From: Bacteroidales bacterium
GTDB taxonomy: Bacteria > Bacteroidota > Bacteroidia > Bacteroidales > UBA1556
Direction: 5' to 3'
DNA length: 64,000 nucleotides
Assembly: GCA_023146135.1 (NCBI GenBank)
Contig: JAGLCR010000029.1
Coordinates: forward strand, 1-64,000
Shown here: positions 1 through 64,000 of the stretch, piece by piece
Numbering within the stretch: position 1 is the stretch's first letter
How the letters are laid out: each line of letters begins with the position of its first letter
The notes under the pieces: generated by a model
The model's database searches: none
What the model saw: the letters and a program-made list of their open reading frames with translations, nothing else
Told to the model about the DNA's origin: nothing
Made by a program: the position numbers and the translations under genes

Positions 1-26
1 CAATCAACTCACCAAACAGAAGGTCC

Positions 27-160
27 CTGAGCCTGTCGAAGGGCCGTATAACCCAATCAACTCTCTAAACATAAGGTCCAAAAAAACAAACCTAAAATCC
101 TTGAGCCTATCGAAGGGCCGTTCAAAAAACAAACCTAAAATCCTTGAGCCTATCAAAGGA
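27..160. repeat. REP-like repeats with core GAGCCTRTCGAAGG, three copies
   Basis: Three copies of a TGAGCCTRTCRAAGG core lie at about 27-47, 99-122 and 142-160. The last two sit in a near-tandem duplication of about 44 bp that begins with an A-rich stretch. The flanks of the first copy (2-26) are also duplicated at 55-79. The same core in the opposite orientation occurs at 55512-55594. No coding potential is evident. The function is unknown; the arrangement is typical of dispersed intergenic REP-like elements. Confidence 0.7.
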
Positions 161-895
161 CTATAAAATAACTTCTCCTTTGTAATATTCTTTGGTTTCA
201 ATTAATGCACCAAGCTCATTATACTCTTTCCATATTCCGTTGCGCTGATAGTCATATTGGAACTTATTATATTGAACAGGCCCCTCTTCTTTAACTTTTC
301 CAGACGAAAAATAATCTTTTTGATAATAGCTCCATTTCTTTCGGCTGAGCAGCTCCAAACTCGACATCAGTTTGCCATCAGGATAATAATTCTCGTATAA
401 AGTGTAACAGCCATTTCGCTTATCATGCTCCTCGATAGAAGCCTTATTACCATTGGGATAGTATTCAATAAACTTCACAATTTCATCCTTGCGATACTCA
501 ATATATTCCTTTGGCTTTCCTGTGGAGTAATAGCTCTTTATTGTTAGCTTAAAAGTACCAGATATTGCATATGAGCGTTCCAGCTGCCCGTTGGGATAAT
601 AGTTTTTATAGGAAGAAATTAGCTGTCCATTTTGATAATACCCATTGTGTTTAATGCTTGAATCAGGATAATAGTCCTTAATCCTACCATTGAATTTTAA
701 GCCATCCTTAATACGAATTTTTTCACCTCCCAACATGGGAGTATATTTATTATAGTCGTCAATAGGAGCACTGCTGCTGTCCACAATCAGTGAATCTGCC
801 ATTTCAAAATTGAAATCATTTTCCTGGCCAAAAGTGGGGTTTTGTAATATATTGATAAAAAGAACAAACCCCAAAATAACAGTAATACGATACAC
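161..895 (-). CDS. Secreted MORN-repeat protein, YwqK-like
   Basis: The product is 244 aa. An N-terminal signal peptide of about 23 residues ends near TFGQ, so export to the periplasm or surface is predicted. The rest is built from repeated YYPNG/YYPDG/YFSSG units (at least six), the pattern of MORN_2 repeats annotated as YwqK-family antitoxin proteins in many Bacteroidota. The family name does not establish an antitoxin role here, and no toxin gene is adjacent. The start is a GTG at 895-893 overlapping the TAG stop of pyrF (TAGTG), so translation is probably coupled to pyrF. No alternative Met would keep the signal peptide. The gene ends next to the REP-like repeats at the window edge. Molecular function is unknown. 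Confidence 0.75.
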   Translation of the reverse strand: MYRITVILGFVLFINILQNPTFGQENDFNFEMADSLIVDSSSAPIDDYNKYTPMLGGEKIRIKDGLKFNGRIKDYYPDSSIKHNGYYQNGQLISSYKNYYPNGQLERSYAISGTFKLTIKSYYSTGKPKEYIEYRKDEIVKFIEYYPNGNKASIEEHDKRNGCYTLYENYYPDGKLMSSLELLSRKKWSYYQKDYFSSGKVKEEGPVQYNKFQYDYQRNGIWKEYNELGALIETKEYYKGEVIL

Positions 896-1764
896 TATAC
901 CAATCCTTTTTCTTTGAGCAATCCTTCCATTTGGTCTTTTACCTCACGTGCCTTCTCTGCAGCAACTTCAGCGAAATCAGCTCCATCAGAAGCAAATATA
1001 ATTCCGCGTGATGAGTTAACTAAAAGGCCACATTGATTATTCATACCATGCTTGGCAACCTCCTCAAGACTACCACCTTGAGCGCCTATACCAGGAACTA
1101 ACAGAAAATGGTAGGGAGCATGCTGACGCACTTTAATAAAATAATCAGACTTTGTGGCTCCCACTACATACATCATATTCTCCACATAACCCCATTGCTG
1201 CGATGTAAGAATCACCCTCTCGAACAGGCGCTTTGGAAGAACAGAACGAATTCCTAAACGATTTAAAGCCTCTCCCACATCACGACGGTATAATTGAAAA
1301 TCACTTGCCCCTTTATTTGATGTCAGAGCCAAAAGAATGACCCATTTCGACTTATACTCTAGAAATGGACTTACCGAATCTTCTCCCATATAAGGAGCCA
1401 CTGTAATGGCGTCAAAATTCATGTTTTCAAAAAATGCTTTTGCGTAAAGTTTTGATGTATTTCCAATATCACCACGTTTAGCATCGGCAATGGTAAAAAC
1501 CTCTGGAGCCTTTTCATTTAAATAATTAATGGTCTTTTCCAAAGAATCCCAGCCCTTAGATCCGCGACTTTCATAAAAAGCAATATTTGGTTTATAGGCC
1601 ACAGTATATGGTAAGGTGGCATCTATAATTGCTTTGTTAAATGAAAATACTGGGTCTTCACAATCCAACAAATGTTTTGGAATTTTATTAATATCTGAAT
1701 CTAAACCAACGCAAAGAAAAGATTTCTTCTTCTTTATTTGCTCAAAAAGCTCTTGTCTGTTCAT
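895..1764 (-). CDS. pyrF: Orotidine 5'-phosphate decarboxylase
   Basis: The 289 aa product catalyses the last step of UMP synthesis, decarboxylation of OMP to UMP, in the cytosol. The catalytic [10 protein letters not shown] motif lies near residues 94-103 and the phosphate-binding LLVNSSRGI segment near 247-255. The length fits the long (type 2) PyrF subfamily. It lies 54 nt downstream of prfA and overlaps the GTG start of the following MORN-repeat gene, consistent with a purM-prfA-pyrF transcription unit. Nothing in the sequence looks damaged. Confidence 0.95.
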
Positions 1765-1818
1765 ATTTATCTCTTTTGAATTCTGAATTACTAGTTATGC
1801 TATTGTAAAAAAATACCT

Positions 1819-2886
1819 TTACGATTCTTCTTTTAGTCGTTCCGCATTCTCAGCCAATTGCAATGCATCAATAATCTCTTGAATATTCCCATCAATAATT
1901 GATGGTAAATTGTATAATGTAAGCCCTATACGATGATCAGTCACCCTACCTTGAGGCCAGTTATAAGTACGAATTTTTGCGGAGCGATCGCCAGTAGAAA
2001 CCATAGTTTTACGCTTGGATGAAATTTCATCCAGATACTTCTGATGCTCAATTTCGTAAATTCGAGTACGCAATACGCTCATCGCCTTATTCAAGTTCTT
2101 AAGCTGTGATTTCTCATCTTGGCAAGTAACCACAATACCGGAAGGAACGTGAGTTAATCGTATGGCCGAGTAGGTAGTATTTACCGACTGTCCACCAGGT
2201 CCCGATGCACAATAAGTATCTTTACGAATATCTGCTGGGTTAAGATCAATATCAAACTCCTCAGCCTCAGGAAGAACAGCAACTGTAGCGGCAGAAGTAT
2301 GTACTCGACCTTGAGTTTCGGTTTTTGGAACGCGTTGCACACGATGTACTCCCGATTCAAACTTCATAGTACCATATACATCCTTGCCCGAAACATTGGC
2401 TACTATCTCTTTATATCCACCCATAGTACCCTCGGTTATCTCTACGATATCCATTTTCCAGCCTTTGGTTTCGATGTATTTTGAATACATACGAAATAAA
2501 TCGCCTGCAAAAATACTCGCCTCATCACCACCTGTACCAGCACGAATCTCTAAAACTATATTCTTAGCATCTTCAGGATCCTTTGGAATAAGCAAAACCT
2601 TAATAATATCATCCAATGCGGTCTTACGTTTTTCATAATCGCTAAGCTCAGCCTTGGCCATTTCTATAAAATCAGCATCCGTTTCCGATTGCAACATTTC
2701 CTTTGTTGAATCAATATTCTCAACAATGTTCTTATACTCCATATAAGCCTCTACAACAGGCTCCAATTCACGATAATCACGATTTAGCTTCACAAAACGC
2801 TTCATGTCAGCAATCACTGCTGGATTATTCATCTGCTCTCCTATTTCGAGCCAGCGGTTGTGTATGCCTGCTAATCTTTCTAACAT
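1819..2886 (-). CDS. prfA: Peptide chain release factor 1
   Basis: The 355 aa product recognises UAA and UAG stop codons and triggers peptide release. The GGQ motif is present in GPGGQSVN, and the codon-recognition PxT tripeptide appears as PKT in [16 protein letters not shown]2 would have SPF there. Length is usual for RF1. It sits between the purM-type gene (50 nt upstream) and pyrF (54 nt downstream) on the same strand, so the three are probably co-transcribed. There is no frameshift like that of RF2 genes. Confidence 0.96.
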
Positions 2887-2936
2887 AATTATACTTTTAT
2901 AAAAGCTATTTGGTAAAAACTAGCTCTATTTATTTC

Positions 2937-4106
2937 TTAATAATTGAACTCGCCAAGTTCCGATTTTATAGTTAAGGATTTTCCATCACTAGCATGGCAG
3001 TGACCAATAATTTTGGCATCAATTCCAAACGATTTGGAAATAGCAATTAGCCCTTCAGCAGTTTTAGCATCAGTATAAATTTCCATACGGTGCCCCATAT
3101 TAAAAACCTTATACATTTCCTGCCAAGGAGTTTGCGATTGCTCCTGAATCATTTTGAACAAGGGTGGTACATCAAACATATTATCTTTAACAATATGTAG
3201 ATTATTTACAAAATGTAAAACCTTTGTTTGAGCACCTCCACTACAATGCACCATGCCATGAATTTGTTTATGGTGTTCTGCCAGCATTTTCTGAATTACT
3301 GGAGCATAAGTACGAGTTGGCGAAAGCACCATTTTTCCAGCATCTACACCTTTAACAGAAGTATCGTCGGTCAATTTCATGCCACCAGAATACACTAAAT
3401 CGCTAGGAACACTATGGTCATAGCTCTCAGGATATTTATCAGCTAGATACTTGCTAAAAACATCGTGTCGGGCAGAGGTTAAACCATTACTTCCCATACC
3501 ACCATTATACTCCGTTTCGTAGGTTGCCTGTCCGAAAGACTCCAAACCCACAATTACATCGCCATCGGCAATATTTGCATTATCTATCACTTCGGAACGT
3601 TTCATGCGAGCTGTTACTGTAGAATCCACAATAATAGTACGCACTAAATCCCCCACATCGGCGGTTTCGCCACCAGTAGAATGAATACCTACTCCATGCT
3701 CCCGCATATGAGCTAAAAACTCTTCAGTACCTTCAATAAGCTCTTTTATAACTTCGCCAGGAATTAGGTTTTTGTTTCGACCTATGGTAGACGAAAGTAA
3801 AATATTATCCACAGACCCTACGCAAAGCAAATCATCAAGATTCATTACAATAGCATCCTGAGCAATACCCCTCCATACCGACACATCGCCAGTTTCTTTC
3901 CAATACATATAAGCAAGAGCCGATTTTGTACCTGCCCCATCCGCGTGCATTATTATACAATGGTCTTCAGAACCAGACAATAGATCGGGAACAATCTTAC
4001 AAAAAGCATTTGGAAAAAGCCCTTTATCCACATTCTTAATTGCCTCATGCACATCTTCTTTAGACGCCGAAACACCTCTCAAATTATATCTTAATTCCTC
4101 GCTCAT
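2937..4106 (-). CDS. purM: Phosphoribosylformylglycinamidine cyclo-ligase (AIR synthase) family
   Basis: The 389 aa protein has the PurM-like ATP-binding fold: the Gly/Ala/Thr segment HADGAGTKSALAY near residue 54, DDLLCVGSVDNI near 91, and HSTGGETADVGD near 142. PurM closes formylglycinamidine ribotide to aminoimidazole ribotide in purine synthesis. This longer form, annotated as PurM or AIR synthase-related, is what I recall from Bacteroidota. The substrate assignment is by family only, because PurL, SelD and ThiL share the fold. It is probably the first gene of the purM-prfA-pyrF run. Confidence 0.82.
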   Translation of the reverse strand: MSEELRYNLRGVSASKEDVHEAIKNVDKGLFPNAFCKIVPDLLSGSEDHCIIMHADGAGTKSALAYMYWKETGDVSVWRGIAQDAIVMNLDDLLCVGSVDNILLSSTIGRNKNLIPGEVIKELIEGTEEFLAHMREHGVGIHSTGGETADVGDLVRTIIVDSTVTARMKRSEVIDNANIADGDVIVGLESFGQATYETEYNGGMGSNGLTSARHDVFSKYLADKYPESYDHSVPSDLVYSGGMKLTDDTSVKGVDAGKMVLSPTRTYAPVIQKMLAEHHKQIHGMVHCSGGAQTKVLHFVNNLHIVKDNMFDVPPLFKMIQEQSQTPWQEMYKVFNMGHRMEIYTDAKTAEGLIAISKSFGIDAKIIGHCHASDGKSLTIKSELGEFNY

Positions 4107-4191
4107 ATCAATACTTAATTACTCTTGCAAAGTTAGTCTTTTAAGCAATAGCTTTTCTGATTTTCAAATCAAATTACCCCCCTATAAACAC

Positions 4192-4225
4192 AAAAAAAGC
4201 ACCCAACATTACTGAAGGGTGCTTT
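4192..4225 (-). terminator. Rho-independent terminator after the OmpA-family gene
   Basis: A 9-bp stem AAAGCACCC/GGGTGCTTT with a 12-nt loop is followed on the minus strand by a T-run (A-run at 4192-4198 on plus). It begins 18 nt beyond the stop of the 4243-6741 gene and separates it from purM. Confidence 0.88.
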
Positions 4226-4242
4226 CGTTATTTTATAACTAT

Positions 4243-6741
4243 TTATTCAAAAATAAATGTTTCATTATCTTTATCAATAGAGTAGTCGCTAAATTCTGTC
4301 ATTACAGCATCACCAAAAATAACTTTTGCACCTTGATCATGCACTATTTTAGCCTCTGTATCATAAACAATCTTACTACCCACCATTAAGCGCTGAATTA
4401 CAAATATTTCACCATCCTTAGGTGTACCATCTTCAGTAAATGCATCGGCACCATTATTAAAATCTTTAACGCCTAGTTTATGCTTGCCCATAAGCTCAAG
4501 CACAACGGATAATGATAATTTAAGGTCGTCCTCTTTTTCAATGAAAGCGAAATCATAAGTAGTACCATTAAGAACACAGCTCCCAAAAATGGTATCTCTC
4601 TTCGTTTCAAATCGTACTCTGTTATCGTCAGGATTTATTGCAATATCAACCGTACCAATAGAATCATTCGAATTTTGAGGTACATAATCGTCACGAAGAA
4701 TACGGAACTCAGTTCGACGGTTTAATTGGTGTGCTGCTTCTTGTTTCTTGTTATTTCGTAAGGACTTAATATACTCTTCACTCAATGTGGTTCCTGAAGG
4801 AAAATAAACACCTGAAAACTTACCATCTTGAGAGAATCTATATCCATTTTTCAAAACTCGAGGCTTACGCTCACCGTATCCTTTAGCCTGCATACGTCCT
4901 GCTTCAATCCCCTTAGTAATTAAATAATCAACTACCTCGTTGGCACGTTTCTGACTAAGCACATCATTCTTCTCATCAGTATCACGGAAATCGGTGTGAG
5001 ACGCCAACTCAATTACAATGGTTGGATTATCTTGCATTGTTTGAATAAGACCATTCAGTGAATCTTGATACTGAGGTTGAAGATCCCACATCGCTAATTT
5101 ATATCTAATTTCAGGAAGTGGAATTGGATCTGGTGGAATTGGAGTCAATTTGAAATCCAATTTCAAGTCTTCTGTCTTATTTCTACCTACAGTAGTTTCA
5201 GTTCCAGTAGCTCCAAAATAACCTTTGTGAGACACCTTTAGTGTATAAGTTACATTCTTTAATATCTGCTTTTTATTAAAATTATAATAGCCTCTATTAT
5301 CAGTAGTAGTTTTAAGGACTTTACCATCAGAGCCACTCAACATAACGGTTGAACCAGGCAAATACTGTAATGTTGACTCATCACGAACCACACCAGAAAG
5401 TGTAAACACTACTTCAGGTAGCCAAAACTCATATATATCAGATTGACCACGGCCACCTTTACGTACTGAGGAGAAAAGCCCCATTTCTTCACAATTAATT
5501 TTCGTACGATCAGGCATCACATGCACTAATGTGCGCGCCTTGCTAAACACCATGCCAAAATCATCACCTGATGAATTCAGTGGATGACCTAGATTTTCAG
5601 CCTTCGTCCATTTACCATCAACATACTCAGATCTGAACAAGTCAAGACCACCCATTCCTCCACGTCCATCGGAAGAGAAGTATAAATAAGTTGGCCCATC
5701 AGAAATCTCTCTAAGGGTAGGGAATAGTTCATTTCCTTTTGTATTAATACCATTACCCAAGTTACGTGGCTTACTAAATGGCTTTGATTTCTTACGACGT
5801 TTGGCTACCCAAATATCACGACCACCATAGCCATTTGGCAAATTGGCAGCAAAATACATTGTTTTTTCATTTCGAGATATTGCGGGATGCCCCACACGAA
5901 TACTATCATCGGCAATAGGTAATATAGTTGGCTCTGTCCATGTTTTACCACGTCGGTTTGATGCGTAGATAGCACAACCCATCACCTCTTTTTTATTAAC
6001 TACACATCGGGTAAAATACAAAGTATTAAACTTACGATTAAATGTAGCCGATCCATTATTCTCATTGGTATTAATCATACCCTTTTCGTCAACTACCACT
6101 GGCTTGCTCCAATTACCTCGAGGGTCAAGCTGGGTAACAAAAATTGCAGAAAATGGTTGTCCTGTATTTGGGTCAACATCGGTATCTGCATCTTTACGAG
6201 AAGAAGTAAATACAAATGATTTATACTTTTTATCCGAGTATACAGGAGAGAAATCATCTTCACGTGAATTGAGTCGTGTAAGGGGATTCACTCCATACTG
6301 AGTAGGCTCTTTAGCCCATGTAATGGCATTTTGGCACGACTCAAGCCCCATCTTACCACGAGGGTCACCGGGCACCAGTTTTATATACTTTTTGAATTGT
6401 GCTATTGCTTGCTGATATTTTTGTTGATCACGCATAGCTTCAGCATAATACAAATAAACGATTGGATCTGAATACTTTGCTCTAATCAGTCGAGAATATT
6501 GTTGTTCCGCCTTCTTAGGATCTTTTGTAAGTCGATAACATTCCGCTATTTGAAATGCAATACGCTTTTTCTCTACTTTATTCTTAACTTTTCCTGATGC
6601 CTTCTTATAAAGCGATATGGCAGAAAAATATTGCTCATATTTAAAGGCATTGTCAGCCTCCTCAGTAAAATTTCGCTGAGCAATTGTGGTGATTGGTATC
6701 ACTAAAACAAGTAAAACAAATAATAGTTTAGATATTTTCAT
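4243..6741 (-). CDS. OmpA-family protein with TPR, PD40 propeller, CRD and degenerate retropepsin-like tail (PorE-like)
   Basis: The 832 aa product has a signal peptide (residues 1-21, ending TIAQ). TPR-like helices follow (about 25-140), then a PD40/WD40-like propeller with repeated phrases such as SSDGRGGMGGLDLF (about 150-440), a carboxypeptidase-regulatory-like domain (about 445-540) and an OmpA C-terminal peptidoglycan-binding domain (about 555-690, with SHTDFRDTD and RANEVVDYL). This order matches PorE, a type IX secretion component, but Bacteroidota carry many paralogues, so T9SS membership is inference. Residues 693-832 resemble a retropepsin-like domain: an NG-containing strand, a hydrophobic-glycine VIFGDAV segment and a closing YSIDKDN strand. 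The position of the catalytic DTG reads EKE. It is probably transcribed alone, with a -7-like TAAATTTG at 6915-6922 and a leader of about 165 nt. Confidence 0.85.
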   Translation of the reverse strand: MKISKLLFVLLVLVIPITTIAQRNFTEEADNAFKYEQYFSAISLYKKASGKVKNKVEKKRIAFQIAECYRLTKDPKKAEQQYSRLIRAKYSDPIVYLYYAEAMRDQQKYQQAIAQFKKYIKLVPGDPRGKMGLESCQNAITWAKEPTQYGVNPLTRLNSREDDFSPVYSDKKYKSFVFTSSRKDADTDVDPNTGQPFSAIFVTQLDPRGNWSKPVVVDEKGMINTNENNGSATFNRKFNTLYFTRCVVNKKEVMGCAIYASNRRGKTWTEPTILPIADDSIRVGHPAISRNEKTMYFAANLPNGYGGRDIWVAKRRKKSKPFSKPRNLGNGINTKGNELFPTLREISDGPTYLYFSSDGRGGMGGLDLFRSEYVDGKWTKAENLGHPLNSSGDDFGMVFSKARTLVHVMPDRTKINCEEMGLFSSVRKGGRGQSDIYEFWLPEVVFTLSGVVRDESTLQYLPGSTVMLSGSDGKVLKTTTDNRGYYNFNKKQILKNVTYTLKVSHKGYFGATGTETTVGRNKTEDLKLDFKLTPIPPDPIPLPEIRYKLAMWDLQPQYQDSLNGLIQTMQDNPTIVIELASHTDFRDTDEKNDVLSQKRANEVVDYLITKGIEAGRMQAKGYGERKPRVLKNGYRFSQDGKFSGVYFPSGTTLSEEYIKSLRNNKKQEAAHQLNRRTEFRILRDDYVPQNSNDSIGTVDIAINPDDNRVRFETKRDTIFGSCVLNGTTYDFAFIEKEDDLKLSLSVVLELMGKHKLGVKDFNNGADAFTEDGTPKDGEIFVIQRLMVGSKIVYDTEAKIVHDQGAKVIFGDAVMTEFSDYSIDKDNETFIFE

Positions 6742-6914
6742 ATTCCTATCTTTAAAATAAACCTAATTAATAAAGTCTGTTTTTAACAACATAATTCACT
6801 ATCAAACTGATAGATAACCATAACTAAAAACACATCATTTTATTGTAATAAAATTTTGTTCCTGTACAATAATAAACAGCCGCTAATATAAGAGATTTTT
6901 TGATATTTAACAGA

Positions 6915-6922
6915 CAAATTTA
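6915..6922 (-). promoter_or_regulatory. Possible -7 element for the OmpA-family gene
   Basis: TAAATTTG fits the Bacteroidota TAnnTTTG -7 box. No clear TTG lies 18-20 bp upstream. The rest of the 267-nt gap 6742-7008 shows no gene and no strong hairpin. Confidence 0.4.
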
Positions 6923-7008
6923 CGACAGGAAAAAGATTTGTTTGCTTGCATCGAATATCTTAATATTTTGAAAGTTTTCTATCAAAATACTTCAAAATTG
7001 TTAAATTA

Positions 7009-7719
7009 TTAGCTCTTATGTAAACCACATTCGCGCGACTCGGGATTTTCCCACCACCATCGCCCAGCTCGTACATCCTCACCATCCATAATTGCTCGTG
7101 TACAGGGCTGGCAACCAATACTTGGAAAACCTTTTTTGTGTAATGGATTGAATGGGATTCCGTGCTTCTCCAGATAAGTCCAAACATCATCCTCTGACCA
7201 TTCTATAAGCGGGTTTATTTTCAACATGGAGGAGTTTTCATCCCACTCAACTATTTGCATATCGACACGAGTAACCGACTGCGATTTACGTAAACCTGTA
7301 AACCATGCTTGTCTTCCTACCAATGCTCTTTTAAGTGGATTTAACTTACGTACTTGACAACATAAATGTCGGTTATCGATGCTGTCAAAAAACAGGTTAA
7401 TACCTTTCTCTGCCACCATTTCTTCCACTTGAGTATGGTCTGGAAAGAAAATATCAATTATGATATTATAACGCTTATTCGTTCTATCTATTAATTCATA
7501 ACTTTCCGAAAATAAACGAGCAGTATCAAGGGTGAAAATTTTAAATGCCATTTTAGTTTCCACAAGCATTTGAGTGATTATCTGATCTTCGGCACCCAAA
7601 CTGCTACCAAAGGTAATTTTATCACCCATCTTCTTAATAAAAAAAGCTATTATTTCTTGTGCCGATTTCCCCTCTAACAAATCGTTTAATCCTGCTATAT
7701 CGTCTTTACTATAAATCAT
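7009..7719 (-). CDS. cysH: Assimilatory APS/PAPS reductase
   Basis: The 236 aa product reduces activated sulfate (APS or PAPS) to sulfite with thioredoxin. The PP-loop-like SSLGAEDQ near residue 39 binds the nucleotide. The [4Fe-4S] cysteines CC (120-121) and CxxC (203-206) that mark the APS-reducing type are all present, as is the catalytic Cys231 in the C-terminal ECGLHK motif. APS rather than PAPS is therefore the likelier substrate. cysD/cysN or other sulfate genes are not adjacent. The gene follows the ctp protease after 46 nt on the same strand and may be read through from it. Confidence 0.9.
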   Translation of the reverse strand: MIYSKDDIAGLNDLLEGKSAQEIIAFFIKKMGDKITFGSSLGAEDQIITQMLVETKMAFKIFTLDTARLFSESYELIDRTNKRYNIIIDIFFPDHTQVEEMVAEKGINLFFDSIDNRHLCCQVRKLNPLKRALVGRQAWFTGLRKSQSVTRVDMQIVEWDENSSMLKINPLIEWSEDDVWTYLEKHGIPFNPLHKKGFPSIGCQPCTRAIMDGEDVRAGRWWWENPESRECGLHKS

Positions 7720-7765
7720 TCTTATTTCTAATATTTTTTGTATTACCTTGAATTACACCTGTGTA

Positions 7766-9874
7766 TTACTTGATGTCATTTACAACTTTTATTGCCTCTT
7801 GAAGATAAATATCTTTTGTTAAACTTCTGTGCCATTTTTCAGCAACCTCCGTTTTGACAGTATCCATTAAGTAAATATTCATATCTACTTTTAAGGGCCG
7901 AACTATTACTGCGGTGGTATCCTTCATTATGCCTTTAAACTTTTTGCTCTCCGCCTCCAACTTAAGTTCGTTGGATTGAAACTCTTTGAAGTTAAGACTA
8001 TGAACCGTTTGGTTACGCATACGTTTAACACGTTTAGCCTGCTCCTTTTTCAATCTAAACTTTTCGCTATTAGCCACTCTATCATTACTTGTTTTAATCA
8101 CCTTATCAAAATCAGACTGATTAGCTACTTCAATATACTTTACTGGCTCAATTTCATCCCAAGGCAAGAAATTATCCAGCTCATGCTCTCCATATTTTAT
8201 AAACATAAAGTTATCAGGCAAAACCACATCGGGAGCAACTCCCTTAAGTTGCGTGGCTCCTCCATTGATTCGATAAAATTTTTGAATAGTCAATTTCTCT
8301 GCACCAAATGGTTTGAAATGATTCATTTGATCTGGAGCAAAGCGATCGAGGTCAATAAATCGTTGTACAGTTCCTTTTCCAAAGGTCTGTTTTCCACCTA
8401 TAATAATAGCACGTTTATAATCCTGCATTGCTGCCGCAAAAATTTCAGAGGCCGAAGCCGAATTGGAATTCACCATAATAGCTAAAGGACCATCATATTG
8501 TATTGTTGCGTCAGTATCATCCATCGACTGGGCTTTTTTTCCTTTTTGCTTTACTTGAACAATAGGACCTTTCTCTATAAAATAACCTCCCATGGTAACC
8601 ACATCCTGCAATGATCCTCCGCCATCATTTCTGAGATCGATAATCATACCATCAACACCCTCAGCTTTGAGCTTATTTATTTCCTTCAAAACATCATCAG
8701 CACTACGACGCCCACCTCCTTTTTCATTAAAATTCACATAAAATGAAGGGAGATAAATATAGCCAATTCGTTTTTTAGAATCTTTAACTGATACAATAAC
8801 TGACTTAGCATAAGTAGCTTCAATAATAACCACATCGCGTACAATAGAAATCACAGTAATTGTTCCATCCACTTTCTTTACAGTCAACTTTACTGTTGTA
8901 CCTTTTTTTCCTCTGATAAACTTCACCGCTTTATCAAGGCGCATGCCTATCAAATCTAAGGGCTCATCATCTCCCTGAGCCACTTTTAATATCAAGTCAC
9001 CTGCCTTCAAGTCTCCTTGTTTCCATGAAGGGCTGCCTGGCACAATATTCACAACTTTTATATAACCATCTTTTTCTTGCAAAGTAGCACCAATTCCTTC
9101 CAACTGACCCGACATGCGGATATCAAAATCCTCTTTAACCTTGGGTGGATAATAACTAGTATGTGGGTCATAACTACCATTAATAGCATTGAGATAAAGC
9201 GCAAAGTAATCTTTACGCTCCAACTGTCCCAAGCGTCGGAAATAGTCTTTATTTTGTTTTAAAACTTTGGCCCGAGCATCTTCCTCTAGCTCGTTAAATG
9301 ACTTTTGCACAACAGAAGTATCATTTTTCTCCAATGCTTTTTCTTGACTTTTCAGCTTAGACGAAATACGCAGCATTACCTGATATTTCAACGATTTTCG
9401 CCACATATCTTTCAGATCATCCTCATTAGTGGCCCAAATATTTTTTTCATCATCAAGCTGAATGTTTTCCTTTTTAGTAAAATCAAAAGGTTTGTCAAGA
9501 ATGTCACTATAATAAGCCTCAGCATCCTTAGTCCTTTGAGCAATTAAACTATAGGAGGCATCGAAAAATTCTTGCGTGCGACCTTCAATTTCATTATCAA
9601 TTTCCGTTTCGTAAGCACGAAGCTTATCCATATCCGACTTAAGAAGAAACTTTTTGGTATAATCTAATCGCTCGATAAATAATGAAAATACCTTTTTCGA
9701 AAACTCATCATCCATGGCCCGATGTTCATAGTGAACATACTTCAAGCTGCTAACAACTAAATCAGTAAGATATAATTCTTTCTGAACCTCCTCCTTACTA
9801 TTATTAATAGAGAAGGCCAAAATAAGGCCTAATGGAAGCACAATGGCTAGGGAAATAAGTATTCTTTTACGCAT
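7766..9874 (-). CDS. prc: Carboxy-terminal processing (tail-specific) protease, S41 family
   Basis: The 702 aa protein starts with a signal/anchor segment (residues about 4-22), predicting a periplasmic enzyme. A helical N-terminal domain is followed by a PDZ domain (about 235-325, with EGIGATL and SPSWKQGDLKAGDLIL) and the S41 catalytic core. The nucleophile Ser lies in NSNSASASEIFAAAMQDY and the general-base Lys in FGKGTVQRF, the Ser-Lys dyad of Prc/Tsp. A C-terminal helical domain completes the usual Prc length (about 680 aa in E. coli). It would degrade or trim envelope proteins. It is transcribed divergently from typA. Confidence 0.93.
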   Translation of the reverse strand: MRKRILISLAIVLPLGLILAFSINNSKEEVQKELYLTDLVVSSLKYVHYEHRAMDDEFSKKVFSLFIERLDYTKKFLLKSDMDKLRAYETEIDNEIEGRTQEFFDASYSLIAQRTKDAEAYYSDILDKPFDFTKKENIQLDDEKNIWATNEDDLKDMWRKSLKYQVMLRISSKLKSQEKALEKNDTSVVQKSFNELEEDARAKVLKQNKDYFRRLGQLERKDYFALYLNAINGSYDPHTSYYPPKVKEDFDIRMSGQLEGIGATLQEKDGYIKVVNIVPGSPSWKQGDLKAGDLILKVAQGDDEPLDLIGMRLDKAVKFIRGKKGTTVKLTVKKVDGTITVISIVRDVVIIEATYAKSVIVSVKDSKKRIGYIYLPSFYVNFNEKGGGRRSADDVLKEINKLKAEGVDGMIIDLRNDGGGSLQDVVTMGGYFIEKGPIVQVKQKGKKAQSMDDTDATIQYDGPLAIMVNSNSASASEIFAAAMQDYKRAIIIGGKQTFGKGTVQRFIDLDRFAPDQMNHFKPFGAEKLTIQKFYRINGGATQLKGVAPDVVLPDNFMFIKYGEHELDNFLPWDEIEPVKYIEVANQSDFDKVIKTSNDRVANSEKFRLKKEQAKRVKRMRNQTVHSLNFKEFQSNELKLEAESKKFKGIMKDTTAVIVRPLKVDMNIYLMDTVKTEVAEKWHRSLTKDIYLQEAIKVVNDIK

Positions 9875-10184
9875 AATATGATTTTGAAAAATTAAGGGAC
9901 GAAGTTAGTAAAAAATGGAGTTTACTTTTAAGTTTAACAATTTTTAGTAAATAATGATAATTGTAGCATAAACTTCTTTGTTACTTTTTCAGCTAAAAAA
10001 AAGTATAAGAATAGAATAAACTATAAAATAAGTCCCAAAAAGCAATTTAACTATTGATTTGTAATAATCCATCATAAGATTGATGCTATTAGAAATTAGA
10101 TGTGTTTGCTCAAAATTCTCAACCATTATTAAAAATAATTCACATCAATATTTAGTGTATTTTCGCGCCCTCAATTTTTAGAAT
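9875..10184. promoter_or_regulatory. Divergent intergenic region between prc and typA
   Basis: This is a 310-nt AT-rich gap without a gene. On plus, TATTTTCGC at 10158-10166 matches a TAnnTTcGC -7 box 18 nt before the typA ATG. On minus, TAACTTCG at about 9907-9900 is a similar box before prc. Neither has a clear TTG at 18-20 bp. No convincing hairpin or repeat was seen between them. Confidence 0.45.
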
Positions 10185-12002
10185 ATGGAAGATATAAGAA
10201 ATATCGCAATTATTGCGCACGTAGACCACGGAAAGACCACATTGGTAGACCGTTTACTTCATCAAGTAAAACTCTTTAGAGACAATCAAGAAATGGGAGA
10301 TTTGATTCTCGACAGTAATGATTTGGAACGAGAGCGTGGTATTACCATTTTATCAAAAAACGTAAGTGTACGTTATAAAGGGGTAAAAATTAATATTATT
10401 GACACTCCTGGTCACTCCGATTTTGGTGGTGAAGTGGAGCGTGTATTAAATATGGCCGATGGGGTTTTACTTATTGTAGATGCTTTTGAAGGCCCTATGC
10501 CGCAAACACGTTTTGTGCTTCAAAAAGCTATTGAGCTTGACCTTAAACCTATTGTGGTTGTAAACAAGGTAGATAAGCCTAACTGCACACCCGATGAGGC
10601 ACAAGAAGCGGTATTTGATTTAATGTTTAACCTCGATGCTACTGAAGATCAATTGGATTTTGCAACCGTTTACGGTTCAGCTAAAAATGGCTGGATGGGA
10701 CCCGACTGGAAAAATACTACAGAGGATGTAACCTTCCTATTAGATCAAATTATAGAGCATATTCCTGCTCCTGAAATAAAAGAAGGAACTTTGCAAATGC
10801 AAATTACCTCCTTAGATTACTCAAGTTATACTGGACGTATTGCCATTGGTCGTATCACTCGAGGTAGTTTACAAGCTGGCAATCAAGTATCTTTAGTAAA
10901 GCGTGATGGAAGCATTAAAAAATCGGTCATAAAAGAACTATATACTTTTGAAGGACTTGGTAAACGAAAAACAAAAGACGTAGTTCAATGTGGAGAGATA
11001 TGTGCAATTTTTGGTTTAGAAGGTTTTGATATTGGCGATACTGTTGCTGATTTTGAAAACCCTGAAGGCCTTACACCTATTACGGTTGATGAGCCCACCA
11101 TGAGTATGTTGTTTACTATCAACAACTCTCCATTTTTTGGAAAAGATGGTAAATTTGTTACATCACGCCAAATTCGTGATCGCCTTTATGCCGAAACCGA
11201 GAAAAATCTGGCACTTAAAGTAGAAGAAACTAACGCTGCCGATTCATTTATGGTATATGGTCGTGGCATTCTGCATTTATCGGTATTAGTAGAAACCATG
11301 CGCCGTGAGGGTTATGAACTACAATTGGGACAACCACAGGTAATCATCAAAACTGTTGATGGTGTAAAATGTGAGCCAATAGAGTCAATGACGATCCAAG
11401 TTCCTGAGGAGTTTGCTGGCAAAGCAATTGAATTAGTAACCGGTCGCAAAGGTGATATCGCAAATATTGAGGTAAAAGGAGATCGTAGTCATTTAACGTT
11501 CCATATCCCATCGCGAGGAATTATCGGATTACGTAATCAGATATTAACCGCTACCGAAGGTGAGGCCATTATGGCTCACCGACTAAAAGGATATGAACCT
11601 TGGAAAGGTGATTTGGGACTACGTAGAAATGGAGCTTTAATTGCCTTAGAAACAGGTACTGCAATCCCATTCTCCATTGACAAACTACAAGATCGTGGTA
11701 AATTCTTTGTGAATCCAGGTGAAGAGATTTATACAGGAATGGTTATTGGCGAACATGTTAGACAAGGCGATTTGGTTATTAATATTGTAAAAACTAAGAA
11801 GCTTTCGAATATGCGTTCGTCAGGAGCTGATGATAAAGTACGTATTGTTCCTGCAATTAAGTTTTCACTAGAAGAGTCCATGGAGTACATTCGTGAAGAT
11901 GAGTATTTGGAAGTAACACCAAACAATCTTCGTCTACGTAAAATATTACTCAATGAGCATGATCGTAAGCGATTGCGTAATTCAGGGATAAAAGAAAGTT
12001 AA
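10185..12002 (+). CDS. typA: Translational GTPase TypA/BipA
   Basis: The 605 aa ribosome-associated GTPase contributes to stress adaptation and ribosome assembly. The G1 motif AHVDHGKTT (residues about 11-19), switch-II DTPGH (about 73-77) and G4 NKVD (about 127-130) are intact. The EF-G-like domains II, III and V and the BipA-specific C-terminal domain follow, at the normal family length. It is a single-gene unit: divergent from prc and closed by a bidirectional terminator that it shares with the hybrid kinase gene. Confidence 0.96.
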
Positions 12003-12021
12003 GATAAATTATAAAATAGTA

Positions 12022-12074
12022 AAACTGCCAACAAATGGGAAATAATTTCTCTATTTGTTGGCAGTTTTTTTTTT
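12022..12074. terminator. Bidirectional terminator between typA and the hybrid kinase
   Basis: A 15-bp perfect stem (12022-12036 with 12053-12067, core ACTGCCAACAAAT) has a 16-nt loop and a T-run to 12074 on plus. The minus strand shows only a short T-run. It overlaps the stop codon of the convergent kinase gene, so both genes can end here. Confidence 0.9.
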
Positions 12075-15000
12075 ACAAATACTTTTCAATAGTATTTAAT
12101 AGTAATTCCTTGGCAATAGGTTTGGACAAATAATCGTCACAACCAGCCAGTATAGCCTCTTGCCTGTCATTATTCATAGCATTGGCAGTAAGAGCTATAA
12201 CTATAGTATGAGGACTTTGCTGTTTTATTTCACGCGTAAGTTCATAACCATTCATTTTGGGCATTCGCACATCCACAAGCACCAGGTCTATCTCTTCTTT
12301 ATGAGAAGAGAATAAATCTAATGCCTCTTGACCATCATTTGCCATGATTGTTTTCACACCTGTTTTAGCCAGAATAACTTTTAAAAACATCTGGTTTGAA
12401 GGTTCATCCTCAGCAATTAATAAAGTTTTATTTTTCCAGTCTTTGACCAAACTAGATTTTGGTGGAGCAATTTCAACATTAGCCTCACGCCCATCATATA
12501 AATGCAATGCAAACCGAACTTTAGTACCATACCCTAAAGTAGATTCAATTTTAAGCTCCGACCCCATCAGTTCCAATAAACTTTTGGCAAGGCTTAATCC
12601 TAAACCTGCTCCAGCAACATTCATATCTGTTCCATCATGCAGTTGCACAAATCGCTCAAACACACGATTCATTCCATCAGATGCAATACCTATTCCTGTA
12701 TCCTCAATTTCAAATATTACCTGCTTACCTTCTAGCCAACAACGGAGCATCACCGACCCTTCACTGGTAAATTTAATAGCATTATCCACCAAATCATTTA
12801 ACACTTGACGAATTCTATATTTATCGCCACTAATTAAAACATCTTCTTTAATACCTGAATGATATTCCAAAGACACTCTCTTATTCGAGTCTTTTTCTAG
12901 TTTAATATGCGCCTTATCAACAACATCACGACTCAAATCCTGTATCTTCACCGCATGCATAACCACCTCAAGAGTGTTTGACTCAATTTGTGATATATCC
13001 ATAATATCACTTATCATTTTAAGCAAGCTACTCCCTCGTTGCTGAATAATATTAACATACTTATTTCGCTGATGAGTACTAATTTCTGAATCTCTTAATA
13101 AGTCACTAAAACCCAAAATTGCATTCATTGGAGTTCTTATTTCATGTGACATATTTGATAAAAATGAACTTTTAAGACGCTCTCCCCTTTCCGCTTTCTC
13201 CTTTGACTCAACAAGTTCCCTCTCCATTTTTTTCCTTTTCGAAATATCTCGCGCAACAAATAGTATTCGACCTTCTTTTTCAGCCCCTAATAACGAAGCC
13301 GATACTAGAGTAGTAATTCTCTCTCCATTAATATTAAACGTAATCTCATGATTAAGCAAATATCCTTTCTCCTTAATTATAGACACTATCTCATCCCTAT
13401 CACTACTGTTCTCATATATACTGATATCATAGGAAGATACCCCTACAACATCTTCTCTTTTCTTATTAAATATATGCAAAAAGGCATCGTTTACTTCAAG
13501 AATAACTCCCGATTCTAAACCCGCAATAGAAACTGGATCAGGATTAAGGTTGAAAATATCTCTAAACTTCTTTTCACTCTCAAGGAGTTTATGTTCAGCA
13601 AGTTTATCTTTTGTAATATCTTCAAAGACCACCATAAATGCCCTTTCACCCTTAAACGACACCTCTTTAGAAACCGATCTAACATTACGAACTTCTCCAT
13701 CAAGATTCACATATTTTGCCTCAATGATAGGCATTTCACCACCATGTATTTCAAGCCTTTTCATTCGTGAAATCGTTTCTTCTCGTGATGACTCATGCAC
13801 AAAATTTAATACATGGGTCCCCATAACAACATCCACGGATTTTCCTTTTGAGAAAAGCAATGCCGCTTTATTTACATCTACAATCACCCCCCCTTGATGA
13901 ATAATAATAGGGCTTGGTACTAAATTAAAGATATTACGGTAGCGAATTGTTGTCTCTTGAATTTCTATTTCCGACTCTCTTCTAGCAGTGATATCTTCAG
14001 CTACTTTAAGCATATTTGTAATCTTCCCCTCCTCATTACGTACAACAGACATTGAAGCATATTCCCAATAAAGGCTTTCATCCTTTCGTTTATTGCACAA
14101 CTCACCTTTCCATATACCACCATTATTCAGACGACTCCACATATCAGCATACTCAGCATCCGAGTGCATTCCTGACTTTAATATATTAGGATTCTGCCCA
14201 TTAGCATCTTCAAGCATATAACCCGTCACCTCCTCAAATTTCTTATTAACGTAAGTAATATTACCCTCTACATCGGTGATTGCAAACATTGATGAGCTCT
14301 GCTCGATAGCCAAAGACAATATCTTTATTTTCTGCTGAGCTTCCAAATAAGCTGTAATATCCCGACTATGAACAATAATACCTCTCAAACTACCATCCAG
14401 ATCATAAAAAGCAGACACACTTCGGGCTACGCTTAAAACCTTCCCATCCTTTCTCACCAAGTTAACTATCAGCTCTTTGGACCCAGTCTTTTTAAATTCT
14501 GAAAATCGCTCATCAAACGAATTACGTAAACCCTTTTCCAAAAAGCTCTTAATATGCTTACCAATCATATCAGATCTTTTCATCTGAATCATCTCCGCAT
14601 CTTTTTCGTTACAATCTAGTATAATGCCATGCGAATTAAGTAATGCTACACCATTTGGAGCTTTCATAAATGTTAAACGAAACTGTTGCTCACTTATCAC
14701 TAGTGCGTCAGCAGTTTTTCTTTCAGTTGCTAAATCATTAAACACAACCATAAACCCTATTGGTTCTCTGCTGGCATCACGCATCAATGAGGTTCGTAAT
14801 CTCATATGAATTCTTCGCTTATCCTTACTTACAAATATATAATCGTTTGTGTTTATCACATCATTTTCCAACACTTCTCTCAAACTAATAGCCACTCGTT
14901 CATGACTATCCTCAGTAACAAAGTCAGCACCTTTCACCCTTTCTTCAACAAAGCTCGTATCATCATCAGCATAGCCTAAAATTCTTTTTAAAGGATTAGA

Positions 15001-15597
15001 CATGAAAATCACATGAGACTCTAAATCCATAATACCCAGAGCTATGGACGAGGTGTTCAATAAGCTTTTATACATATTGCGGCTCTCAATTAACTCTCGC
15101 TGTAATTTCGTGCGATTTTCCCGCATATGTATAGAATGTATGGCATAGGAAATATTATCTACCAAGTCCTCAAACTGAACTTTCAATTCCAAATCCAATA
15201 TGTGATTTTCTACTGAAACTGAGAAAACTCCATAAATGGCTCCTCCATAATCCAATCTTTTCGAAATCAATGTAGACTTTTTACTATTTAACAAAATGCA
15301 GTTTTTACACTTTTCAGAATCTCTTTTATGTAAAAATAACTCTGGTTTTTCCAAAGTATCTTGCAAACAGCCATACTCTTCTCGGGAACTAGTATTTTCA
15401 TCTGAGCTAAAAGTAGCCATAGTATTGCCATCATCCCCCAACAGCATGGCCCAAGAAACTTCATACACATCTAATTCAACGATCACATTACAAACTTGGG
15501 AAAGAAGACTATCAATATTCGAAGCCTTCATAATAAGGCTTTTAAGACGCAGTAAAAGTTCAAGATTCTGAACTTTCAATTGGATTTTATCAGTCAT
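12073..15597 (-). CDS. Hybrid sensor histidine kinase, GAF plus five PAS domains and receiver
   Basis: The 1174 aa product starts at ATG 15597; a GTG lies one codon upstream. Order: N-terminal GAF-like domain (about 1-160) with Cys77 and a C97-x-x-C100 pair; five PAS/PAC units (about 175-290, 305-420, 430-545, 555-670, 680-795), for example FAITDVEGNITYVNKKFEEV in the third; HisKA with the phospho-acceptor His in NMSHEIRTPMNAILGFSDLL; HATPase with DNAIKF and GLGLSLAKSLLELM; and a C-terminal receiver whose Asp is in LVLVDVRMPKMNGYE. No transmembrane segment is evident, so it is probably a soluble sensor. The output partner is not encoded nearby and the signal is unknown. A -7-like TATCTTTA lies at 15653-15646. 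Confidence 0.92.
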   Translation of the reverse strand: MTDKIQLKVQNLELLLRLKSLIMKASNIDSLLSQVCNVIVELDVYEVSWAMLLGDDGNTMATFSSDENTSSREEYGCLQDTLEKPELFLHKRDSEKCKNCILLNSKKSTLISKRLDYGGAIYGVFSVSVENHILDLELKVQFEDLVDNISYAIHSIHMRENRTKLQRELIESRNMYKSLLNTSSIALGIMDLESHVIFMSNPLKRILGYADDDTSFVEERVKGADFVTEDSHERVAISLREVLENDVINTNDYIFVSKDKRRIHMRLRTSLMRDASREPIGFMVVFNDLATERKTADALVISEQQFRLTFMKAPNGVALLNSHGIILDCNEKDAEMIQMKRSDMIGKHIKSFLEKGLRNSFDERFSEFKKTGSKELIVNLVRKDGKVLSVARSVSAFYDLDGSLRGIIVHSRDITAYLEAQQKIKILSLAIEQSSSMFAITDVEGNITYVNKKFEEVTGYMLEDANGQNPNILKSGMHSDAEYADMWSRLNNGGIWKGELCNKRKDESLYWEYASMSVVRNEEGKITNMLKVAEDITARRESEIEIQETTIRYRNIFNLVPSPIIIHQGGVIVDVNKAALLFSKGKSVDVVMGTHVLNFVHESSREETISRMKRLEIHGGEMPIIEAKYVNLDGEVRNVRSVSKEVSFKGERAFMVVFEDITKDKLAEHKLLESEKKFRDIFNLNPDPVSIAGLESGVILEVNDAFLHIFNKKREDVVGVSSYDISIYENSSDRDEIVSIIKEKGYLLNHEITFNINGERITTLVSASLLGAEKEGRILFVARDISKRKKMERELVESKEKAERGERLKSSFLSNMSHEIRTPMNAILGFSDLLRDSEISTHQRNKYVNIIQQRGSSLLKMISDIMDISQIESNTLEVVMHAVKIQDLSRDVVDKAHIKLEKDSNKRVSLEYHSGIKEDVLISGDKYRIRQVLNDLVDNAIKFTSEGSVMLRCWLEGKQVIFEIEDTGIGIASDGMNRVFERFVQLHDGTDMNVAGAGLGLSLAKSLLELMGSELKIESTLGYGTKVRFALHLYDGREANVEIAPPKSSLVKDWKNKTLLIAEDEPSNQMFLKVILAKTGVKTIMANDGQEALDLFSSHKEEIDLVLVDVRMPKMNGYELTREIKQQSPHTIVIALTANAMNNDRQEAILAGCDDYLSKPIAKELLLNTIEKYL

Positions 15598-15652
15598 CAC
15601 TTTTAGTTGTTTTTGAGCATTCTAGAATACCATTTTATATTTGCATAAAGAT

Positions 15653-15691
15653 AAAAAAAAAGTCCATCACTTTAATAAAAGTGATGGACTT
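15653..15691 (-). terminator. Terminator after the LeuC/LeuD-type dehydratase gene
   Basis: A 14-bp perfect stem AAGTCCATCACTTT/AAAGTGATGGACTT (15660-15673 with 15678-15691) with an AATA loop is followed on minus by eight T. It lies 29 nt beyond the dehydratase stop. The T-run overlaps the probable -7 box of the kinase gene. Confidence 0.9.
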
Positions 15692-15719
15692 AAGTTTAAC
15701 CTGATTTGCTGTACAATTT

Positions 15720-17528
15720 CTACAAAAGCCCTCCTCGCAAATAAATCTCTTTCTGTACATCATAGAATGGATTAATAGTTGTCGATTTACCATTTCGGGT
15801 ATTTGTAAGCTCACCCTTCATAAAATCCACACGCAATACATCTCCATTTTTCAATGCTATTTCTTCAATCATCTTGGCATCATAACTTAATATTGGCATG
15901 GCAGCATTAATAGCATTACGCTCATATATAGCACCATACGACTCAGCCAAAATACAAGGAATACCTAAAGCCTTAAAGCAATCAACCGCCTGCTGACGTG
16001 AACTACCTGCGCCAAAATTCTTACCCGTCACAATGATATCCCCAGGTTTTGATTTGCTTGAAAAATCTTCGTAACCTTCTAAATTATCAAAAGCATATTG
16101 CCCCATTTCGTTAATATCAGTAATGGTAAGGTAACGATTATGGAAAATCATATCCGTATCAATATCATCCTGCTCAATTAACCAAACACGACCTTCAACC
16201 ACCATCAGCTTATCCTCACTACTTTTTTCAGTCTTTTGTGCCTTTGGCTCCAATTTCAAACCACGATTTTCAAAACTTACATCCACAATCAAGTCCTCTA
16301 AGTCATCAGTAATATAACCTGCCACTGCAGAAATAGCTACCGTTCGTGGGCTCGCTAGGAACACCTCTCCTTTTCCTTGCTTACCAGCAAAGTTTCGATT
16401 ACCTGTACTAATGGTTGTTTCCTCAGGGCCATTCTGCCCTACTTGACCAGCAGCACAACCTGCACAACCAGCATTAGACACCAAAGCACCAGCATCTTTA
16501 AAAATCTTAATCAAACCTTCATCGAGTGCTTCGCGCCAAATTTCATCAGTTGTAGGAACAATTTTAAGCACTACACCAGGAGCAACTTTATGGTCTTTTA
16601 GAATTTCTGCTGTAATACGTAAATCTTCCATACGCCCATTGGTGCAACTTCCAATAAATGCCGATTCGATATGTGTTTTCCTTAAACTAGCTACCGAAGT
16701 ATCATCATGAGGCTTTCCAGGGCGTGCAACCATATGAACAAATGTACTCATATCAATATCATGCTCCTGCTCATAAACAGCAGTATCATCAGCTTTAATT
16801 CCTTCAGACTTAACACCTGACCTGCGCTCCAGCTCCTCCAAAATTGTTTTATTTGGAGTAAACAATACGATGATTGCCCCCATCTCTGTTGCCATTGACG
16901 AAATGGTAATACGCTCATCAAGAGTAAATGAATCTACTTCATTACCATAAATCTCTACTGCATAACCCAATAGTTTATTTGCACCAAAAATATTGAGTAA
17001 ATTAAGCACAATATCCTTAGCTGCTATTCCTTCTGGTCGCTTTCCGTTCAAGTTAATTTTTACACTCTTTGGCGCTTTAAACCAAGCTTTACCTCGTGCC
17101 CAAACGGCAGCAATATCCTGATCACCCATTCCTTGCCCAAAAGCACCTATAGCTCCCATAATATTGGCATGAGAGTCGGTCGAAACAAAAGTTCCTCCTG
17201 GCAAAACTAAACCTCGGTCGATAGCCTGATGGGTTCCAATTCCTGTATTAATATCAAATACTTGAATCCCATTTTCACGAGCAAACATCCGACAATACTG
17301 CTGATTAGCAGCATATTTCTGATCTGAGCCTCCTGGATTAGTATCAAAAGTGAAATATGTCTTTGATGGGTTTTGCAAGCCTAAACCATTTTTTATCAAG
17401 TTTTTCACCACATTAGCACCACCAAAGTCGCGCGCAACACGTGCATCAATTTCCACGTCGAGAATCTCACCCGGTTTTACCACATCTTTTCCACTGTGGC
17501 TAGCTAAAATCTTTTCTATTATTGTCAT
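15720..17528 (-). CDS. Aconitase/isopropylmalate-dehydratase family protein, fused large and small domains
   Basis: The 602 aa [4Fe-4S] hydro-lyase carries the large (LeuC-like) part in residues about 1-420 and the swivel (LeuD-like) part in about 435-602. STDSHANIMGAIGAFGQGMGD (near 117) and the cluster cysteines in IGSCTNGR and the NAGCAGCAAG loop are present, as is the small-subunit GAGSSRQQAVDC motif. The fusion is shorter than canonical AcnA/AcnB. The partner dehydrogenase gene in the cluster suggests citrate-to-isocitrate isomerisation or an analogous homocitrate or isopropylmalate step. Substrate cannot be decided from sequence alone. It lies 43 nt downstream of the HD gene and ends at a strong terminator. 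Confidence 0.82.
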   Translation of the reverse strand: MTIIEKILASHSGKDVVKPGEILDVEIDARVARDFGGANVVKNLIKNGLGLQNPSKTYFTFDTNPGGSDQKYAANQQYCRMFARENGIQVFDINTGIGTHQAIDRGLVLPGGTFVSTDSHANIMGAIGAFGQGMGDQDIAAVWARGKAWFKAPKSVKINLNGKRPEGIAAKDIVLNLLNIFGANKLLGYAVEIYGNEVDSFTLDERITISSMATEMGAIIVLFTPNKTILEELERRSGVKSEGIKADDTAVYEQEHDIDMSTFVHMVARPGKPHDDTSVASLRKTHIESAFIGSCTNGRMEDLRITAEILKDHKVAPGVVLKIVPTTDEIWREALDEGLIKIFKDAGALVSNAGCAGCAAGQVGQNGPEETTISTGNRNFAGKQGKGEVFLASPRTVAISAVAGYITDDLEDLIVDVSFENRGLKLEPKAQKTEKSSEDKLMVVEGRVWLIEQDDIDTDMIFHNRYLTITDINEMGQYAFDNLEGYEDFSSKSKPGDIIVTGKNFGAGSSRQQAVDCFKALGIPCILAESYGAIYERNAINAAMPILSYDAKMIEEIALKNGDVLRVDFMKGELTNTRNGKSTTINPFYDVQKEIYLRGGLL

Positions 17529-17571
17529 TTTTTTAATTCTTTAGTATGAATAAAATCAGCGATTGGCAATC

Positions 17572-18126
17572 TTATAATTTCAATCGTTCTTTAAAGGGTA
17601 AGAATGTCATAAAATCGGCATGATGCACCACATATGCTTCAGTACTACGCTTCACCATATTTCCTTCACCAGCATGAGTAGCAATAATATGACACACAGC
17701 AGCAGGAACACCGCATTGCTCCGCAATACTTACTCCACTAAAAGGATGACGTACATACTTACCGTAATCACCTTGTACCGCTTTTCCGTTTTCATCCAAC
17801 TCATACTCCAATAATTTACCCACATCAGCAAGTATTGCACCTGCAATCAAAACATCCATATCACAAGTCAACTCGCCATGATACATATCGTTAATTTTAT
17901 TTCCTGCATCGCGAGCAATATGTACTACCGAGCGTTTATGATCCATGAAAGTTACTTTCAAATCAGGACCCACCAAAAGAGTAAAGGGAATGCGATTCAA
18001 ATCATCGCCTTTTAACACACTACGCTCCAAGGCTAATTCCCATGTTTTACAAGTTTGTTCACGCAGTTTCTCATCTGCAATCCAAGCTAATTCTTCTCCC
18101 CAAAGGGCTTTCACTTCTTCTGTCAT
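17572..18126 (-). CDS. HD-domain protein with altered HD motif
   Basis: The 184 aa protein has the helical HD layout: His63 and His69, the motif position LIAGAILADVGK (residues 93-104), His127 in RHPFSG, His146 and His151 in CHIIATHAG, and His168/169-Ala-Asp171. At the namesake HD dyad it reads Ala100-Asp101, so one metal-ligand His is missing. Such proteins are often phosphohydrolases. Whether this one is catalytic is uncertain. It sits between the dehydrogenase (67 nt upstream, with a hairpin between) and the dehydratase (43 nt downstream), suggesting a role tied to that pathway. No specific function can be named. Confidence 0.75.
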   Translation of the reverse strand: MTEEVKALWGEELAWIADEKLREQTCKTWELALERSVLKGDDLNRIPFTLLVGPDLKVTFMDHKRSVVHIARDAGNKINDMYHGELTCDMDVLIAGAILADVGKLLEYELDENGKAVQGDYGKYVRHPFSGVSIAEQCGVPAAVCHIIATHAGEGNMVKRSTEAYVVHHADFMTFLPFKERLKL

Positions 18127-18140
18127 AATTATATATATTA

Positions 18141-18174
18141 AAAGTTACGCCAATTCATGAATTGACGTAACTTT
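18141..18174 (-). terminator. Hairpin between dehydrogenase and HD genes (attenuator or weak terminator)
   Basis: The stem AAAGTTACG/CGTAACTTT is extended by CAATT/AATTG across one mismatch, with a CATG loop. On minus it is followed only by TAATATATA rather than a long T-run, so partial termination or mRNA processing is as likely as full termination. Confidence 0.55.
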
Positions 18175-18193
18175 ATATTAATCTAAAAAATTC

Positions 18194-19387
18194 TTATAGT
18201 TTCGCAATAATGGCATCAGCCATTTGCGTTGTTGAAGCAGCACCTTTTTCGATTACATCAGGACGACCAGTCATTTTCATCATATCGTAAGTGCGCACTT
18301 TACCTTCTTGAATTACATCAGCAACCGCCTTGCGTATTTTCTCCGAAACTCCCTTCTCATCAATATAATCCAACATCATACATGCTGATTCTACCATGGC
18401 AATTGGGTTTACAATTGAAGTATCATAATCGGCATATTTAGGAGCCGAACCATGAGTAGGCTCAAATACCGCTATACCCTCAGAGCTCATTTGTGCAGAG
18501 CAAGCAAAACCTAAACCACCAATTAAACCAGCAAAACCATCAGAGATAATATCACCAAACATATTTCCAGCTACAATTACACCATAATTTTCAGGGTTCT
18601 TAGTAAGCCACATCATCTGAGCATCAATATTTGTATTCCAAAGCTCAATATTTGGATAATCTTCAGCTTGCATTTTCAAAGCCATTTTATACATCATTCC
18701 CGATGTTTCGCGAATCACATTTGGCTTCTCACAAAGAGTAACCGAATTATAGCCGTAGTCTTTTGCATGATTGAAGGCAGCACGAAGAATACGCTCAGTA
18801 GCATTTTTTGTAAAAATACGTGTTGAAATAGATACCTCTTCCTTTGGGGTATCTCCAAAATTCTGTTTAAACTTTGGGTGCGTCATAAAAGCATCATAAA
18901 CTTGCTTCTCTGGGTTTGACCATTCCACACCACCATATAAACCCTCTGTGTTTTGACGGTAAATTACGGCATCAACATCTGGCTCTTCAATACCACCATC
19001 AGCACCACGACGAATAAAGTTCAATGGATTACCCAAATAACTTTTGGTTGGTCGTGCGCAAATATCTAATCCAAAATGCTGACGAAGACCAACAATTGGA
19101 CTTGAGTAAACATAACCCTTATCTTTCAACTCATCACTCAACTCTTCAAAGGCTTCATCTTTTGGCTTTGAAGTAATGGCTCCGAAAAGAGCAATCTTAT
19201 GCTTTGCCAATAGATCGATAGTACGCTGAGGTAATGGATTTCCTTCCGATTTCCAAAACTCCCAACCAATATCACCTTCCACATAATCTGCCTGAAAACC
19301 AGCAGCATCTAATACTCGTATTGTTTCATCTAAAACAGCTTTTCCAATTCCATCGCCAGGCATGGCAACTATTGTTCTCTTACTCAT
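18194..19387 (-). CDS. Isocitrate/isopropylmalate dehydrogenase family (beta-decarboxylating)
   Basis: The 397 aa enzyme oxidatively decarboxylates a 2-hydroxy acid. The GDGIGKAV start, the substrate loop SSPIVGLRQHFGLDICARP (residues about 95-113), RQNTEGLYGG and the metal/nucleotide region GNMFGDIISDGFAGLIGGLG are all present. The SSPIV-LR loop resembles homoisocitrate dehydrogenases and NAD-dependent isocitrate dehydrogenases more than E. coli Icd, but this is by eye. Together with the downstream aconitase-type dehydratase it could form a citrate to 2-oxoglutarate or homocitrate module. A good promoter (19432-19461) makes it the first gene of the cluster. Confidence 0.85.
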   Translation of the reverse strand: MSKRTIVAMPGDGIGKAVLDETIRVLDAAGFQADYVEGDIGWEFWKSEGNPLPQRTIDLLAKHKIALFGAITSKPKDEAFEELSDELKDKGYVYSSPIVGLRQHFGLDICARPTKSYLGNPLNFIRRGADGGIEEPDVDAVIYRQNTEGLYGGVEWSNPEKQVYDAFMTHPKFKQNFGDTPKEEVSISTRIFTKNATERILRAAFNHAKDYGYNSVTLCEKPNVIRETSGMMYKMALKMQAEDYPNIELWNTNIDAQMMWLTKNPENYGVIVAGNMFGDIISDGFAGLIGGLGFACSAQMSSEGIAVFEPTHGSAPKYADYDTSIVNPIAMVESACMMLDYIDEKGVSEKIRKAVADVIQEGKVRTYDMMKMTGRPDVIEKGAASTTQMADAIIAKL

Positions 19388-19431
19388 AATACTTTTTTAT
19401 TTTATAGTTTATTATCTTCAAATTAAGGTCT

Positions 19432-19461
19432 CAAATATACAACACTATTTTTTTTAACAAA
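19432..19461 (-). promoter_or_regulatory. Promoter of the dehydrogenase-HD-dehydratase cluster
   Basis: On minus, TTTG (19461-19458), an 18-nt spacer and TATATTTG (19439-19432) match the Bacteroidota -33/-7 consensus. It lies 45 nt before the dehydrogenase ATG. On plus, TATCTTCGC near 19544 may be the -7 box of the divergent gene at 19573. Confidence 0.65.
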
Positions 19462-19572
19462 ACCTAATAAAAATGTTTTTTTAACATGTTTTTAAATGGC
19501 ATTATTAAACCATTGACTTTTTATAGTCGGGGAATATAATTTGTATCTTCGCGCTGCAAAATACAGAAATAC

Positions 19573-20481
19573 ATGAGGGCTTTTTCATACATTATTTTAA
19601 TTATTTCTTTTACTTATTCTTGGCAAACTAGCATTGCTCAGAATAGTTATAATGATGAGTATAATGATTATGACGACCAAGGTCAGCAGGCATTTGGACA
19701 TTGGGACCTAGGCTTAAACTTTGGAATGCATTGGGCATCAAAATATCATGCTGGTTTTTATGATGGAAGCTATGAAAATGTAAATACCATTGATTTTGTT
19801 TTAGGCAACTATTACCACCGTTTAGATATTATGAACGCATTAAACGTTGCCGACACCTTTTACTTAGCCGAACTTCCACAAGACATGCGCTATAATGCCG
19901 CTTTTCAAATTGGCATTTATTTTCGAAAAACTTTTGATAATTACACAGGTTTATCCTTACAGTTTGATTATTCAAAACTTACCGCTGCAGATGTTTTTAC
20001 AATGGTTATTGACCCTCAACCTAATATTGGTAAGGAACCTGACATCCGCATTTTCCATATCTGGGGAGTTGAAGAACGTATAAATATTGATATTTTATTT
20101 TCAAAGTACTTTAGGACAAGTAATCCTATGTTTGTCCCTTTCTTCGAGAGCGGAATAAATATCAATAGCACTATCGTTAAGGAGAACACCATAAAAATTG
20201 AGAACCTTCAGTATACTTTAATTAATAATTACATATCTGGAGGGTACGTGCCTGGCGTTCAACCTAACACCTACCATGTTCAGCAAGGAGGAATAGGTTG
20301 GGGCGTAAGTGCAGCAGTGGGTTTAAAAATGATTTTCAACGAAACAGTGAGTGTCGACCCTGGCTTCAGAGTATATTATCAAAATGTTAATCTGGAAAGA
20401 TATGAGGAATTCAAACCAGCATATAGTATATTTATTCGATTAAGTTTAAGTGATTTTTTTGTAGGCGATGATGAATACTAA
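19573..20481 (+). CDS. Predicted outer-membrane/secreted protein, unknown function
   Basis: The 302 aa product has a signal peptide (about residues 1-23, ending SIAQ) and an acidic, Tyr/Asp-rich mature N terminus. Alternating hydrophobic and aromatic strands follow (GLNFGMHWAS, LSLQFDYSK, YTLINNYISGGY), ending in an aromatic-rich strand pattern typical of Bacteroidota beta-barrel proteins. I do not recognise a named family. Its last 14 nt overlap the start of the CDF transporter gene, so the two are translationally linked. A link to metal transport is possible from context only. Confidence 0.72.
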   Translation: MRAFSYIILIISFTYSWQTSIAQNSYNDEYNDYDDQGQQAFGHWDLGLNFGMHWASKYHAGFYDGSYENVNTIDFVLGNYYHRLDIMNALNVADTFYLAELPQDMRYNAAFQIGIYFRKTFDNYTGLSLQFDYSKLTAADVFTMVIDPQPNIGKEPDIRIFHIWGVEERINIDILFSKYFRTSNPMFVPFFESGININSTIVKENTIKIENLQYTLINNYISGGYVPGVQPNTYHVQQGGIGWGVSAAVGLKMIFNETVSVDPGFRVYYQNVNLERYEEFKPAYSIFIRLSLSDFFVGDDEY

Positions 20482-21364
20482 TAAAAAAATAAAAGCAGCT
20501 CGGATTTCAATCTACTCAAATTCTTCATTGATTATCATGAAGATAGCGGCAGGATTGGTAAGTGGCTCAGTGAGTATAATATCTGAGGCCATTCATTCTG
20601 GGCTTGATTTATTGGCTTCATTTATCGCATTTTTTGCCGTTCGTATTTCAGGTAAACCTGCTGATAAAGAACACCCATTTGGTCATGGTAAATACGAGAA
20701 TGTATCAGGCGTTGTAGAGGCTTTATTAATATTTGCCGCTGCTATTTGGATTATATTTGAGGCAGTAATCAAATTGCAAGAGGGCGAGCATATTATTCCA
20801 AAAAGTGGTCTTGTTTGGGGAATTGTAGTTATGTTTATCTCTGGCCTTGTAAATTTATTTGTGTCTCGCTATATTTATAAAGTAGCTCGCGATACTGATT
20901 CGGTTGCTTTAGAAGCTGACGCCTTACACTTAAAAACTGATATCTATACCTCTTGGGGTGTAAGTATTGGACTTACATTAATCTATTTTACTGGTTATTA
21001 TTGGATGGACCCAATCATTGCCATTCTTGTTGCTCTTTTTATTGTATATGAGGCTTACGAAATGCTGATGAAAGCTTTTAACCCATTGCTTGACACTGCA
21101 ATTTCTGATAAAGAAATTCAGAAAATTACCAAGGCAATTGAAAATAATCTTTTGTGTACGTACAATTATTCGGAACTAAAAACCCGTAAATCAGGACACA
21201 TTAACCATATACAATTTGTACTAAGCACTACTGGTGAAACACATTTGGACGACGCTTGTAAAGCACGTGAAATACTTCATCAAAAAATTATTGATACTAT
21301 TCCAAATTCAGAAGTCACTGTGGTTTTAGAAGCGGCAAAATTCACACCTTCAACTCCTATTTAA
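20468..21364 (+). CDS. Cation diffusion facilitator (CDF) transporter
   Basis: The 298 aa inner-membrane protein has about six membrane segments. The CDF metal-site signatures are present: HSGLD in TM2 (SEAIHSGLDLLASF), the HPFGHGKYE loop, and ALHLKTD in TM5 (the HxxxD pattern). A cytoplasmic ferredoxin-like tail follows. Members export Zn2+, Fe2+, Cd2+ or Mn2+; the HxxxD pairs favour Zn/Fe-type substrates but do not settle it. Two adjacent ATGs (20468 and 20471) overlap the end of the upstream gene. Its stop region overlaps the convergent symporter gene by 8 nt. Confidence 0.92.
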   Translation: MMNTNKKIKAARISIYSNSSLIIMKIAAGLVSGSVSIISEAIHSGLDLLASFIAFFAVRISGKPADKEHPFGHGKYENVSGVVEALLIFAAAIWIIFEAVIKLQEGEHIIPKSGLVWGIVVMFISGLVNLFVSRYIYKVARDTDSVALEADALHLKTDIYTSWGVSIGLTLIYFTGYYWMDPIIAILVALFIVYEAYEMLMKAFNPLLDTAISDKEIQKITKAIENNLLCTYNYSELKTRKSGHINHIQFVLSTTGETHLDDACKAREILHQKIIDTIPNSEVTVVLEAAKFTPSTPI

Positions 21365-22832
21365 TAGCTTTATCTTTTAATAATAGTCTCTTATCCCGAA
21401 TAATAAAAAGTCCTATAAAAGTAAATAAACCATTGACAATTAATAATTCAAACCCAAATTCATAACCATTAAACCATTCTTTTGAATAAATCTTAAGAAT
21501 ATACGATGCTATTGGCGCAGCGATTACAACAATAGGGACTAAATAATCACGTATTTTATATTTTGTAAACAATCCGAACGCAAATAAGCCCAATAAAGGT
21601 CCATAAGTTAAACCAGCAATGGCAAAGAGTTCATTTATTACAGAGTCTTTGTTGAAACTTCCAAATATCACAATTACAGCAAGCAAAACAAAGGAAATTC
21701 CCACATGGATTGTTTTCCTTATACGCACCTTTTTCGTCTCATCCCAATCAGTACGTTTTTCCATATCAAACAAATCCACACTTACCGAAGTAGTAAGAGC
21801 AGTTAAAGCACTATCAGCACTGGAATATGCCGCTGCAATTAAACCTACAATAAATACAATACCAGCCGCCAGGCCCATGTGTTCAAATGCCATCAGAGGA
21901 AATAGGTGGTCTGGCTTATCAGGAATAGCTACACCCAAGGAGTTAGCATAAAGAAATAATGCTGCACCTAGAAAAAGAAAAATTAAATTAATGGGAACCA
22001 AAGAAATACTCATCCAAGAAACATTCTTTTGTGCCTCACCAATATTACGACAAGTCAAGTTTTTCTGCATCATATCTTGATCTAATCCTGTCATTACTAT
22101 CGTAATAAACATTCCACTAAAAAACTGCTTAATAAAATGCCTTTTTTCATTCCAATCACCAACAATCACCTCCGAATAATCACTTTGAGACACCTGTTGA
22201 ATTAGCGCCCCCAAGCTTAAATTCATTTTTGAACTTATAAAATAGATGGCCACTCCCACGGAAGCTAGCATGAAAGTAGTTTGTAAAGTATCCGTCCAAA
22301 CGATGGTTTTAATTCCAGCTTTCATGGTGTAGAGCTGAATCAACATCATAAATAGAAATACCGTAAGCCAAAATGGGATATTATAATGATCAAGCACAAA
22401 ATATTGTAATACATTTACCACAATATACATACGAAACGAGGCTCCAATAACACGTGAAAGAAGAAAATATGCCGCACCACTTTTATAAGAAAAAACACCA
22501 AAACGGCTCTCCAGATAGGTATAAATTGAAGTCAGATTTAAACGATAGTATAAAGGAAGTAATACCTTAATAATAACGTAATAGCCAACCAAATAACCTA
22601 ATACCATTACCATATACGAGAAGTGCCCCTTCCCAACGGCACCAGGCACCGAGATAAATGTAACCCCAGAAAGTGATGCGCCAATCATGCCATAAGCCAC
22701 CAGATACCATGGCGAATTTCGGTTGCCCCGAAAAAAACTATCATTATTGGATTTACGTGATGTAAAATGACTTATTGCAAATAGCAAAAGAGAGTAAATT
22801 ACATAAGTTGCAATAATGTATTCTGGCTTCAT
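21357..22832 (-). CDS. Sodium:solute symporter (SSS family)
   Basis: The 491 aa protein has about 13 hydrophobic segments of the LeuT-fold SSS family, with GYLVGYYVI, GLDQDMMQKN and AAAYSSADSALTALTTS (TM8-like Na+ site region). The substrate is unknown; PutP, SglT and NIS share these features. I start it at the ATG at 22832 (MKPEYIIATY). An upstream in-frame extension to 22895 would run through the TATATTTGC -7 box at 22859-22851 and is therefore unlikely. It is convergent with the CDF gene, overlapping it by 8 nt, and divergent from recR. Confidence 0.88.
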   Translation of the reverse strand: MKPEYIIATYVIYSLLLFAISHFTSRKSNNDSFFRGNRNSPWYLVAYGMIGASLSGVTFISVPGAVGKGHFSYMVMVLGYLVGYYVIIKVLLPLYYRLNLTSIYTYLESRFGVFSYKSGAAYFLLSRVIGASFRMYIVVNVLQYFVLDHYNIPFWLTVFLFMMLIQLYTMKAGIKTIVWTDTLQTTFMLASVGVAIYFISSKMNLSLGALIQQVSQSDYSEVIVGDWNEKRHFIKQFFSGMFITIVMTGLDQDMMQKNLTCRNIGEAQKNVSWMSISLVPINLIFLFLGAALFLYANSLGVAIPDKPDHLFPLMAFEHMGLAAGIVFIVGLIAAAYSSADSALTALTTSVSVDLFDMEKRTDWDETKKVRIRKTIHVGISFVLLAVIVIFGSFNKDSVINELFAIAGLTYGPLLGLFAFGLFTKYKIRDYLVPIVVIAAPIASYILKIYSKEWFNGYEFGFELLIVNGLFTFIGLFIIRDKRLLLKDKAIK

Positions 22833-22850
22833 GGCTAATTTTGTTTGCTT

Positions 22851-22859
22851 GCAAATATA
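22851..22859 (-). promoter_or_regulatory. -7 element of the SSS symporter gene
   Basis: TATATTTGC on minus is a perfect TAnnTTTGC box about 18 nt before the ATG at 22832. It decides the start codon. No clear TTG was found 18-20 bp upstream. Confidence 0.55.
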
Positions 22860-22951
22860 AGAGAATAGAACACCGATGATACAGATTTTGCGCATAAAGG
22901 CATATTTTGTTCTTCTTTGGAATTTGACTTCAACGATAAGGTGTAAAAAAG

Positions 22952-22959
22952 TATCTTTG
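22952..22959 (+). promoter_or_regulatory. -7 element of recR
   Basis: TATCTTTG on plus matches TAnnTTTG and lies 24 nt before the recR ATG. A TTTG at 22923-22926 is 25 nt upstream, longer than the usual 18-21 spacing. Confidence 0.5.
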
Positions 22960-22983
22960 TCAACGATTTAAAACAATTATTCA

Positions 22984-23604
22984 ATGAACAATATCTCTTC
23001 AAAACTATTGGGCAGTGCGGTTAGTGAGCTATCAAAGTTACCTGGCGTTGGGAAGAAAACCGCTTTACGCTTAGCAATTCATCTATTGCGTCGTGATGAG
23101 GAAGATGTAGAACGATTGGGCAATTCGTTAATCCAAATGCGAAACAATATTAAATTCTGCAAGCGCTGTCATAATATTTCTGATAGTGAGCTTTGCGATA
23201 TTTGTAATAGCCCCAAACGAGAGCATGCAACTATTTGTGTGGTGGAAAATATTAATGATGTAATTGCCATAGAAAACACGGCACAATACCAAGGAGCTTA
23301 TCATGTACTCGGTGGTATTATTGCTCCTATGGAAGGTATTGGCCCTGCCGACTTAAACATTGAGTCACTTTTTCAACGCATTCAAGATGAGGAAATAACT
23401 GAAGTAATAATGGCGCTTCCTACCACAGTGGAAGGAGATACAACCAATTTTTATATTTACCGAAACTTATCAAAATCATTGGGTAAAATAACTACTATTT
23501 CAAGAGGCGTATCCATAGGCGACGAATTGGAGTATACTGATGAAATTACTTTAGGGCGCTCAATTTTGAATCGACTCCCTTATGAAGATTATATGAGTAA
23601 ATAG
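22984..23604 (+). CDS. recR: Recombination protein RecR
   Basis: The 206 aa protein works with RecO and RecF to load RecA at gaps. The helix-hairpin-helix [16 protein letters not shown] (residues about 16-31), a C4 zinc finger [16 protein letters not shown] (about 60-75) and a Toprim domain with CVVENINDV and [12 protein letters not shown] are all intact and of normal length. It is transcribed alone from a promoter divergent to the SSS gene; the next gene begins 148 nt downstream. Confidence 0.96.
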
Positions 23605-23752
23605 ATTCACAACACTTATTTATTCCTTTTTTTTAACCAAGGTATATATCAATAGCAATACTAAGGACCCCACAAATATTATTGATTTAAATCATAAAAG
23701 TAATTGAATTTTTTTCTACTTTTACAGCATACAAACCATTTTATTAGTTGAT

Positions 23753-24445
23753 ATGGAAGGAATGGACCATGGCACTCATTGCGAGGAAATTGACGAAACA
23801 GCATCATGTTTTAACTCTCTAACAGAAGATGAGTTAGCAATGATTGATCGTAATAAAACAGAAATAAAGTATAGTAAAGGCGAGACTATAATCAAGCAAG
23901 GCACTAAGGCTACCAACATACTTTATTTGAAAGATGGCTTGGTAAAACTGAGTATGAATACTGGGGAGAATAATTTAATTATTAATATTAAGCCTCAAAA
24001 CCACTTCATTAGTACCGAAAACTTATATGGTGTCGAATTTCATCCATACTCGGTAACTGCTCTACAAGATTGTATAGTTTGTTTTTTAGATATTGAAGAT
24101 GTTCGTTATTTAATAAAGCAAAATAATATTTTTGCCACAGATATTTATCGAGTTATTAATGCAAATGTCGTTCTCACCTACGACCGTTTATTCTCATTAA
24201 CTCAGAAGCAACTTCATGGTCGGTTTGCAGATATTCTTCTTTGCCTTTCAGGAAAAATATTTAAGGATACAAAATTTGATTTACCTCTATCTCGTCGTGA
24301 TTTAGCTGCATTAACTGGAATGGCGCCAGAAAGTGTAATCAGAATTATTAAAGACTTTAAGAATGACAAACTAATATCAACGCAAGGTAAACGCATTGAA
24401 ATATTAAATATGCCCATGCTTAAGAAAATAAGTGCGGTTGGTTAA
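23753..24445 (+). CDS. Crp/Fnr-family transcriptional regulator
   Basis: The 230 aa product has an N-terminal cyclic-nucleotide-binding-like beta-roll (residues about 28-140, GETIIKQGTKATNILYLKDG) and a C-terminal Crp-type winged helix (about 170-225), with LSRRDLAALTGMAPESVIRI as the recognition helix region. The N terminus carries two Cys (10 and 19) and two His within 20 residues, too few for a classic FNR four-Cys cluster, so the signal is unknown. A second Met at 23762 could be the start. It is a monocistronic gene closed by a strong bidirectional terminator. Confidence 0.9.
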   Translation: MEGMDHGTHCEEIDETASCFNSLTEDELAMIDRNKTEIKYSKGETIIKQGTKATNILYLKDGLVKLSMNTGENNLIINIKPQNHFISTENLYGVEFHPYSVTALQDCIVCFLDIEDVRYLIKQNNIFATDIYRVINANVVLTYDRLFSLTQKQLHGRFADILLCLSGKIFKDTKFDLPLSRRDLAALTGMAPESVIRIIKDFKNDKLISTQGKRIEILNMPMLKKISAVG

Positions 24446-24493
24446 AATATCATTGACAAACCTTTACTATATTTAGTTTAGAAAATTGACATA

Positions 24494-24536
24494 AAAAGAA
24501 GAGCGAATTTCTCAATGAGAAATTCGCTCTTCTTTT
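24494..24536. terminator. Strong bidirectional terminator between the Crp/Fnr gene and floA
   Basis: A perfect 20-bp stem (24494-24513 with 24517-24536, AAAAGAAGAGCGAATTTCTC) with an AAT loop carries A-rich and T-rich ends, so it works for both convergent transcripts. Confidence 0.93.
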
Positions 24537-24552
24537 ATTAGAATACTATTAC

Positions 24553-25575
24553 CTATTTATTCTTCTTTGGAGTGTTTTCAGGTCCACCAATTGAATCACG
24601 CATACGTGTATCCGCTTGGATATTTTTGAATTTATAATAATCCATTACCCCTAAATTACCATTACGAAATGCATCAGCCAATGCTTTTGGCACTTCGGCT
24701 TCAGCCTCAATCACTTTGGCACGCGCTTCTTGCGCTTTAGCTTTCATTTCTTGCTCTACAGCAACGGCCATGGCACGGCGCTCCTCAGCACGAGCCTGAG
24801 CAATATTCTTGTCTGCCTCGGCTTGATCCATTTGAAGTACTGCACCAATATTTTTTCCAATATCTATATCAGCTATATCAATAGAGAGAATCTCAAAAGC
24901 TGTACCCGAATCCAATCCTTTACTTAATACTGTTTTCGAGATTGTATCAGGATTTTCCAAAACCGCCTTATGGCTAGATGAAGAACCAATAGAAGAAACT
25001 ACACCTTCACCCACACGAGCCAAAATGGTATCCTCACCTGCACCACCAACCAATTGCTTAATGTTTGCACGAACCGTAACTCGAGCTTTAGCAATCAACT
25101 GAATTCCATCAATAGCAACCGCAGTTACTGGAGGAGTATCAATTACTCTTGGATTTACCGACATTTGAACAGCCTCTAACACATCACGACCTGCAAGGTC
25201 AATAGCTGTAGCTGTTTTGAAATCCAATTCTATATTTGCTTTATCAGCAGATATGAGTGCATTAACCACCGATTTAACACTACCACCAGCAAGAAAATGA
25301 GCCTCCAAATCGTCACGACCAATATCCAAACCTGCTTTTTTGGAAGTAATCATTGCATTGACAATAGTAGAAGGAGGAACTTTACGAAAACGCATAAACA
25401 CTAATTGTAGTAAGGATATACGAACGCCTGAAACTATAGCTTGAAACCATAATCCAACAGGTACAAAGTAAAATAATAATAGTAATAGCACGATTGCTGC
25501 TACAGCAAAAACGACTAAGCCGCCTATAGATTGAGGTGCTTGTAATAAAATAGATAATAGACTTAAGATTTTCAT
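24553..25575 (-). CDS. floA: Flotillin-like protein FloA
   Basis: The 340 aa membrane-raft scaffold protein has an N-terminal hydrophobic hairpin region (residues about 8-45), an SPFH-like domain (about 50-230) with [14 protein letters not shown] and [20 protein letters not shown], and an Ala/Glu-rich coiled coil (about 245-320) with [17 protein letters not shown]. The length is right for the FloA (YqfA) family. The start ATG overlaps the TGA of the nfeD-like gene (ATGA), so the pair is translationally coupled, as in many FloA-NfeD operons. It probably organises membrane protein complexes. Confidence 0.93.
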
Positions 25576-26042
25576 GATTTATTTATTTGTTTAACAATTA
25601 TTTTATTTTTTTCAATTTTAATTATCTCCACTTCCGACCCTTCATCAGTAAAATTATCAATGGTCGATACTTCAATAAAACTATTAGCAAAGCGAGCAGT
25701 CCCCATTGGGTTCAATCTGGAAGTGGCAACACCACTAAGTCCAACACTAAGCCCCTCTTTATCAATATTATCTATACTAGAGTCTATTACTTTATCTAAC
25801 TGTACTAGCTTCCATGTTTTAGACCGTATGGCCATAAACAAACTAAAAGCAAGTAGGCCTAAAGTTACAAATAGGGTTATATGTCCACCCATAGTTTCAC
25901 CAACAGAATATGGTAAATAAATTCCATATAACAATACTAGTCCTCCTATGACGCCCAAAACACCACCAGGAACAAAAAGCACCTCAGCAAGAATGAACAA
26001 AAAACCAATTGCGATAATACCCAATACGAGGATCCAGAACAT
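25572..26042 (-). CDS. NfeD-family membrane protein
   Basis: The 156 aa protein has three or four hydrophobic segments in the N-terminal half ([54 protein letters not shown]). A small OB-fold domain follows (about 90-156, with [18 protein letters not shown] and [14 protein letters not shown]). This is the short NfeD type without the ClpP-like protease domain. NfeD OB-folds are thought to interact with the flotillin partner encoded immediately downstream with a 4-nt overlap. Confidence 0.88.
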
Positions 26043-26179
26043 ATATAATTCGTTTTAATTTATTAACGTGCATAAAAGTATAAAAAATAATTACATAGAA
26101 TTATTATATTTTCTTAAACTTAAGGTAAATTTTCCAATGAAATTTCTTAATTTTACTAACTGAAAACTAAAAACAATTC

Positions 26180-27202
26180 ATGGAAAACAAATATAGCTCC
26201 ATAGCCCAATATGCCAAACTAAGGTATGCCTTTATTATGATGGTATCAATATGGATGGTAGGCACGTCTGGTTATATGATTATTGAGGCCGCACCTTTTC
26301 TTGACGCAGCCTTTATGACCATGATTACAGTATCCACTGTAGGTTTCAACGATGTACTTATATTAAGTGACACAGGTAAAATATTTACCATGTTTCTTAT
26401 AGCAATTAGCTGGGTTACTTTTGCTTATGGAATTTCCGTTATTACATCGCATTTCGTTGAAGGAGGAATGGGTAGCCTATTATATTCGTATAGAAACAAA
26501 AAACAACTAAACAAGATGAAAGATCATGTCATAATAGTTGGCTATGGCCGAAATGGTCATCAAGCCACCGCAGAATTAATAAATAGTAAAATCCCTTTTG
26601 TAATTATTGAACAAAAACATGATTTAATTATCAATCGTGTAGACAACACCCTTCATTTTCTTGAAGGGGATGCCACAGAAGACGAAGTTTTGATTTTAGC
26701 AGGAATTGACCGTGCACGTTCAATTATCCTCACACTTCCTTTGGATGCCGACAATATGTTTATTACTATTTCGGCACGTGCCCTAAATCCAAATATTCAA
26801 ATTATTACACGGGCAACAAATGCCTCTACCCAAAAGAAGCTCTTAATTGCTGGTGCTAACCAAGTGGTAATGCCCGAATATGTTGGAGGAATACATATGG
26901 CTGCATTGGTAAACTCCGAAGATGTGGTTAGTTTTTTAGATGAAATATCTATTCGGGGTGATGCCGACACTAATTTGGTTGAAATAATCTGTAGCAATTT
27001 ACCTGAAGATTTAAGAAATCAAAGTATTTTTGATTTGGGTATTCGTCAAAAAACAGGAGCAAACATTATTGGTTTTAAAACTCCTGAAGGAGAATTTATT
27101 ATCAATCCAACACCAGACACCATAATGATTCCCAATACCAAACTGTTTGTATTAGGCACTCCTGAGCAAATTCAAAAAATGAAACAGCTCATTAGCATCT
27201 AG
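26180..27202 (+). CDS. Two-TM potassium channel with RCK (TrkA-N) domains
   Basis: The 340 aa protein has TM1 (residues about 17-35), a pore helix and filter (44-58), TM2 (about 67-87), then a cytoplasmic RCK domain with VIIVGYGRNGHQATAEL (near 117) and a TrkA-C-like tail (about 255-340). The architecture is that of MthK/YugO-type channels, normally tetrameric and ligand gated. The filter reads TVGFN (53-57) instead of TVGYG. Phe for Tyr is known in related channels, but the missing second Gly could alter selectivity. It is transcribed divergently from nfeD-floA. Confidence 0.87.
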   Translation: MENKYSSIAQYAKLRYAFIMMVSIWMVGTSGYMIIEAAPFLDAAFMTMITVSTVGFNDVLILSDTGKIFTMFLIAISWVTFAYGISVITSHFVEGGMGSLLYSYRNKKQLNKMKDHVIIVGYGRNGHQATAELINSKIPFVIIEQKHDLIINRVDNTLHFLEGDATEDEVLILAGIDRARSIILTLPLDADNMFITISARALNPNIQIITRATNASTQKKLLIAGANQVVMPEYVGGIHMAALVNSEDVVSFLDEISIRGDADTNLVEIICSNLPEDLRNQSIFDLGIRQKTGANIIGFKTPEGEFIINPTPDTIMIPNTKLFVLGTPEQIQKMKQLISI

Positions 27203-27262
27203 AATAATAATACTCAGCTTTATATTTGATAAAAAAAATAACTGAACTAGTAAAACAACAAG

Positions 27263-27733
27263 ATGAAAAAGCTTAAAAAGCCCTTCGAAGGGCATCCCGA
27301 TTATAAATGCTTTGGTTGTAGTCCAGCTAACCCAATTGGACTAAATCTCGAATTTTTCGATGATGGTGATTATGTTAAAATTGATTGGAAACCACGTGAA
27401 GAGTTTCAGGGTTTTATTAATGTACTACATGGAGGAATTCAAGCAACTATTATGGATGAAATTGCGGCTTGGTGCGTAAATGTGAAAGTTAAAACTGCTG
27501 GAGTAACAAAAAGCTTTTCAATGCAGTATCATAAGCCCGCATATGTAAATCGAGGAAACTTACTTTTTCAAGCCAAATTACTTCGCATGGAAAAGAACAT
27601 TGCCATTATCAAAACAGAACTTTTTAATCCTGATGGTGAACTTTGCTCAGAGGGTGAGTTTCATTATTTTACTTATCCCGAAGCTATAGCCAAGCGAAAG
27701 TTGATGTACCCTGGTATTGAGGCATTTTATTAA
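27263..27733 (+). CDS. PaaI-family hotdog thioesterase
   Basis: The 156 aa protein has the single hotdog fold of acyl-CoA thioesterases of the PaaI/YbgC kind. The conserved helix segment VLHGGIQATIMDEIAAW (residues about 54-70) contains the HGG and Asp/Glu typical of the active site, and a Cys-containing N-terminal CFGCSPANPIGL motif is common in this subgroup. The substrate is unknown. It follows the channel gene by 60 nt on the same strand and is convergent with the lipoprotein gene, with only 7 nt between stops. Confidence 0.87.
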   Translation: MKKLKKPFEGHPDYKCFGCSPANPIGLNLEFFDDGDYVKIDWKPREEFQGFINVLHGGIQATIMDEIAAWCVNVKVKTAGVTKSFSMQYHKPAYVNRGNLLFQAKLLRMEKNIAIIKTELFNPDGELCSEGEFHYFTYPEAIAKRKLMYPGIEAFY

Positions 27734-27740
27734 GCTGCGT

Positions 27741-28379
27741 TTAATAAAACACATCCACTGTCACAGTATCCGAGCAGTTTGTTGCAGGAAGTGTGTCAAG
27801 GTCTACCATCATTGGATAACCATTAATCGAATAAGCATACTTAAATACTTTCCATCCTGGATCATCATAAAATTGATATACGTTAGTATCTACGTTTGCA
27901 CCACCAAGGTTGGATGCGATTATTTTCATATTTTTTCCATATTCATCTGAAACCTGCAAATCTTCAAAAACATCTCCACTATTAGAGGGGGCTGTATTCT
28001 TGATATGAAATTTGTAAGTACATGCTTTTGGAAGAGTAATATTCATCTCTATCTCATCACCATTTTCATATGATTCAGAAGCCCCTCCCGTATATTGAGA
28101 AGATACGATCCTACATCTATAAAATTGTAATGAACCTCTTTGACTCACACTCGTAACCAAAGAATACTTACCATTATTATCAGTTACAACACTTCCAATA
28201 TTTTCAACTCTACTCCTTCCTGTATCATAAATACGATCTATTTCAACAGTGCAATTTTTAATGGGGATTTGATTTTGGCAATCTAAGGCAATTTTACCGT
28301 AGAAATGAACCTCATTATTCTTTTTACATGAATAGCTGAAAACAATAAAGAAAAGTAATAAAAAGCTAAGTCGTTTCAT
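27741..28379 (-). CDS. Predicted lipoprotein, unknown function
   Basis: The 212 aa product has a lipoprotein signal peptide with lipobox FSYSC (Cys18) followed by KKNN, typical of Bacteroidota lipoproteins. The first mature part (about 24-110) looks like a carboxypeptidase-regulatory or Ig-like fold (HFYGKIALDCQNQIPIKNCTVEI, with VVTDNNGKYS). The second half is not recognised. No neighbour points to a function. It is monocistronic by position: 7 nt from the convergent thioesterase and about 140 nt downstream of the DUF2851 gene. Confidence 0.7.
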   Translation of the reverse strand: MKRLSFLLLFFIVFSYSCKKNNEVHFYGKIALDCQNQIPIKNCTVEIDRIYDTGRSRVENIGSVVTDNNGKYSLVTSVSQRGSLQFYRCRIVSSQYTGGASESYENGDEIEMNITLPKACTYKFHIKNTAPSNSGDVFEDLQVSDEYGKNMKIIASNLGGANVDTNVYQFYDDPGWKVFKYAYSINGYPMMVDLDTLPATNCSDTVTVDVFY

Positions 28380-28519
28380 TGTGGTATTTTTTAGAGTTTT
28401 ATAATTCTTGGTATTCTTTATATTATTTACAGAGATTATATTTCAATAAAAGAGTAGATTTAACAATATTTCATTGTGAAAAACAGACAAATTAACATTT
28501 ACGAAATTACAAAAAAATC

Positions 28520-29788
28520 TCACTTCCGAATTAACCGATTACCAATAGCACAATCCAAACATTTCAAATATTTACAATAATCATTTTTTAATGTTAGTAG
28601 GGCTTGACTCTGAGCAGCATTCGTAGCCGTGATTCCAGTTTCCCTATATCGTTTTACAATACTATTTTGCTCAGCCTTTGTTTGACTTAAAAAAAACAAT
28701 GCTCGCTCACGAAGTTCATCATCCTTTTGATGATTGGCATAAACAAACAAAAAGGGAACCAGTGTATTTATCAGAATCAAATCGAAGGAGCTCTCCCCCA
28801 TTCGCTTCTTCCTATTCTTCGATTTCTTGCCAAAGGAATAATGCTCATTCCAATAATCTGAGGCCTCCAATTGAAAGAAGTCTTTTAATTGTGAAAGCTT
28901 TTCCGTCTTTACAATTTTGGATAGTAAATGTGTTGATTTAAATATGAGCTGTGCAAACTGTGCAATACGAATACTAGGAAAATTCCCTGGTCGTAGGCGC
29001 ATAAATTTCCATTGATAACCTGCTATGGGTTCCAATTGATATTTCTTGCGTAAAAACTCATATTCAGCAATTAACTTTTGAGAATATTCGTCTTTTAATC
29101 TTTCATTGAGCATTCCAGATTGACCAAAGAGCAGAGCCTCAATTTTAAACAAGCTATCGCGATTCTTAGCCAAAACATCTAGAGGAATGCTACGTGCCAA
29201 TTGTTCAAACGGCTCGGAGTTTACATTAAAACCAAAATTACGTGCTAAGGCATAATAAAACGCCATTTCCCAGTTTCCATTCGATGATTGCAAGAATGCT
29301 TCAATATAATCTGTTTTACGTTCCAAGCGTTCAGCTAATAATCGATCGAGCCAAGAAAACAAAATCAAATCAGGTATCTCATTCAACTGCTGAGCACAGG
29401 CAATCCATTCGCGACTTGCTATGAGGTTTTTGTACCGAAAATATAGCTTTTCATCAATCTTCCCTTTCAATTCAAGGCATGGAATTTCCTCATCTGTTGC
29501 ATTGTTTATCATCATGTCGCAATCGTAAACCACATGCAAAATCACAGAATCATAATTAGGATCCACATCATGTTTATGCCGCATCCAATCTGATGCTTTT
29601 GAGTGCATTTCCACATTTCCGGCCCACTCGGTATTCCCAATTTTTAGGCGTGCATTAAAGAAATCAGGACCAGACCCATCGTTTTGTTGACCCGTATCTA
29701 TAATAATAATTGACTCATCAGTAGTAGTTTCAATATCATGTTTCATCAATCGATACTGCCATATATAATAAAGAAAATCCTCTGTCAT
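28520..29788 (-). CDS. DUF2851-family protein
   Basis: The 422 aa protein matches the DUF2851 pattern widespread in Bacteroidota: an N-terminal SGPDFFNARLKIG segment, GNVEMHSKASDWMRHKH (residues about 57-73) and YDSVILHVVYDCD (about 79-91). The C-terminal part contains CKYLKCLDCAIGNRLI, with three Cys that may bind a metal. The conserved Asp, Glu and His near the N terminus would suit a nuclease-like site, but that is only a guess; the family has no established function known to me. No signal peptide, so it is probably cytoplasmic. Confidence 0.8.
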   Translation of the reverse strand: MTEDFLYYIWQYRLMKHDIETTTDESIIIIDTGQQNDGSGPDFFNARLKIGNTEWAGNVEMHSKASDWMRHKHDVDPNYDSVILHVVYDCDMMINNATDEEIPCLELKGKIDEKLYFRYKNLIASREWIACAQQLNEIPDLILFSWLDRLLAERLERKTDYIEAFLQSSNGNWEMAFYYALARNFGFNVNSEPFEQLARSIPLDVLAKNRDSLFKIEALLFGQSGMLNERLKDEYSQKLIAEYEFLRKKYQLEPIAGYQWKFMRLRPGNFPSIRIAQFAQLIFKSTHLLSKIVKTEKLSQLKDFFQLEASDYWNEHYSFGKKSKNRKKRMGESSFDLILINTLVPFLFVYANHQKDDELRERALFFLSQTKAEQNSIVKRYRETGITATNAAQSQALLTLKNDYCKYLKCLDCAIGNRLIRK

Positions 29789-29817
29789 TATTTAATTGTT
29801 TTGAAATGGAAAGATAC

Positions 29818-29848
29818 AAAAAAAGCTCGAAACCTAAGTTTCGAGCTT
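29818..29848 (-). terminator. Terminator after the TlpA-like gene
   Basis: An 11-bp stem AAGCTCGAAAC/GTTTCGAGCTT with a CTAA loop is followed on minus by a T-run. It lies 22 nt beyond the stop of the 29871-31292 gene. Confidence 0.9.
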
Positions 29849-29870
29849 CCAATATAACTTTAATAAAAGA

Positions 29871-31292
29871 CTATAATCCAGGTAATGCCTTGATTTCATC
29901 TTCAATACCACCACTAGGGCGTTTTGCATTAATATCATATATTTTTCCTTCTTGGTCGAAGAGCATAAATCGTGGAATACCACTTATCTTATAAAACTCA
30001 CTAAACTCTTTTGCCTGACCTGCCCATATTTGAACACCTTTAAGCTCATCTTCTGCCACCATTTTTTGCCATGGCTCTTGTTTTTGATCCACAGAAATAC
30101 TAATAAAAACAACGTTTTTACCATGAAACTCTTTTTCGATTCGCTTTAGGTGAGGAATTTCTGCAAGACAAGGGTTACACCAAGTTGCCCACACATCAAC
30201 ATACACATACTTACCTTTGAAATCAGACATAGAAACAGTATTTCCAGCCATATCAACAAATGAAAACTCATAAGCATCAGCACCTTTTTTCAAATGTTTC
30301 CATTCACCAACTATATCTTCTATTTCTGATTGGAAGTTAGCATTTGGGCAAAGCTCATTAAACAAGTCAATGTAAAGGTCATATTCTGCAATACCATTCT
30401 GCGAAACCTGTTCACTAACCGCATCGAAAGACAATAACTCCATAATTTTCGGGCTAGTAAAAGTAGATTTTATCAAGTTCAAACGATATGTAATAGCGGA
30501 AGGATTAGTTGCTTGTAGCGTAGTGTCTTTATAAAAATCTTCCATTTTCACATTCACATAAGTGGACAAAAATGCTTTATAAATACCTAATGAAATTAGG
30601 CTTTCATCATTAAGATTTAGCTCTCCCAAGTAAGACTTATACTCAGCAGAAGGCTCAAATGTAGATTTAGAAAAATACTCGTAATACATTGGATAAATAC
30701 TTCGTAATAAGGCAGACTCATATAGTATTCGAGCAGTCTCTATTTTCTCAAACTGAGGATCAACATCACCCATCGTTTTAGTTAAGTCAGACAAACGCTG
30801 TTCACCCATTTTACGAACGGAGTCCACGGCAGACATTGCTATACCCTCTGGCTTGGCAAATATCGTACGAATTTCCTTCTGAAATATATTACTTGCTTTA
30901 GTATAATCCACTAAATAGCCATTATACAAAGCTCCATTACCTGAAAACTTTTGACTATCAAAAAGATTTGACATATCAGCAGTTAAAAATAATGTATCAC
31001 CAGGAAATAATATTACAGGATATTGGGCACGGGCTTCCACTAAAGCAATGGTATAATATGCTGAGCCATCAATATTAGCCGAAAACACAAAACTACCATC
31101 ACCTTCTACTTTAATAGTATCTACCTCTGTAGAAAAGGGATCCGAACTTTTTACTATTGCTGTCATTCCAGCACCACCATTAATGGTTGTTTTAAGAACT
31201 GCTTCCCCAGACTTTGGAGCCGTAGAAGTTCCACAGCTATTTAGCACAATTGCAAAAAGTGCAATAAAACTTAATCTAATTATTCTTTTCAT
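29871..31292 (-). CDS. TlpA/ResA-like thioredoxin-fold lipoprotein
   Basis: The 473 aa lipoprotein (lipobox VLNSC, Cys20) has an N-terminal DUF4369-like beta domain (about 35-130), a helical linker (about 140-330) and a C-terminal thioredoxin domain (about 335-473) with the redox motif WCNPC in VWATWCNPCLAEIPHL and the cis-Pro region SGIPRFMLF. Such proteins reduce or exchange envelope disulfides in Bacteroidota; the substrate is unknown. It lies 11 nt downstream of eno and ends at a terminator, so it may be co-transcribed with eno. Confidence 0.9.
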   Translation of the reverse strand: MKRIIRLSFIALFAIVLNSCGTSTAPKSGEAVLKTTINGGAGMTAIVKSSDPFSTEVDTIKVEGDGSFVFSANIDGSAYYTIALVEARAQYPVILFPGDTLFLTADMSNLFDSQKFSGNGALYNGYLVDYTKASNIFQKEIRTIFAKPEGIAMSAVDSVRKMGEQRLSDLTKTMGDVDPQFEKIETARILYESALLRSIYPMYYEYFSKSTFEPSAEYKSYLGELNLNDESLISLGIYKAFLSTYVNVKMEDFYKDTTLQATNPSAITYRLNLIKSTFTSPKIMELLSFDAVSEQVSQNGIAEYDLYIDLFNELCPNANFQSEIEDIVGEWKHLKKGADAYEFSFVDMAGNTVSMSDFKGKYVYVDVWATWCNPCLAEIPHLKRIEKEFHGKNVVFISISVDQKQEPWQKMVAEDELKGVQIWAGQAKEFSEFYKISGIPRFMLFDQEGKIYDINAKRPSGGIEDEIKALPGL

Positions 31293-31303
31293 ATTTACTT
31301 TTA

Positions 31304-32602
<1,299 letters not shown>

Positions 32603-32659
32603 TTAATTTTTAAGTTTTTATACTTTTTACTTTCTATTTATATAAGAATTCGAAAATAC

Positions 32660-32695
32660 AAAAAAAAAGGACAATGAAATAAATCAATGTCCTTT
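32660..32695 (-). terminator. Terminator at the end of the ribosomal superoperon
   Basis: The stem AAAGGACA/TGTCCTTT is extended by TGA/TCA across an A/A mismatch, with a T-run on minus. It lies 21 nt beyond the rplQ stop and marks the end of the rpsL-rplQ transcript. Confidence 0.87.
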
Positions 32696-32716
32696 ATAAT
32701 TTTGTGATAAATATAA

Positions 32717-33286
32717 TTATTTATCTTCCTTCTTAGGCTCTTCTTTTTTCTCAGCTTTCACTTCAGCTTTTGGAGCTTCTTTAACTTCGTCCTTAGTTTC
32801 CTCAACAACTACAGCATCTTCTATTTCAGTAGTAGCAGTTTCAGTCTTAGGAGTAGCTTTTTTAGCAGCACCACGGCGGCTACGTTTAGCTTTAGTTTTC
32901 TTATCTGATTTCTCCTTTAATAGGTTCTCATTATAATCCACTAATTCAATGATACACATTTCTGCATTATCACCTAAACGATTTCCTGTTTTAAGAATAC
33001 GAGTATACCCACCTGGGCGGTCTCCTATCTTAGCCGAAATATCACGAAATAGTTCAACTACAGCCTCTTTATTTTGAAGCTGACGAAAAACCATACGACG
33101 TGAATGCGTAGTATCTTCCTTAGAGCGAGTGATCAATGGTTCAACATACAATCTCAAAGCTTTTGCCTTAGCAACAGTCGTTTTGATACGTTTATGAACG
33201 ATTAATGAAGCAGCCATATTTGCAAGCATTGCACTTCTGTGCGAGGCTGTTCTTCCTAAATGATTAAATTTCTTTCTATGTCTCAT
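32717..33286 (-). CDS. rplQ: Ribosomal protein bL17
   Basis: The 189 aa large-subunit protein has the conserved L17 core in residues about 1-120 ([32 protein letters not shown]). A C-terminal extension of about 65 residues rich in Lys, Glu, Ala and Val, without predicted fold, makes it longer than E. coli L17 (127 aa). Such tails are common in Bacteroidota. It is the last gene of the superoperon, 5 nt after rpoA and followed by a terminator. Confidence 0.97.
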
Positions 33287-33291
33287 CGCTA

Positions 33292-34284
33292 TTATTCCTT
33301 ATCCAGTTTATATTTGGTAACATTCATACCAAACGTTAAGTTCTTTACTTTTACCAACTCTTCTAGTTCAGTTAAAGACTTTTTACCGAAGTTACGGAAT
33401 TTCAACAAGTCATTTTTGTTGAAAGAAACCAACTCTCCTAGTGTATCAACCTCAGCTGCTTTCAAGCAATTTAATGCTCTAACAGATAAGTCAAGATCGA
33501 TTAATTTAGTCTTTAATAATTGACGAACGTGAAGGGTGTTTTCATCAAATTCTTCAGTAATATTCTTCTCTTCAGCATCGAAAGTGATTTTCTCGTCAGA
33601 GAACAACATAAAATGTTGAATCAAAATACCAGCAGCTTCTTTCAAAGCTTCTTTAGGCTCAATAGAACCGTCAGTATCGATTTCAAAAATCAACTTTTCA
33701 AAGTCAGTCTTCTGCTCTACACGATAATCCTCAATAGAATACTTAACATTAATTATTGGCGTATAAATAGCGTCAATAAAAATGGTACCCAAAGGAGCAC
33801 TAATCACTTTATTCTCCTCAGAAGGTACATATCCACGGCCTTTTTCAATGCTCATTTCTATGTTTAACTTCATGTTAGGATCAAGATGACAGATAACCAA
33901 GTCAGGGTTTAACACCTGAAATCCTGATAAGAACTTATTAATGTCACCTGCGGTGAAAGTTTCCTGATTGCTGATAGTTACTAATACTTTTTCACCATCA
34001 TATGATTCGATTTGGCGTTTGAAGCGTATTCTCTTCATGTTCAGAATAATATCTGTAACATCCTCGACTACGCCGGGAACTGAAGAAAACTCTTGCTCAA
34101 CACCATCAATACGGATACTTGTAATCGCATAACCTTCTAAGGAATTCAAAAGAATTCGACGAAGAGAGTTACCAATTGTTACTCCATAACCAGGCTCTAA
34201 TGGACGAAATTCAAAGATTCCTTTGAACACATCCGACTCGATCATGACAACTTTATCCGGTTTTTGAAATGCTAAAATAGACAT
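33292..34284 (-). CDS. rpoA: RNA polymerase alpha subunit
   Basis: The 330 aa subunit has the assembly NTD ([28 protein letters not shown], residues about 28-55 region) and a C-terminal domain (about 260-320, [20 protein letters not shown] and [16 protein letters not shown]) that contacts DNA and activators. Length and both domains are normal. It lies between rpsD (31 nt) and rplQ (5 nt), the standard alpha-operon position. Confidence 0.98.
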
Positions 34285-34315
34285 CTATTTATTGTTTTTG
34301 AAATTCAACAAAATA

Positions 34316-34921
34316 TTACTTAGAATACAATTCTACAATCAACTGCTCGTTGATATTCTCAGGGATTTCAGAACGCTCAGGGTATCCAGTAAATTTACCT
34401 TCTACAATATCAGCATTCCACTCAATCCATGAGTACGAATTTGCATTTGACGAAAGAGCTTCTAGAATTACTTCTAAAGATTTCGACTTTTCCCTAATAC
34501 TCACCACATCACCTGGACGTAATGAATAAGATGGGATATTTACAATTTCACCATTAACGGTAATATGACGGTGAGAAACCAACTGACGTGCAGCAGGACG
34601 ACCACCAGCAATACCCATACGGTAAACTGTATTGTCTAGACGAGCCTCACATAATTGAAGTAATACTTCACCTGTAATACCTGAACGTGAAGTAGCCTTT
34701 TCAAAAAGGTTACGGAACTGACGTTCTAGAATACCATATGTATATTTAGCTTTTTGTTTTTCTTGCAACTGAATTCCATACTCTGATTGCTTTTTGCGAC
34801 GACGTGAGTTTCCATGTTGTCCAGGAGCGTACTTGCGTCTTTCAAAACTCTTATCAGGCCCGAAGATCGGATCATTGAATTTTCTTGCTATTCTTGTTTT
34901 TGGACCAATATATCTAGCCAT
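34316..34921 (-). CDS. rpsD: Ribosomal protein uS4
   Basis: The 201 aa primary 16S-binding protein has the S4 RNA-binding domain (about 91-150; [31 protein letters not shown]) after the N-terminal extension. No zinc-binding Cys cluster is present at the N terminus. In E. coli S4 represses the alpha operon; whether this applies here is unknown. It lies 31 nt after rpsK and 31 nt before rpoA. Confidence 0.97.
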
Positions 34922-34952
34922 ATCTCAAAAATTTTCCTTTTAATTACTGTAA

Positions 34953-35351
34953 TTATACTCTTCTTCGTTTCGGAGGACGACAACCATTATGTGGTAATGG
35001 TGTAATATCCATAATCTCTGAAACAGTGATACCTGATGCACTTAATGCGCGTATTGCAGATTCACGTCCTGATCCTGGTCCCTTAACAAATACTTTAACT
35101 TTTCTTAGTCCTAGGTCATAAGCAACCTTTGAACAATCCGATGCTGCTAATTGCGCTGCATATGGAGTATTCTTTTTAGAACCTCTAAATCCCATTTTAC
35201 CTGCTGATGACCACGCGATCACTTGACCAGCATTATTGGTAAGGGAGATGATGATGTTGTTAAAAGTTGCACTCACGTAGGCTTTGCCTACTGGTTCAAC
35301 TTTAACAACCCGCTTTTTTGCGGATCTTCCTTTTTTTACATTCTTTGCCAT
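34953..35351 (-). CDS. rpsK: Ribosomal protein uS11
   Basis: The 132 aa small-subunit platform protein has the characteristic core [21 protein letters not shown] and the C-terminal [18 protein letters not shown] basic tail. It begins 46 nt after rpsM. The length is usual and no anomaly is visible. Confidence 0.97.
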
Positions 35352-35397
35352 TTGCTACTAATTCTTTTAAGTTGTTAAACTTAGCTCTTACTTAAAT

Positions 35398-35775
35398 TTA
35401 CTTGACTACCTTCTTTTTGCCGGCAACAGTCTTCTTTTTACCTTTTCGAGTACGAGCATTATTCTTAGTGCGTTGACCACGTAGAGGTAATCCAATACGA
35501 TGGCGTATTCCACGGTATGATCCAATATCCATCAATCGCTTGATATTCATTTGGATTTCCGAACGAAGTTCACCTTCTACACGAATGTGTTCTCCTATGT
35601 GCTCACGTATTATCTTTTGTTCTTCGTCACTCCAGTCACTAACCTTTTTGTTAATGTCAATTCCATTTGACTCCAAAATTTCTTTGGCAGTGCTGCGTCC
35701 GACTCCGTAAATGTAAGTCAGGGCAATTTCGCCTCTCTTATTGTTTGGGATATCTACTCCCGCGATTCTAGCCAT
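35398..35775 (-). CDS. rpsM: Ribosomal protein uS13
   Basis: The 125 aa head protein contacts P-site tRNA and the inter-subunit bridge. The N-terminal [19 protein letters not shown], the helix-two-turn-helix region and the conserved [25 protein letters not shown] near the C terminus are all present. It lies 41 nt after the short rpmJ gene. Confidence 0.97.
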
Positions 35776-35816
35776 CGACTTTAAAATTTAATTGTTATAA
35801 TAAAAAATAAAAATAA

Positions 35817-35933
35817 TTACCCTTGACGTTGTTTAGAACGTGGGTTTTTCTTGTTGATAACAAACACACGACCTTTACGGCGTACGATGATATCATCTTC
35901 TGATCTCTTTTTTACAGATGCTCTTGTTTTCAT
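35817..35933 (-). CDS. rpmJ: Ribosomal protein bL36 (cysteine-free form)
   Basis: A 38 aa gene between infA (24 nt) and rpsM (41 nt). The reading starts [17 protein letters not shown] and ends [10 protein letters not shown], the typical L36 frame and length. The three Cys and one His that bind zinc in E. coli-type L36 (CxxC, later C and H) are all replaced, so this is the zinc-independent form, as in many Bacteroidota. It was identified from gene position and the SVKKR and KQRQG end motifs. Confidence 0.95.
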
Positions 35934-35957
35934 AATATATTATGTTAAAATAATATT

Positions 35958-36176
35958 CTATTTGTATCTAAATGTAATACGTCCTTTGGTTAAATCATAA
36001 GGAGAAATTTCTAGCTTCACCTTGTCGCCAGGAAGAATTCGAATATAATGCATTCTCATCTTTCCTGAAATATGAGCAACTAACTGATGTCCATTTTCCA
36101 ATTCAACACGAAACATAGCATTACCTAATGATTCTAATACTGTTCCGTCTTGTTCAATTGACTTTTGCTTAGCCAT
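35958..36176 (-). CDS. infA: Translation initiation factor IF-1
   Basis: The 72 aa OB-fold protein binds the ribosomal A site during initiation. [26 protein letters not shown] and the [33 protein letters not shown] core are canonical in sequence and length. It starts 1 nt after the map stop codon, so coupled translation is likely, and precedes rpmJ by 24 nt. Confidence 0.97.
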
Positions 36177-36177
36177 A

Positions 36178-36963
36178 TTAACGTATATTTATATTTTGTT
36201 TTAATACTTCTTCAATAAATTCATATGTTGATAAAAACTCAACTTTGCCTCTTTTTACCACAACAGTGTGTTCAAAATGAGCAGATGCTTTGCTATCACG
36301 AGTTCTGATAGTCCAACCATCATTATCCTGCATTACATCTTTAGTTCCCATATTAATCATTGGCTCAATACATAAAACTAGATTTTCAGCTAGTTTCTTT
36401 CCTGTACCCTTTCTACCATAATTAAATACCTCTGGTCGCTCATGCAAATTCTTTCCAATTCCATGTCCCACTAAATCGCGAACTACAGAATATCCAAAAG
36501 ATTCAACATGTGATTGAATAGCTGACCCTATATCTCCAATACGTTTACCAAAAATAGCTTGTTCACATCCAAGGTAAACAGATTCTTTAGTAATCTTTTG
36601 AAGCTTAAGAGTTGCATCATCAGTTTCACCAACAGCAAATGAATAAGCATAATCACCGTAATACCCATTCATAAAGGTACCACAATCGACTGACACTAAA
36701 TCGCCATCCTTCAACTCACGATTTCCGGGAATGCCATGAACAACCTCATCGGCAACAGAAATACATAATGTGGCTGGAAAGCCACCATATCCCTTAAAGC
36801 CAGGTTTGGCACCATTATCAAGGATAAACTCTTCAGCGATTTTATCCATTTCAATGGTTTTGAGCCCCGTACGCATAATCTTTGCGACTTCGGCTAAAGT
36901 TTTTCCAACAAGTAAAGAACTTTGTCTTAATAATTCAATTTCTTCTGCAGTTTTAACAATCAT
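36178..36963 (-). CDS. map: Methionine aminopeptidase type I
   Basis: The 261 aa enzyme removes the initiator Met. The pita-bread metal ligands are visible in context: [20 protein letters not shown] (two Asp), [18 protein letters not shown] (His), [10 protein letters not shown] (Glu) and [11 protein letters not shown] (Glu). No N-terminal zinc-finger extension, so class Ia. It is embedded in the spc operon between secY (13 nt) and infA (1 nt); adk is absent from this position. Confidence 0.96.
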
Positions 36964-36976
36964 AATATTGTTTTTA

Positions 36977-38383
36977 CTACATACCGCTGCCTAATCCAGC
37001 TGACTGATACATATTAGACTGACGACCTTTGATACGACCTGATTTTGTTAAACCATCATAATGACGCATCAATAAGTGACTTTCAATCTGCTGTAGCGTA
37101 TCAAGAACCACACCCACTAAAATAAGTAGTGACGTTCCGCCAAAGAACTGAGCGAATTGTTGGTTGATACCAGCTTGTGATACAAATGCAGGCATAATAG
37201 CAACAAAGGCTAAAAATATAGAACCTGGTAGGGTAACACGAGATAAAATGGTATCAAGAAATTCGGCTGTTCGTTTTCCAGGCTTAATACCAGGAATAAA
37301 ACCACCATTCTTCTTCAAATCCTCAGCAATCTGATTAGGATTAATTGTAATCGCTGTATAAAAATAGGTAAAGGCAACAATCATCAAACCAAAGGTAGCA
37401 TTATACCAAAATCCGTTAAAGTCGGAAAAGGCAGCAGCAAACCATGATAAACCTTCGCTATCAGATGCAGCATAACCAATTAAAGTTATAGGTAGCATCA
37501 TAATGGCTTGAGCAAAGATGATTGGCATTACTCCAGCAGCATTCACTTTAAGAGGAACATACTGACGTACACCACCATATTGTTTATTTCCAACAACACG
37601 TTTGGCAAATTGAATAGGTACTCTACGTGTACCTTGTACTAACATTATAGTAACAAGGATAACTAGTATTAGGAATACCATTTCGGCCAAAAACATAACC
37701 ATACCTCCAGTTTGTTCAGTAGCTTTTGATACAAATTCAGCAAATAATGCCATCGGAAGTCGAGCAATAATACCAATCATAATGATTATAGAAATACCGT
37801 TTCCAATTCCTTTATCTGTAATTCGCTCACCTAACCACATAATAAACATGGTACCGGCAATTAAAATTGCAACTGATAATGCATAAAAGAAAGTGGGAGA
37901 ATGATCATACAAAGGTACTGTAGATAGTACCTCACCAGAATTAGCAGTATAATACTTACCCAGCGTATGAATCATATTGGCAATATAACCAGGTGCTTGA
38001 AAAGCAACAATAATTACCGTTAATAAACGAGTAATTTGACTGATTTTCTTACGACCACTTTCACCTTCTTTTTGTAGCTTCTGAAAATATGGCACAGCCA
38101 TACCTAAAAGTTGTACAACGATAGAGGCAGTAATATATGGCATAATACCTAATGCAAAAATTGATGCATTGGAAAATGCTCCACCCGAGAACATATTAAT
38201 TAATCCAACCAAACCAGAACTACCTTGAGCTTGCAAAGCTGCCAATCCGCGAGGATCAACACCAGGAAGAACAACATAAGCTCCTAGTCGATAGATTAAA
38301 ATCAACGATAAAGTGAGGATGATACGATTACGTAACTCCTCAATATTCCAGATATTCTTTAATGTCTCTATAAACTTCTTCAT
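36977..38383 (-). CDS. secY: Preprotein translocase subunit SecY
   Basis: The 468 aa channel subunit has ten membrane segments with the plug region after TM1 (GVDPRGLAALQAQG) and the cytoplasmic loops ERITDKGIGNGISIIIMIGI and GIKPGKRTAEFLDTILSRV. It forms the SecYEG channel for export of the many signal-peptide proteins in this window. It lies 6 nt after rplO, the standard spc-operon position. The somewhat larger size than E. coli SecY (443 aa) is spread over loops. Confidence 0.97.
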   Translation of the reverse strand: MKKFIETLKNIWNIEELRNRIILTLSLILIYRLGAYVVLPGVDPRGLAALQAQGSSGLVGLINMFSGGAFSNASIFALGIMPYITASIVVQLLGMAVPYFQKLQKEGESGRKKISQITRLLTVIIVAFQAPGYIANMIHTLGKYYTANSGEVLSTVPLYDHSPTFFYALSVAILIAGTMFIMWLGERITDKGIGNGISIIIMIGIIARLPMALFAEFVSKATEQTGGMVMFLAEMVFLILVILVTIMLVQGTRRVPIQFAKRVVGNKQYGGVRQYVPLKVNAAGVMPIIFAQAIMMLPITLIGYAASDSEGLSWFAAAFSDFNGFWYNATFGLMIVAFTYFYTAITINPNQIAEDLKKNGGFIPGIKPGKRTAEFLDTILSRVTLPGSIFLAFVAIMPAFVSQAGINQQFAQFFGGTSLLILVGVVLDTLQQIESHLLMRHYDGLTKSGRIKGRQSNMYQSAGLGSGM

Positions 38384-38389
38384 CTATGC

Positions 38390-38833
38390 TTATAATTTAG
38401 TAGCAACGCCACCAGCAGCTTCTATAGCTTTCAGGGCTGTTGCAGTAAATGCATGTGCTTTAATTTCTACTTTGGCTTTTAATTCGCCACGACCTAATAT
38501 TTTAATTAAATCGTTTTTACCAGCAAGATTATACTCAATAAGTACTTGTTGATCAATTGAACTAATTCCTTTGTCAGCCAAAGCTTGAATTATGTCAATG
38601 TTAATCCCTTGGTATTCTTTACGGTTAATGTTTTTAAAACCGAATTTAGGAACACGTCGGTATAATGGCATTTGACCACCTTCGAAACCAGCCTTACGAC
38701 TGTATCCTGAACGTGATTTTTGTCCGTTATGTCCACGAGTTGAAGTTCCACCTCTTGTAGAACCTTGTCCCCTACCAATTCTCTTTCGAGTCTTTATTGA
38801 TCCTTTTGCAGGTTTAAGATTACTTAAATCCAT
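38390..38833 (-). CDS. rplO: Ribosomal protein uL15
   Basis: The 147 aa protein has the Gly/Arg-rich N-terminal segment KTRKRIGRGQGSTRGGTSTR that threads into 23S rRNA and the globular C-terminal part ending with AFTATALKAIEAAGG. It is positioned 26 nt after rpmD and 6 nt before secY. Confidence 0.97.
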   Translation of the reverse strand: MDLSNLKPAKGSIKTRKRIGRGQGSTRGGTSTRGHNGQKSRSGYSRKAGFEGGQMPLYRRVPKFGFKNINRKEYQGINIDIIQALADKGISSIDQQVLIEYNLAGKNDLIKILGRGELKAKVEIKAHAFTATALKAIEAAGGVATKL

Positions 38834-38859
38834 TGCTATATCGTTTAAAATATTATATA

Positions 38860-39039
38860 CTAAACTTCTTCTATAGAAAGTAAGTGTTTTACTTTCTCAA
38901 TCATGCCCAACATTTGCGGGCTAGCTTCCACTATACGTTCTTTATGCATTTTCTTAATACCCAATGCAATAAGAGTACGCTTTTGACGAAGTGGTCTATC
39001 AATACCACTTTTAATCTGCTTTATCTTAAGTGTCTTCAT
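38860..39039 (-). CDS. rpmD: Ribosomal protein uL30
   Basis: The 59 aa protein MKTLKIKQIKSGIDRPL... has the conserved GIKKMHKERIVEAS segment and usual L30 length. I start it at the ATG at 39039; an in-frame ATG at 39063 would add eight residues (MPIKIQKT) not typical of L30. It lies 56 nt after rpsE and 26 nt before rplO. Confidence 0.93.
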   Translation of the reverse strand: MKTLKIKQIKSGIDRPLRQKRTLIALGIKKMHKERIVEASPQMLGMIEKVKHLLSIEEV

Positions 39040-39095
39040 TGTCTTCTGTATTTTAATCGGCAAATGTACAATTAATTACATCTACTCAATCAAAT

Positions 39096-39614
39096 TTAAC
39101 CATTAAAAACTTTATCTAAACTAACACCGCGTAACTCAGCAATATAGCGAGGGTCTCTCAATTTACTCAAGGCATCAAATGTCGCCTTTACCACTGAGTG
39201 AGGGTTTGAAGAACCTTTTGACTTAGCCAATACGTCGGTTACACCAACACTCTCCAATACTGCACGCATAGCACCACCAGCAATTACTCCAGTACCATGA
39301 GATGCAGGCTTAATAAAAACCTCAGCTCCACTATATTTACCTGTTTGCTCATGAGGAAGAGTACCTTTATAAATAGGCACTTTGATTAAATGCTTCTTAG
39401 CATCATCAACTCCTTTAGCAATAGCAGAAGTAACCTCTTTTGCTTTTCCTAAACCATACCCTACAATACCAGCCTCATTACCAACTACAACGATGGCAGA
39501 AAAACTAAATGTTCTACCTCCTTTAGTTACTTTGGTAACTCTTTGGATACTAACAAGACGATCTTTATAATCTACCTCACTAGTTTTTATATTATTTCTT
39601 TTATTATCTGCCAT
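39096..39614 (-). CDS. rpsE: Ribosomal protein uS5
   Basis: The 172 aa protein has the N-terminal double-stranded RNA-binding-like domain ([21 protein letters not shown]) and the C-terminal S5 domain ([36 protein letters not shown]). It functions in decoding accuracy at the mRNA entry side. It starts 5 nt after rplR and is followed by 56 nt before rpmD. Confidence 0.97.
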
Positions 39615-39619
39615 AAGTC

Positions 39620-39976
39620 CTAAAATTTAAGTCCACCTTCACGAGCTCCGTCGGCCATAGACTTGATTCTACCATGATAAACATATCCGCTACGGTCGAA
39701 AATCACTGCTTCAACATTAGCTTCTTTAGCCTTTTCGGCTAATAGCATACCAACTAATTTGGCTTGCTCAATTTTTGTGACTGTTTTAGAAGAGATGCTC
39801 TCATCTTGTGATGATGCTGATGCAAGAGTCTTTCCTGCTTCATCATCAATAATCTGAGTATAAATCTGCTTATTACTTCTAAAAACACTCAATCGAGGAC
39901 GAGCGGCTGTTCCGGAAATTTTTCCACGAACACGGCGTCTAATCCTTGATCTTTGATAACTGTTATTCTTCTTCAT
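39620..39976 (-). CDS. rplR: Ribosomal protein uL18
   Basis: The 118 aa 5S rRNA-binding protein has a basic N-terminal tail ([21 protein letters not shown]) and the conserved [22 protein letters not shown] and [24 protein letters not shown] segments. It lies 21 nt after rplF and 5 nt before rpsE. Confidence 0.97.
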
Positions 39977-39997
39977 CGTGCTTTTACTTAAAATTAT

Positions 39998-40552
39998 CTA
40001 ACTAGCAGCTGTTTTACCTGCTTTTCTACGAATTTCTTCACCTTGATAACGAACTCCTTTACCTTTATAAGGCTCTGGTTTACGTAATGAGCGAATCTTT
40101 GCAGCAACCTGACCTACAAGTTGTTTATCATGAGATGTAAGAACCACTAGCGGGTTTTTACCTTTCTCAGTAATAGTTTCAACTTTAACTTCGTCTGGAA
40201 GCTTAAAGAAAATGTGATGAGAAAACCCTAAAGTAAGATCTAAAATTTGTCCTTGATTAGAAGCACGGAAACCCACACCAACTAATTCTTGAACAATTTT
40301 ATATCCTTCAGAAACCCCTTTTACCATATTGGTAATCAAAGCACGATATAAACCATGTTTTGAACGAGTATCTTTTTCCTCATCGCCACGAACAAGAGTT
40401 ATTAAACCCTCTTCTTGCTCAAACTTAATATTAGCGTCAACATGTTGCGTTAACGTTCCTAATTTCCCTTTTACAGTAACCACATTGCCTTTGTCAACAC
40501 TGACTTCGACTCCTGCAGGAATTGTAACGGGTTGTTTTCCTATTCTTGACAT
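39998..40552 (-). CDS. rplF: Ribosomal protein uL6
   Basis: The 184 aa protein consists of two related L6 domains; MSRIGKQPVTIPAGVEVSV opens the first, and the C-terminal signature PEPYKGKGVRYQGEEIRRKAGK closes the second. It sits near the factor-binding site of the 50S subunit. It lies 18 nt after rpsH and 21 nt before rplR. Confidence 0.97.
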   Translation of the reverse strand: MSRIGKQPVTIPAGVEVSVDKGNVVTVKGKLGTLTQHVDANIKFEQEEGLITLVRGDEEKDTRSKHGLYRALITNMVKGVSEGYKIVQELVGVGFRASNQGQILDLTLGFSHHIFFKLPDEVKVETITEKGKNPLVVLTSHDKQLVGQVAAKIRSLRKPEPYKGKGVRYQGEEIRRKAGKTAAS

Positions 40553-40570
40553 AATATCTCTATTTGTATA

Positions 40571-40969
40571 TTAGCTAATATAACATAATACTTCACCACC
40601 TACATTTAATGAACGTGCCTCTTTATCAGAGATAACGCCTCTTGAAGTAGAGATAATAGCTATTCCTAATCCATTCAAAACACGAGGTAAGTCAGATGCG
40701 TTTGTATACTTACGCAAACCTGGTTTACTAACACGTTCAAGACTACGGATAGCCGAAACTTTACTTTCAGGGTGATACTTTAATGCTATTTTAATAGTTT
40801 TCTTGACATCAGCATCTTCGAATTTATAACTCAAGATATACCCTTTATCATAAAGGATCTTTGTTATTTCTTTTCTAAGATTAGAAGAAGGAACCTCCAC
40901 AACACGATGTTTCGCATTGATGGCGTTTCTAACTCTCGTCAAGTAATCTGCTATTTGATCAGTGACCAT
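40571..40969 (-). CDS. rpsH: Ribosomal protein uS8
   Basis: The 132 aa 16S-binding protein has the N-terminal DQIADYLTRVRNAINAKHRVVEVP and the C-terminal signature GLGIAIISTSRGVISDKEARSLNVGGEVLCYI. In E. coli S8 represses the spc operon by binding the rplE region; no equivalent site was looked for beyond inspection. It lies 32 nt after rpsN. Confidence 0.97.
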   Translation of the reverse strand: MVTDQIADYLTRVRNAINAKHRVVEVPSSNLRKEITKILYDKGYILSYKFEDADVKKTIKIALKYHPESKVSAIRSLERVSKPGLRKYTNASDLPRVLNGLGIAIISTSRGVISDKEARSLNVGGEVLCYIS

Positions 40970-41001
40970 CTTTATAAATTTAATAGTTTATTAAATATTT
41001 T

Positions 41002-41271
41002 CTACCAACTTGCTTTTTTAACGCCTGGGATAAGACCAGCTAAAGCCATTTCACGGAAATTAATACGTGATATTCCAAACTGTCGCATATATCCTTTTGG
41101 ACGACCTGACAATTGACAACGATTGTGAAGACGAACTGGTGAAGCGTTTTTAGGAAGCTTCTGAAGCCCTTCATAATCACCAGCTGCTTTTAATGCCGCT
41201 CTTTTAGCTGCATATTTTTCAACCATTTTTTGTCTCTTGCGCTCACGCGCCTTCATTGATTCTTTTGCCAT
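41002..41271 (-). CDS. rpsN: Ribosomal protein uS14 (long, zinc-free form)
   Basis: The 89 aa protein is the long S14 without the two CxxC zinc pairs of the short form; only a single Cys remains in [22 protein letters not shown]. Its ATG overlaps the rplE stop by 1 nt, so translation is coupled. With the cysteine-free bL36 it makes this ribosome largely zinc independent at these sites. Confidence 0.97.
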
Positions 41272-41825
41272 TATTTCTGATTTTTGAATGGTAAACCAAA
41301 TTCTTTTAACAAAGCAAATGCTTCTTCGTCTGTTTTCGCTGTTGTAACGAAAGTCATATTCATTCCTTGAATTTTATTAACTTGATCGATGTTAATTTCA
41401 GGGAAAATTAATTGCTCGGTAATACCGAAAGTATAATTTCCACGTCCATCAAAACCTTTATCGTTAATACCACGGAAATCGCGAATACGAGGAATTGAAA
41501 CAGCTACCAAGCGATCAAGGAATTCGAACATTTGAGAGCGACGAAGTGTAACTCGTGCACCAATGCCCATACCTTTACGCAACTTAAAGTTTGAGATATC
41601 CTTTTTTGAATACGTTTTTACTGCCTTTTGACCAGCAATATTCGTCATTTCAACGATAGCAGCATCTAATAATTTTTTATCAGTAATCGCTTGCCCTACT
41701 CCTTGGTTAATTGCAATTTTAACCAATCTAGGTACCTGCATCACAGATTTATAATTAAACTGCTTCATCAAAGCAGGAACGATTTCGTTCCGATACTTGT
41801 CTCTTAATCTTGGTGAATAGTCCAT
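41271..41825 (-). CDS. rplE: Ribosomal protein uL5
   Basis: The 184 aa 5S rRNA-binding protein has the canonical segments [31 protein letters not shown] and [21 protein letters not shown]. It overlaps rplX and rpsN by 1 nt at each end. A GGAGGT stretch lies 9 nt before its ATG inside the end of rplX, which could act as a Shine-Dalgarno but also simply encodes Gly-Glu-Val. Confidence 0.97.
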
Positions 41826-42142
41826 TACTTAATTACCTCCCCTGACTTTTTGGAATAGCGTTCTACTTTACCTTTTACTTCCTTACGACCTACGCGTGTT
41901 GCATTGCCTTTAGCATCAACAAACATAAGGTTAGAAATATGGATAGCAGCTTCCTGCTTCACAACACCTCCTTGAGGATGTGTAGCATTTGGCTTAGTAT
42001 GCTTTGATACCATGTTAACACCTTCTACTAAAGCACGGCTAGTTTTAGTAATTATTTCAACTACCTTACCCTCCTTGCCTTTGTCAGTTCCAGCGATAAC
42101 CTTTACAGTATCTCCTTTTTTAATTTTTAATTTCGTTCTCAT
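41825..42142 (-). CDS. rplX: Ribosomal protein uL24
   Basis: The 105 aa assembly-initiator protein has the KOW motif [23 protein letters not shown] at residues about 8-30. It lies 24 nt after rplN and shares 1 nt with the start of rplE. Confidence 0.97.
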
Positions 42143-42166
42143 AATATTTTCTTCTATGGATTACGA

Positions 42167-42535
42167 CTATAATACCTCAGGTGCTAAAGAAACTATTTTC
42201 ATAAATTTCTTCTCACGCAATTCGCGGGCAACAGGTCCAAAAATACGAGTACCAGACATTTCACCAGCAGTGTTTAATAAAACTACTGCATTATCGTCGA
42301 AGCGAATATAAGAACCATCAGCACGACGAATTTCTTTTTTAGCTCTAACAACTACGGCTTTAACAACTGTACCTTTTTTAACGTTACCACTAGGAATAGC
42401 ACTTTTAACCGTAACAACTACTTTATCGCCAATTCTGGCATAGCGTTTCTTAGTACCTCCTAATACGCGGATTACCATAACTTCTTTGGCTCCACTATTA
42501 TCTGCAACTAATGCTCTTGATTCTTGTTGTAACAT
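42167..42535 (-). CDS. rplN: Ribosomal protein uL14
   Basis: The 122 aa protein begins [20 protein letters not shown] and ends with the conserved [25 protein letters not shown], canonical in length. It forms part of the inter-subunit interface and the RsfS-binding surface. It starts 2 nt after the rpsQ stop. Confidence 0.97.
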
Positions 42536-42537
42536 AA

Positions 42538-42795
42538 TTATTTAGCTCTTTCAATGATTTCGACTAGTCTCCAACATTTGTTCTTACTAAGTGGACGGGT
42601 TTCCATGATTTTCACGGTATCACCAATTCCTACTTCGTTTTTCTCATCGTGTGCAAGATATTTTGTGGACTTCTTTACGAATTTTCCATACATAGGATGT
42701 TTTACTTTACGCTCAACAATCACACTAATGGATTTATCCATTTTATTACTTACAACAACGCCTATACGTTCTTTTCTTAAATTTCTGCTTTCCAT
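42538..42795 (-). CDS. rpsQ: Ribosomal protein uS17
   Basis: The 85 aa OB-fold 16S-binding protein has [20 protein letters not shown] and the signature [23 protein letters not shown]. It lies 19 nt after rpmC and 2 nt before rplN. Confidence 0.97.
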
Positions 42796-42814
42796 AATAC
42801 TACAGATTTTTTAA

Positions 42815-43018
42815 TTATTTATTAGCAGCTTCTAACTCGCGCTTACGTATTTCAGTACTCAAGCGTGCAATCGTTTTACGATTTTGCTTGATTGTCTGAA
42901 CATTTTCGATTGGAGAAACTGCATGATGCAATTGCGCTTTTGAATAACGCGATGTTTCCTCCTCAAGACGCTCTTTCAAGTCTTCAGTTGATAATTCTCT
43001 AATTTCTTCCTGTTTCAT
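42815..43018 (-). CDS. rpmC: Ribosomal protein uL29
   Basis: The 67 aa helical hairpin protein located at the peptide exit tunnel has KQEEIRELSTEDLKERLEEE and the C-terminal helix QNRKTIARLSTEIRKREL. It lies 45 nt after rplP and 19 nt before rpsQ. Confidence 0.96.
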   Translation of the reverse strand: MKQEEIRELSTEDLKERLEEETSRYSKAQLHHAVSPIENVQTIKQNRKTIARLSTEIRKRELEAANK

Positions 43019-43063
43019 CGTTCTAATTATTTAACAATTCTAGCTTGTAAACTGGTTTATTCT

Positions 43064-43486
43064 CTATGCTTCGTGATAGTCGTTACGAACAATAAACTTC
43101 ACTTTAATTGGCAACTTTTGAGCTGCTAATCGTAAAGCTTCTTTTGCTATGTCGTAAGGTACTCCTTCGGCTTCAAAAATTATTTTTCCAGGTTTACAAC
43201 GTGCAACAAACATTTCTGGCGCTCCCTTACCTTTACCCATACGAACCTCTGCAGGCTTTTTAGTAAGTGGCTTATCGGGAAATACTCGAATCCAAATTTG
43301 ACCTTCACGTTTCATATAACGGGTAACGGCCTGACGTGCGGCTTCAATTTGTCTTCCAGTTAACCAGGTTTCTTCAAGAGCTTTAATTCCAAATGATCCA
43401 AAAGCTAATTGAGCTCCTCGGGTCACATTTCCTTTCATTCTCCCTTTCTGCTGTTTTCTGAATTTTGTTTTCTTTGGCTGTAACAT
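43064..43486 (-). CDS. rplP: Ribosomal protein uL16
   Basis: The 140 aa protein near the A-site tRNA elbow has [16 protein letters not shown], the signature [18 protein letters not shown] and [20 protein letters not shown], and the [12 protein letters not shown]-terminal strand. It lies 26 nt after rpsC. Confidence 0.97.
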
Positions 43487-43512
43487 TATTCCAAACTTTT
43501 TAAATTCTTAAC

Positions 43513-44217
43513 CTAACGATTTCTTCTTTGTGGACGCTGTGGTCTTTTTGATCTCTTGGTGTCTAATTGGGCACCGATTGAAAAATCGCGCTTTCCATAA
43601 ACTTCACCTTTGAAAATCCAAACCTTCACTCCCAAACGACCATATGTAGTATGCGCTTCAACTAAAGCATAGTCGATATCAGCACGAATTGTATGCAAAG
43701 GGATACGACCTTCTTTATACATTTCACTACGTGCCATTTCGGCACCACCTACACGGCCAGAAATCAAAATCTTGATTCCTTGTGCACCCACTCTCATGGT
43801 AGAAGCTATTGAAGTTTTAACGGCACGTCGATACGAAACGCGGCCCTCAATTTGCTTTGCAACTGATTGAGCTACTAAATAAGCATCAATCTCTGGTCTC
43901 TTGATTTCTGATATATTAATCTGGATTTCTTTTCCAGTTAATTTCTTTAACTCTTCTTTAAGCTTGTCAACTTCCGAACCCTGCTTTCCGATAATAATAC
44001 CTGGACGAGCAGTATTGATGGTTACGGTAACTAGCTTTAAAGTACGTTCAATAAATATTTTTGAAACGCTAGCTTTTGCAAGACGAATGTATAAATACTT
44101 ACGAATTTTATCGTCTTCGATAAGTTTCTCGTCGAATTTTTTTCCTCCGAACCAGTTAGAATCCCATCCTTTGATGACTCCTAAACGAAAACCTATTGGA
44201 TTTACTTTTTGACCCAT
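43513..44217 (-). CDS. rpsC: Ribosomal protein uS3
   Basis: The 234 aa protein has an N-terminal type-II KH domain (residues about 38-107) with the GxxG-type loop [14 protein letters not shown] and the C-terminal S3 domain ([32 protein letters not shown]). It forms part of the mRNA entry pore. A Lys/Arg-rich C-terminal tail ends the protein. It lies 10 nt after rplV. Confidence 0.97.
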
Positions 44218-44227
44218 TGTCTTAACT

Positions 44228-44650
44228 TTAATTATTTGTAACTTCGGAGTTAACCTCTACTCTACTACCGAGATATAATGTAACGTGATTCGAACGCTTA
44301 CGAATACGGTGAGCACGACCTTGAGGTGCTGTACGAATTCGTTTAAGCTGACGAGCCGAGTCAACAAAAATATCCTTAATATATAATTGTGCTTCTTCCA
44401 TACGTGCACCTTCGTTTTTGGCTTCCCAATTCGCGATGGCACTAAGAAGTAACTTATACAAACGATTACTGGCTTCTTTTGGCGAATGCTTAAGCATCGC
44501 TAAAGCGTTCTCGATATCTATACCGCGAACCATGTCAGCAACGATTCTCATCTTACGAGGAGAAGTAGGAACGTCATTCAACTTAGCAAAGTAAGTTGTC
44601 TTTTTCGCCTCCTTCATAGCTTCTGCTCTATTATGTTTTCTAACTCCCAT
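44228..44650 (-). CDS. rplV: Ribosomal protein uL22
   Basis: The 140 aa tunnel-wall protein has the signature [18 protein letters not shown] and a C-terminal extended hairpin ([28 protein letters not shown]) that reaches the exit tunnel and carries macrolide-relevant residues. It lies 13 nt after rpsS. Confidence 0.97.
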
Positions 44651-44663
44651 TTCTTATCGTATT

Positions 44664-44942
44664 TTATTTCTTGCCTTTATTTTTACTACCAGCATGGCCA
44701 CGGAACGAACGTGTTGGAGCAAATTCCCCCAATTTGTGACCTACCATGTTTTCAGTTACATAAACAGGAATAAATTTATTTCCATTATGAACTGCAATAG
44801 TTAACCCTACAAAGTCAGGAGATATCATTGAAGCACGCGACCAAGTCTTAATGGTTGCTTTCTTTCCTGAAGCTTGAGTTGCATCTACTTTGCGCTCGAG
44901 CTTGTAGTGAATATATGGACCTTTTTTCAGTGAACGACTCAT
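44664..44942 (-). CDS. rpsS: Ribosomal protein uS19
   Basis: The 92 aa head protein has [19 protein letters not shown] and the signature [26 protein letters not shown]. It lies 17 nt after rplB and 13 nt before rplV. Confidence 0.97.
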
Positions 44943-44959
44943 ATCTTATCTATTTACTA

Positions 44960-45784
44960 TTATTTCTTTCTTCTTTCAATAATGTGCTTGCTCGAATCCT
45001 TAGTCTTGCTACGTGTACGGAATCCTTTTGCAGGAATACCGTTACGAGAACGTGGGTGACCACCTGTTGCACGACCTTCTCCACCACCCATTGGGTGATC
45101 AACTGGGTTCATGTTAACTGGATTAGTTCGAGGACGACGTCCTAACCAACGAGAGCGACCAGCTTTTCCTGAGCGTTCTAAACTATGATCTGGATTGGAT
45201 ACCATACCAATTGTTGCTTTACAAGTTTGAAGAATCATACGAGTCTCGCCTGAAGGCATTTTAACAATTGCATACTTTCCTTCACGTGTCATAAGCTGTG
45301 CATAAGATCCTGCACTACGTGCCATCTTTGCTCCCTGACCAGGACGCAATTCAATATTATGAATTATCGTTCCGAAAGGAATTTCACTTAAAAACATTGC
45401 GTTACCTACTTCAGGAGCTATACCTTTACCCGACATTACTTTTTGCCCAACCTTTATACCGTTTGGAGCAACGATGTATGTCTTCACACCATCAGCATAA
45501 GCTAATAATGCGATACGTGCGGTACGATTTGGATCATATTCCACAGTCTTAACTGTTGCAGGAATACCATCACGCTCGCGCTTGAAATCGATTATACGAT
45601 ATTTCTTCTTATGACCACCACCAATATAGCGCATCGTCATTTTACCTTGATTATCTCTACCACCTGATCTCTTCTTAGGAGCCAACAAACTCTTTTCAGG
45701 AGTTGATGTAGTGATTTCGTCAAACGTAGAAGCTACCTTAAAACGTTGACTTGGTGTTGTTGGATTGAATTTCTTTAAAGCCAT
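44960..45784 (-). CDS. rplB: Ribosomal protein uL2
   Basis: The 274 aa protein is close to the peptidyl-transferase centre. The N-terminal [20 protein letters not shown], the RNA-binding [14 protein letters not shown] segment and the C-terminal loop [13 protein letters not shown] are present; this loop reads DHPMGG where many bacteria have DHPHGG. It lies 5 nt after rplW. Confidence 0.97.
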
Positions 45785-45789
45785 GTCTC

Positions 45790-46080
45790 CTAAATATTAC
45801 TATAAAAATCAATACTCTGACCTTCTGCTAACGTAATAATAGCTTTCTTAAAAGCTTTAGTACGTCCGGCTATTTGTCCCGACTTAGTTGCTCTGCTCTT
45901 TGTTTTACCACTATAATTCATAGTGTTAACAGCGGCAACTTCTACGTCGTACAATTCTTCGATCGCTTTCTTAATCTGAACCTTATTTGCCTTATTGTTT
46001 ACAATGAATCCGTAACGATTGAGCTTTTCGCCCATCTCGTTCATCTTCTCTGTAATTATCGGCTTCTGAATGATTACCAT
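45790..46080 (-). CDS. rplW: Ribosomal protein uL23
   Basis: The 96 aa exit-tunnel protein, docking site for trigger factor and SRP, has [20 protein letters not shown] and [20 protein letters not shown]. It lies 35 nt after rplD and 5 nt before rplB. Confidence 0.97.
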
Positions 46081-46115
46081 TTCTGTTCTTCTTTATCGAT
46101 TCAACAATTTGATGT

Positions 46116-46748
46116 TTACAATGATGCAAACATTTCTTCTAATTCTTTTACTGCGCTTTCAACGAAAATAACTCTGTGTGCTTCTAAAAGCTCATAAGTA
46201 TTTACTTTGTATGCTGTAGTAACTTTAGCTCTTTGGATATTCGATGCCGACTTACTGATATTAATATCAACATCTTTAAGAACTAATAATGTTTTCTTTC
46301 CATCCAACTCAAACTTTTTCAAGAAATCAAGATACATTTTTGTTTTTGGCTGATCATAACTGAAATCTTCCAAAATCATCATTTCTTTATCTTGTGCTTT
46401 ATAAGTTAAAGCTGATTTACGAGCTAAACGTTTCACCTTCTTATTCAACTTAAAAGTATAGTTGCGAGGATGAGGACCGAATGCACGAGCACCACCTCTT
46501 AAAATAGGTGACTTAATATCTCCCATACGAGCAGTACCTGTACCCTTTTGACGTTTAATTTTACGTCGGCTACCTGAAAGCTGAGAGCGTTCCTTAGAAC
46601 TATGAGTTCCTTGACGCTGATTTGCACGATATAATTTTACATCGAGATAAATAGCGTGATCGTTAGGCTCAATTCCGAATACAGCATCGTCTAATTTAAT
46701 CTTACGATCTGTTTTTTCTCCTGTTTGTTTATATACTGCTAATTCCAT
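46116..46748 (-). CDS. rplD: Ribosomal protein uL4
   Basis: The 210 aa protein has the long internal loop reaching the exit tunnel ([39 protein letters not shown]). In E. coli it also represses the S10 operon; no S10-type leader was recognised here. The start overlaps the end of rplC by 10 nt. Confidence 0.97.
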
Positions 46749-47362
46749 CTTTCAATAATTACATATGAACCACTAGGACCCGCAATCGAACCCTTAACAA
46801 TAATCAAATTCTTATCTGCAACAACTTTAAGAACTTCAAGGTTAATCATTTTCACACGATTACCACCCATACGACCAGCCATGCGCATTCCTTTGAATAC
46901 ACGTGATGGGTATGAACTTGCTCCAATAGAACCAGGAGCTCTAAGGCGGTTATGCTGTCCGTGAGTTGCATCGTTAACACCCTTAAAGTTATAACGTTTT
47001 ACTACACCCTGAAAACCTTTTCCTTTACTCACACCTACAACGTCAACAAATTCACCTTCAGCAAAAACATTAACCTTAACCTCTTCGCCTAATTGTTTTT
47101 TCTCCTCGAAACGAGAAAATTCAACCAATATGCGTTTTGGTGTAGTGCTTGCTTTTTTGAAGTGACCCATCATCGCTTTTGGAGTATTTTTCTCCTTAGC
47201 TTCGTCATAAGCCAATTGAATAGCTGAATAGCCATCAACTTCTTCAGTTCTTACTTGTGTTACAACACAAGGACCAGCTTCGATTACAGTGCATGGCATA
47301 TTTTTACCAGAGGCATCGAAGATACTAGTCATTCCAACTTTTTTTCCTATTATTCCAGACAT
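46739..47362 (-). CDS. rplC: Ribosomal protein uL3
   Basis: The 207 aa protein reaches the peptidyl-transferase centre with its central loop. The conserved [19 protein letters not shown] and [15 protein letters not shown] segments are present. E. coli carries a methylated Gln in the MAGQMG position, whereas this protein has Arg (MAGRMG), as in many other bacteria. It lies 27 nt after rpsJ and overlaps rplD by 10 nt. Confidence 0.97.
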
Positions 47363-47389
47363 TTCTGTATAATCTTAAACTATTTATAC

Positions 47390-47695
47390 TTAAACCTTGA
47401 TCTCTACTTCTACACCACTTGGGAGCTCTAATTTCATAAGAGCATCAATAGTTTTCGAAGTTGTGCTATAAATATCCAACAAACGCTTATAAGTGTTGTG
47501 CTCAAACTGCTCACGAGCTTTCTTATTTACGAAAGTTGAACGAAGAACAGTATAGATCTTCTTATCAGTTGGTAAAGGAATCGGTCCATTAACAACAGCA
47601 CCTGTAGATTTTACAGTTTTTACGATTTTCTCAGCTGATTTATCAACCAAATTGTAATCGTAAGATTTTAATTTTATTCTTATTTTCTGACTCAT
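47390..47695 (-). CDS. rpsJ: Ribosomal protein uS10
   Basis: The 101 aa protein of the 30S head (NusE in transcription antitermination) has [20 protein letters not shown] and [20 protein letters not shown]. It follows fusA after 11 nt; tuf, which stands here in E. coli-type str operons, is absent. Confidence 0.97.
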
Positions 47696-47706
47696 CTCTA
47701 AATATT

Positions 47707-49788
47707 CTATTTATTGATAATTTCTTCTGCAATTGCACTAGGCACTTCATCATAATGATCAAATGTCATTGTTGAAGTAGCACGTCCTGAGGAAACCGTT
47801 CTTAGAGCGGTAACATAACCAAACATATTTGAAAGTGGAACCATTGCTTTGATAACTTGAGTACCATCTTTGGCTTCAACACCTTCGATCATGCCACGAC
47901 GTTTATTCAAGTCACCTATTACATCACCCATATACTCGTCAGGAGTAACAACTTCTACCTTCATGATAGGCTCAAGTAATGCTTTCTTAACTTTTGCTAA
48001 TGCGTGACGGAATCCCATTTTTGCAGCAAGCTCAAATGATAATTGATCCGAATCAACTGCGTGGAAAGACCCGTCGAATAAACGAACACTTAAACTATCC
48101 ATTTCATAACCCGCAAGTGGGCCGTTAAGCATAGCCATTTCGAAACCTTTCTTCACTGAAGGAACAAATTCTTTAGGGATATTACCGCCCTTAATTTGAT
48201 CAGTAAATTGCAAACCTTCAGCTCCATCCTCAGCAGGACCGATTTCGAACTGAATATCGGCAAATTTACCACGTCCACCCGACTGCTTTTTATAAACTTC
48301 GCGATGGTTAGTACTTCCAAGAATTGATTCTTTATAAGCAACCTGTGGTTGTCCTTGATTACATTCTACTTTGAATTCACGCTTCAAACGATCAATTAGA
48401 ATGTCAAGGTGAAGCTCACCCATTCCACTAATGATTGTTTGTCCAGTTTCTTCATCAGAACGAACCTTAAACGTAGGATCTTCCTCAGCTAATTTAGCTA
48501 AAGCGATACCCATTTTATCGATATCTTTTTGAGTTCTTGGCTCCACTGCAATACTGATAACAGGATCAGGGAAATCCATAGACTCTAAAATAATTACACT
48601 ATCTTGTTGACAAAGAGTATCACCAGTACGTATGGTTTTGAAACCAACAGCTGCACCAATATCTCCAGCCTCAATTTTATCAAGAGGATTCTGTTTGTTA
48701 GCGTGCATTTGCATTACACGAGAGATACGCTCTTTTTTACCAGTACTTGCATTATAAACATAAGAACCAGCTTCAAGTGTACCTGAATAAACTCGGAAGA
48801 AAGCAATACGACCTACAAATGGGTCAGTAGCAATCTTAAATGCCAATGCTGCAAATGGAGCTTTAGGATCCACATCGCGAGTTTCTTCTTTTTGAGTATC
48901 AGGATTAATTCCAGTAACCGCATCGATATCCAATGGGCTAGGAAGGAATTCAATCACAGCATCCAATAACATCTGAACACCTTTATTCTTAAAGGCCGAA
49001 CCACACATTACTGGAGTAATTTTCATTTCAATAGTAGCTTTACGTATTGCGGCTAACATTTCGTCCTCTGTAATTGAGTCAGGATCCTCCATGTATTTTT
49101 CCAAAAGCTCATCACTTTCTTCAGCAACACCTTCTACTAATTTCATACGGTATGTAGCAACCGTTTCTAATAAATCTTCAGGAATAGGAATTTCATTCAC
49201 GTTAACGCCATGATCATCCTCATCCCAAACATAAGCTTTATTAGTAATCAAATCCACAACACCACGAAAATGCTCTTCAGCTCCGATTGGAACTTGCAAT
49301 GGTACAGGATTTGCTTTCAATCGCTCGCGAATTTGCTCAATAACTGAAAAGAAGTCAGCTCCCGAACGGTCCATTTTATTAACGAAACTCAAACGAGGAA
49401 CTTTATACTTTGTAGCCTGACGCCAAACGGTTTCAGACTGAGGCTCGACACCACCAACAGCACAGAATAATGCAACAGCACCATCTAATACGCGAAGTGA
49501 ACGCTCTACCTCAACAGTAAAGTCAACGTGACCCGGAGTATCAATAATATTAATCTTATGATCAGTATCTTGATATTTCCAAAATACAGTAGTTGCAGCA
49601 GAGGTAATTGTTATACCACGCTCTTGCTCCTGAACCATCCAGTCCATGGTTGCAGCGCCATCATGCACCTCACCAATTTTATAACTTTTACCAGTATAAT
49701 AAAGGACACGCTCGGTGAGGGTAGTTTTACCCGCATCGATATGCGCCATAATTCCTATATTTCTAGTATTCTCTAATTTACTTGCCAT
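47707..49788 (-). CDS. fusA: Elongation factor G
   Basis: The 693 aa GTPase drives translocation. G1 AHIDAGKTT, switch-[20 protein letters not shown] and NKMDR are intact, followed by the EF-G domains II-V ([28 protein letters not shown]). Position in the str operon marks it as the main EF-G rather than an EF-G2 paralogue. AGGAG lies 8 nt before its ATG, one of few SD-like sequences in the window. It lies 22 nt after rpsG and 11 nt before rpsJ. Confidence 0.97.
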
Positions 49789-49810
49789 TATTCTTTCTCC
49801 TAGCTATTAT

Positions 49811-50281
49811 TTAAAATCTAAAGTGAGAGAATGCTTTGTTGGCCTCAGCCATACGATGCGTATCTTCTTTCTTCTTAAAAGCAGTTCCTTCTTCTTTAAA
49901 TGCTGACATAATCTCACCGGCTAATTTCTGAGCCATTGATTTTTCGTGACGCTTACGAGCAGCACTTATCAAAGCCTTGATACCGATAGATTGTTTACGT
50001 GAAGGATAAATTTCTGATGGAATCTGGAAAGTAGCACCACCAATACGACGACTCTTTACTTCAACAGCAGGAGTAACGTTTGTCAACGCTTTCTTAAACA
50101 CATCCACAGGATTTTCTTCTTTAAAACGCTCGGTAACAATATCCATAGCACCATAAAAAATATCGTAAGAAGTATTCTTCTTACCACCCATCATCATATT
50201 ATTCACGAACTTAGTTACCAACGTATCGTTGAACTTTGGATCGGGAAGTATAATTCTCTTCTTTGGCTTTTTTCTTCTCAT
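49811..50281 (-). CDS. rpsG: Ribosomal protein uS7
   Basis: The 156 aa head-organising 16S-binding protein has [22 protein letters not shown] and the signature region [20 protein letters not shown]. It lies 31 nt after rpsL and 22 nt before fusA. Confidence 0.97.
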
Positions 50282-50312
50282 CTTACACTAATTATAAACG
50301 TGTGTTAAAATC

Positions 50313-50690
50313 TTATTTCTTCTTTGGTCGCTTAGTACCATACTTTGAACGACGTTGCGTACGTCCATCCACTCCTAAAGTATCCAATGCGCCACGTACA
50401 ATGTGGTAACGTACGCCTGGAAGGTCTTTTACTCTACCACCACGTATAAGCACGATTGAGTGCTCTTGAAGGTTGTGACCTTCACCTGGGATATAAGCAT
50501 TCACCTCTTTACCATTAGTCAAACGCACACGCGCTACTTTACGCATTGCTGAGTTTGGCTTCTTTGGTGTAGTTGTGTAAACACGCACACATACTCCCCG
50601 GCGTTGTGGACAAGAGTCCAATGCTGGAGAATTACTCTTTTCGGTCGATTTTTTACGACCTTTTCTGATTAACTGTTGTATCGTTGGCAT
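50313..50690 (-). CDS. rpsL: Ribosomal protein uS12
   Basis: The 125 aa decoding-centre protein is the first gene of the superoperon. The streptomycin-relevant lysines are present in wild-type form in [16 protein letters not shown] and [13 protein letters not shown]; the Asp in KDLPG is the residue methylthiolated in some bacteria. A promoter with ideal spacing lies at 50762-50792, giving a leader of about 65 nt. Confidence 0.97.
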
Positions 50691-50743
50691 AATTTAAACT
50701 AAATTACTTGCTTTTAACTAAGTCAATATTATTAATAAATATT

Positions 50744-50759
50744 CCCCTCTAAAACGGGG
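50744..50759 (-). promoter_or_regulatory. Small GC hairpin at the 5' end of the rpsL leader
   Basis: CCCC/GGGG closes an 8-nt loop right at the expected transcript 5' end of the rpsL promoter, in an otherwise AT-rich leader. It may protect the 5' end or have a regulatory role; nothing more can be said. Confidence 0.4.
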
Positions 50760-50761
50760 CT

Positions 50762-50792
50762 GCAAAAGTACAATAAATAATGTACTAATCAA
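50762..50792 (-). promoter_or_regulatory. Promoter of the rpsL-rplQ superoperon
   Basis: On minus, TTG (50792-50790), a 19-nt spacer and TACTTTTGC (50770-50762) exactly fit the Bacteroidota -33/-7 consensus. Confidence 0.8.
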
Positions 50793-50892
50793 GCTTTTAG
50801 AAATTTAAAGTTTTAAGACCTTAAATAACTGACTTAATTTACATTATAAACTGTTTTACAGTTTAATTTAACTTTATTTATATATTCGTTGT

Positions 50893-51049
50893 GAAAAAAT
50901 TGATAGGAAGGATAATCTTCCAGACCCGAAAGAAAGACTTTTCGTCCTATTCTTTCTGAAACCTATAGCGGTCTGCCATTATCAGGTTCCTAGCAAATTT
51001 TTCTTTATTCCCACTAAAACAAGGATTTAACTCCTTTTGCGTCTTAGCG
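50893..51049 (-). ncRNA. Candidate structured small RNA upstream of rpsL (rod-shaped, possibly 6S-like)
   Basis: A consensus promoter (51053-51083) predicts a 5' end near 51047. The transcript can form a 5' hairpin AAGGA/UCCUU (51037-51021), then a long rod: UAGGAA/UUCCUA (50992-50987 with 50909-50904), GAUAAU/AUUAUC (50983-50978 with 50916-50911), CAGACC/GGUCUG (50975-50970 with 50926-50921), an asymmetric bubble, and AGAAAGA/UCUUUCU (50957-50951 with 50937-50931). The rod is followed by six U (50899-50894) preceded upstream by an A-run, that is, an intrinsic terminator. No reading frame of note is present. The rod with a central bubble is reminiscent of 6S RNA, but no family is assigned. 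The remaining gap to rpsL contains the operon promoter. Confidence 0.6.
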
Positions 51050-51052
51050 AGT

Positions 51053-51083
51053 GCAAAGATAGAAATATTTTTTTATTCACAAA
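51053..51083 (-). promoter_or_regulatory. Promoter of the candidate small RNA
   Basis: On minus, TTTG (51083-51080), an 18-nt spacer and TATCTTTGC (51061-51053) fit the -33/-7 consensus. No protein start codon follows within a normal distance. Confidence 0.7.
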
Positions 51084-51243
51084 GCTTTTTTGATATTATT
51101 TTTCAGAAGATTTATCAAGTGGGAAAGATTGATGATTACCATTCTACTCCTCAAATAGCAAGAGAGTCTCTCTGTTTCTTATTTTTTCTACTCAATTATT
51201 AATATAAAAACTAGCAAAGAAAACAAGTAATATTAAATAGTGT

Positions 51244-52944
51244 TTAATAAACTGCCAGCTTCCCCATATGCACTTTATTACCAAAATACACCTTATATAT
51301 ATAGATACCTGCGCTAACACCCTTAATTGACAAACTTGCATTACTTGCAACCAATCTGTTTAAGACAAGTCTTCCCGTCATATCATATAAGCGTAAATCA
51401 GCTTTTTGCTTCGAATCATCGTATTGAATAATAACATAGTCATTTGTAGGATTTGGAAATACTTTAAAAGAATTATCCGATGGTGAAACATCCGCACTTC
51501 CCGTATCTTTAACTGAGTAATAATACTTAAGCTCATACCCAAGCTCGCGAATAGTAGTATCTTCATTTAGATAAAATGATCCTTCATAAATCAATTTATA
51601 ATCAGTGGGCTTCTTTACAAAAATAAACGAGGGGATAACTTGTGTATTTGAAACTTGGGAATCTGTTGAATAAGAATCCTTAAAATATGATTTATATACA
51701 TTATTTATATGTCTACTATGTATTGCGGCCGAGTCATTGGCATTTACAATATAGTCTATTCTAGAGGCTCCATAAATATAATATTTGTTATTATAGTCAT
51801 CCCATATATACAATTCATTCTGATGTTCTCGTTGTCGTGAATCGTAAACAAGGTCTTCTCTAGATTCTTTAATCCAGTTTTGATTGGCATCACCCCAATG
51901 TTGCTGTTCAATCATAGTTGGCTTCCCATAAGGAGTCATTTCATACTTCACCAAACGCTCTGCCTTCCACGAACCGTAATAATTTGAATAAATAGTCAAT
52001 GAATCAAAACCTTGATAATTCTTATGGTAATCAACCTTGTAATTATAGCGCCATTTATTATAAACTGTACTCCAGTTTGACTGAATCGCTTTTACTAAAA
52101 CATCTGCAGAATTGTATAAATAGTCCGCTTTTACATCATTAATATAACTACTTGCATCTCGGTCATACTTAAACCTTTCTTGAAATATTAAACGATCTTG
52201 GGAATCAAATTTAAGGGTGGTAGAATCAGATGGTATCCATACTTCATTCATACCATAAAATCTTGATTCCAATATAAAGTTATCAGGGTAATAGTATGCA
52301 AATTTCGACCTTTTATAACTATAATTATTTACAGAAGTTCCTTCACTATATTCATAAAGAGTTATTCTACCTTTACTATCATAATCGTAGATATGTGAAT
52401 CATAATTTGTCCATTTACGCAATGAATTACTCCAAACACGAACTTTTACTTTAGCAAATAAATTTCTAGCATTATATTCAAATTCAGTTACAGCACCAGG
52501 ACGCCATATAAGAGCTACACTATCAAATATCTCCTCTACAATCTTAACACAGTTCAACTGTCCATTATAATAAAAAAGCGATCGTTTATGGCTAGCAGTA
52601 TTAACATAATGAATACTATCTAGTATATGCATAGTAATTATTTTAGAGTTAGCACCCAGCCTAACAGCGCTTTTAATGCTTTGTGGATTTGTAAAATGTG
52701 TTAGGCCATTCGTTTTTCTTTTATTAGGAATACCAAATAATTTATCAAAAACTAATACTCTTGCATTAATTTCATTATCAGTCTTTGAGATGAAAGTAAC
52801 TTTATAATCGAAATTGATTTGATAAAACCTATTTATTTCGGATTCGATACCAGAACGAGTATAACGCTCATCCACCTTAGTGGATTGAGCACTACTATAA
52901 TTCACAATAAAAGCAATAATCGATAGAAAAAATAGTCTTTTCAT
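51244..52944 (-). CDS. Secreted protein with type IX secretion sorting domain
   Basis: The 566 aa product has a signal peptide (residues 1-19, ending SSAQ) and a C-terminal Por secretion tail (about 493-566): VFPNPTNDYVIIQYDD, LYDMTGRLVLN, SIKGVSAGIYIYKV and the closing KLAVY, typical of type A T9SS sorting domains. The middle (about 120-430) contains repeated YDS/FDSQDR-type units resembling YD-like repeats (YDYDSKGRITLYEYSEG, LKFDSQDRLIFQER). No catalytic domain was recognised, so the role at the cell surface is unknown. It shares no operon. Confidence 0.85.
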   Translation of the reverse strand: MKRLFFLSIIAFIVNYSSAQSTKVDERYTRSGIESEINRFYQINFDYKVTFISKTDNEINARVLVFDKLFGIPNKRKTNGLTHFTNPQSIKSAVRLGANSKIITMHILDSIHYVNTASHKRSLFYYNGQLNCVKIVEEIFDSVALIWRPGAVTEFEYNARNLFAKVKVRVWSNSLRKWTNYDSHIYDYDSKGRITLYEYSEGTSVNNYSYKRSKFAYYYPDNFILESRFYGMNEVWIPSDSTTLKFDSQDRLIFQERFKYDRDASSYINDVKADYLYNSADVLVKAIQSNWSTVYNKWRYNYKVDYHKNYQGFDSLTIYSNYYGSWKAERLVKYEMTPYGKPTMIEQQHWGDANQNWIKESREDLVYDSRQREHQNELYIWDDYNNKYYIYGASRIDYIVNANDSAAIHSRHINNVYKSYFKDSYSTDSQVSNTQVIPSFIFVKKPTDYKLIYEGSFYLNEDTTIRELGYELKYYYSVKDTGSADVSPSDNSFKVFPNPTNDYVIIQYDDSKQKADLRLYDMTGRLVLNRLVASNASLSIKGVSAGIYIYKVYFGNKVHMGKLAVY

Positions 52945-53008
52945 AACTTAAAGGATTACTAAACTAAGGACAAATGTAAATAAAAACAATAAGTAATGCA
53001 ATTATCTG

Positions 53009-53205
53009 ATGGACGTTCAACTAGCTACCGAGCTTGAGATCGAAATGGCAGCCCGAAAATTGGTTAGTCAAAGAAGCTTGGTGAAAAAGGACGACTTTTG
53101 GAGCTCCTTATACAAGACTTACTGAATAGCTAAACAATTGAGGATTATAATGTAGAGCTCGAATCGTCTGCCCGAAAAATAATTTCGATTTGGCCATTGT
53201 TCGTT
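53009..53205 (+). pseudogene. Possible remnant of an IS256-like transposase N terminus
   Basis: From ATG 53009 the frame reads MDVQLATELEIEMAARKLVS... then QRSLVKKDD and stops at 53125. Shifting frame after KKD gives GRLLELLIQDLLNS followed by a stop, then TIEDYNVELESSARK. The pattern SLxxKxGLLxxLIxxLL resembles the N-terminal region of IS256-family transposases. With one frameshift and several stops it cannot be functional. No terminal repeats or rest of the element were found, so this is tentative. It occupies most of the 330-nt gap between the T9SS cargo gene and rpsF. Confidence 0.28.
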
Positions 53206-53227
53206 TAAAATAAAAGTGTACTTTTGC
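53197..53227 (+). promoter_or_regulatory. Promoter of rpsF-rpsR-rplI
   Basis: TTG (53197-53199), a 19-nt spacer and TACTTTTGC (53219-53227) exactly match the Bacteroidota promoter consensus, 47 nt before the rpsF ATG. Confidence 0.8.
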
Positions 53228-53274
53228 AGTCCGAAAATTTTTAATATCAAATAATTAACTAATAAACAAAGATC

Positions 53275-53664
53275 ATGTTAAATCGTTATGAAACCGTTTT
53301 CATTATGACTCCCGTTTTATCTGAAGAACAGATAAAGGAAGCGGTAAAAAAGTACAAGGATCTTATCGCCAAGCAAGGTGGTAAAGTAGTACACGAGGAA
53401 AAATGGGGCTTGAAGAAATTAGCCTACCCTATTCAAAAGAAATCAACCGGATTCTATCATCTTTTAGAATTTGAAGTTGAAGGAGCTGGAATTAATCCAT
53501 ACGAAGTTGCTTTTAAACGTGACGAACGTATATTGCGATTCCTTACTGTAAAATTAGAGAAGCACTCATTGGTTTATGCTGAAAAAAGACGCAAGAATAT
53601 GAAAGCGGCTAAGGAAGCACCTAAGAAAGCTGAGAAGGCTGAAAAAGCAAAAGAGAAAGCTTAG
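53275..53664 (+). CDS. rpsF: Ribosomal protein bS6
   Basis: The 129 aa protein forms a dimer with bS18 on the 30S platform. The core (residues about 1-98, MLNRYETVFIMTPVLSEEQI, KLAYPIQKKSTGFYHLLEFE) is followed by a Lys/Ala/Glu-rich tail. It is the first gene of a three-gene operon with rpsR 27 nt downstream. It has no Shine-Dalgarno, as usual in this phylum. Confidence 0.97.
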   Translation: MLNRYETVFIMTPVLSEEQIKEAVKKYKDLIAKQGGKVVHEEKWGLKKLAYPIQKKSTGFYHLLEFEVEGAGINPYEVAFKRDERILRFLTVKLEKHSLVYAEKRRKNMKAAKEAPKKAEKAEKAKEKA

Positions 53665-53691
53665 TATTAACGGTAAAAAAAATAGAAAGAA

Positions 53692-53958
53692 ATGGCAACA
53701 AATTCAGAAATTAGATATTTGACCCCAATTGCGGTTGATACTAAAAAGAAAAAATACTGTCGATTTAAAAAGACTGGTATTAAATATATTGATTATAAAG
53801 ACGCTAACTTTTTGATGAAGTTTGTGAATGAGCAGGGAAAAATTCTTCCTCGTCGTTTAACTGGTACTTCATTGAAATACCAAAAGAAAGTTTCGCGAGC
53901 AATCAAAAGAGCGCGTCATATTGCATTAATGCCTTATGTAGGTGATTTATTAAAATAA
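53692..53958 (+). CDS. rpsR: Ribosomal protein bS18
   Basis: The 88 aa partner of bS6 has [23 protein letters not shown] and the signature [34 protein letters not shown]. Its stop codon overlaps the Shine-Dalgarno of rplI. bS6, bS18 and bS21 are reported to mask the 16S anti-SD in Bacteroidia, which makes the context of this gene noteworthy. Confidence 0.97.
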
Positions 53959-53963
53959 GGAGG
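53957..53963 (+). promoter_or_regulatory. rplI: Strong Shine-Dalgarno before rplI
   Basis: AAGGAGG lies 8 nt before the rplI ATG and overlaps the rpsR stop codon. It is a perfect anti-SD match at ideal spacing, unusual in this window, where most genes lack any SD. Confidence 0.85.
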
Positions 53964-53971
53964 ACGTTGAG

Positions 53972-54421
53972 ATGAAAGTTATATTAAAACAAGATATCGC
54001 AAAATTAGGTTTCGCTAACGATATAATCAAAGTAAAAAATGGTTATGCTCGAAACTTCCTCATTCCTCAAGGGTATGCTATTCAGGGAACTGAGCAGAAT
54101 ATCAAAATTGTGAACGAGGTATTGAAACAAAAAGCTCATAAAGCTGAGAAGATTAAAAATGATGCTGAGGCAATTGCTGCTTCATTGGTGGCTGTAAGCC
54201 TTAAGATTGGTGCTAAAACTGGTACTAGCGGAAAAATCTTTGGTTCGGTTAATGCTATGCAGGTTGCTGACGCATTGAAAGAGCAAGCTAATATCGAGAT
54301 TGACCGTAAAAAGATTGTGGTTGATGGCGAAAACATCAAGGAAATTGGTGAGTATGTGGCTACTGTAAACCTTCACCGTGAGGTTAAGGGTGAGATTAAG
54401 TTTGAAGTAGTTGGTGAATAA
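53972..54421 (+). CDS. rplI: Ribosomal protein bL9
   Basis: The 149 aa protein has the conserved N-terminal domain (KVILKQDIAKLGFANDIIKVKNGYARNFLIPQGYA), a long connecting helix (about 45-78) and a C-terminal rRNA-binding-like domain, with normal length. It is the last gene of rpsF-rpsR-rplI, 13 nt after rpsR, and is the only one of the three with a perfect Shine-Dalgarno. Confidence 0.97.
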   Translation: MKVILKQDIAKLGFANDIIKVKNGYARNFLIPQGYAIQGTEQNIKIVNEVLKQKAHKAEKIKNDAEAIAASLVAVSLKIGAKTGTSGKIFGSVNAMQVADALKEQANIEIDRKKIVVDGENIKEIGEYVATVNLHREVKGEIKFEVVGE

Positions 54422-54462
54422 GTTTTTGCTTATCATTAAGCGACAATCTCTTCGTTGAGCTC

Positions 54463-54512
54463 ATTTCTTATTTCAGTTATCAGCCAGCTGACTGACTCCT
54501 AAAATAAGAAAT
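54463..54512. repeat. Inverted repeat downstream of rplI
   Basis: ATTTCTTATTT (54463-54473) pairs with AAATAAGAAAT (54502-54512) over 11 bp, enclosing further short CAG/CTG pairing around CAGCCAGCTGACTG. There is no T-run directly after it. It may be an mRNA 3'-end hairpin or a REP-like element. It lies in the 364-nt gene-free gap 54422-54785. Confidence 0.6.
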
Positions 54513-54571
54513 TTTACTCGCATCGACCTTGACGCTTTCTGAAAAATAAAAGAGCCTAAAAATATAGTACG

Positions 54572-54606
54572 AATCCTGCTAACGTAATGTTGGCAGGATT
54601 TTTTTT
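54572..54606 (+). terminator. Terminator of rpsF-rpsR-rplI
   Basis: The stem AATCCTGC/GCAGGATT, with inner AAC/GTT, is followed by six further T. It lies about 150 nt after rplI, so the transcript includes the upstream inverted repeat. Confidence 0.88.
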
Positions 54607-54631
54607 GTTTAAACCGCCTTGACCTCCTTAC

Positions 54632-54669
54632 GTTTTAATTATTGCCTCTAAGGAGGCAATAATTAAAAC
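54632..54669. repeat. Perfect 17-bp palindrome with 4-nt loop
   Basis: GTTTTAATTATTGCCTC (54632-54648) pairs perfectly with 54653-54669 around TAAG. There is no T-run. ACTCGGTCTGAC right after it (54669-54680) resembles the ACTCGG-TGAC words repeated at 56160-56360, so it is probably part of the local REP-like repeat family. Confidence 0.75.
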
Positions 54670-54769
54670 ACTCGGTCTGACGGCTCATTCTAAAAAAACA
54701 ATCAGGCTGAGTAAATTTGTGTTTTTACAGTGAAAAGGAAATAACTGAAAATTGTATCGAAGTCTGATG

Positions 54770-54778
54770 TATTTTTGC
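54770..54778 (+). promoter_or_regulatory. -7 element of the SpoU methyltransferase gene
   Basis: TATTTTTGC matches TAnnTTTGC only 7 nt before the ATG at 54786, so the mRNA would be leaderless or nearly so. A TTG at 54752-54754 is 15 nt upstream, closer than usual. Confidence 0.5.
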
Positions 54779-54785
54779 CCCTAAG

Positions 54786-55529
54786 ATGATATCAAAAAAC
54801 CAAATAAAACTAGTTACATCCTTGCATAAAGCAAAAGGCCGTAAAAGGGCTGGGCTATTTATAGTTGAAGGTCCAAAGGCTGTTGATGAATTTATTAATA
54901 GCAACTTTGAGATTGAAGCGGTGTATGGCACTCGTGAATGGATAGAGTTTGCTCCACAAATTCTTGATTTTGCAGAGATGATTAGCGTGAAGGAACTTCA
55001 GAGCATCAGCGCGCAGAAGCATCCTAATCAGGTATTGGCTGTGGTAAAAATGCCCGAGACTTCTACCCCACCTTCTGAAATAAATGATTTATGCCTTGTG
55101 CTTGACACTATTCAGGATCCAGGTAATATGGGCACCATAATCCGTATTGCCGATTGGTTTGGCATTAAGCATATTATTTGTTCAACAGAAACAGCTGATA
55201 TTTATAACCCTAAGGTGGTACAAAGCACTATGGGGTCCATAAGTCGGGTGCAGGTAAGTTATACCGATTTGGTGGATTGGCTGGGCGAAATAAATGGTGC
55301 TATTCCTGTGTACGGCACCTTACTTTCTGGCGAAAATATTTATGAAACTAAATTGGTATCCAAAGGGTTGATTGTAATTGGCAATGAATCTAAGGGTATT
55401 TCCGATGATGTGGCTTTCTTTATTAGCCAAGGTATTAAGATTCCTTCTTATGGTGATTCGGAAACGGAGTCGTTGAATGCGGCGGTGGCTACGGGGGTCG
55501 TGGTAGCGGTATTTCGACAGGCTCAATAA
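54786..55529 (+). CDS. TrmH/SpoU-family RNA 2'-O-methyltransferase
   Basis: The 247 aa protein has an N-terminal substrate-binding domain (about 1-95) and a SPOUT knot domain with motif 1 LDTIQDPGNMGTIIRIADWF (about 105-124), motif 2 LIVIGNESKGIS and motif 3 IKIPSYGDSETESLNAAVATG. It methylates rRNA or tRNA ribose using SAM; the target cannot be told. The last codons FRQAQ and the TAA stop are supplied by a REP-like repeat (TTTCGACAGGCTCAATAA), so the original C terminus may have been slightly different. Confidence 0.9.
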   Translation: MISKNQIKLVTSLHKAKGRKRAGLFIVEGPKAVDEFINSNFEIEAVYGTREWIEFAPQILDFAEMISVKELQSISAQKHPNQVLAVVKMPETSTPPSEINDLCLVLDTIQDPGNMGTIIRIADWFGIKHIICSTETADIYNPKVVQSTMGSISRVQVSYTDLVDWLGEINGAIPVYGTLLSGENIYETKLVSKGLIVIGNESKGISDDVAFFISQGIKIPSYGDSETESLNAAVATGVVVAVFRQAQ

Positions 55530-55594
55530 CCACATTTCGACAGGCTCAATAGAACCATTTCGACAGGCTCAAACCATTTGACAAAGCTCAATAT
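55512..55594. repeat. REP-like repeats with core TTCGACAGGCTCAA, three copies plus a degenerate fourth
   Basis: Copies lie at 55512-55529, 55535-55551 and 55558-55572, with a decayed one (TTGACAAAGCTCAATAT) at 55578-55594. They are the reverse complement of the core seen at 27-160. The first copy forms the end of the methyltransferase gene. Confidence 0.8.
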
Positions 55595-55621
55595 TTCTTA
55601 ATAAAAATATTTTTCCTTTTC

Positions 55622-55645
55622 TTTCCCCTCCCTGGAGGGTGGAAA
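55622..55645. repeat. Inverted repeat TTTCC-CTCC/GGAG-GGAAA
   Basis: A short imperfect hairpin around CCTCCCTGGAGGG lies in the 305-nt gap 55530-55834. The rest of that gap, apart from the REP-like copies and the nqrM -7 box, shows nothing recognisable. Confidence 0.5.
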
Positions 55646-55802
55646 ATGCAAAAGATTACTCAATACATAATACTACTTATAAAAACTCACTACTAGAATG
55701 GCAACTAAGTTCTTTTGGCCATCAATCAAGTTTCCTGCTAAATATCAGCTCTAAATACACCTATTAACTTTTATCAAATACATAGCATAAAAGATAATAG
55801 CG

Positions 55803-55811
55803 TAACTTTGC
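55803..55811 (+). promoter_or_regulatory. -7 element of the nqrM-like gene
   Basis: TAACTTTGC fits TAnnTTTGC 24 nt before the ATG at 55835. It rules out a longer reading from an upstream TTG at 55808. No TTG box lies 18-20 bp upstream. Confidence 0.5.
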
Positions 55812-55834
55812 TCCAGAATTTAACAGATAGTACT

Positions 55835-56104
55835 ATGCAAACATTCTTACTAACTATGGGGCTTTCTTTATTGTTGATTGCTATTGCTTTTTCGGCTATT
55901 GGTATCAAGATGTTTCTGATCAAAGGTGGCCAGTTTACTAAGCAATGCAGTACGGTGGACACGGGTAATACTAAGATTGGTTGTACTTGTGGTGCAAAAG
56001 ACCCCGAAGATCGCTGTGAGAATTTTGAGGAGCATCATGGTAAAGGAATTGATGGCGCTAAACGACATATTCATACGGATACTATGATTATTAAGTCGTA
56101 TTAG
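55835..56104 (+). CDS. nqrM: NqrM-like Na+-NQR maturation protein (DUF539 type)
   Basis: The 89 aa protein has one N-terminal membrane segment (residues about 4-24), a basic patch, and four Cys at 38, 50, 52 and 61 (QCSTVDTG, GCTCGAKDPEDRC). This matches the plan of NqrM: a TM helix plus four conserved Cys that deliver iron to the NqrD/NqrE cysteine site. The spacing CxC rather than CxxC differs from the proteobacterial form. Neighbouring apbE and the nqr operon support the call. It is on the opposite strand to both and has its own -7 box. Confidence 0.65.
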   Translation: MQTFLLTMGLSLLLIAIAFSAIGIKMFLIKGGQFTKQCSTVDTGNTKIGCTCGAKDPEDRCENFEEHHGKGIDGAKRHIHTDTMIIKSY

Positions 56105-56215
56105 AATACGAGTCATACCTCGGTACAATTTTTCATACTTCGTTTTACTTCGTATAAAAAACCACTCGGTATGACTTTGGCTACAATTTTATTCACTCCA
56201 TTACTTTTCGTAAAC

Positions 56216-56461
56216 AAAACCACTCGGGATGACTAATTCCAAAACTATACTTAGTAGATACTTCGTCAGGCTGAGTGTTTTTATAAATTACTGAGGAACG
56301 AAGAAATTTGTAAAAACGTACCGAAGACTGACAATCAAACGAATAAAACCACTCGGCATAACTAATTCCAAAATTATACTCGATAGATACTTCATCAGGC
56401 TGAGTATTTTTATAAATTACTAAGGAACGAAGAAATTTGTAAAAACGTACCGACGACTGAC
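56216..56461. repeat. Direct repeat of about 117 bp, two copies
   Basis: 56216-56331 and 56345-56461 are nearly identical, differing at scattered positions. Each starts with AAAACCACTCGG, contains CTTCGTCAGGCTGAGT or its variant CTTCATCAGGCTGAGT, and includes a hairpin GTTTTTATAAATT/AATTTGTAAAAAC. A related partial copy with CACTCGGTATGAC lies at about 56140-56178. The 377-nt gap 56105-56481 consists almost entirely of these elements. They may serve as transcription ends between the convergent nqrM and apbE genes. Confidence 0.8.
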
Positions 56462-56481
56462 TAATATCGAGCTACACACAT

Positions 56482-57504
56482 CTATTGTAAAGAATTTTCT
56501 TCCAGCATATCATTTAAGCCTGAGCTTACAAAAGCTTTATAATCTCCATTTACATCAGCATAAATCAAATAAACTTTTAGTTCGGGATGGCGAGCTAAAA
56601 CTAACTTTGCTTTTTCTACACCCATAACCATAAAAGCAGTAGCATAGGCATCGGCTAAACCAGCGTTTGGAGCCAGCACCGTCGCACTTAATAATGAATG
56701 TTGAACAGGATAGCCCGTATGAGGATTAATGGTATGGGCATACTTAATTCCATCCGTAATATAGAATTTTCTATAATTTCCTGATGTAGCCATACCAATA
56801 TCTCTAATACGAATGATGGCAGATAAATTCTCTCCGTATTTAGCACTATCAGCAGGAAGCTCAATACCCACCTTCCATGCCTCACCTCCTATTTTAGTAC
56901 TTCGTGCAAAAAGCTCACCTCCAATATCAACTAAATAGCTTTTAATACCTTTGCTCTCAAGAAATTTAGACATCACATCAACAGAATACCCTTGCGCAAT
57001 AGCATTATAATCAATGGTAACTCGTGGGTCGGATTTAATAATTTCACCATTCTCTAAACGAATAAGCTGATAACCTACAAACTCCATAATGCTATCCACT
57101 TGCTCTTTACTTACTTTTTGTTTGTTCTTCAAACCAAAACCCCAAAGTTCAACTAATGGTCGTACACTAATGTCAAAATCACCATTCGTTTCCTTTGAAA
57201 CCATTTGCGCCATTATGAAATTCCCAATAAACAAACTATCAAGAGCAAGCTCCTCATTCCGGTTTACTTTAGAAATAATAGACTGAGCTTGGTAATTAGA
57301 ACAACTTTGGTCAAAGTCATGAAGCAGTTGTTCTATTTCATGTCCAAAATCACGACCTAATGAATCGTAGTAGGTAATGGAGTAGTAGGAGCCTTGAGCT
57401 TCTCCAGTTTTCACAAACTTTTTATACTCGACTTTTTTATTTGCTTGTTGGCATGAGCTTATCATTATGGTGAAAAGCAGGATGATAAGGTATGATTGTT
57501 TCAT
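56482..57504 (-). CDS. apbE: FAD:protein FMN transferase
   Basis: The 340 aa lipoprotein (lipobox MISSC, Cys18) transfers FMN from FAD to a Thr of target proteins. GEAQGSYYSITYYD near the N terminus, DIGGELFARS, MATSGNYRKFYI and TINPHTGYP with the LADAYATAFMVMG segment are the ApbE signatures. The adjacent nqr operon encodes its expected substrates, NqrB (SGAT) and NqrC (SGST). It is on the same strand as nqr but beyond the nqrF terminator and a repeat-rich 295-nt spacer, so it is probably transcribed separately. Confidence 0.95.
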   Translation of the reverse strand: MKQSYLIILLFTIMISSCQQANKKVEYKKFVKTGEAQGSYYSITYYDSLGRDFGHEIEQLLHDFDQSCSNYQAQSIISKVNRNEELALDSLFIGNFIMAQMVSKETNGDFDISVRPLVELWGFGLKNKQKVSKEQVDSIMEFVGYQLIRLENGEIIKSDPRVTIDYNAIAQGYSVDVMSKFLESKGIKSYLVDIGGELFARSTKIGGEAWKVGIELPADSAKYGENLSAIIRIRDIGMATSGNYRKFYITDGIKYAHTINPHTGYPVQHSLLSATVLAPNAGLADAYATAFMVMGVEKAKLVLARHPELKVYLIYADVNGDYKAFVSSGLNDMLEENSLQ

Positions 57505-57584
57505 AATATGGTTTGTTATTAATGATTTGCTAAAATACTTGTTTTTGGGGATATCAAATATATGGGGAGGTTGTTTTTGTCACA

Positions 57585-57682
57585 GTTTTTGCGAAGCAAA
57601 AACATGCGCCAAAAATTAAATGTGTTTTATTCTCTCGCCATGGGCTATGCCCATGGCTACGTATTTGACCCCTTCAGGGTCA
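57585..57682. repeat. Three consecutive perfect hairpin palindromes
   Basis: GTTTTTGCGAAGCAAAAAC (57585-57603), GCCATGGGC/GCCCATGGC with a TAT spacer (57637-57657) and TGACCC/GGGTCA with a CTTCA loop (57666-57682) follow each other between apbE and the nqr terminator. None has a T-run. They look like a composite REP-like element. Confidence 0.75.
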
Positions 57683-57727
57683 TTATGTTTAATTTACGTT
57701 TTTATTATCTCCTACAAAGTTAAGCAT

Positions 57728-57755
57728 AAAAAAAGAGCCACAAAATGCGGCTCTT
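57728..57755 (-). terminator. Terminator of the nqr operon
   Basis: The stem AAGAGCC/GGCTCTT with a 9-nt loop is followed on minus by seven T. It lies 45 nt beyond the nqrF stop. Confidence 0.9.
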
Positions 57756-57799
57756 ATATTTTAGAAAATTATCATATTGATATAATTTTATAGCAATTT

Positions 57800-59059
57800 T
57801 TAACCTCCAAAATCATCAAACATAATATTCTCATCTGGCACGCCCATATCATCGAGCATTTTAAGAACAGCATCATTCATCATCGGAGGACCACAAAGGT
57901 AATATTCAATTTCTTCAGGCTCTTCATGATTTACTAGATAATTATCGTGAATAATTTGGTGAATAAAACCAGTATATCCTGTCCAATTATCCTCTGGCAT
58001 TGGCTCTGAAAGGCCTATATTAAATTTAAAATTAGGATTATCCTTCTCAATAGCTTGGAATTGGTCCACATAAAACAACTCACGCATTGAACGACCTCCA
58101 TACCAGAATGTAGCTTTACGCTTTGTTTTTTGAGTAAGGTACTGATCAAAAATATGCGAACGCATAGGTGCCATTCCAGCACCACCACCTATAAACATCA
58201 TTTCCTTGTCGGTGTCCTTAATAAAGAACTCACCATAAGGTCCTGAAACCATTACCTTATCACCAGGCTTAAGGTTGTAGATATAAGAGGAGCAAATACC
58301 TGGATTTACTTTCATAAATCCTTTAGTTTTTGGATCCCACGGTGGTGTTGCAACACGGATATTTAGCATTACAATATCACCCTCAGCTGGATGGTTGGCC
58401 ATTGAGTAAGCACGATAGATAGGCTCTGGGTTTTTCATTACCAAATCCCACATATTAAATTTATCCCAATCCTCTTTATATTCATCACCCACAATCATAT
58501 CCTTATAATGCACCTCTGTTTTAGGCACATCAATTTGGATATAACCACCTGAGCGGAAGTCCATATGTTCTCCTTCAGGAAGGCGAACAACAAACTCCTT
58601 GATAAAGGTAGCCACACTCTCGTTTGACACCACTTCACATTCCCACTTTTTGATACCGAATATCTCAACCGGAACACCAATTTTAAGGTCACCACGCACT
58701 TTCACTTGACAACCTAGTCGCCAACTGTTTTGCGCCTCCTTCCGAGTAAAGAAACCTTTCTCGGTGGGTAAAATATCTCCAGCTCCTTCAAATACCTGCA
58801 CACTACACATTCCACAAGTTCCACCTCCACCACAAGCTGATGGCAAAAAGATTTTCTCTTCGGTTAATGTGGTAAGCAAAGTTGAACCTGGTTCTGTAAT
58901 AATTTCTTTTTCGTCGTTAATTGTGATCGTAACCTCTCCCTGAGGAGTAAGCTTTTTCTTGGCTAATAATAAAACGCTCACCAAGATAAGAATGGTAGAT
59001 AGAAAAACTACCACACTAATCATAATTACGGTTGATTGACTAATTTCTGCTAATATCAT
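57800..59059 (-). CDS. nqrF: Na+-translocating NADH:quinone reductase subunit F
   Basis: The 419 aa NADH-oxidising subunit has an N-terminal membrane helix (about 10-32), a plant-type [2Fe-2S] domain (about 40-135) with Cys in [11 protein letters not shown] and LGCQV, an FAD domain with RAYSMANHP, and an NADH domain with [12 protein letters not shown]. Electrons pass from NADH via FAD and [2Fe-2S] to the other subunits. It is the last gene of the operon, 32 nt after nqrE. Confidence 0.97.
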
Positions 59060-59091
59060 TTCTTTTATATCTAAAAATTATACAATGTCAA

Positions 59092-59709
59092 TTACAATTT
59101 GATACCCATAAAGGTCATAAAGGCAATAGCCATCAAACCTGTAATAATAAAGGTAATACCCAAGCCGCGAAGAGCAGGTGGTACATTTGAATATTTTATT
59201 TTTTCGCGAATAGCGGCAATGGCCACAATGGCTAAAAACCAACCCACACCCGAGCCTAAACCATAAACAGTAGCTTCAGTTATTGAGTTAAACTCCTTTT
59301 GTTGCATAAACAACGATCCTCCAAGGATGGCACAGTTAACTGCTATCAATGGAAGAAATATTCCTAAAGATGCATATAGTGTAGGTGAAAATTTCTCCAC
59401 AATCATTTCAACCAATTGCACCATAGAAGCAATAATGGCTATAAACATAATAAAGCTTAAGAAGCTTAAATCCACACTTGCGTATTCAGGACCAATCCAA
59501 ACCAAAGCTCCTTCGGAAAGTATGTAAGTATCTAAAAGATAATCTACTGGTACAGTGATAATCAAAACAAAGATCACCGCAGCACCTAAACCTACAGATG
59601 TTTTCACTGTTTTCGATACCGCAAGGTATGAGCACATACCCAAAAAGTAAGCGAAAACCATATTGTCGATAAAAATCGACTTGACAAATATATTTACTAA
59701 ATCTTGCAT
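59092..59709 (-). CDS. nqrE: Na+-translocating NADH:quinone reductase subunit E
   Basis: The 205 aa membrane subunit has six segments and the two conserved Cys (in [10 protein letters not shown] and [11 protein letters not shown]) that, with those of NqrD, hold an iron centre in the membrane. It lies 19 nt after nqrD and 32 nt before nqrF. Confidence 0.97.
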
Positions 59710-59728
59710 TTTCTATATCTTTACTAGA

Positions 59729-60382
59729 TTAACTTTCAATTAGTTCTTTATCTCTGGAGCGTTGAATCCAAATAATTGCTCCTACAGCAAATAAAGCCAT
59801 TGGTGGTAAAATCACCAATCCATTATTTACATAACCAAAGTCGTAGAAGCCTTGAGGAATAATGGTAAGTCCGAAAAGGGTACCTGAACCAAACAGCTCA
59901 CGGAAGAAAGCAACAGCAATCAAAATCCAGCCATAACCAATTCCATTTCCGATACCATCTAATAAGGCCGGCCAAGGTTTGTTGCCCATGGCAAAGGCCT
60001 CGAATCGTCCCATGATGATACAGTTTGTAATAATAAGACCTACAAATACTGAAAGTTGCTTACTTACTTCATAGGCATAAGCTTTAAGCACTTGGTCAAC
60101 TAAAATTACCAAAGCGGCAATTACTACCAATTGCACAATAATACGAATTCGAGAGGGGATACTATTTCGTAATAAGGAAATAATAACATTACCGGCAGAA
60201 AGCACCACCATAACTGATAGTGACATAACTATTGCAGGCTCCAATTTTACGGTTACTGCAAGTGCTGAACAAATACCCAATACTTGTGTTGTAATTGGGT
60301 TATCCTTATTCAAAGGATTAGTCAGTAGTTTTATATTCTTAGGAGAAAATAATGGCTCCCTTTCTTGTTTATCTACACTCAT
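59729..60382 (-). CDS. nqrD: Na+-translocating NADH:quinone reductase subunit D
   Basis: The 217 aa membrane subunit, an inverted-topology partner of NqrE, has the conserved Cys pair in [10 protein letters not shown] and [18 protein letters not shown]. It lies 2 nt after nqrC, which favours coupled translation. Confidence 0.97.
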
Positions 60383-60384
60383 AA

Positions 60385-61131
60385 TTATTTGTTCTTTTTA
60401 ATATATTCAACATAAAGACCCAAGCTATGCTTTAACATTTCGGTAACACCATCACAAGTAAGTGTACTACCCGATATGGCATCAACACCATGAGATGGCA
60501 ATATAGCCGACTGATTAGCCACACCACCTTTGACAACGGCAACAGAAACAAACTTTCCCTGCTCGTCAAAGATTTGCTTTCCCTTAAACATATCAGAGAA
60601 AGGAGCATCTGCTATTTCCGCACCCAAGCCTGGAGTTTCTCCTTCATGACCATAGTTGGCACCATATACAGTATTGTAATCGCCTTCTAAAGCTACATTA
60701 CCCCATATTGGGCCCCAAAGACCTTTACCCAAAACTGGAAATACATAAAACGTTTTACCATCTTGTTCGATAACAAATATTGGTAATTGACCTTTTGCGC
60801 CTCCATTAATGGCTGCATATTGTTTCTTCAAATTAATATTGAATGCTCTTACATCGCCAGTTTCAAATTTTCCATCGGCATAAACACTAACAATATTTCC
60901 ATCAGTATCAACAACTATCTCTTTCTTAACATTGTCAAGATAAAGTGTAGCTGCCTCTTCAGGAGTGGTATTGATACCAATAGAAGACAAAATATTTTGT
61001 TCCTTCTCCATCTTTTTATTCTTCTGCTGCAAAGGCTTAAGGGCTCCACTAACCGAAGAAAGTACAACCGCTACCACAATCACCATTACAGAAGCATAAA
61101 TAAATATGTATGAATTACTATTCTTATCCAT
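60385..61131 (-). CDS. nqrC: Na+-translocating NADH:quinone reductase subunit C
   Basis: The 248 aa subunit has one N-terminal membrane helix (about 8-28) and an FMN-binding domain. The flavinylation motif is DAISGSTLT, with Thr223 the predicted FMN-carrying residue, a substrate of Apb[16 protein letters not shown] and [13 protein letters not shown] are further NqrC motifs. It lies 33 nt after nqrB. Confidence 0.96.
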
Positions 61132-61164
61132 TTTATTTGATTTTTATCTATTCCAAATTAATAA

Positions 61165-62319
61165 TTAAGCAGCTACCTTAGCTCGTTTCAATCTCTTTTT
61201 AATATTCGATTCTACCACATAGAAATCAATCAAAGGAGCAAAAATATTCATAAACAAGATTGCAAGCATAACACCTTCAGGGTATGCAGGATTAACCACA
61301 CGCACCAAAATTGCAATTAAGCCTCCGAAAAAACCATAAATCCATTTACCCATTTCTGTTTGGGTAGCAGTTACAGGGTCCGTAATCATAAATACAGCTC
61401 CAAAAGCAAAACCACCTAATAAAAGATGCTCCCATGCAGGTAACTCCATATAAGCATTAACTGCAAAAAGATTAAAGATTAAGCCCATGACCAATCCACC
61501 GCCAATAAACGAAAGCATAACTTTCCAACTTGCAACACCAGTATAAAGTAGAATCGCAGCACCTATAATTATGGCAATGGTTGAAGTTTCGCCGATTGAA
61601 CCAGGATAAGCTCCTATCATCATTTCCATTGGACTAAGGTTTGCACCAGCAAACAAAGGTGCATTGCCCGCAGTAAGCTCAGCCAATGGAGTTGCCCCAG
61701 AGAATGCGTCCGCTTTCTCTGCAATCCAAACACTATCGCCCGACATTGATTGTGGGTAAGCGAAGAATAAAAATGCACGAGTAAGAATGGCAGGGTTTAC
61801 TATGTTCATACCTGTTCCGCCAAACACTTCCTTACCAAAGATAACAGCAAAAGCAACCGCTACAGCAACCATCCATAAAGGAGTTGATACAGGAACAATT
61901 AAAGGAATTAGCATTCCTGATACAAAGAAACCTTCATTTACTTCGTGGCCACGGCCTTGAGCAAAAACAATTTCAATACCAAGTCCTACAGCATAGGAAA
62001 CTATAATAATGGGTAGTACCTTAAGTAGGCCATATAAAAAAGCATCCATTATATCCACCTCTTGTCCTAAGGACTGAAAGTGCATTTGTCCAGTATTCCA
62101 CATTCCAAACAATAAGGCTGGAACTAAAGCAATAACCACTACAAACATGGATCTTTTCATATCCACACCATCACGAATATGACTTCCTGTTTTTGTAACC
62201 GTATTGGGTACAAAAAACAGAGTATCAGCAGCATCGTACATAGAATTGAAAGCATGAAACTTTGCTCCCTTCTGCACGTGTGGTTTAACTGAATCTAATA
62301 TATTTCTAATAAATTTCAT
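61165..62319 (-). CDS. nqrB: Na+-translocating NADH:quinone reductase subunit B
   Basis: The 384 aa membrane subunit has about ten segments and carries covalent FMN and riboflavin. The flavinylation motif DAFSGATPLAEL (Thr210) is present, as are FGKEVFGGTGMNIVNPAI and GFAFGAVFMITDPVTATQT. It is the main Na+ channel subunit and the site of quinone reduction. It lies 25 nt after nqrA. Confidence 0.97.
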   Translation of the reverse strand: MKFIRNILDSVKPHVQKGAKFHAFNSMYDAADTLFFVPNTVTKTGSHIRDGVDMKRSMFVVVIALVPALLFGMWNTGQMHFQSLGQEVDIMDAFLYGLLKVLPIIIVSYAVGLGIEIVFAQGRGHEVNEGFFVSGMLIPLIVPVSTPLWMVAVAVAFAVIFGKEVFGGTGMNIVNPAILTRAFLFFAYPQSMSGDSVWIAEKADAFSGATPLAELTAGNAPLFAGANLSPMEMMIGAYPGSIGETSTIAIIIGAAILLYTGVASWKVMLSFIGGGLVMGLIFNLFAVNAYMELPAWEHLLLGGFAFGAVFMITDPVTATQTEMGKWIYGFFGGLIAILVRVVNPAYPEGVMLAILFMNIFAPLIDFYVVESNIKKRLKRAKVAA

Positions 62320-62344
62320 TTATCTCTATTTTTTCATTTGGTCA

Positions 62345-63691
62345 TTAACTCATTTCTATACGCATCATATCCAACCCTTTACGAATCAATTCTTGCATAT
62401 CAATTTTTGAAGTGCTGATATATTCGCATAATGCAAAATCTTCTTCATCAAGCTCGTAAATTCCTAACTGCTCCATCAGGTCAATATCCTCCGCCATAAT
62501 AGCCTTCATCAATTGTATAGGAAGAATATCCATTGGAAACACTTGTTCCAAAGCACCAGTAAATACAAAGGCCCTTTCACCACCATTCATATTGGTATTG
62601 GGCTTATAAGACTTATTAGGCATTAACCAAGAGAAGGCTGTACGATAGAAACTATGCTTTTTTGGACTTGGAACTAGCCAACCAAAGAACTCATACACAT
62701 CACCTTCTGGGATAACGGTAATTTCTTTGCTATAATATGATAGATAACCACTACGGTCGATTCGAGTACCTGTAAATACATTACCACTAATTATACGTAC
62801 ATGATCTTGCTTCAACTGATCCTTTACAATACTTCCAATCTCCACTCCTGATTTAACAGTAATATACTGAGGCTCTTTAACTTCAGAACCACAAAGAGCA
62901 ATCATTTTCTCCGCATTATATTTCCCTTCAAGGAAAAGGCGACCTATTGTAAGCACATCAGCTGCATTTACAGTCCATACAATATCGCCCTTATTAATAG
63001 GGCTAATATGGTGAATCTGAATTCCAACATTACCTGCTGGATGAGGACCGCTAAAGTTATTTATCTCTACACCTTTTGCATTGAGCAATGCAGGAGCTTT
63101 TGAATCAGGACCCAGGTTCAAATGAATATTGGAATCGCTTATCATCGACAAAGCATCCAAGCCCGTTTGAAACTCTTTTTCCTTTCCTTCCAAGATAAAA
63201 TCAATATCTGCAGCCAAAGGTGCAGTATCAAATCCTGAAATAAATATGGCTTTTGGCTGATCAACAGGATTTGCAATTACTGTATAGGGACGCTGACGAA
63301 TTAAAGGCCAAACACCACTTTTAAGTAACTCCTCAATAATCTCCTCTTTTTTCAAAGATTTGGGATCAGCTTGCTTAAATGTCTCGTATGAATCAGTACC
63401 ATCCGATTCAATTCTAATTTCCAACATTTTACGCTTTGCCCCACGAATAACATCAGTTATTGTTCCACTCACTGGAGATGTAAAAATGATATTATCTCGA
63501 TATTTATCAAAAAATATCGGACTACCCGCTTTTACCTTATCGCCTACGCGCACCATTAATTTGGGAAACAAACCGTGAAAATCAGTCGGTTTTAAAGCAT
63601 AATTCTTCAAATTGAGAGATTTAGAAGACTTCTCGGCAGTACCGACAAGCTTTAAGTCTAAACCTTTCTTTATTTTTATTTGTTTCGACAT
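62345..63691 (-). CDS. nqrA: Na+-translocating NADH:quinone reductase subunit A
   Basis: The 448 aa peripheral cytosolic subunit associates with NqrB. An N-terminal biotinyl/lipoyl-like segment (about 10-90, MVRVGDKVKAGSPIFFDK, SPVSGTITDV) and the RnfC-related core with GNVGIQIHHISPINKGDIVW are present. It is the first gene of nqrABCDEF. The promoter and a cluster of palindromes lie upstream (63733-63838). Confidence 0.96.
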   Translation of the reverse strand: MSKQIKIKKGLDLKLVGTAEKSSKSLNLKNYALKPTDFHGLFPKLMVRVGDKVKAGSPIFFDKYRDNIIFTSPVSGTITDVIRGAKRKMLEIRIESDGTDSYETFKQADPKSLKKEEIIEELLKSGVWPLIRQRPYTVIANPVDQPKAIFISGFDTAPLAADIDFILEGKEKEFQTGLDALSMISDSNIHLNLGPDSKAPALLNAKGVEINNFSGPHPAGNVGIQIHHISPINKGDIVWTVNAADVLTIGRLFLEGKYNAEKMIALCGSEVKEPQYITVKSGVEIGSIVKDQLKQDHVRIISGNVFTGTRIDRSGYLSYYSKEITVIPEGDVYEFFGWLVPSPKKHSFYRTAFSWLMPNKSYKPNTNMNGGERAFVFTGALEQVFPMDILPIQLMKAIMAEDIDLMEQLGIYELDEEDFALCEYISTSKIDMQELIRKGLDMMRIEMS

Positions 63692-64000
63692 ACTAAAATT
63701 ATGACTTATAATGTTTTAGATTTTACTAATGCGCAAAGATAATCCGTTTTGTTTATTAGTTAACATATACAATATTCGTTTATATGTCAATCGTCATAAT
63801 ATGACACATCTAATCATATGAGATATATCATAATATGGCAATTTTGGAATAATCATCCTTATATGTATTTCACTAATAAATACCCTTAAAGCAATCAATG
63901 TGAACTACTCAAGAACTGCAGAAATGAAAAATAATTAATCATAGACATGATAGATATTGTATGATAAATATCATATTAATTCTTTTTAAGAATATTGGAA
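63692..64000. promoter_or_regulatory. Upstream region of nqrA with -7 box and palindromic sites
   Basis: On minus, TATCTTTGC at 63741-63733 is a perfect -7 box 42 nt before the nqrA ATG. Upstream lie GTCATAATATGAC (63793-63805, a perfect odd palindrome), TCATATGA (63814-63821) and TCATAATATGG (63828-63838). TGTCA/TGACA (63785-63806) encloses the first. These fit activator or repressor operators. The rest of this 309-nt stretch to the window end shows no gene. Confidence 0.45.

Follow-up and report, generated by a model that had tools for sequence, protein, structure and literature searches.

A pseudoknot-forming RNA upstream of rpsL in Bacteroidales, most likely a new ribosomal leader

We describe a structured RNA encoded on the minus strand of the window (the whole 64 000-nt stretch of Bacteroidales DNA that was analysed), between a 566-aa ORF (51244-52944) and rpsL (50313-50690), which matches no Rfam family and is most likely a new ribosomal leader of Bacteroidales. 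The RNA has a conserved, covarying structure, is restricted to one order, occurs once per genome and holds a fixed place ahead of the operon. With a probability of roughly 0.7, we regard it as a cis-acting leader at the 5' end of the str–S10–spc mega-operon transcript, through which a protein of the S10 part would exert feedback; we infer its ligand, direction of control and mechanism from comparative sequence data, from which it most likely works as a switch that would keep ribosomal-protein production balanced. Two of the features by which r-protein leaders are recognized were found, a consistent same-strand location ahead of r-protein genes and a structure backed by covariation. Most ribosomal proteins of this lineage are encoded in a single long operon that begins with rpsL. 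With a well-defined conserved RNA and only a few candidate protein partners, its control becomes directly testable.

The RNA is preceded by a Bacteroidota-type promoter (51054..51083, minus strand; TTTG at 51083-51080, an 18-nt spacer and TATCTTTG at 51061-51054), whose position predicts a transcript start near 51047-51050. The 566-aa ORF has its end facing the RNA, and its product carries a C-terminal sorting-type tail. The conserved core of the leader (50893..51004, minus strand) scores 97.5 bits with our covariance model R1 and 81.8 bits with model R2, both of which include the window's sequence. A second promoter, read from the sequence as CTTG-N19-TACTTTTG, lies between the RNA and rpsL (50763..50793, minus strand), so that a short separate transcript is possible in the window. 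By ORF translation, rpsL (S12; 50313..50690, minus strand) is the first gene of a run ordered rpsL-rpsG-fusA-rpsJ-rplC-rplD-rplW-rplB-...-secY-map-infA. This single same-strand run, from rpsL via rpsG, fusA and the S10 and spc genes to infA, occupies 35958-50690 on the minus strand and is probably the unit under leader control. Within its structured part, the window's leader opens no reading frame of more than 10 aa; a peptide attenuator is thus disfavoured, and a leader peptide was rejected for want of a suitable ORF.

The 166-nt RNA folds at -50.9 kcal/mol, compared with -34.2 +/- 3.6 kcal/mol for shuffled sequences (z = -4.6), and 0 of 200 dinucleotide shuffles were as stable. The earlier note, made from the window's sequence, had described a promoter, a rod of nested helices of 6, 6, 6 and 7 bp and a six-U end, all of which are present in the sequence as described; comparison with relatives alters the picture of the rod. 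The element was recovered by nucleotide search of 60 relatives in nine of the ten other genomes of the genus, where the blocks GGAACCUGA and AUAGGUU are invariant, the distance from GGAACCUGA to the rpsL start codon is about 250–300 nt, and a TTTGCA promoter element stands at the same place in all nine members aligned. Within the genus CAGACC:GGUCUG and the apical hairpin covary. Three of the rod's four helices are kept in relatives: UAGG:CCUA (basal helix P1), CAGACC:GGUCUG (P2) and the hairpin at the apex (P3). The remaining one, GAUAAU:AUUAUC, is confined to the window's genome, GAUAA being near-invariant and its partner strand not. Moreover, the most conserved helix of all, GGAACCU:AGGUUUC (P_B), had been missed, as it crosses P2 and so forms a pseudoknot. 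The 5' hairpin AAGGA/UCCUU (P0; 51011..51050, minus strand), which had been offered as a distinguishing mark, is kept in the genus as a hairpin but not in its sequence.

Because MAFFT alone misaligned the most divergent members of the genus, a model-based alignment was used. Over 89 sequences the core consensus reads RAACCU-GAYAA-n4-AGRC-RNUAU-AGGUUYC, followed by the variable hairpin P3, GYCU and the closing strand of P1, at whose end a U-rich tract is often found. P1, P2 (AGRC:GYCU) and P3 form a nested set, and P_B (RAACCU:AGGUUY) crosses P2 to give an H-type pseudoknot. In the window, all on the minus strand, the 5' strand of P1, AUUUGCUAGG (50989..50998), covaries with 50900-50907, its inner pairs being 89-91 % paired; the 5' strand of P_B, GGAACCU (50984..50990), has its first two bases in common with P1; the P2 strand CAGACC (50970..50975) pairs with GGUCUG (50921..50926); the 3' strand of P_B, AGGUUUC (50958..50964), comes directly after the conserved UAU; P3 occupies 50928..50956; and the 3' strand of P1, CCUAUCAA, runs into a terminator-like U6 (50894..50907). 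Over the 30 pairs, 86.7 % of cells are paired, compared with 65.1 % in shuffles and 53 % or less when slid, with changes on both sides in 27 of 30 pairs and a covariation score of 0.500 against 0.174, values that for P1, P2 and P3 lean towards structure, to which the alignment was fitted. P2 is paired in 92.4 % of cells (five of five modelled pairs changing on both sides) and P3, though variable in sequence and length, in 88.9 % (seven of seven). P_B is absent from the model and so played no part in shaping the alignment; it is paired in 98.7 % of cells over 88 distinct sequences, and three of its six pairs show compensatory changes, values reached by 0–4 of 500 shuffles. Its variants comprise AACCU:AGGUU, GACCU:AGGUC (L079) and AGCCU:AGGCU (L191, L198), with G-U intermediates. 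All helices covary, P_B too, if less strongly, and the check on relatives called for in the earlier note came out in favour of a conserved structure. For the two bases 5' of AACCU there are two possible partners, one in P_B and one at the top of P1, each with support from the alignment; a small local competition between P_B and the P1 top is possible, and may have a switching role.

The unpaired GAYAA and UAU are near-invariant. Together with the compact pseudoknot, they recall small-molecule aptamers, and we considered whether the RNA might be a riboswitch or other ligand-sensing leader (of GTP or ppGpp, for example) on a ribosomal operon rather than an r-protein target. In the preQ1-II and similar aptamers one hairpin is inserted into an H-type pseudoknot and another precedes it on the 5' side, which is the architecture found here; the sequence and lineage of preQ1-II are different and it has no Rfam match to the window, so that the comparison concerns only how such an RNA may work. 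The lack of rRNA resemblance points the same way: a 32-column core profile, compared with E. coli 16S and 23S rRNA and two Bacteroidales 23S rRNAs, gave nothing above shuffled background, and a likeness of CCUGAYAA-n10-CUAU to one 23S stretch was not significant. Riboswitches, however, usually recur across a regulon, whereas this RNA was found only ahead of a single r-protein operon, with no convincing instance at other genes, and is present in a single copy in the window's genome; a ligand-sensing role is therefore improbable.

The earlier note had also seen a resemblance to 6S RNA and had named Bacteroidales-1 as a family to scan for. A divergent 6S RNA would account for a long bulged rod of about 155 nt with its own promoter, and 6S-Flavo (RF01685) and Bacteroidales-1 are, like this RNA, promoter-driven and rod-like RNAs of Bacteroidota; neither matches the window. 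In an Rfam scan of the whole window no match reached gathering score, and those gained at a relaxed threshold were chance matches only: the 6S (RF00013) and 6S-Flavo models did not match, nor did Bacteroidales-1 at either threshold. Furthermore, the conserved core is a pseudoknot and not an open bubble, and a 6S-Flavo match below threshold occurs elsewhere in the window's genome (31 bits against a gathering score of 85; G000:C23:15233-15372, L238, 734-873), with the conserved ACUCAAC start and GGGGUUU end, between ORFs that we take to be zapA and rny. This candidate is probably the 6S RNA of this genome, and kinship of the rpsL-linked RNA with 6S is hardly credible. Weak 6S-Flavo matches were also seen in 21 other relatives of 59, and the Rfam model seems to miss Bacteroidales members.

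Among known leaders, rpsL_ricks is a conserved RNA associated with rpsL; its model gave no match in the window. It is an RNA of Rickettsia, named in PMC4683814, and so belongs to another phylum. The S15-Flavobacteria leader (RF03161) reached 19.9 bits against a gathering score of 46.5 at 50719-50770, a stretch that is mostly second promoter and AT-rich 5' UTR. In Bacteroidia and Flavobacteria, ribosomal leaders have been described for L13, S4, S15 and S16 (Eckert and Weinberg, 2020, PMC7247131), and none of the 20 leaders of that study is assigned to S12 or the rpsL/str operon. Like the present RNA, those leaders are structured, steadily upstream of r-protein genes and covarying; the two S4 leaders of this phylum were described as hairpins, whereas this RNA is a pseudoknot. 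A review (PMC10931766) describes control of the str operon only for E. coli and, by similarity, cyanobacteria. The E. coli operon, which also begins with rpsL, is under autogenous control by S7, whose target is the rpsL-rpsG intercistronic region (PMC10931766); unlike that target, the RNA described here precedes the whole operon and leaves rpsG when the operon splits.

Model R1, built from six genus sequences with nested helices only, picked up homologues in other families; model R2, built from 30 sequences and applied at E <= 0.01, gave matches in 82 of 393 Bacteroidales genomes, exactly one in each; these span about 30 families as counted from the table of carriers. A class sample of 395 genomes yielded the window and two matches at E 0.004 and 0.008; these two, outside the order, are unlike the motif, lie apparently in coding sequence and correspond to the number expected by chance. 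Weak secondary matches in single genomes likewise look like coding or AT-rich chance matches. The rpsL loci of named Bacteroides, Parabacteroides, Prevotella, Tannerella, Alistipes and Flavobacterium gave no model match; an over-strict pattern search over the class missed even the window's RNA and is uninformative.

The position ahead of the str operon, to which the earlier note had drawn attention, matters: 80 of the 82 genomes carry the RNA on the coding strand of rpsL, 30-249 nt ahead of that gene, and the remaining two have it ahead of rpsJ and of rplW, respectively. In 77 of 80 homologues a TAnnTTTG element stands no more than 120 nt upstream of the RNA, bearing out the claim of a conserved, structured and promoter-driven RNA. 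Whether it is also free-standing, as had been proposed, is doubtful. A trans-acting small RNA, equipped with a promoter and a terminator of its own and merely adjoining the operon, would fit the upstream promoter, the U-tract end and the second promoter before rpsL, a TAnnTTTG element being present between RNA and rpsL in 53 of 80 cases, the window's genome included; such a promoter would bypass a leader and speaks against our reading. In 27 of 80, however, no promoter was recognized in this interval, and the smallest gaps, of 30–33 nt, leave no room for one, so that there the RNA is probably the 5' leader of the operon mRNA; its place in the rpsL leader is strongly implied for these 27, unless rpsL is transcribed from within the RNA. 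The same-strand link to the operon holds in all 82 genomes while upstream neighbours vary, and the RNA accompanies the S10 part where the operon has come apart. We consider a purely trans-acting RNA unlikely.

A short local intrinsic terminator is predicted at the 3' end of the RNA in the window, and it is plausible that P1 and the U-tract there constitute one. In many homologues the 3' strand of P1 leads into a U-rich tract: T is present in 70-78 % at four positions there compared with about 33 % around, and 41 % against 20 % of 8-nt stretches have at least six T, an enrichment partly built in, as the model itself favours U at this place. Some homologues lack a U-tract, and runs of at least five U showed no significant association with the second promoter (51 % with, 37 % without, p = 0.34).

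Returning to the leader reading, the genus of G044 bears on the identity of the protein. In G157 the order is RNA-rpsL-rpsG-fusA-...-rplC-rplD-rplW-rplB; in G044 it is RNA-rpsJ-rplC-rplD-rplW-rplB-..., and rpsL was not found in that assembly (96 % complete). In G492 the RNA precedes rplW-rplB-rpsS-rplV-rpsC and then an unrelated gene, and a different contig carries rpsL-rpsG-fusA, preceded by a TTTGCA promoter but not by the RNA motif. By eye, the RNAs of G044 and G492 look orthologous in their 5' regions, and the model matches of these two genomes are the weakest of the homologue set. As far as these two draft metagenome-assembled genomes (G492 being 68 % complete) indicate, the RNA of a broken operon remains attached to the S10 part, and not to rpsL-rpsG-fusA, which points to a product of the S10 part as reader rather than S12 or S7. 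All known r-leaders have their partner encoded in the controlled operon (Eckert and Weinberg, PMC7247131); if this applies here, S12, S7, EF-G, S10, L3 and L4 are unlikely, and L23, L2, S19, L22 and S3 remain.

P_B, crossing P2 with P3 inserted, forms an H-type pseudoknot stacked on the basal helix P1, and we suggest that an S10-part protein in excess (candidates L23, L2, S19, L22 and S3) may bind this pseudoknot and thereby lower expression. In the window's genus, binding could favour the form with P1 and the U-tract, so that transcripts from the upstream promoter would end before rpsL, and the proximal promoter would act as a bypass for basal supply; in relatives lacking the U-tract or the second promoter, the protein may act on readthrough or on translation start. 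Bacteroidota do without Shine–Dalgarno pairing (PMC10931766), and the usual blocking of a ribosome-binding site may therefore not apply. A further version, in which a new pseudoknot leader class acts on the whole mega-operon and its bypass by a second promoter in many genera also gives an abundant short RNA that may titrate an S10-segment protein in trans, is rather unlikely.

Finally, the same-genus genome G006 contains a CRISPR array (G006:C41:15500-19500, L247) with the repeat GTCTTAATCCTTGTTTTAGTGGAAAG...TGAGGGAG, which has AATCCTTGTTTTAGTGG in common with the window's 5' hairpin (51030-51006); the 17-mer has no other copy in the window's genome at up to one mismatch, and the likeness was taken as chance. 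In G023 (C213:29456-29918) the same 20-nt stretch recurs regularly about every 73 nt; this is probably a further CRISPR array, whose repeat is related.
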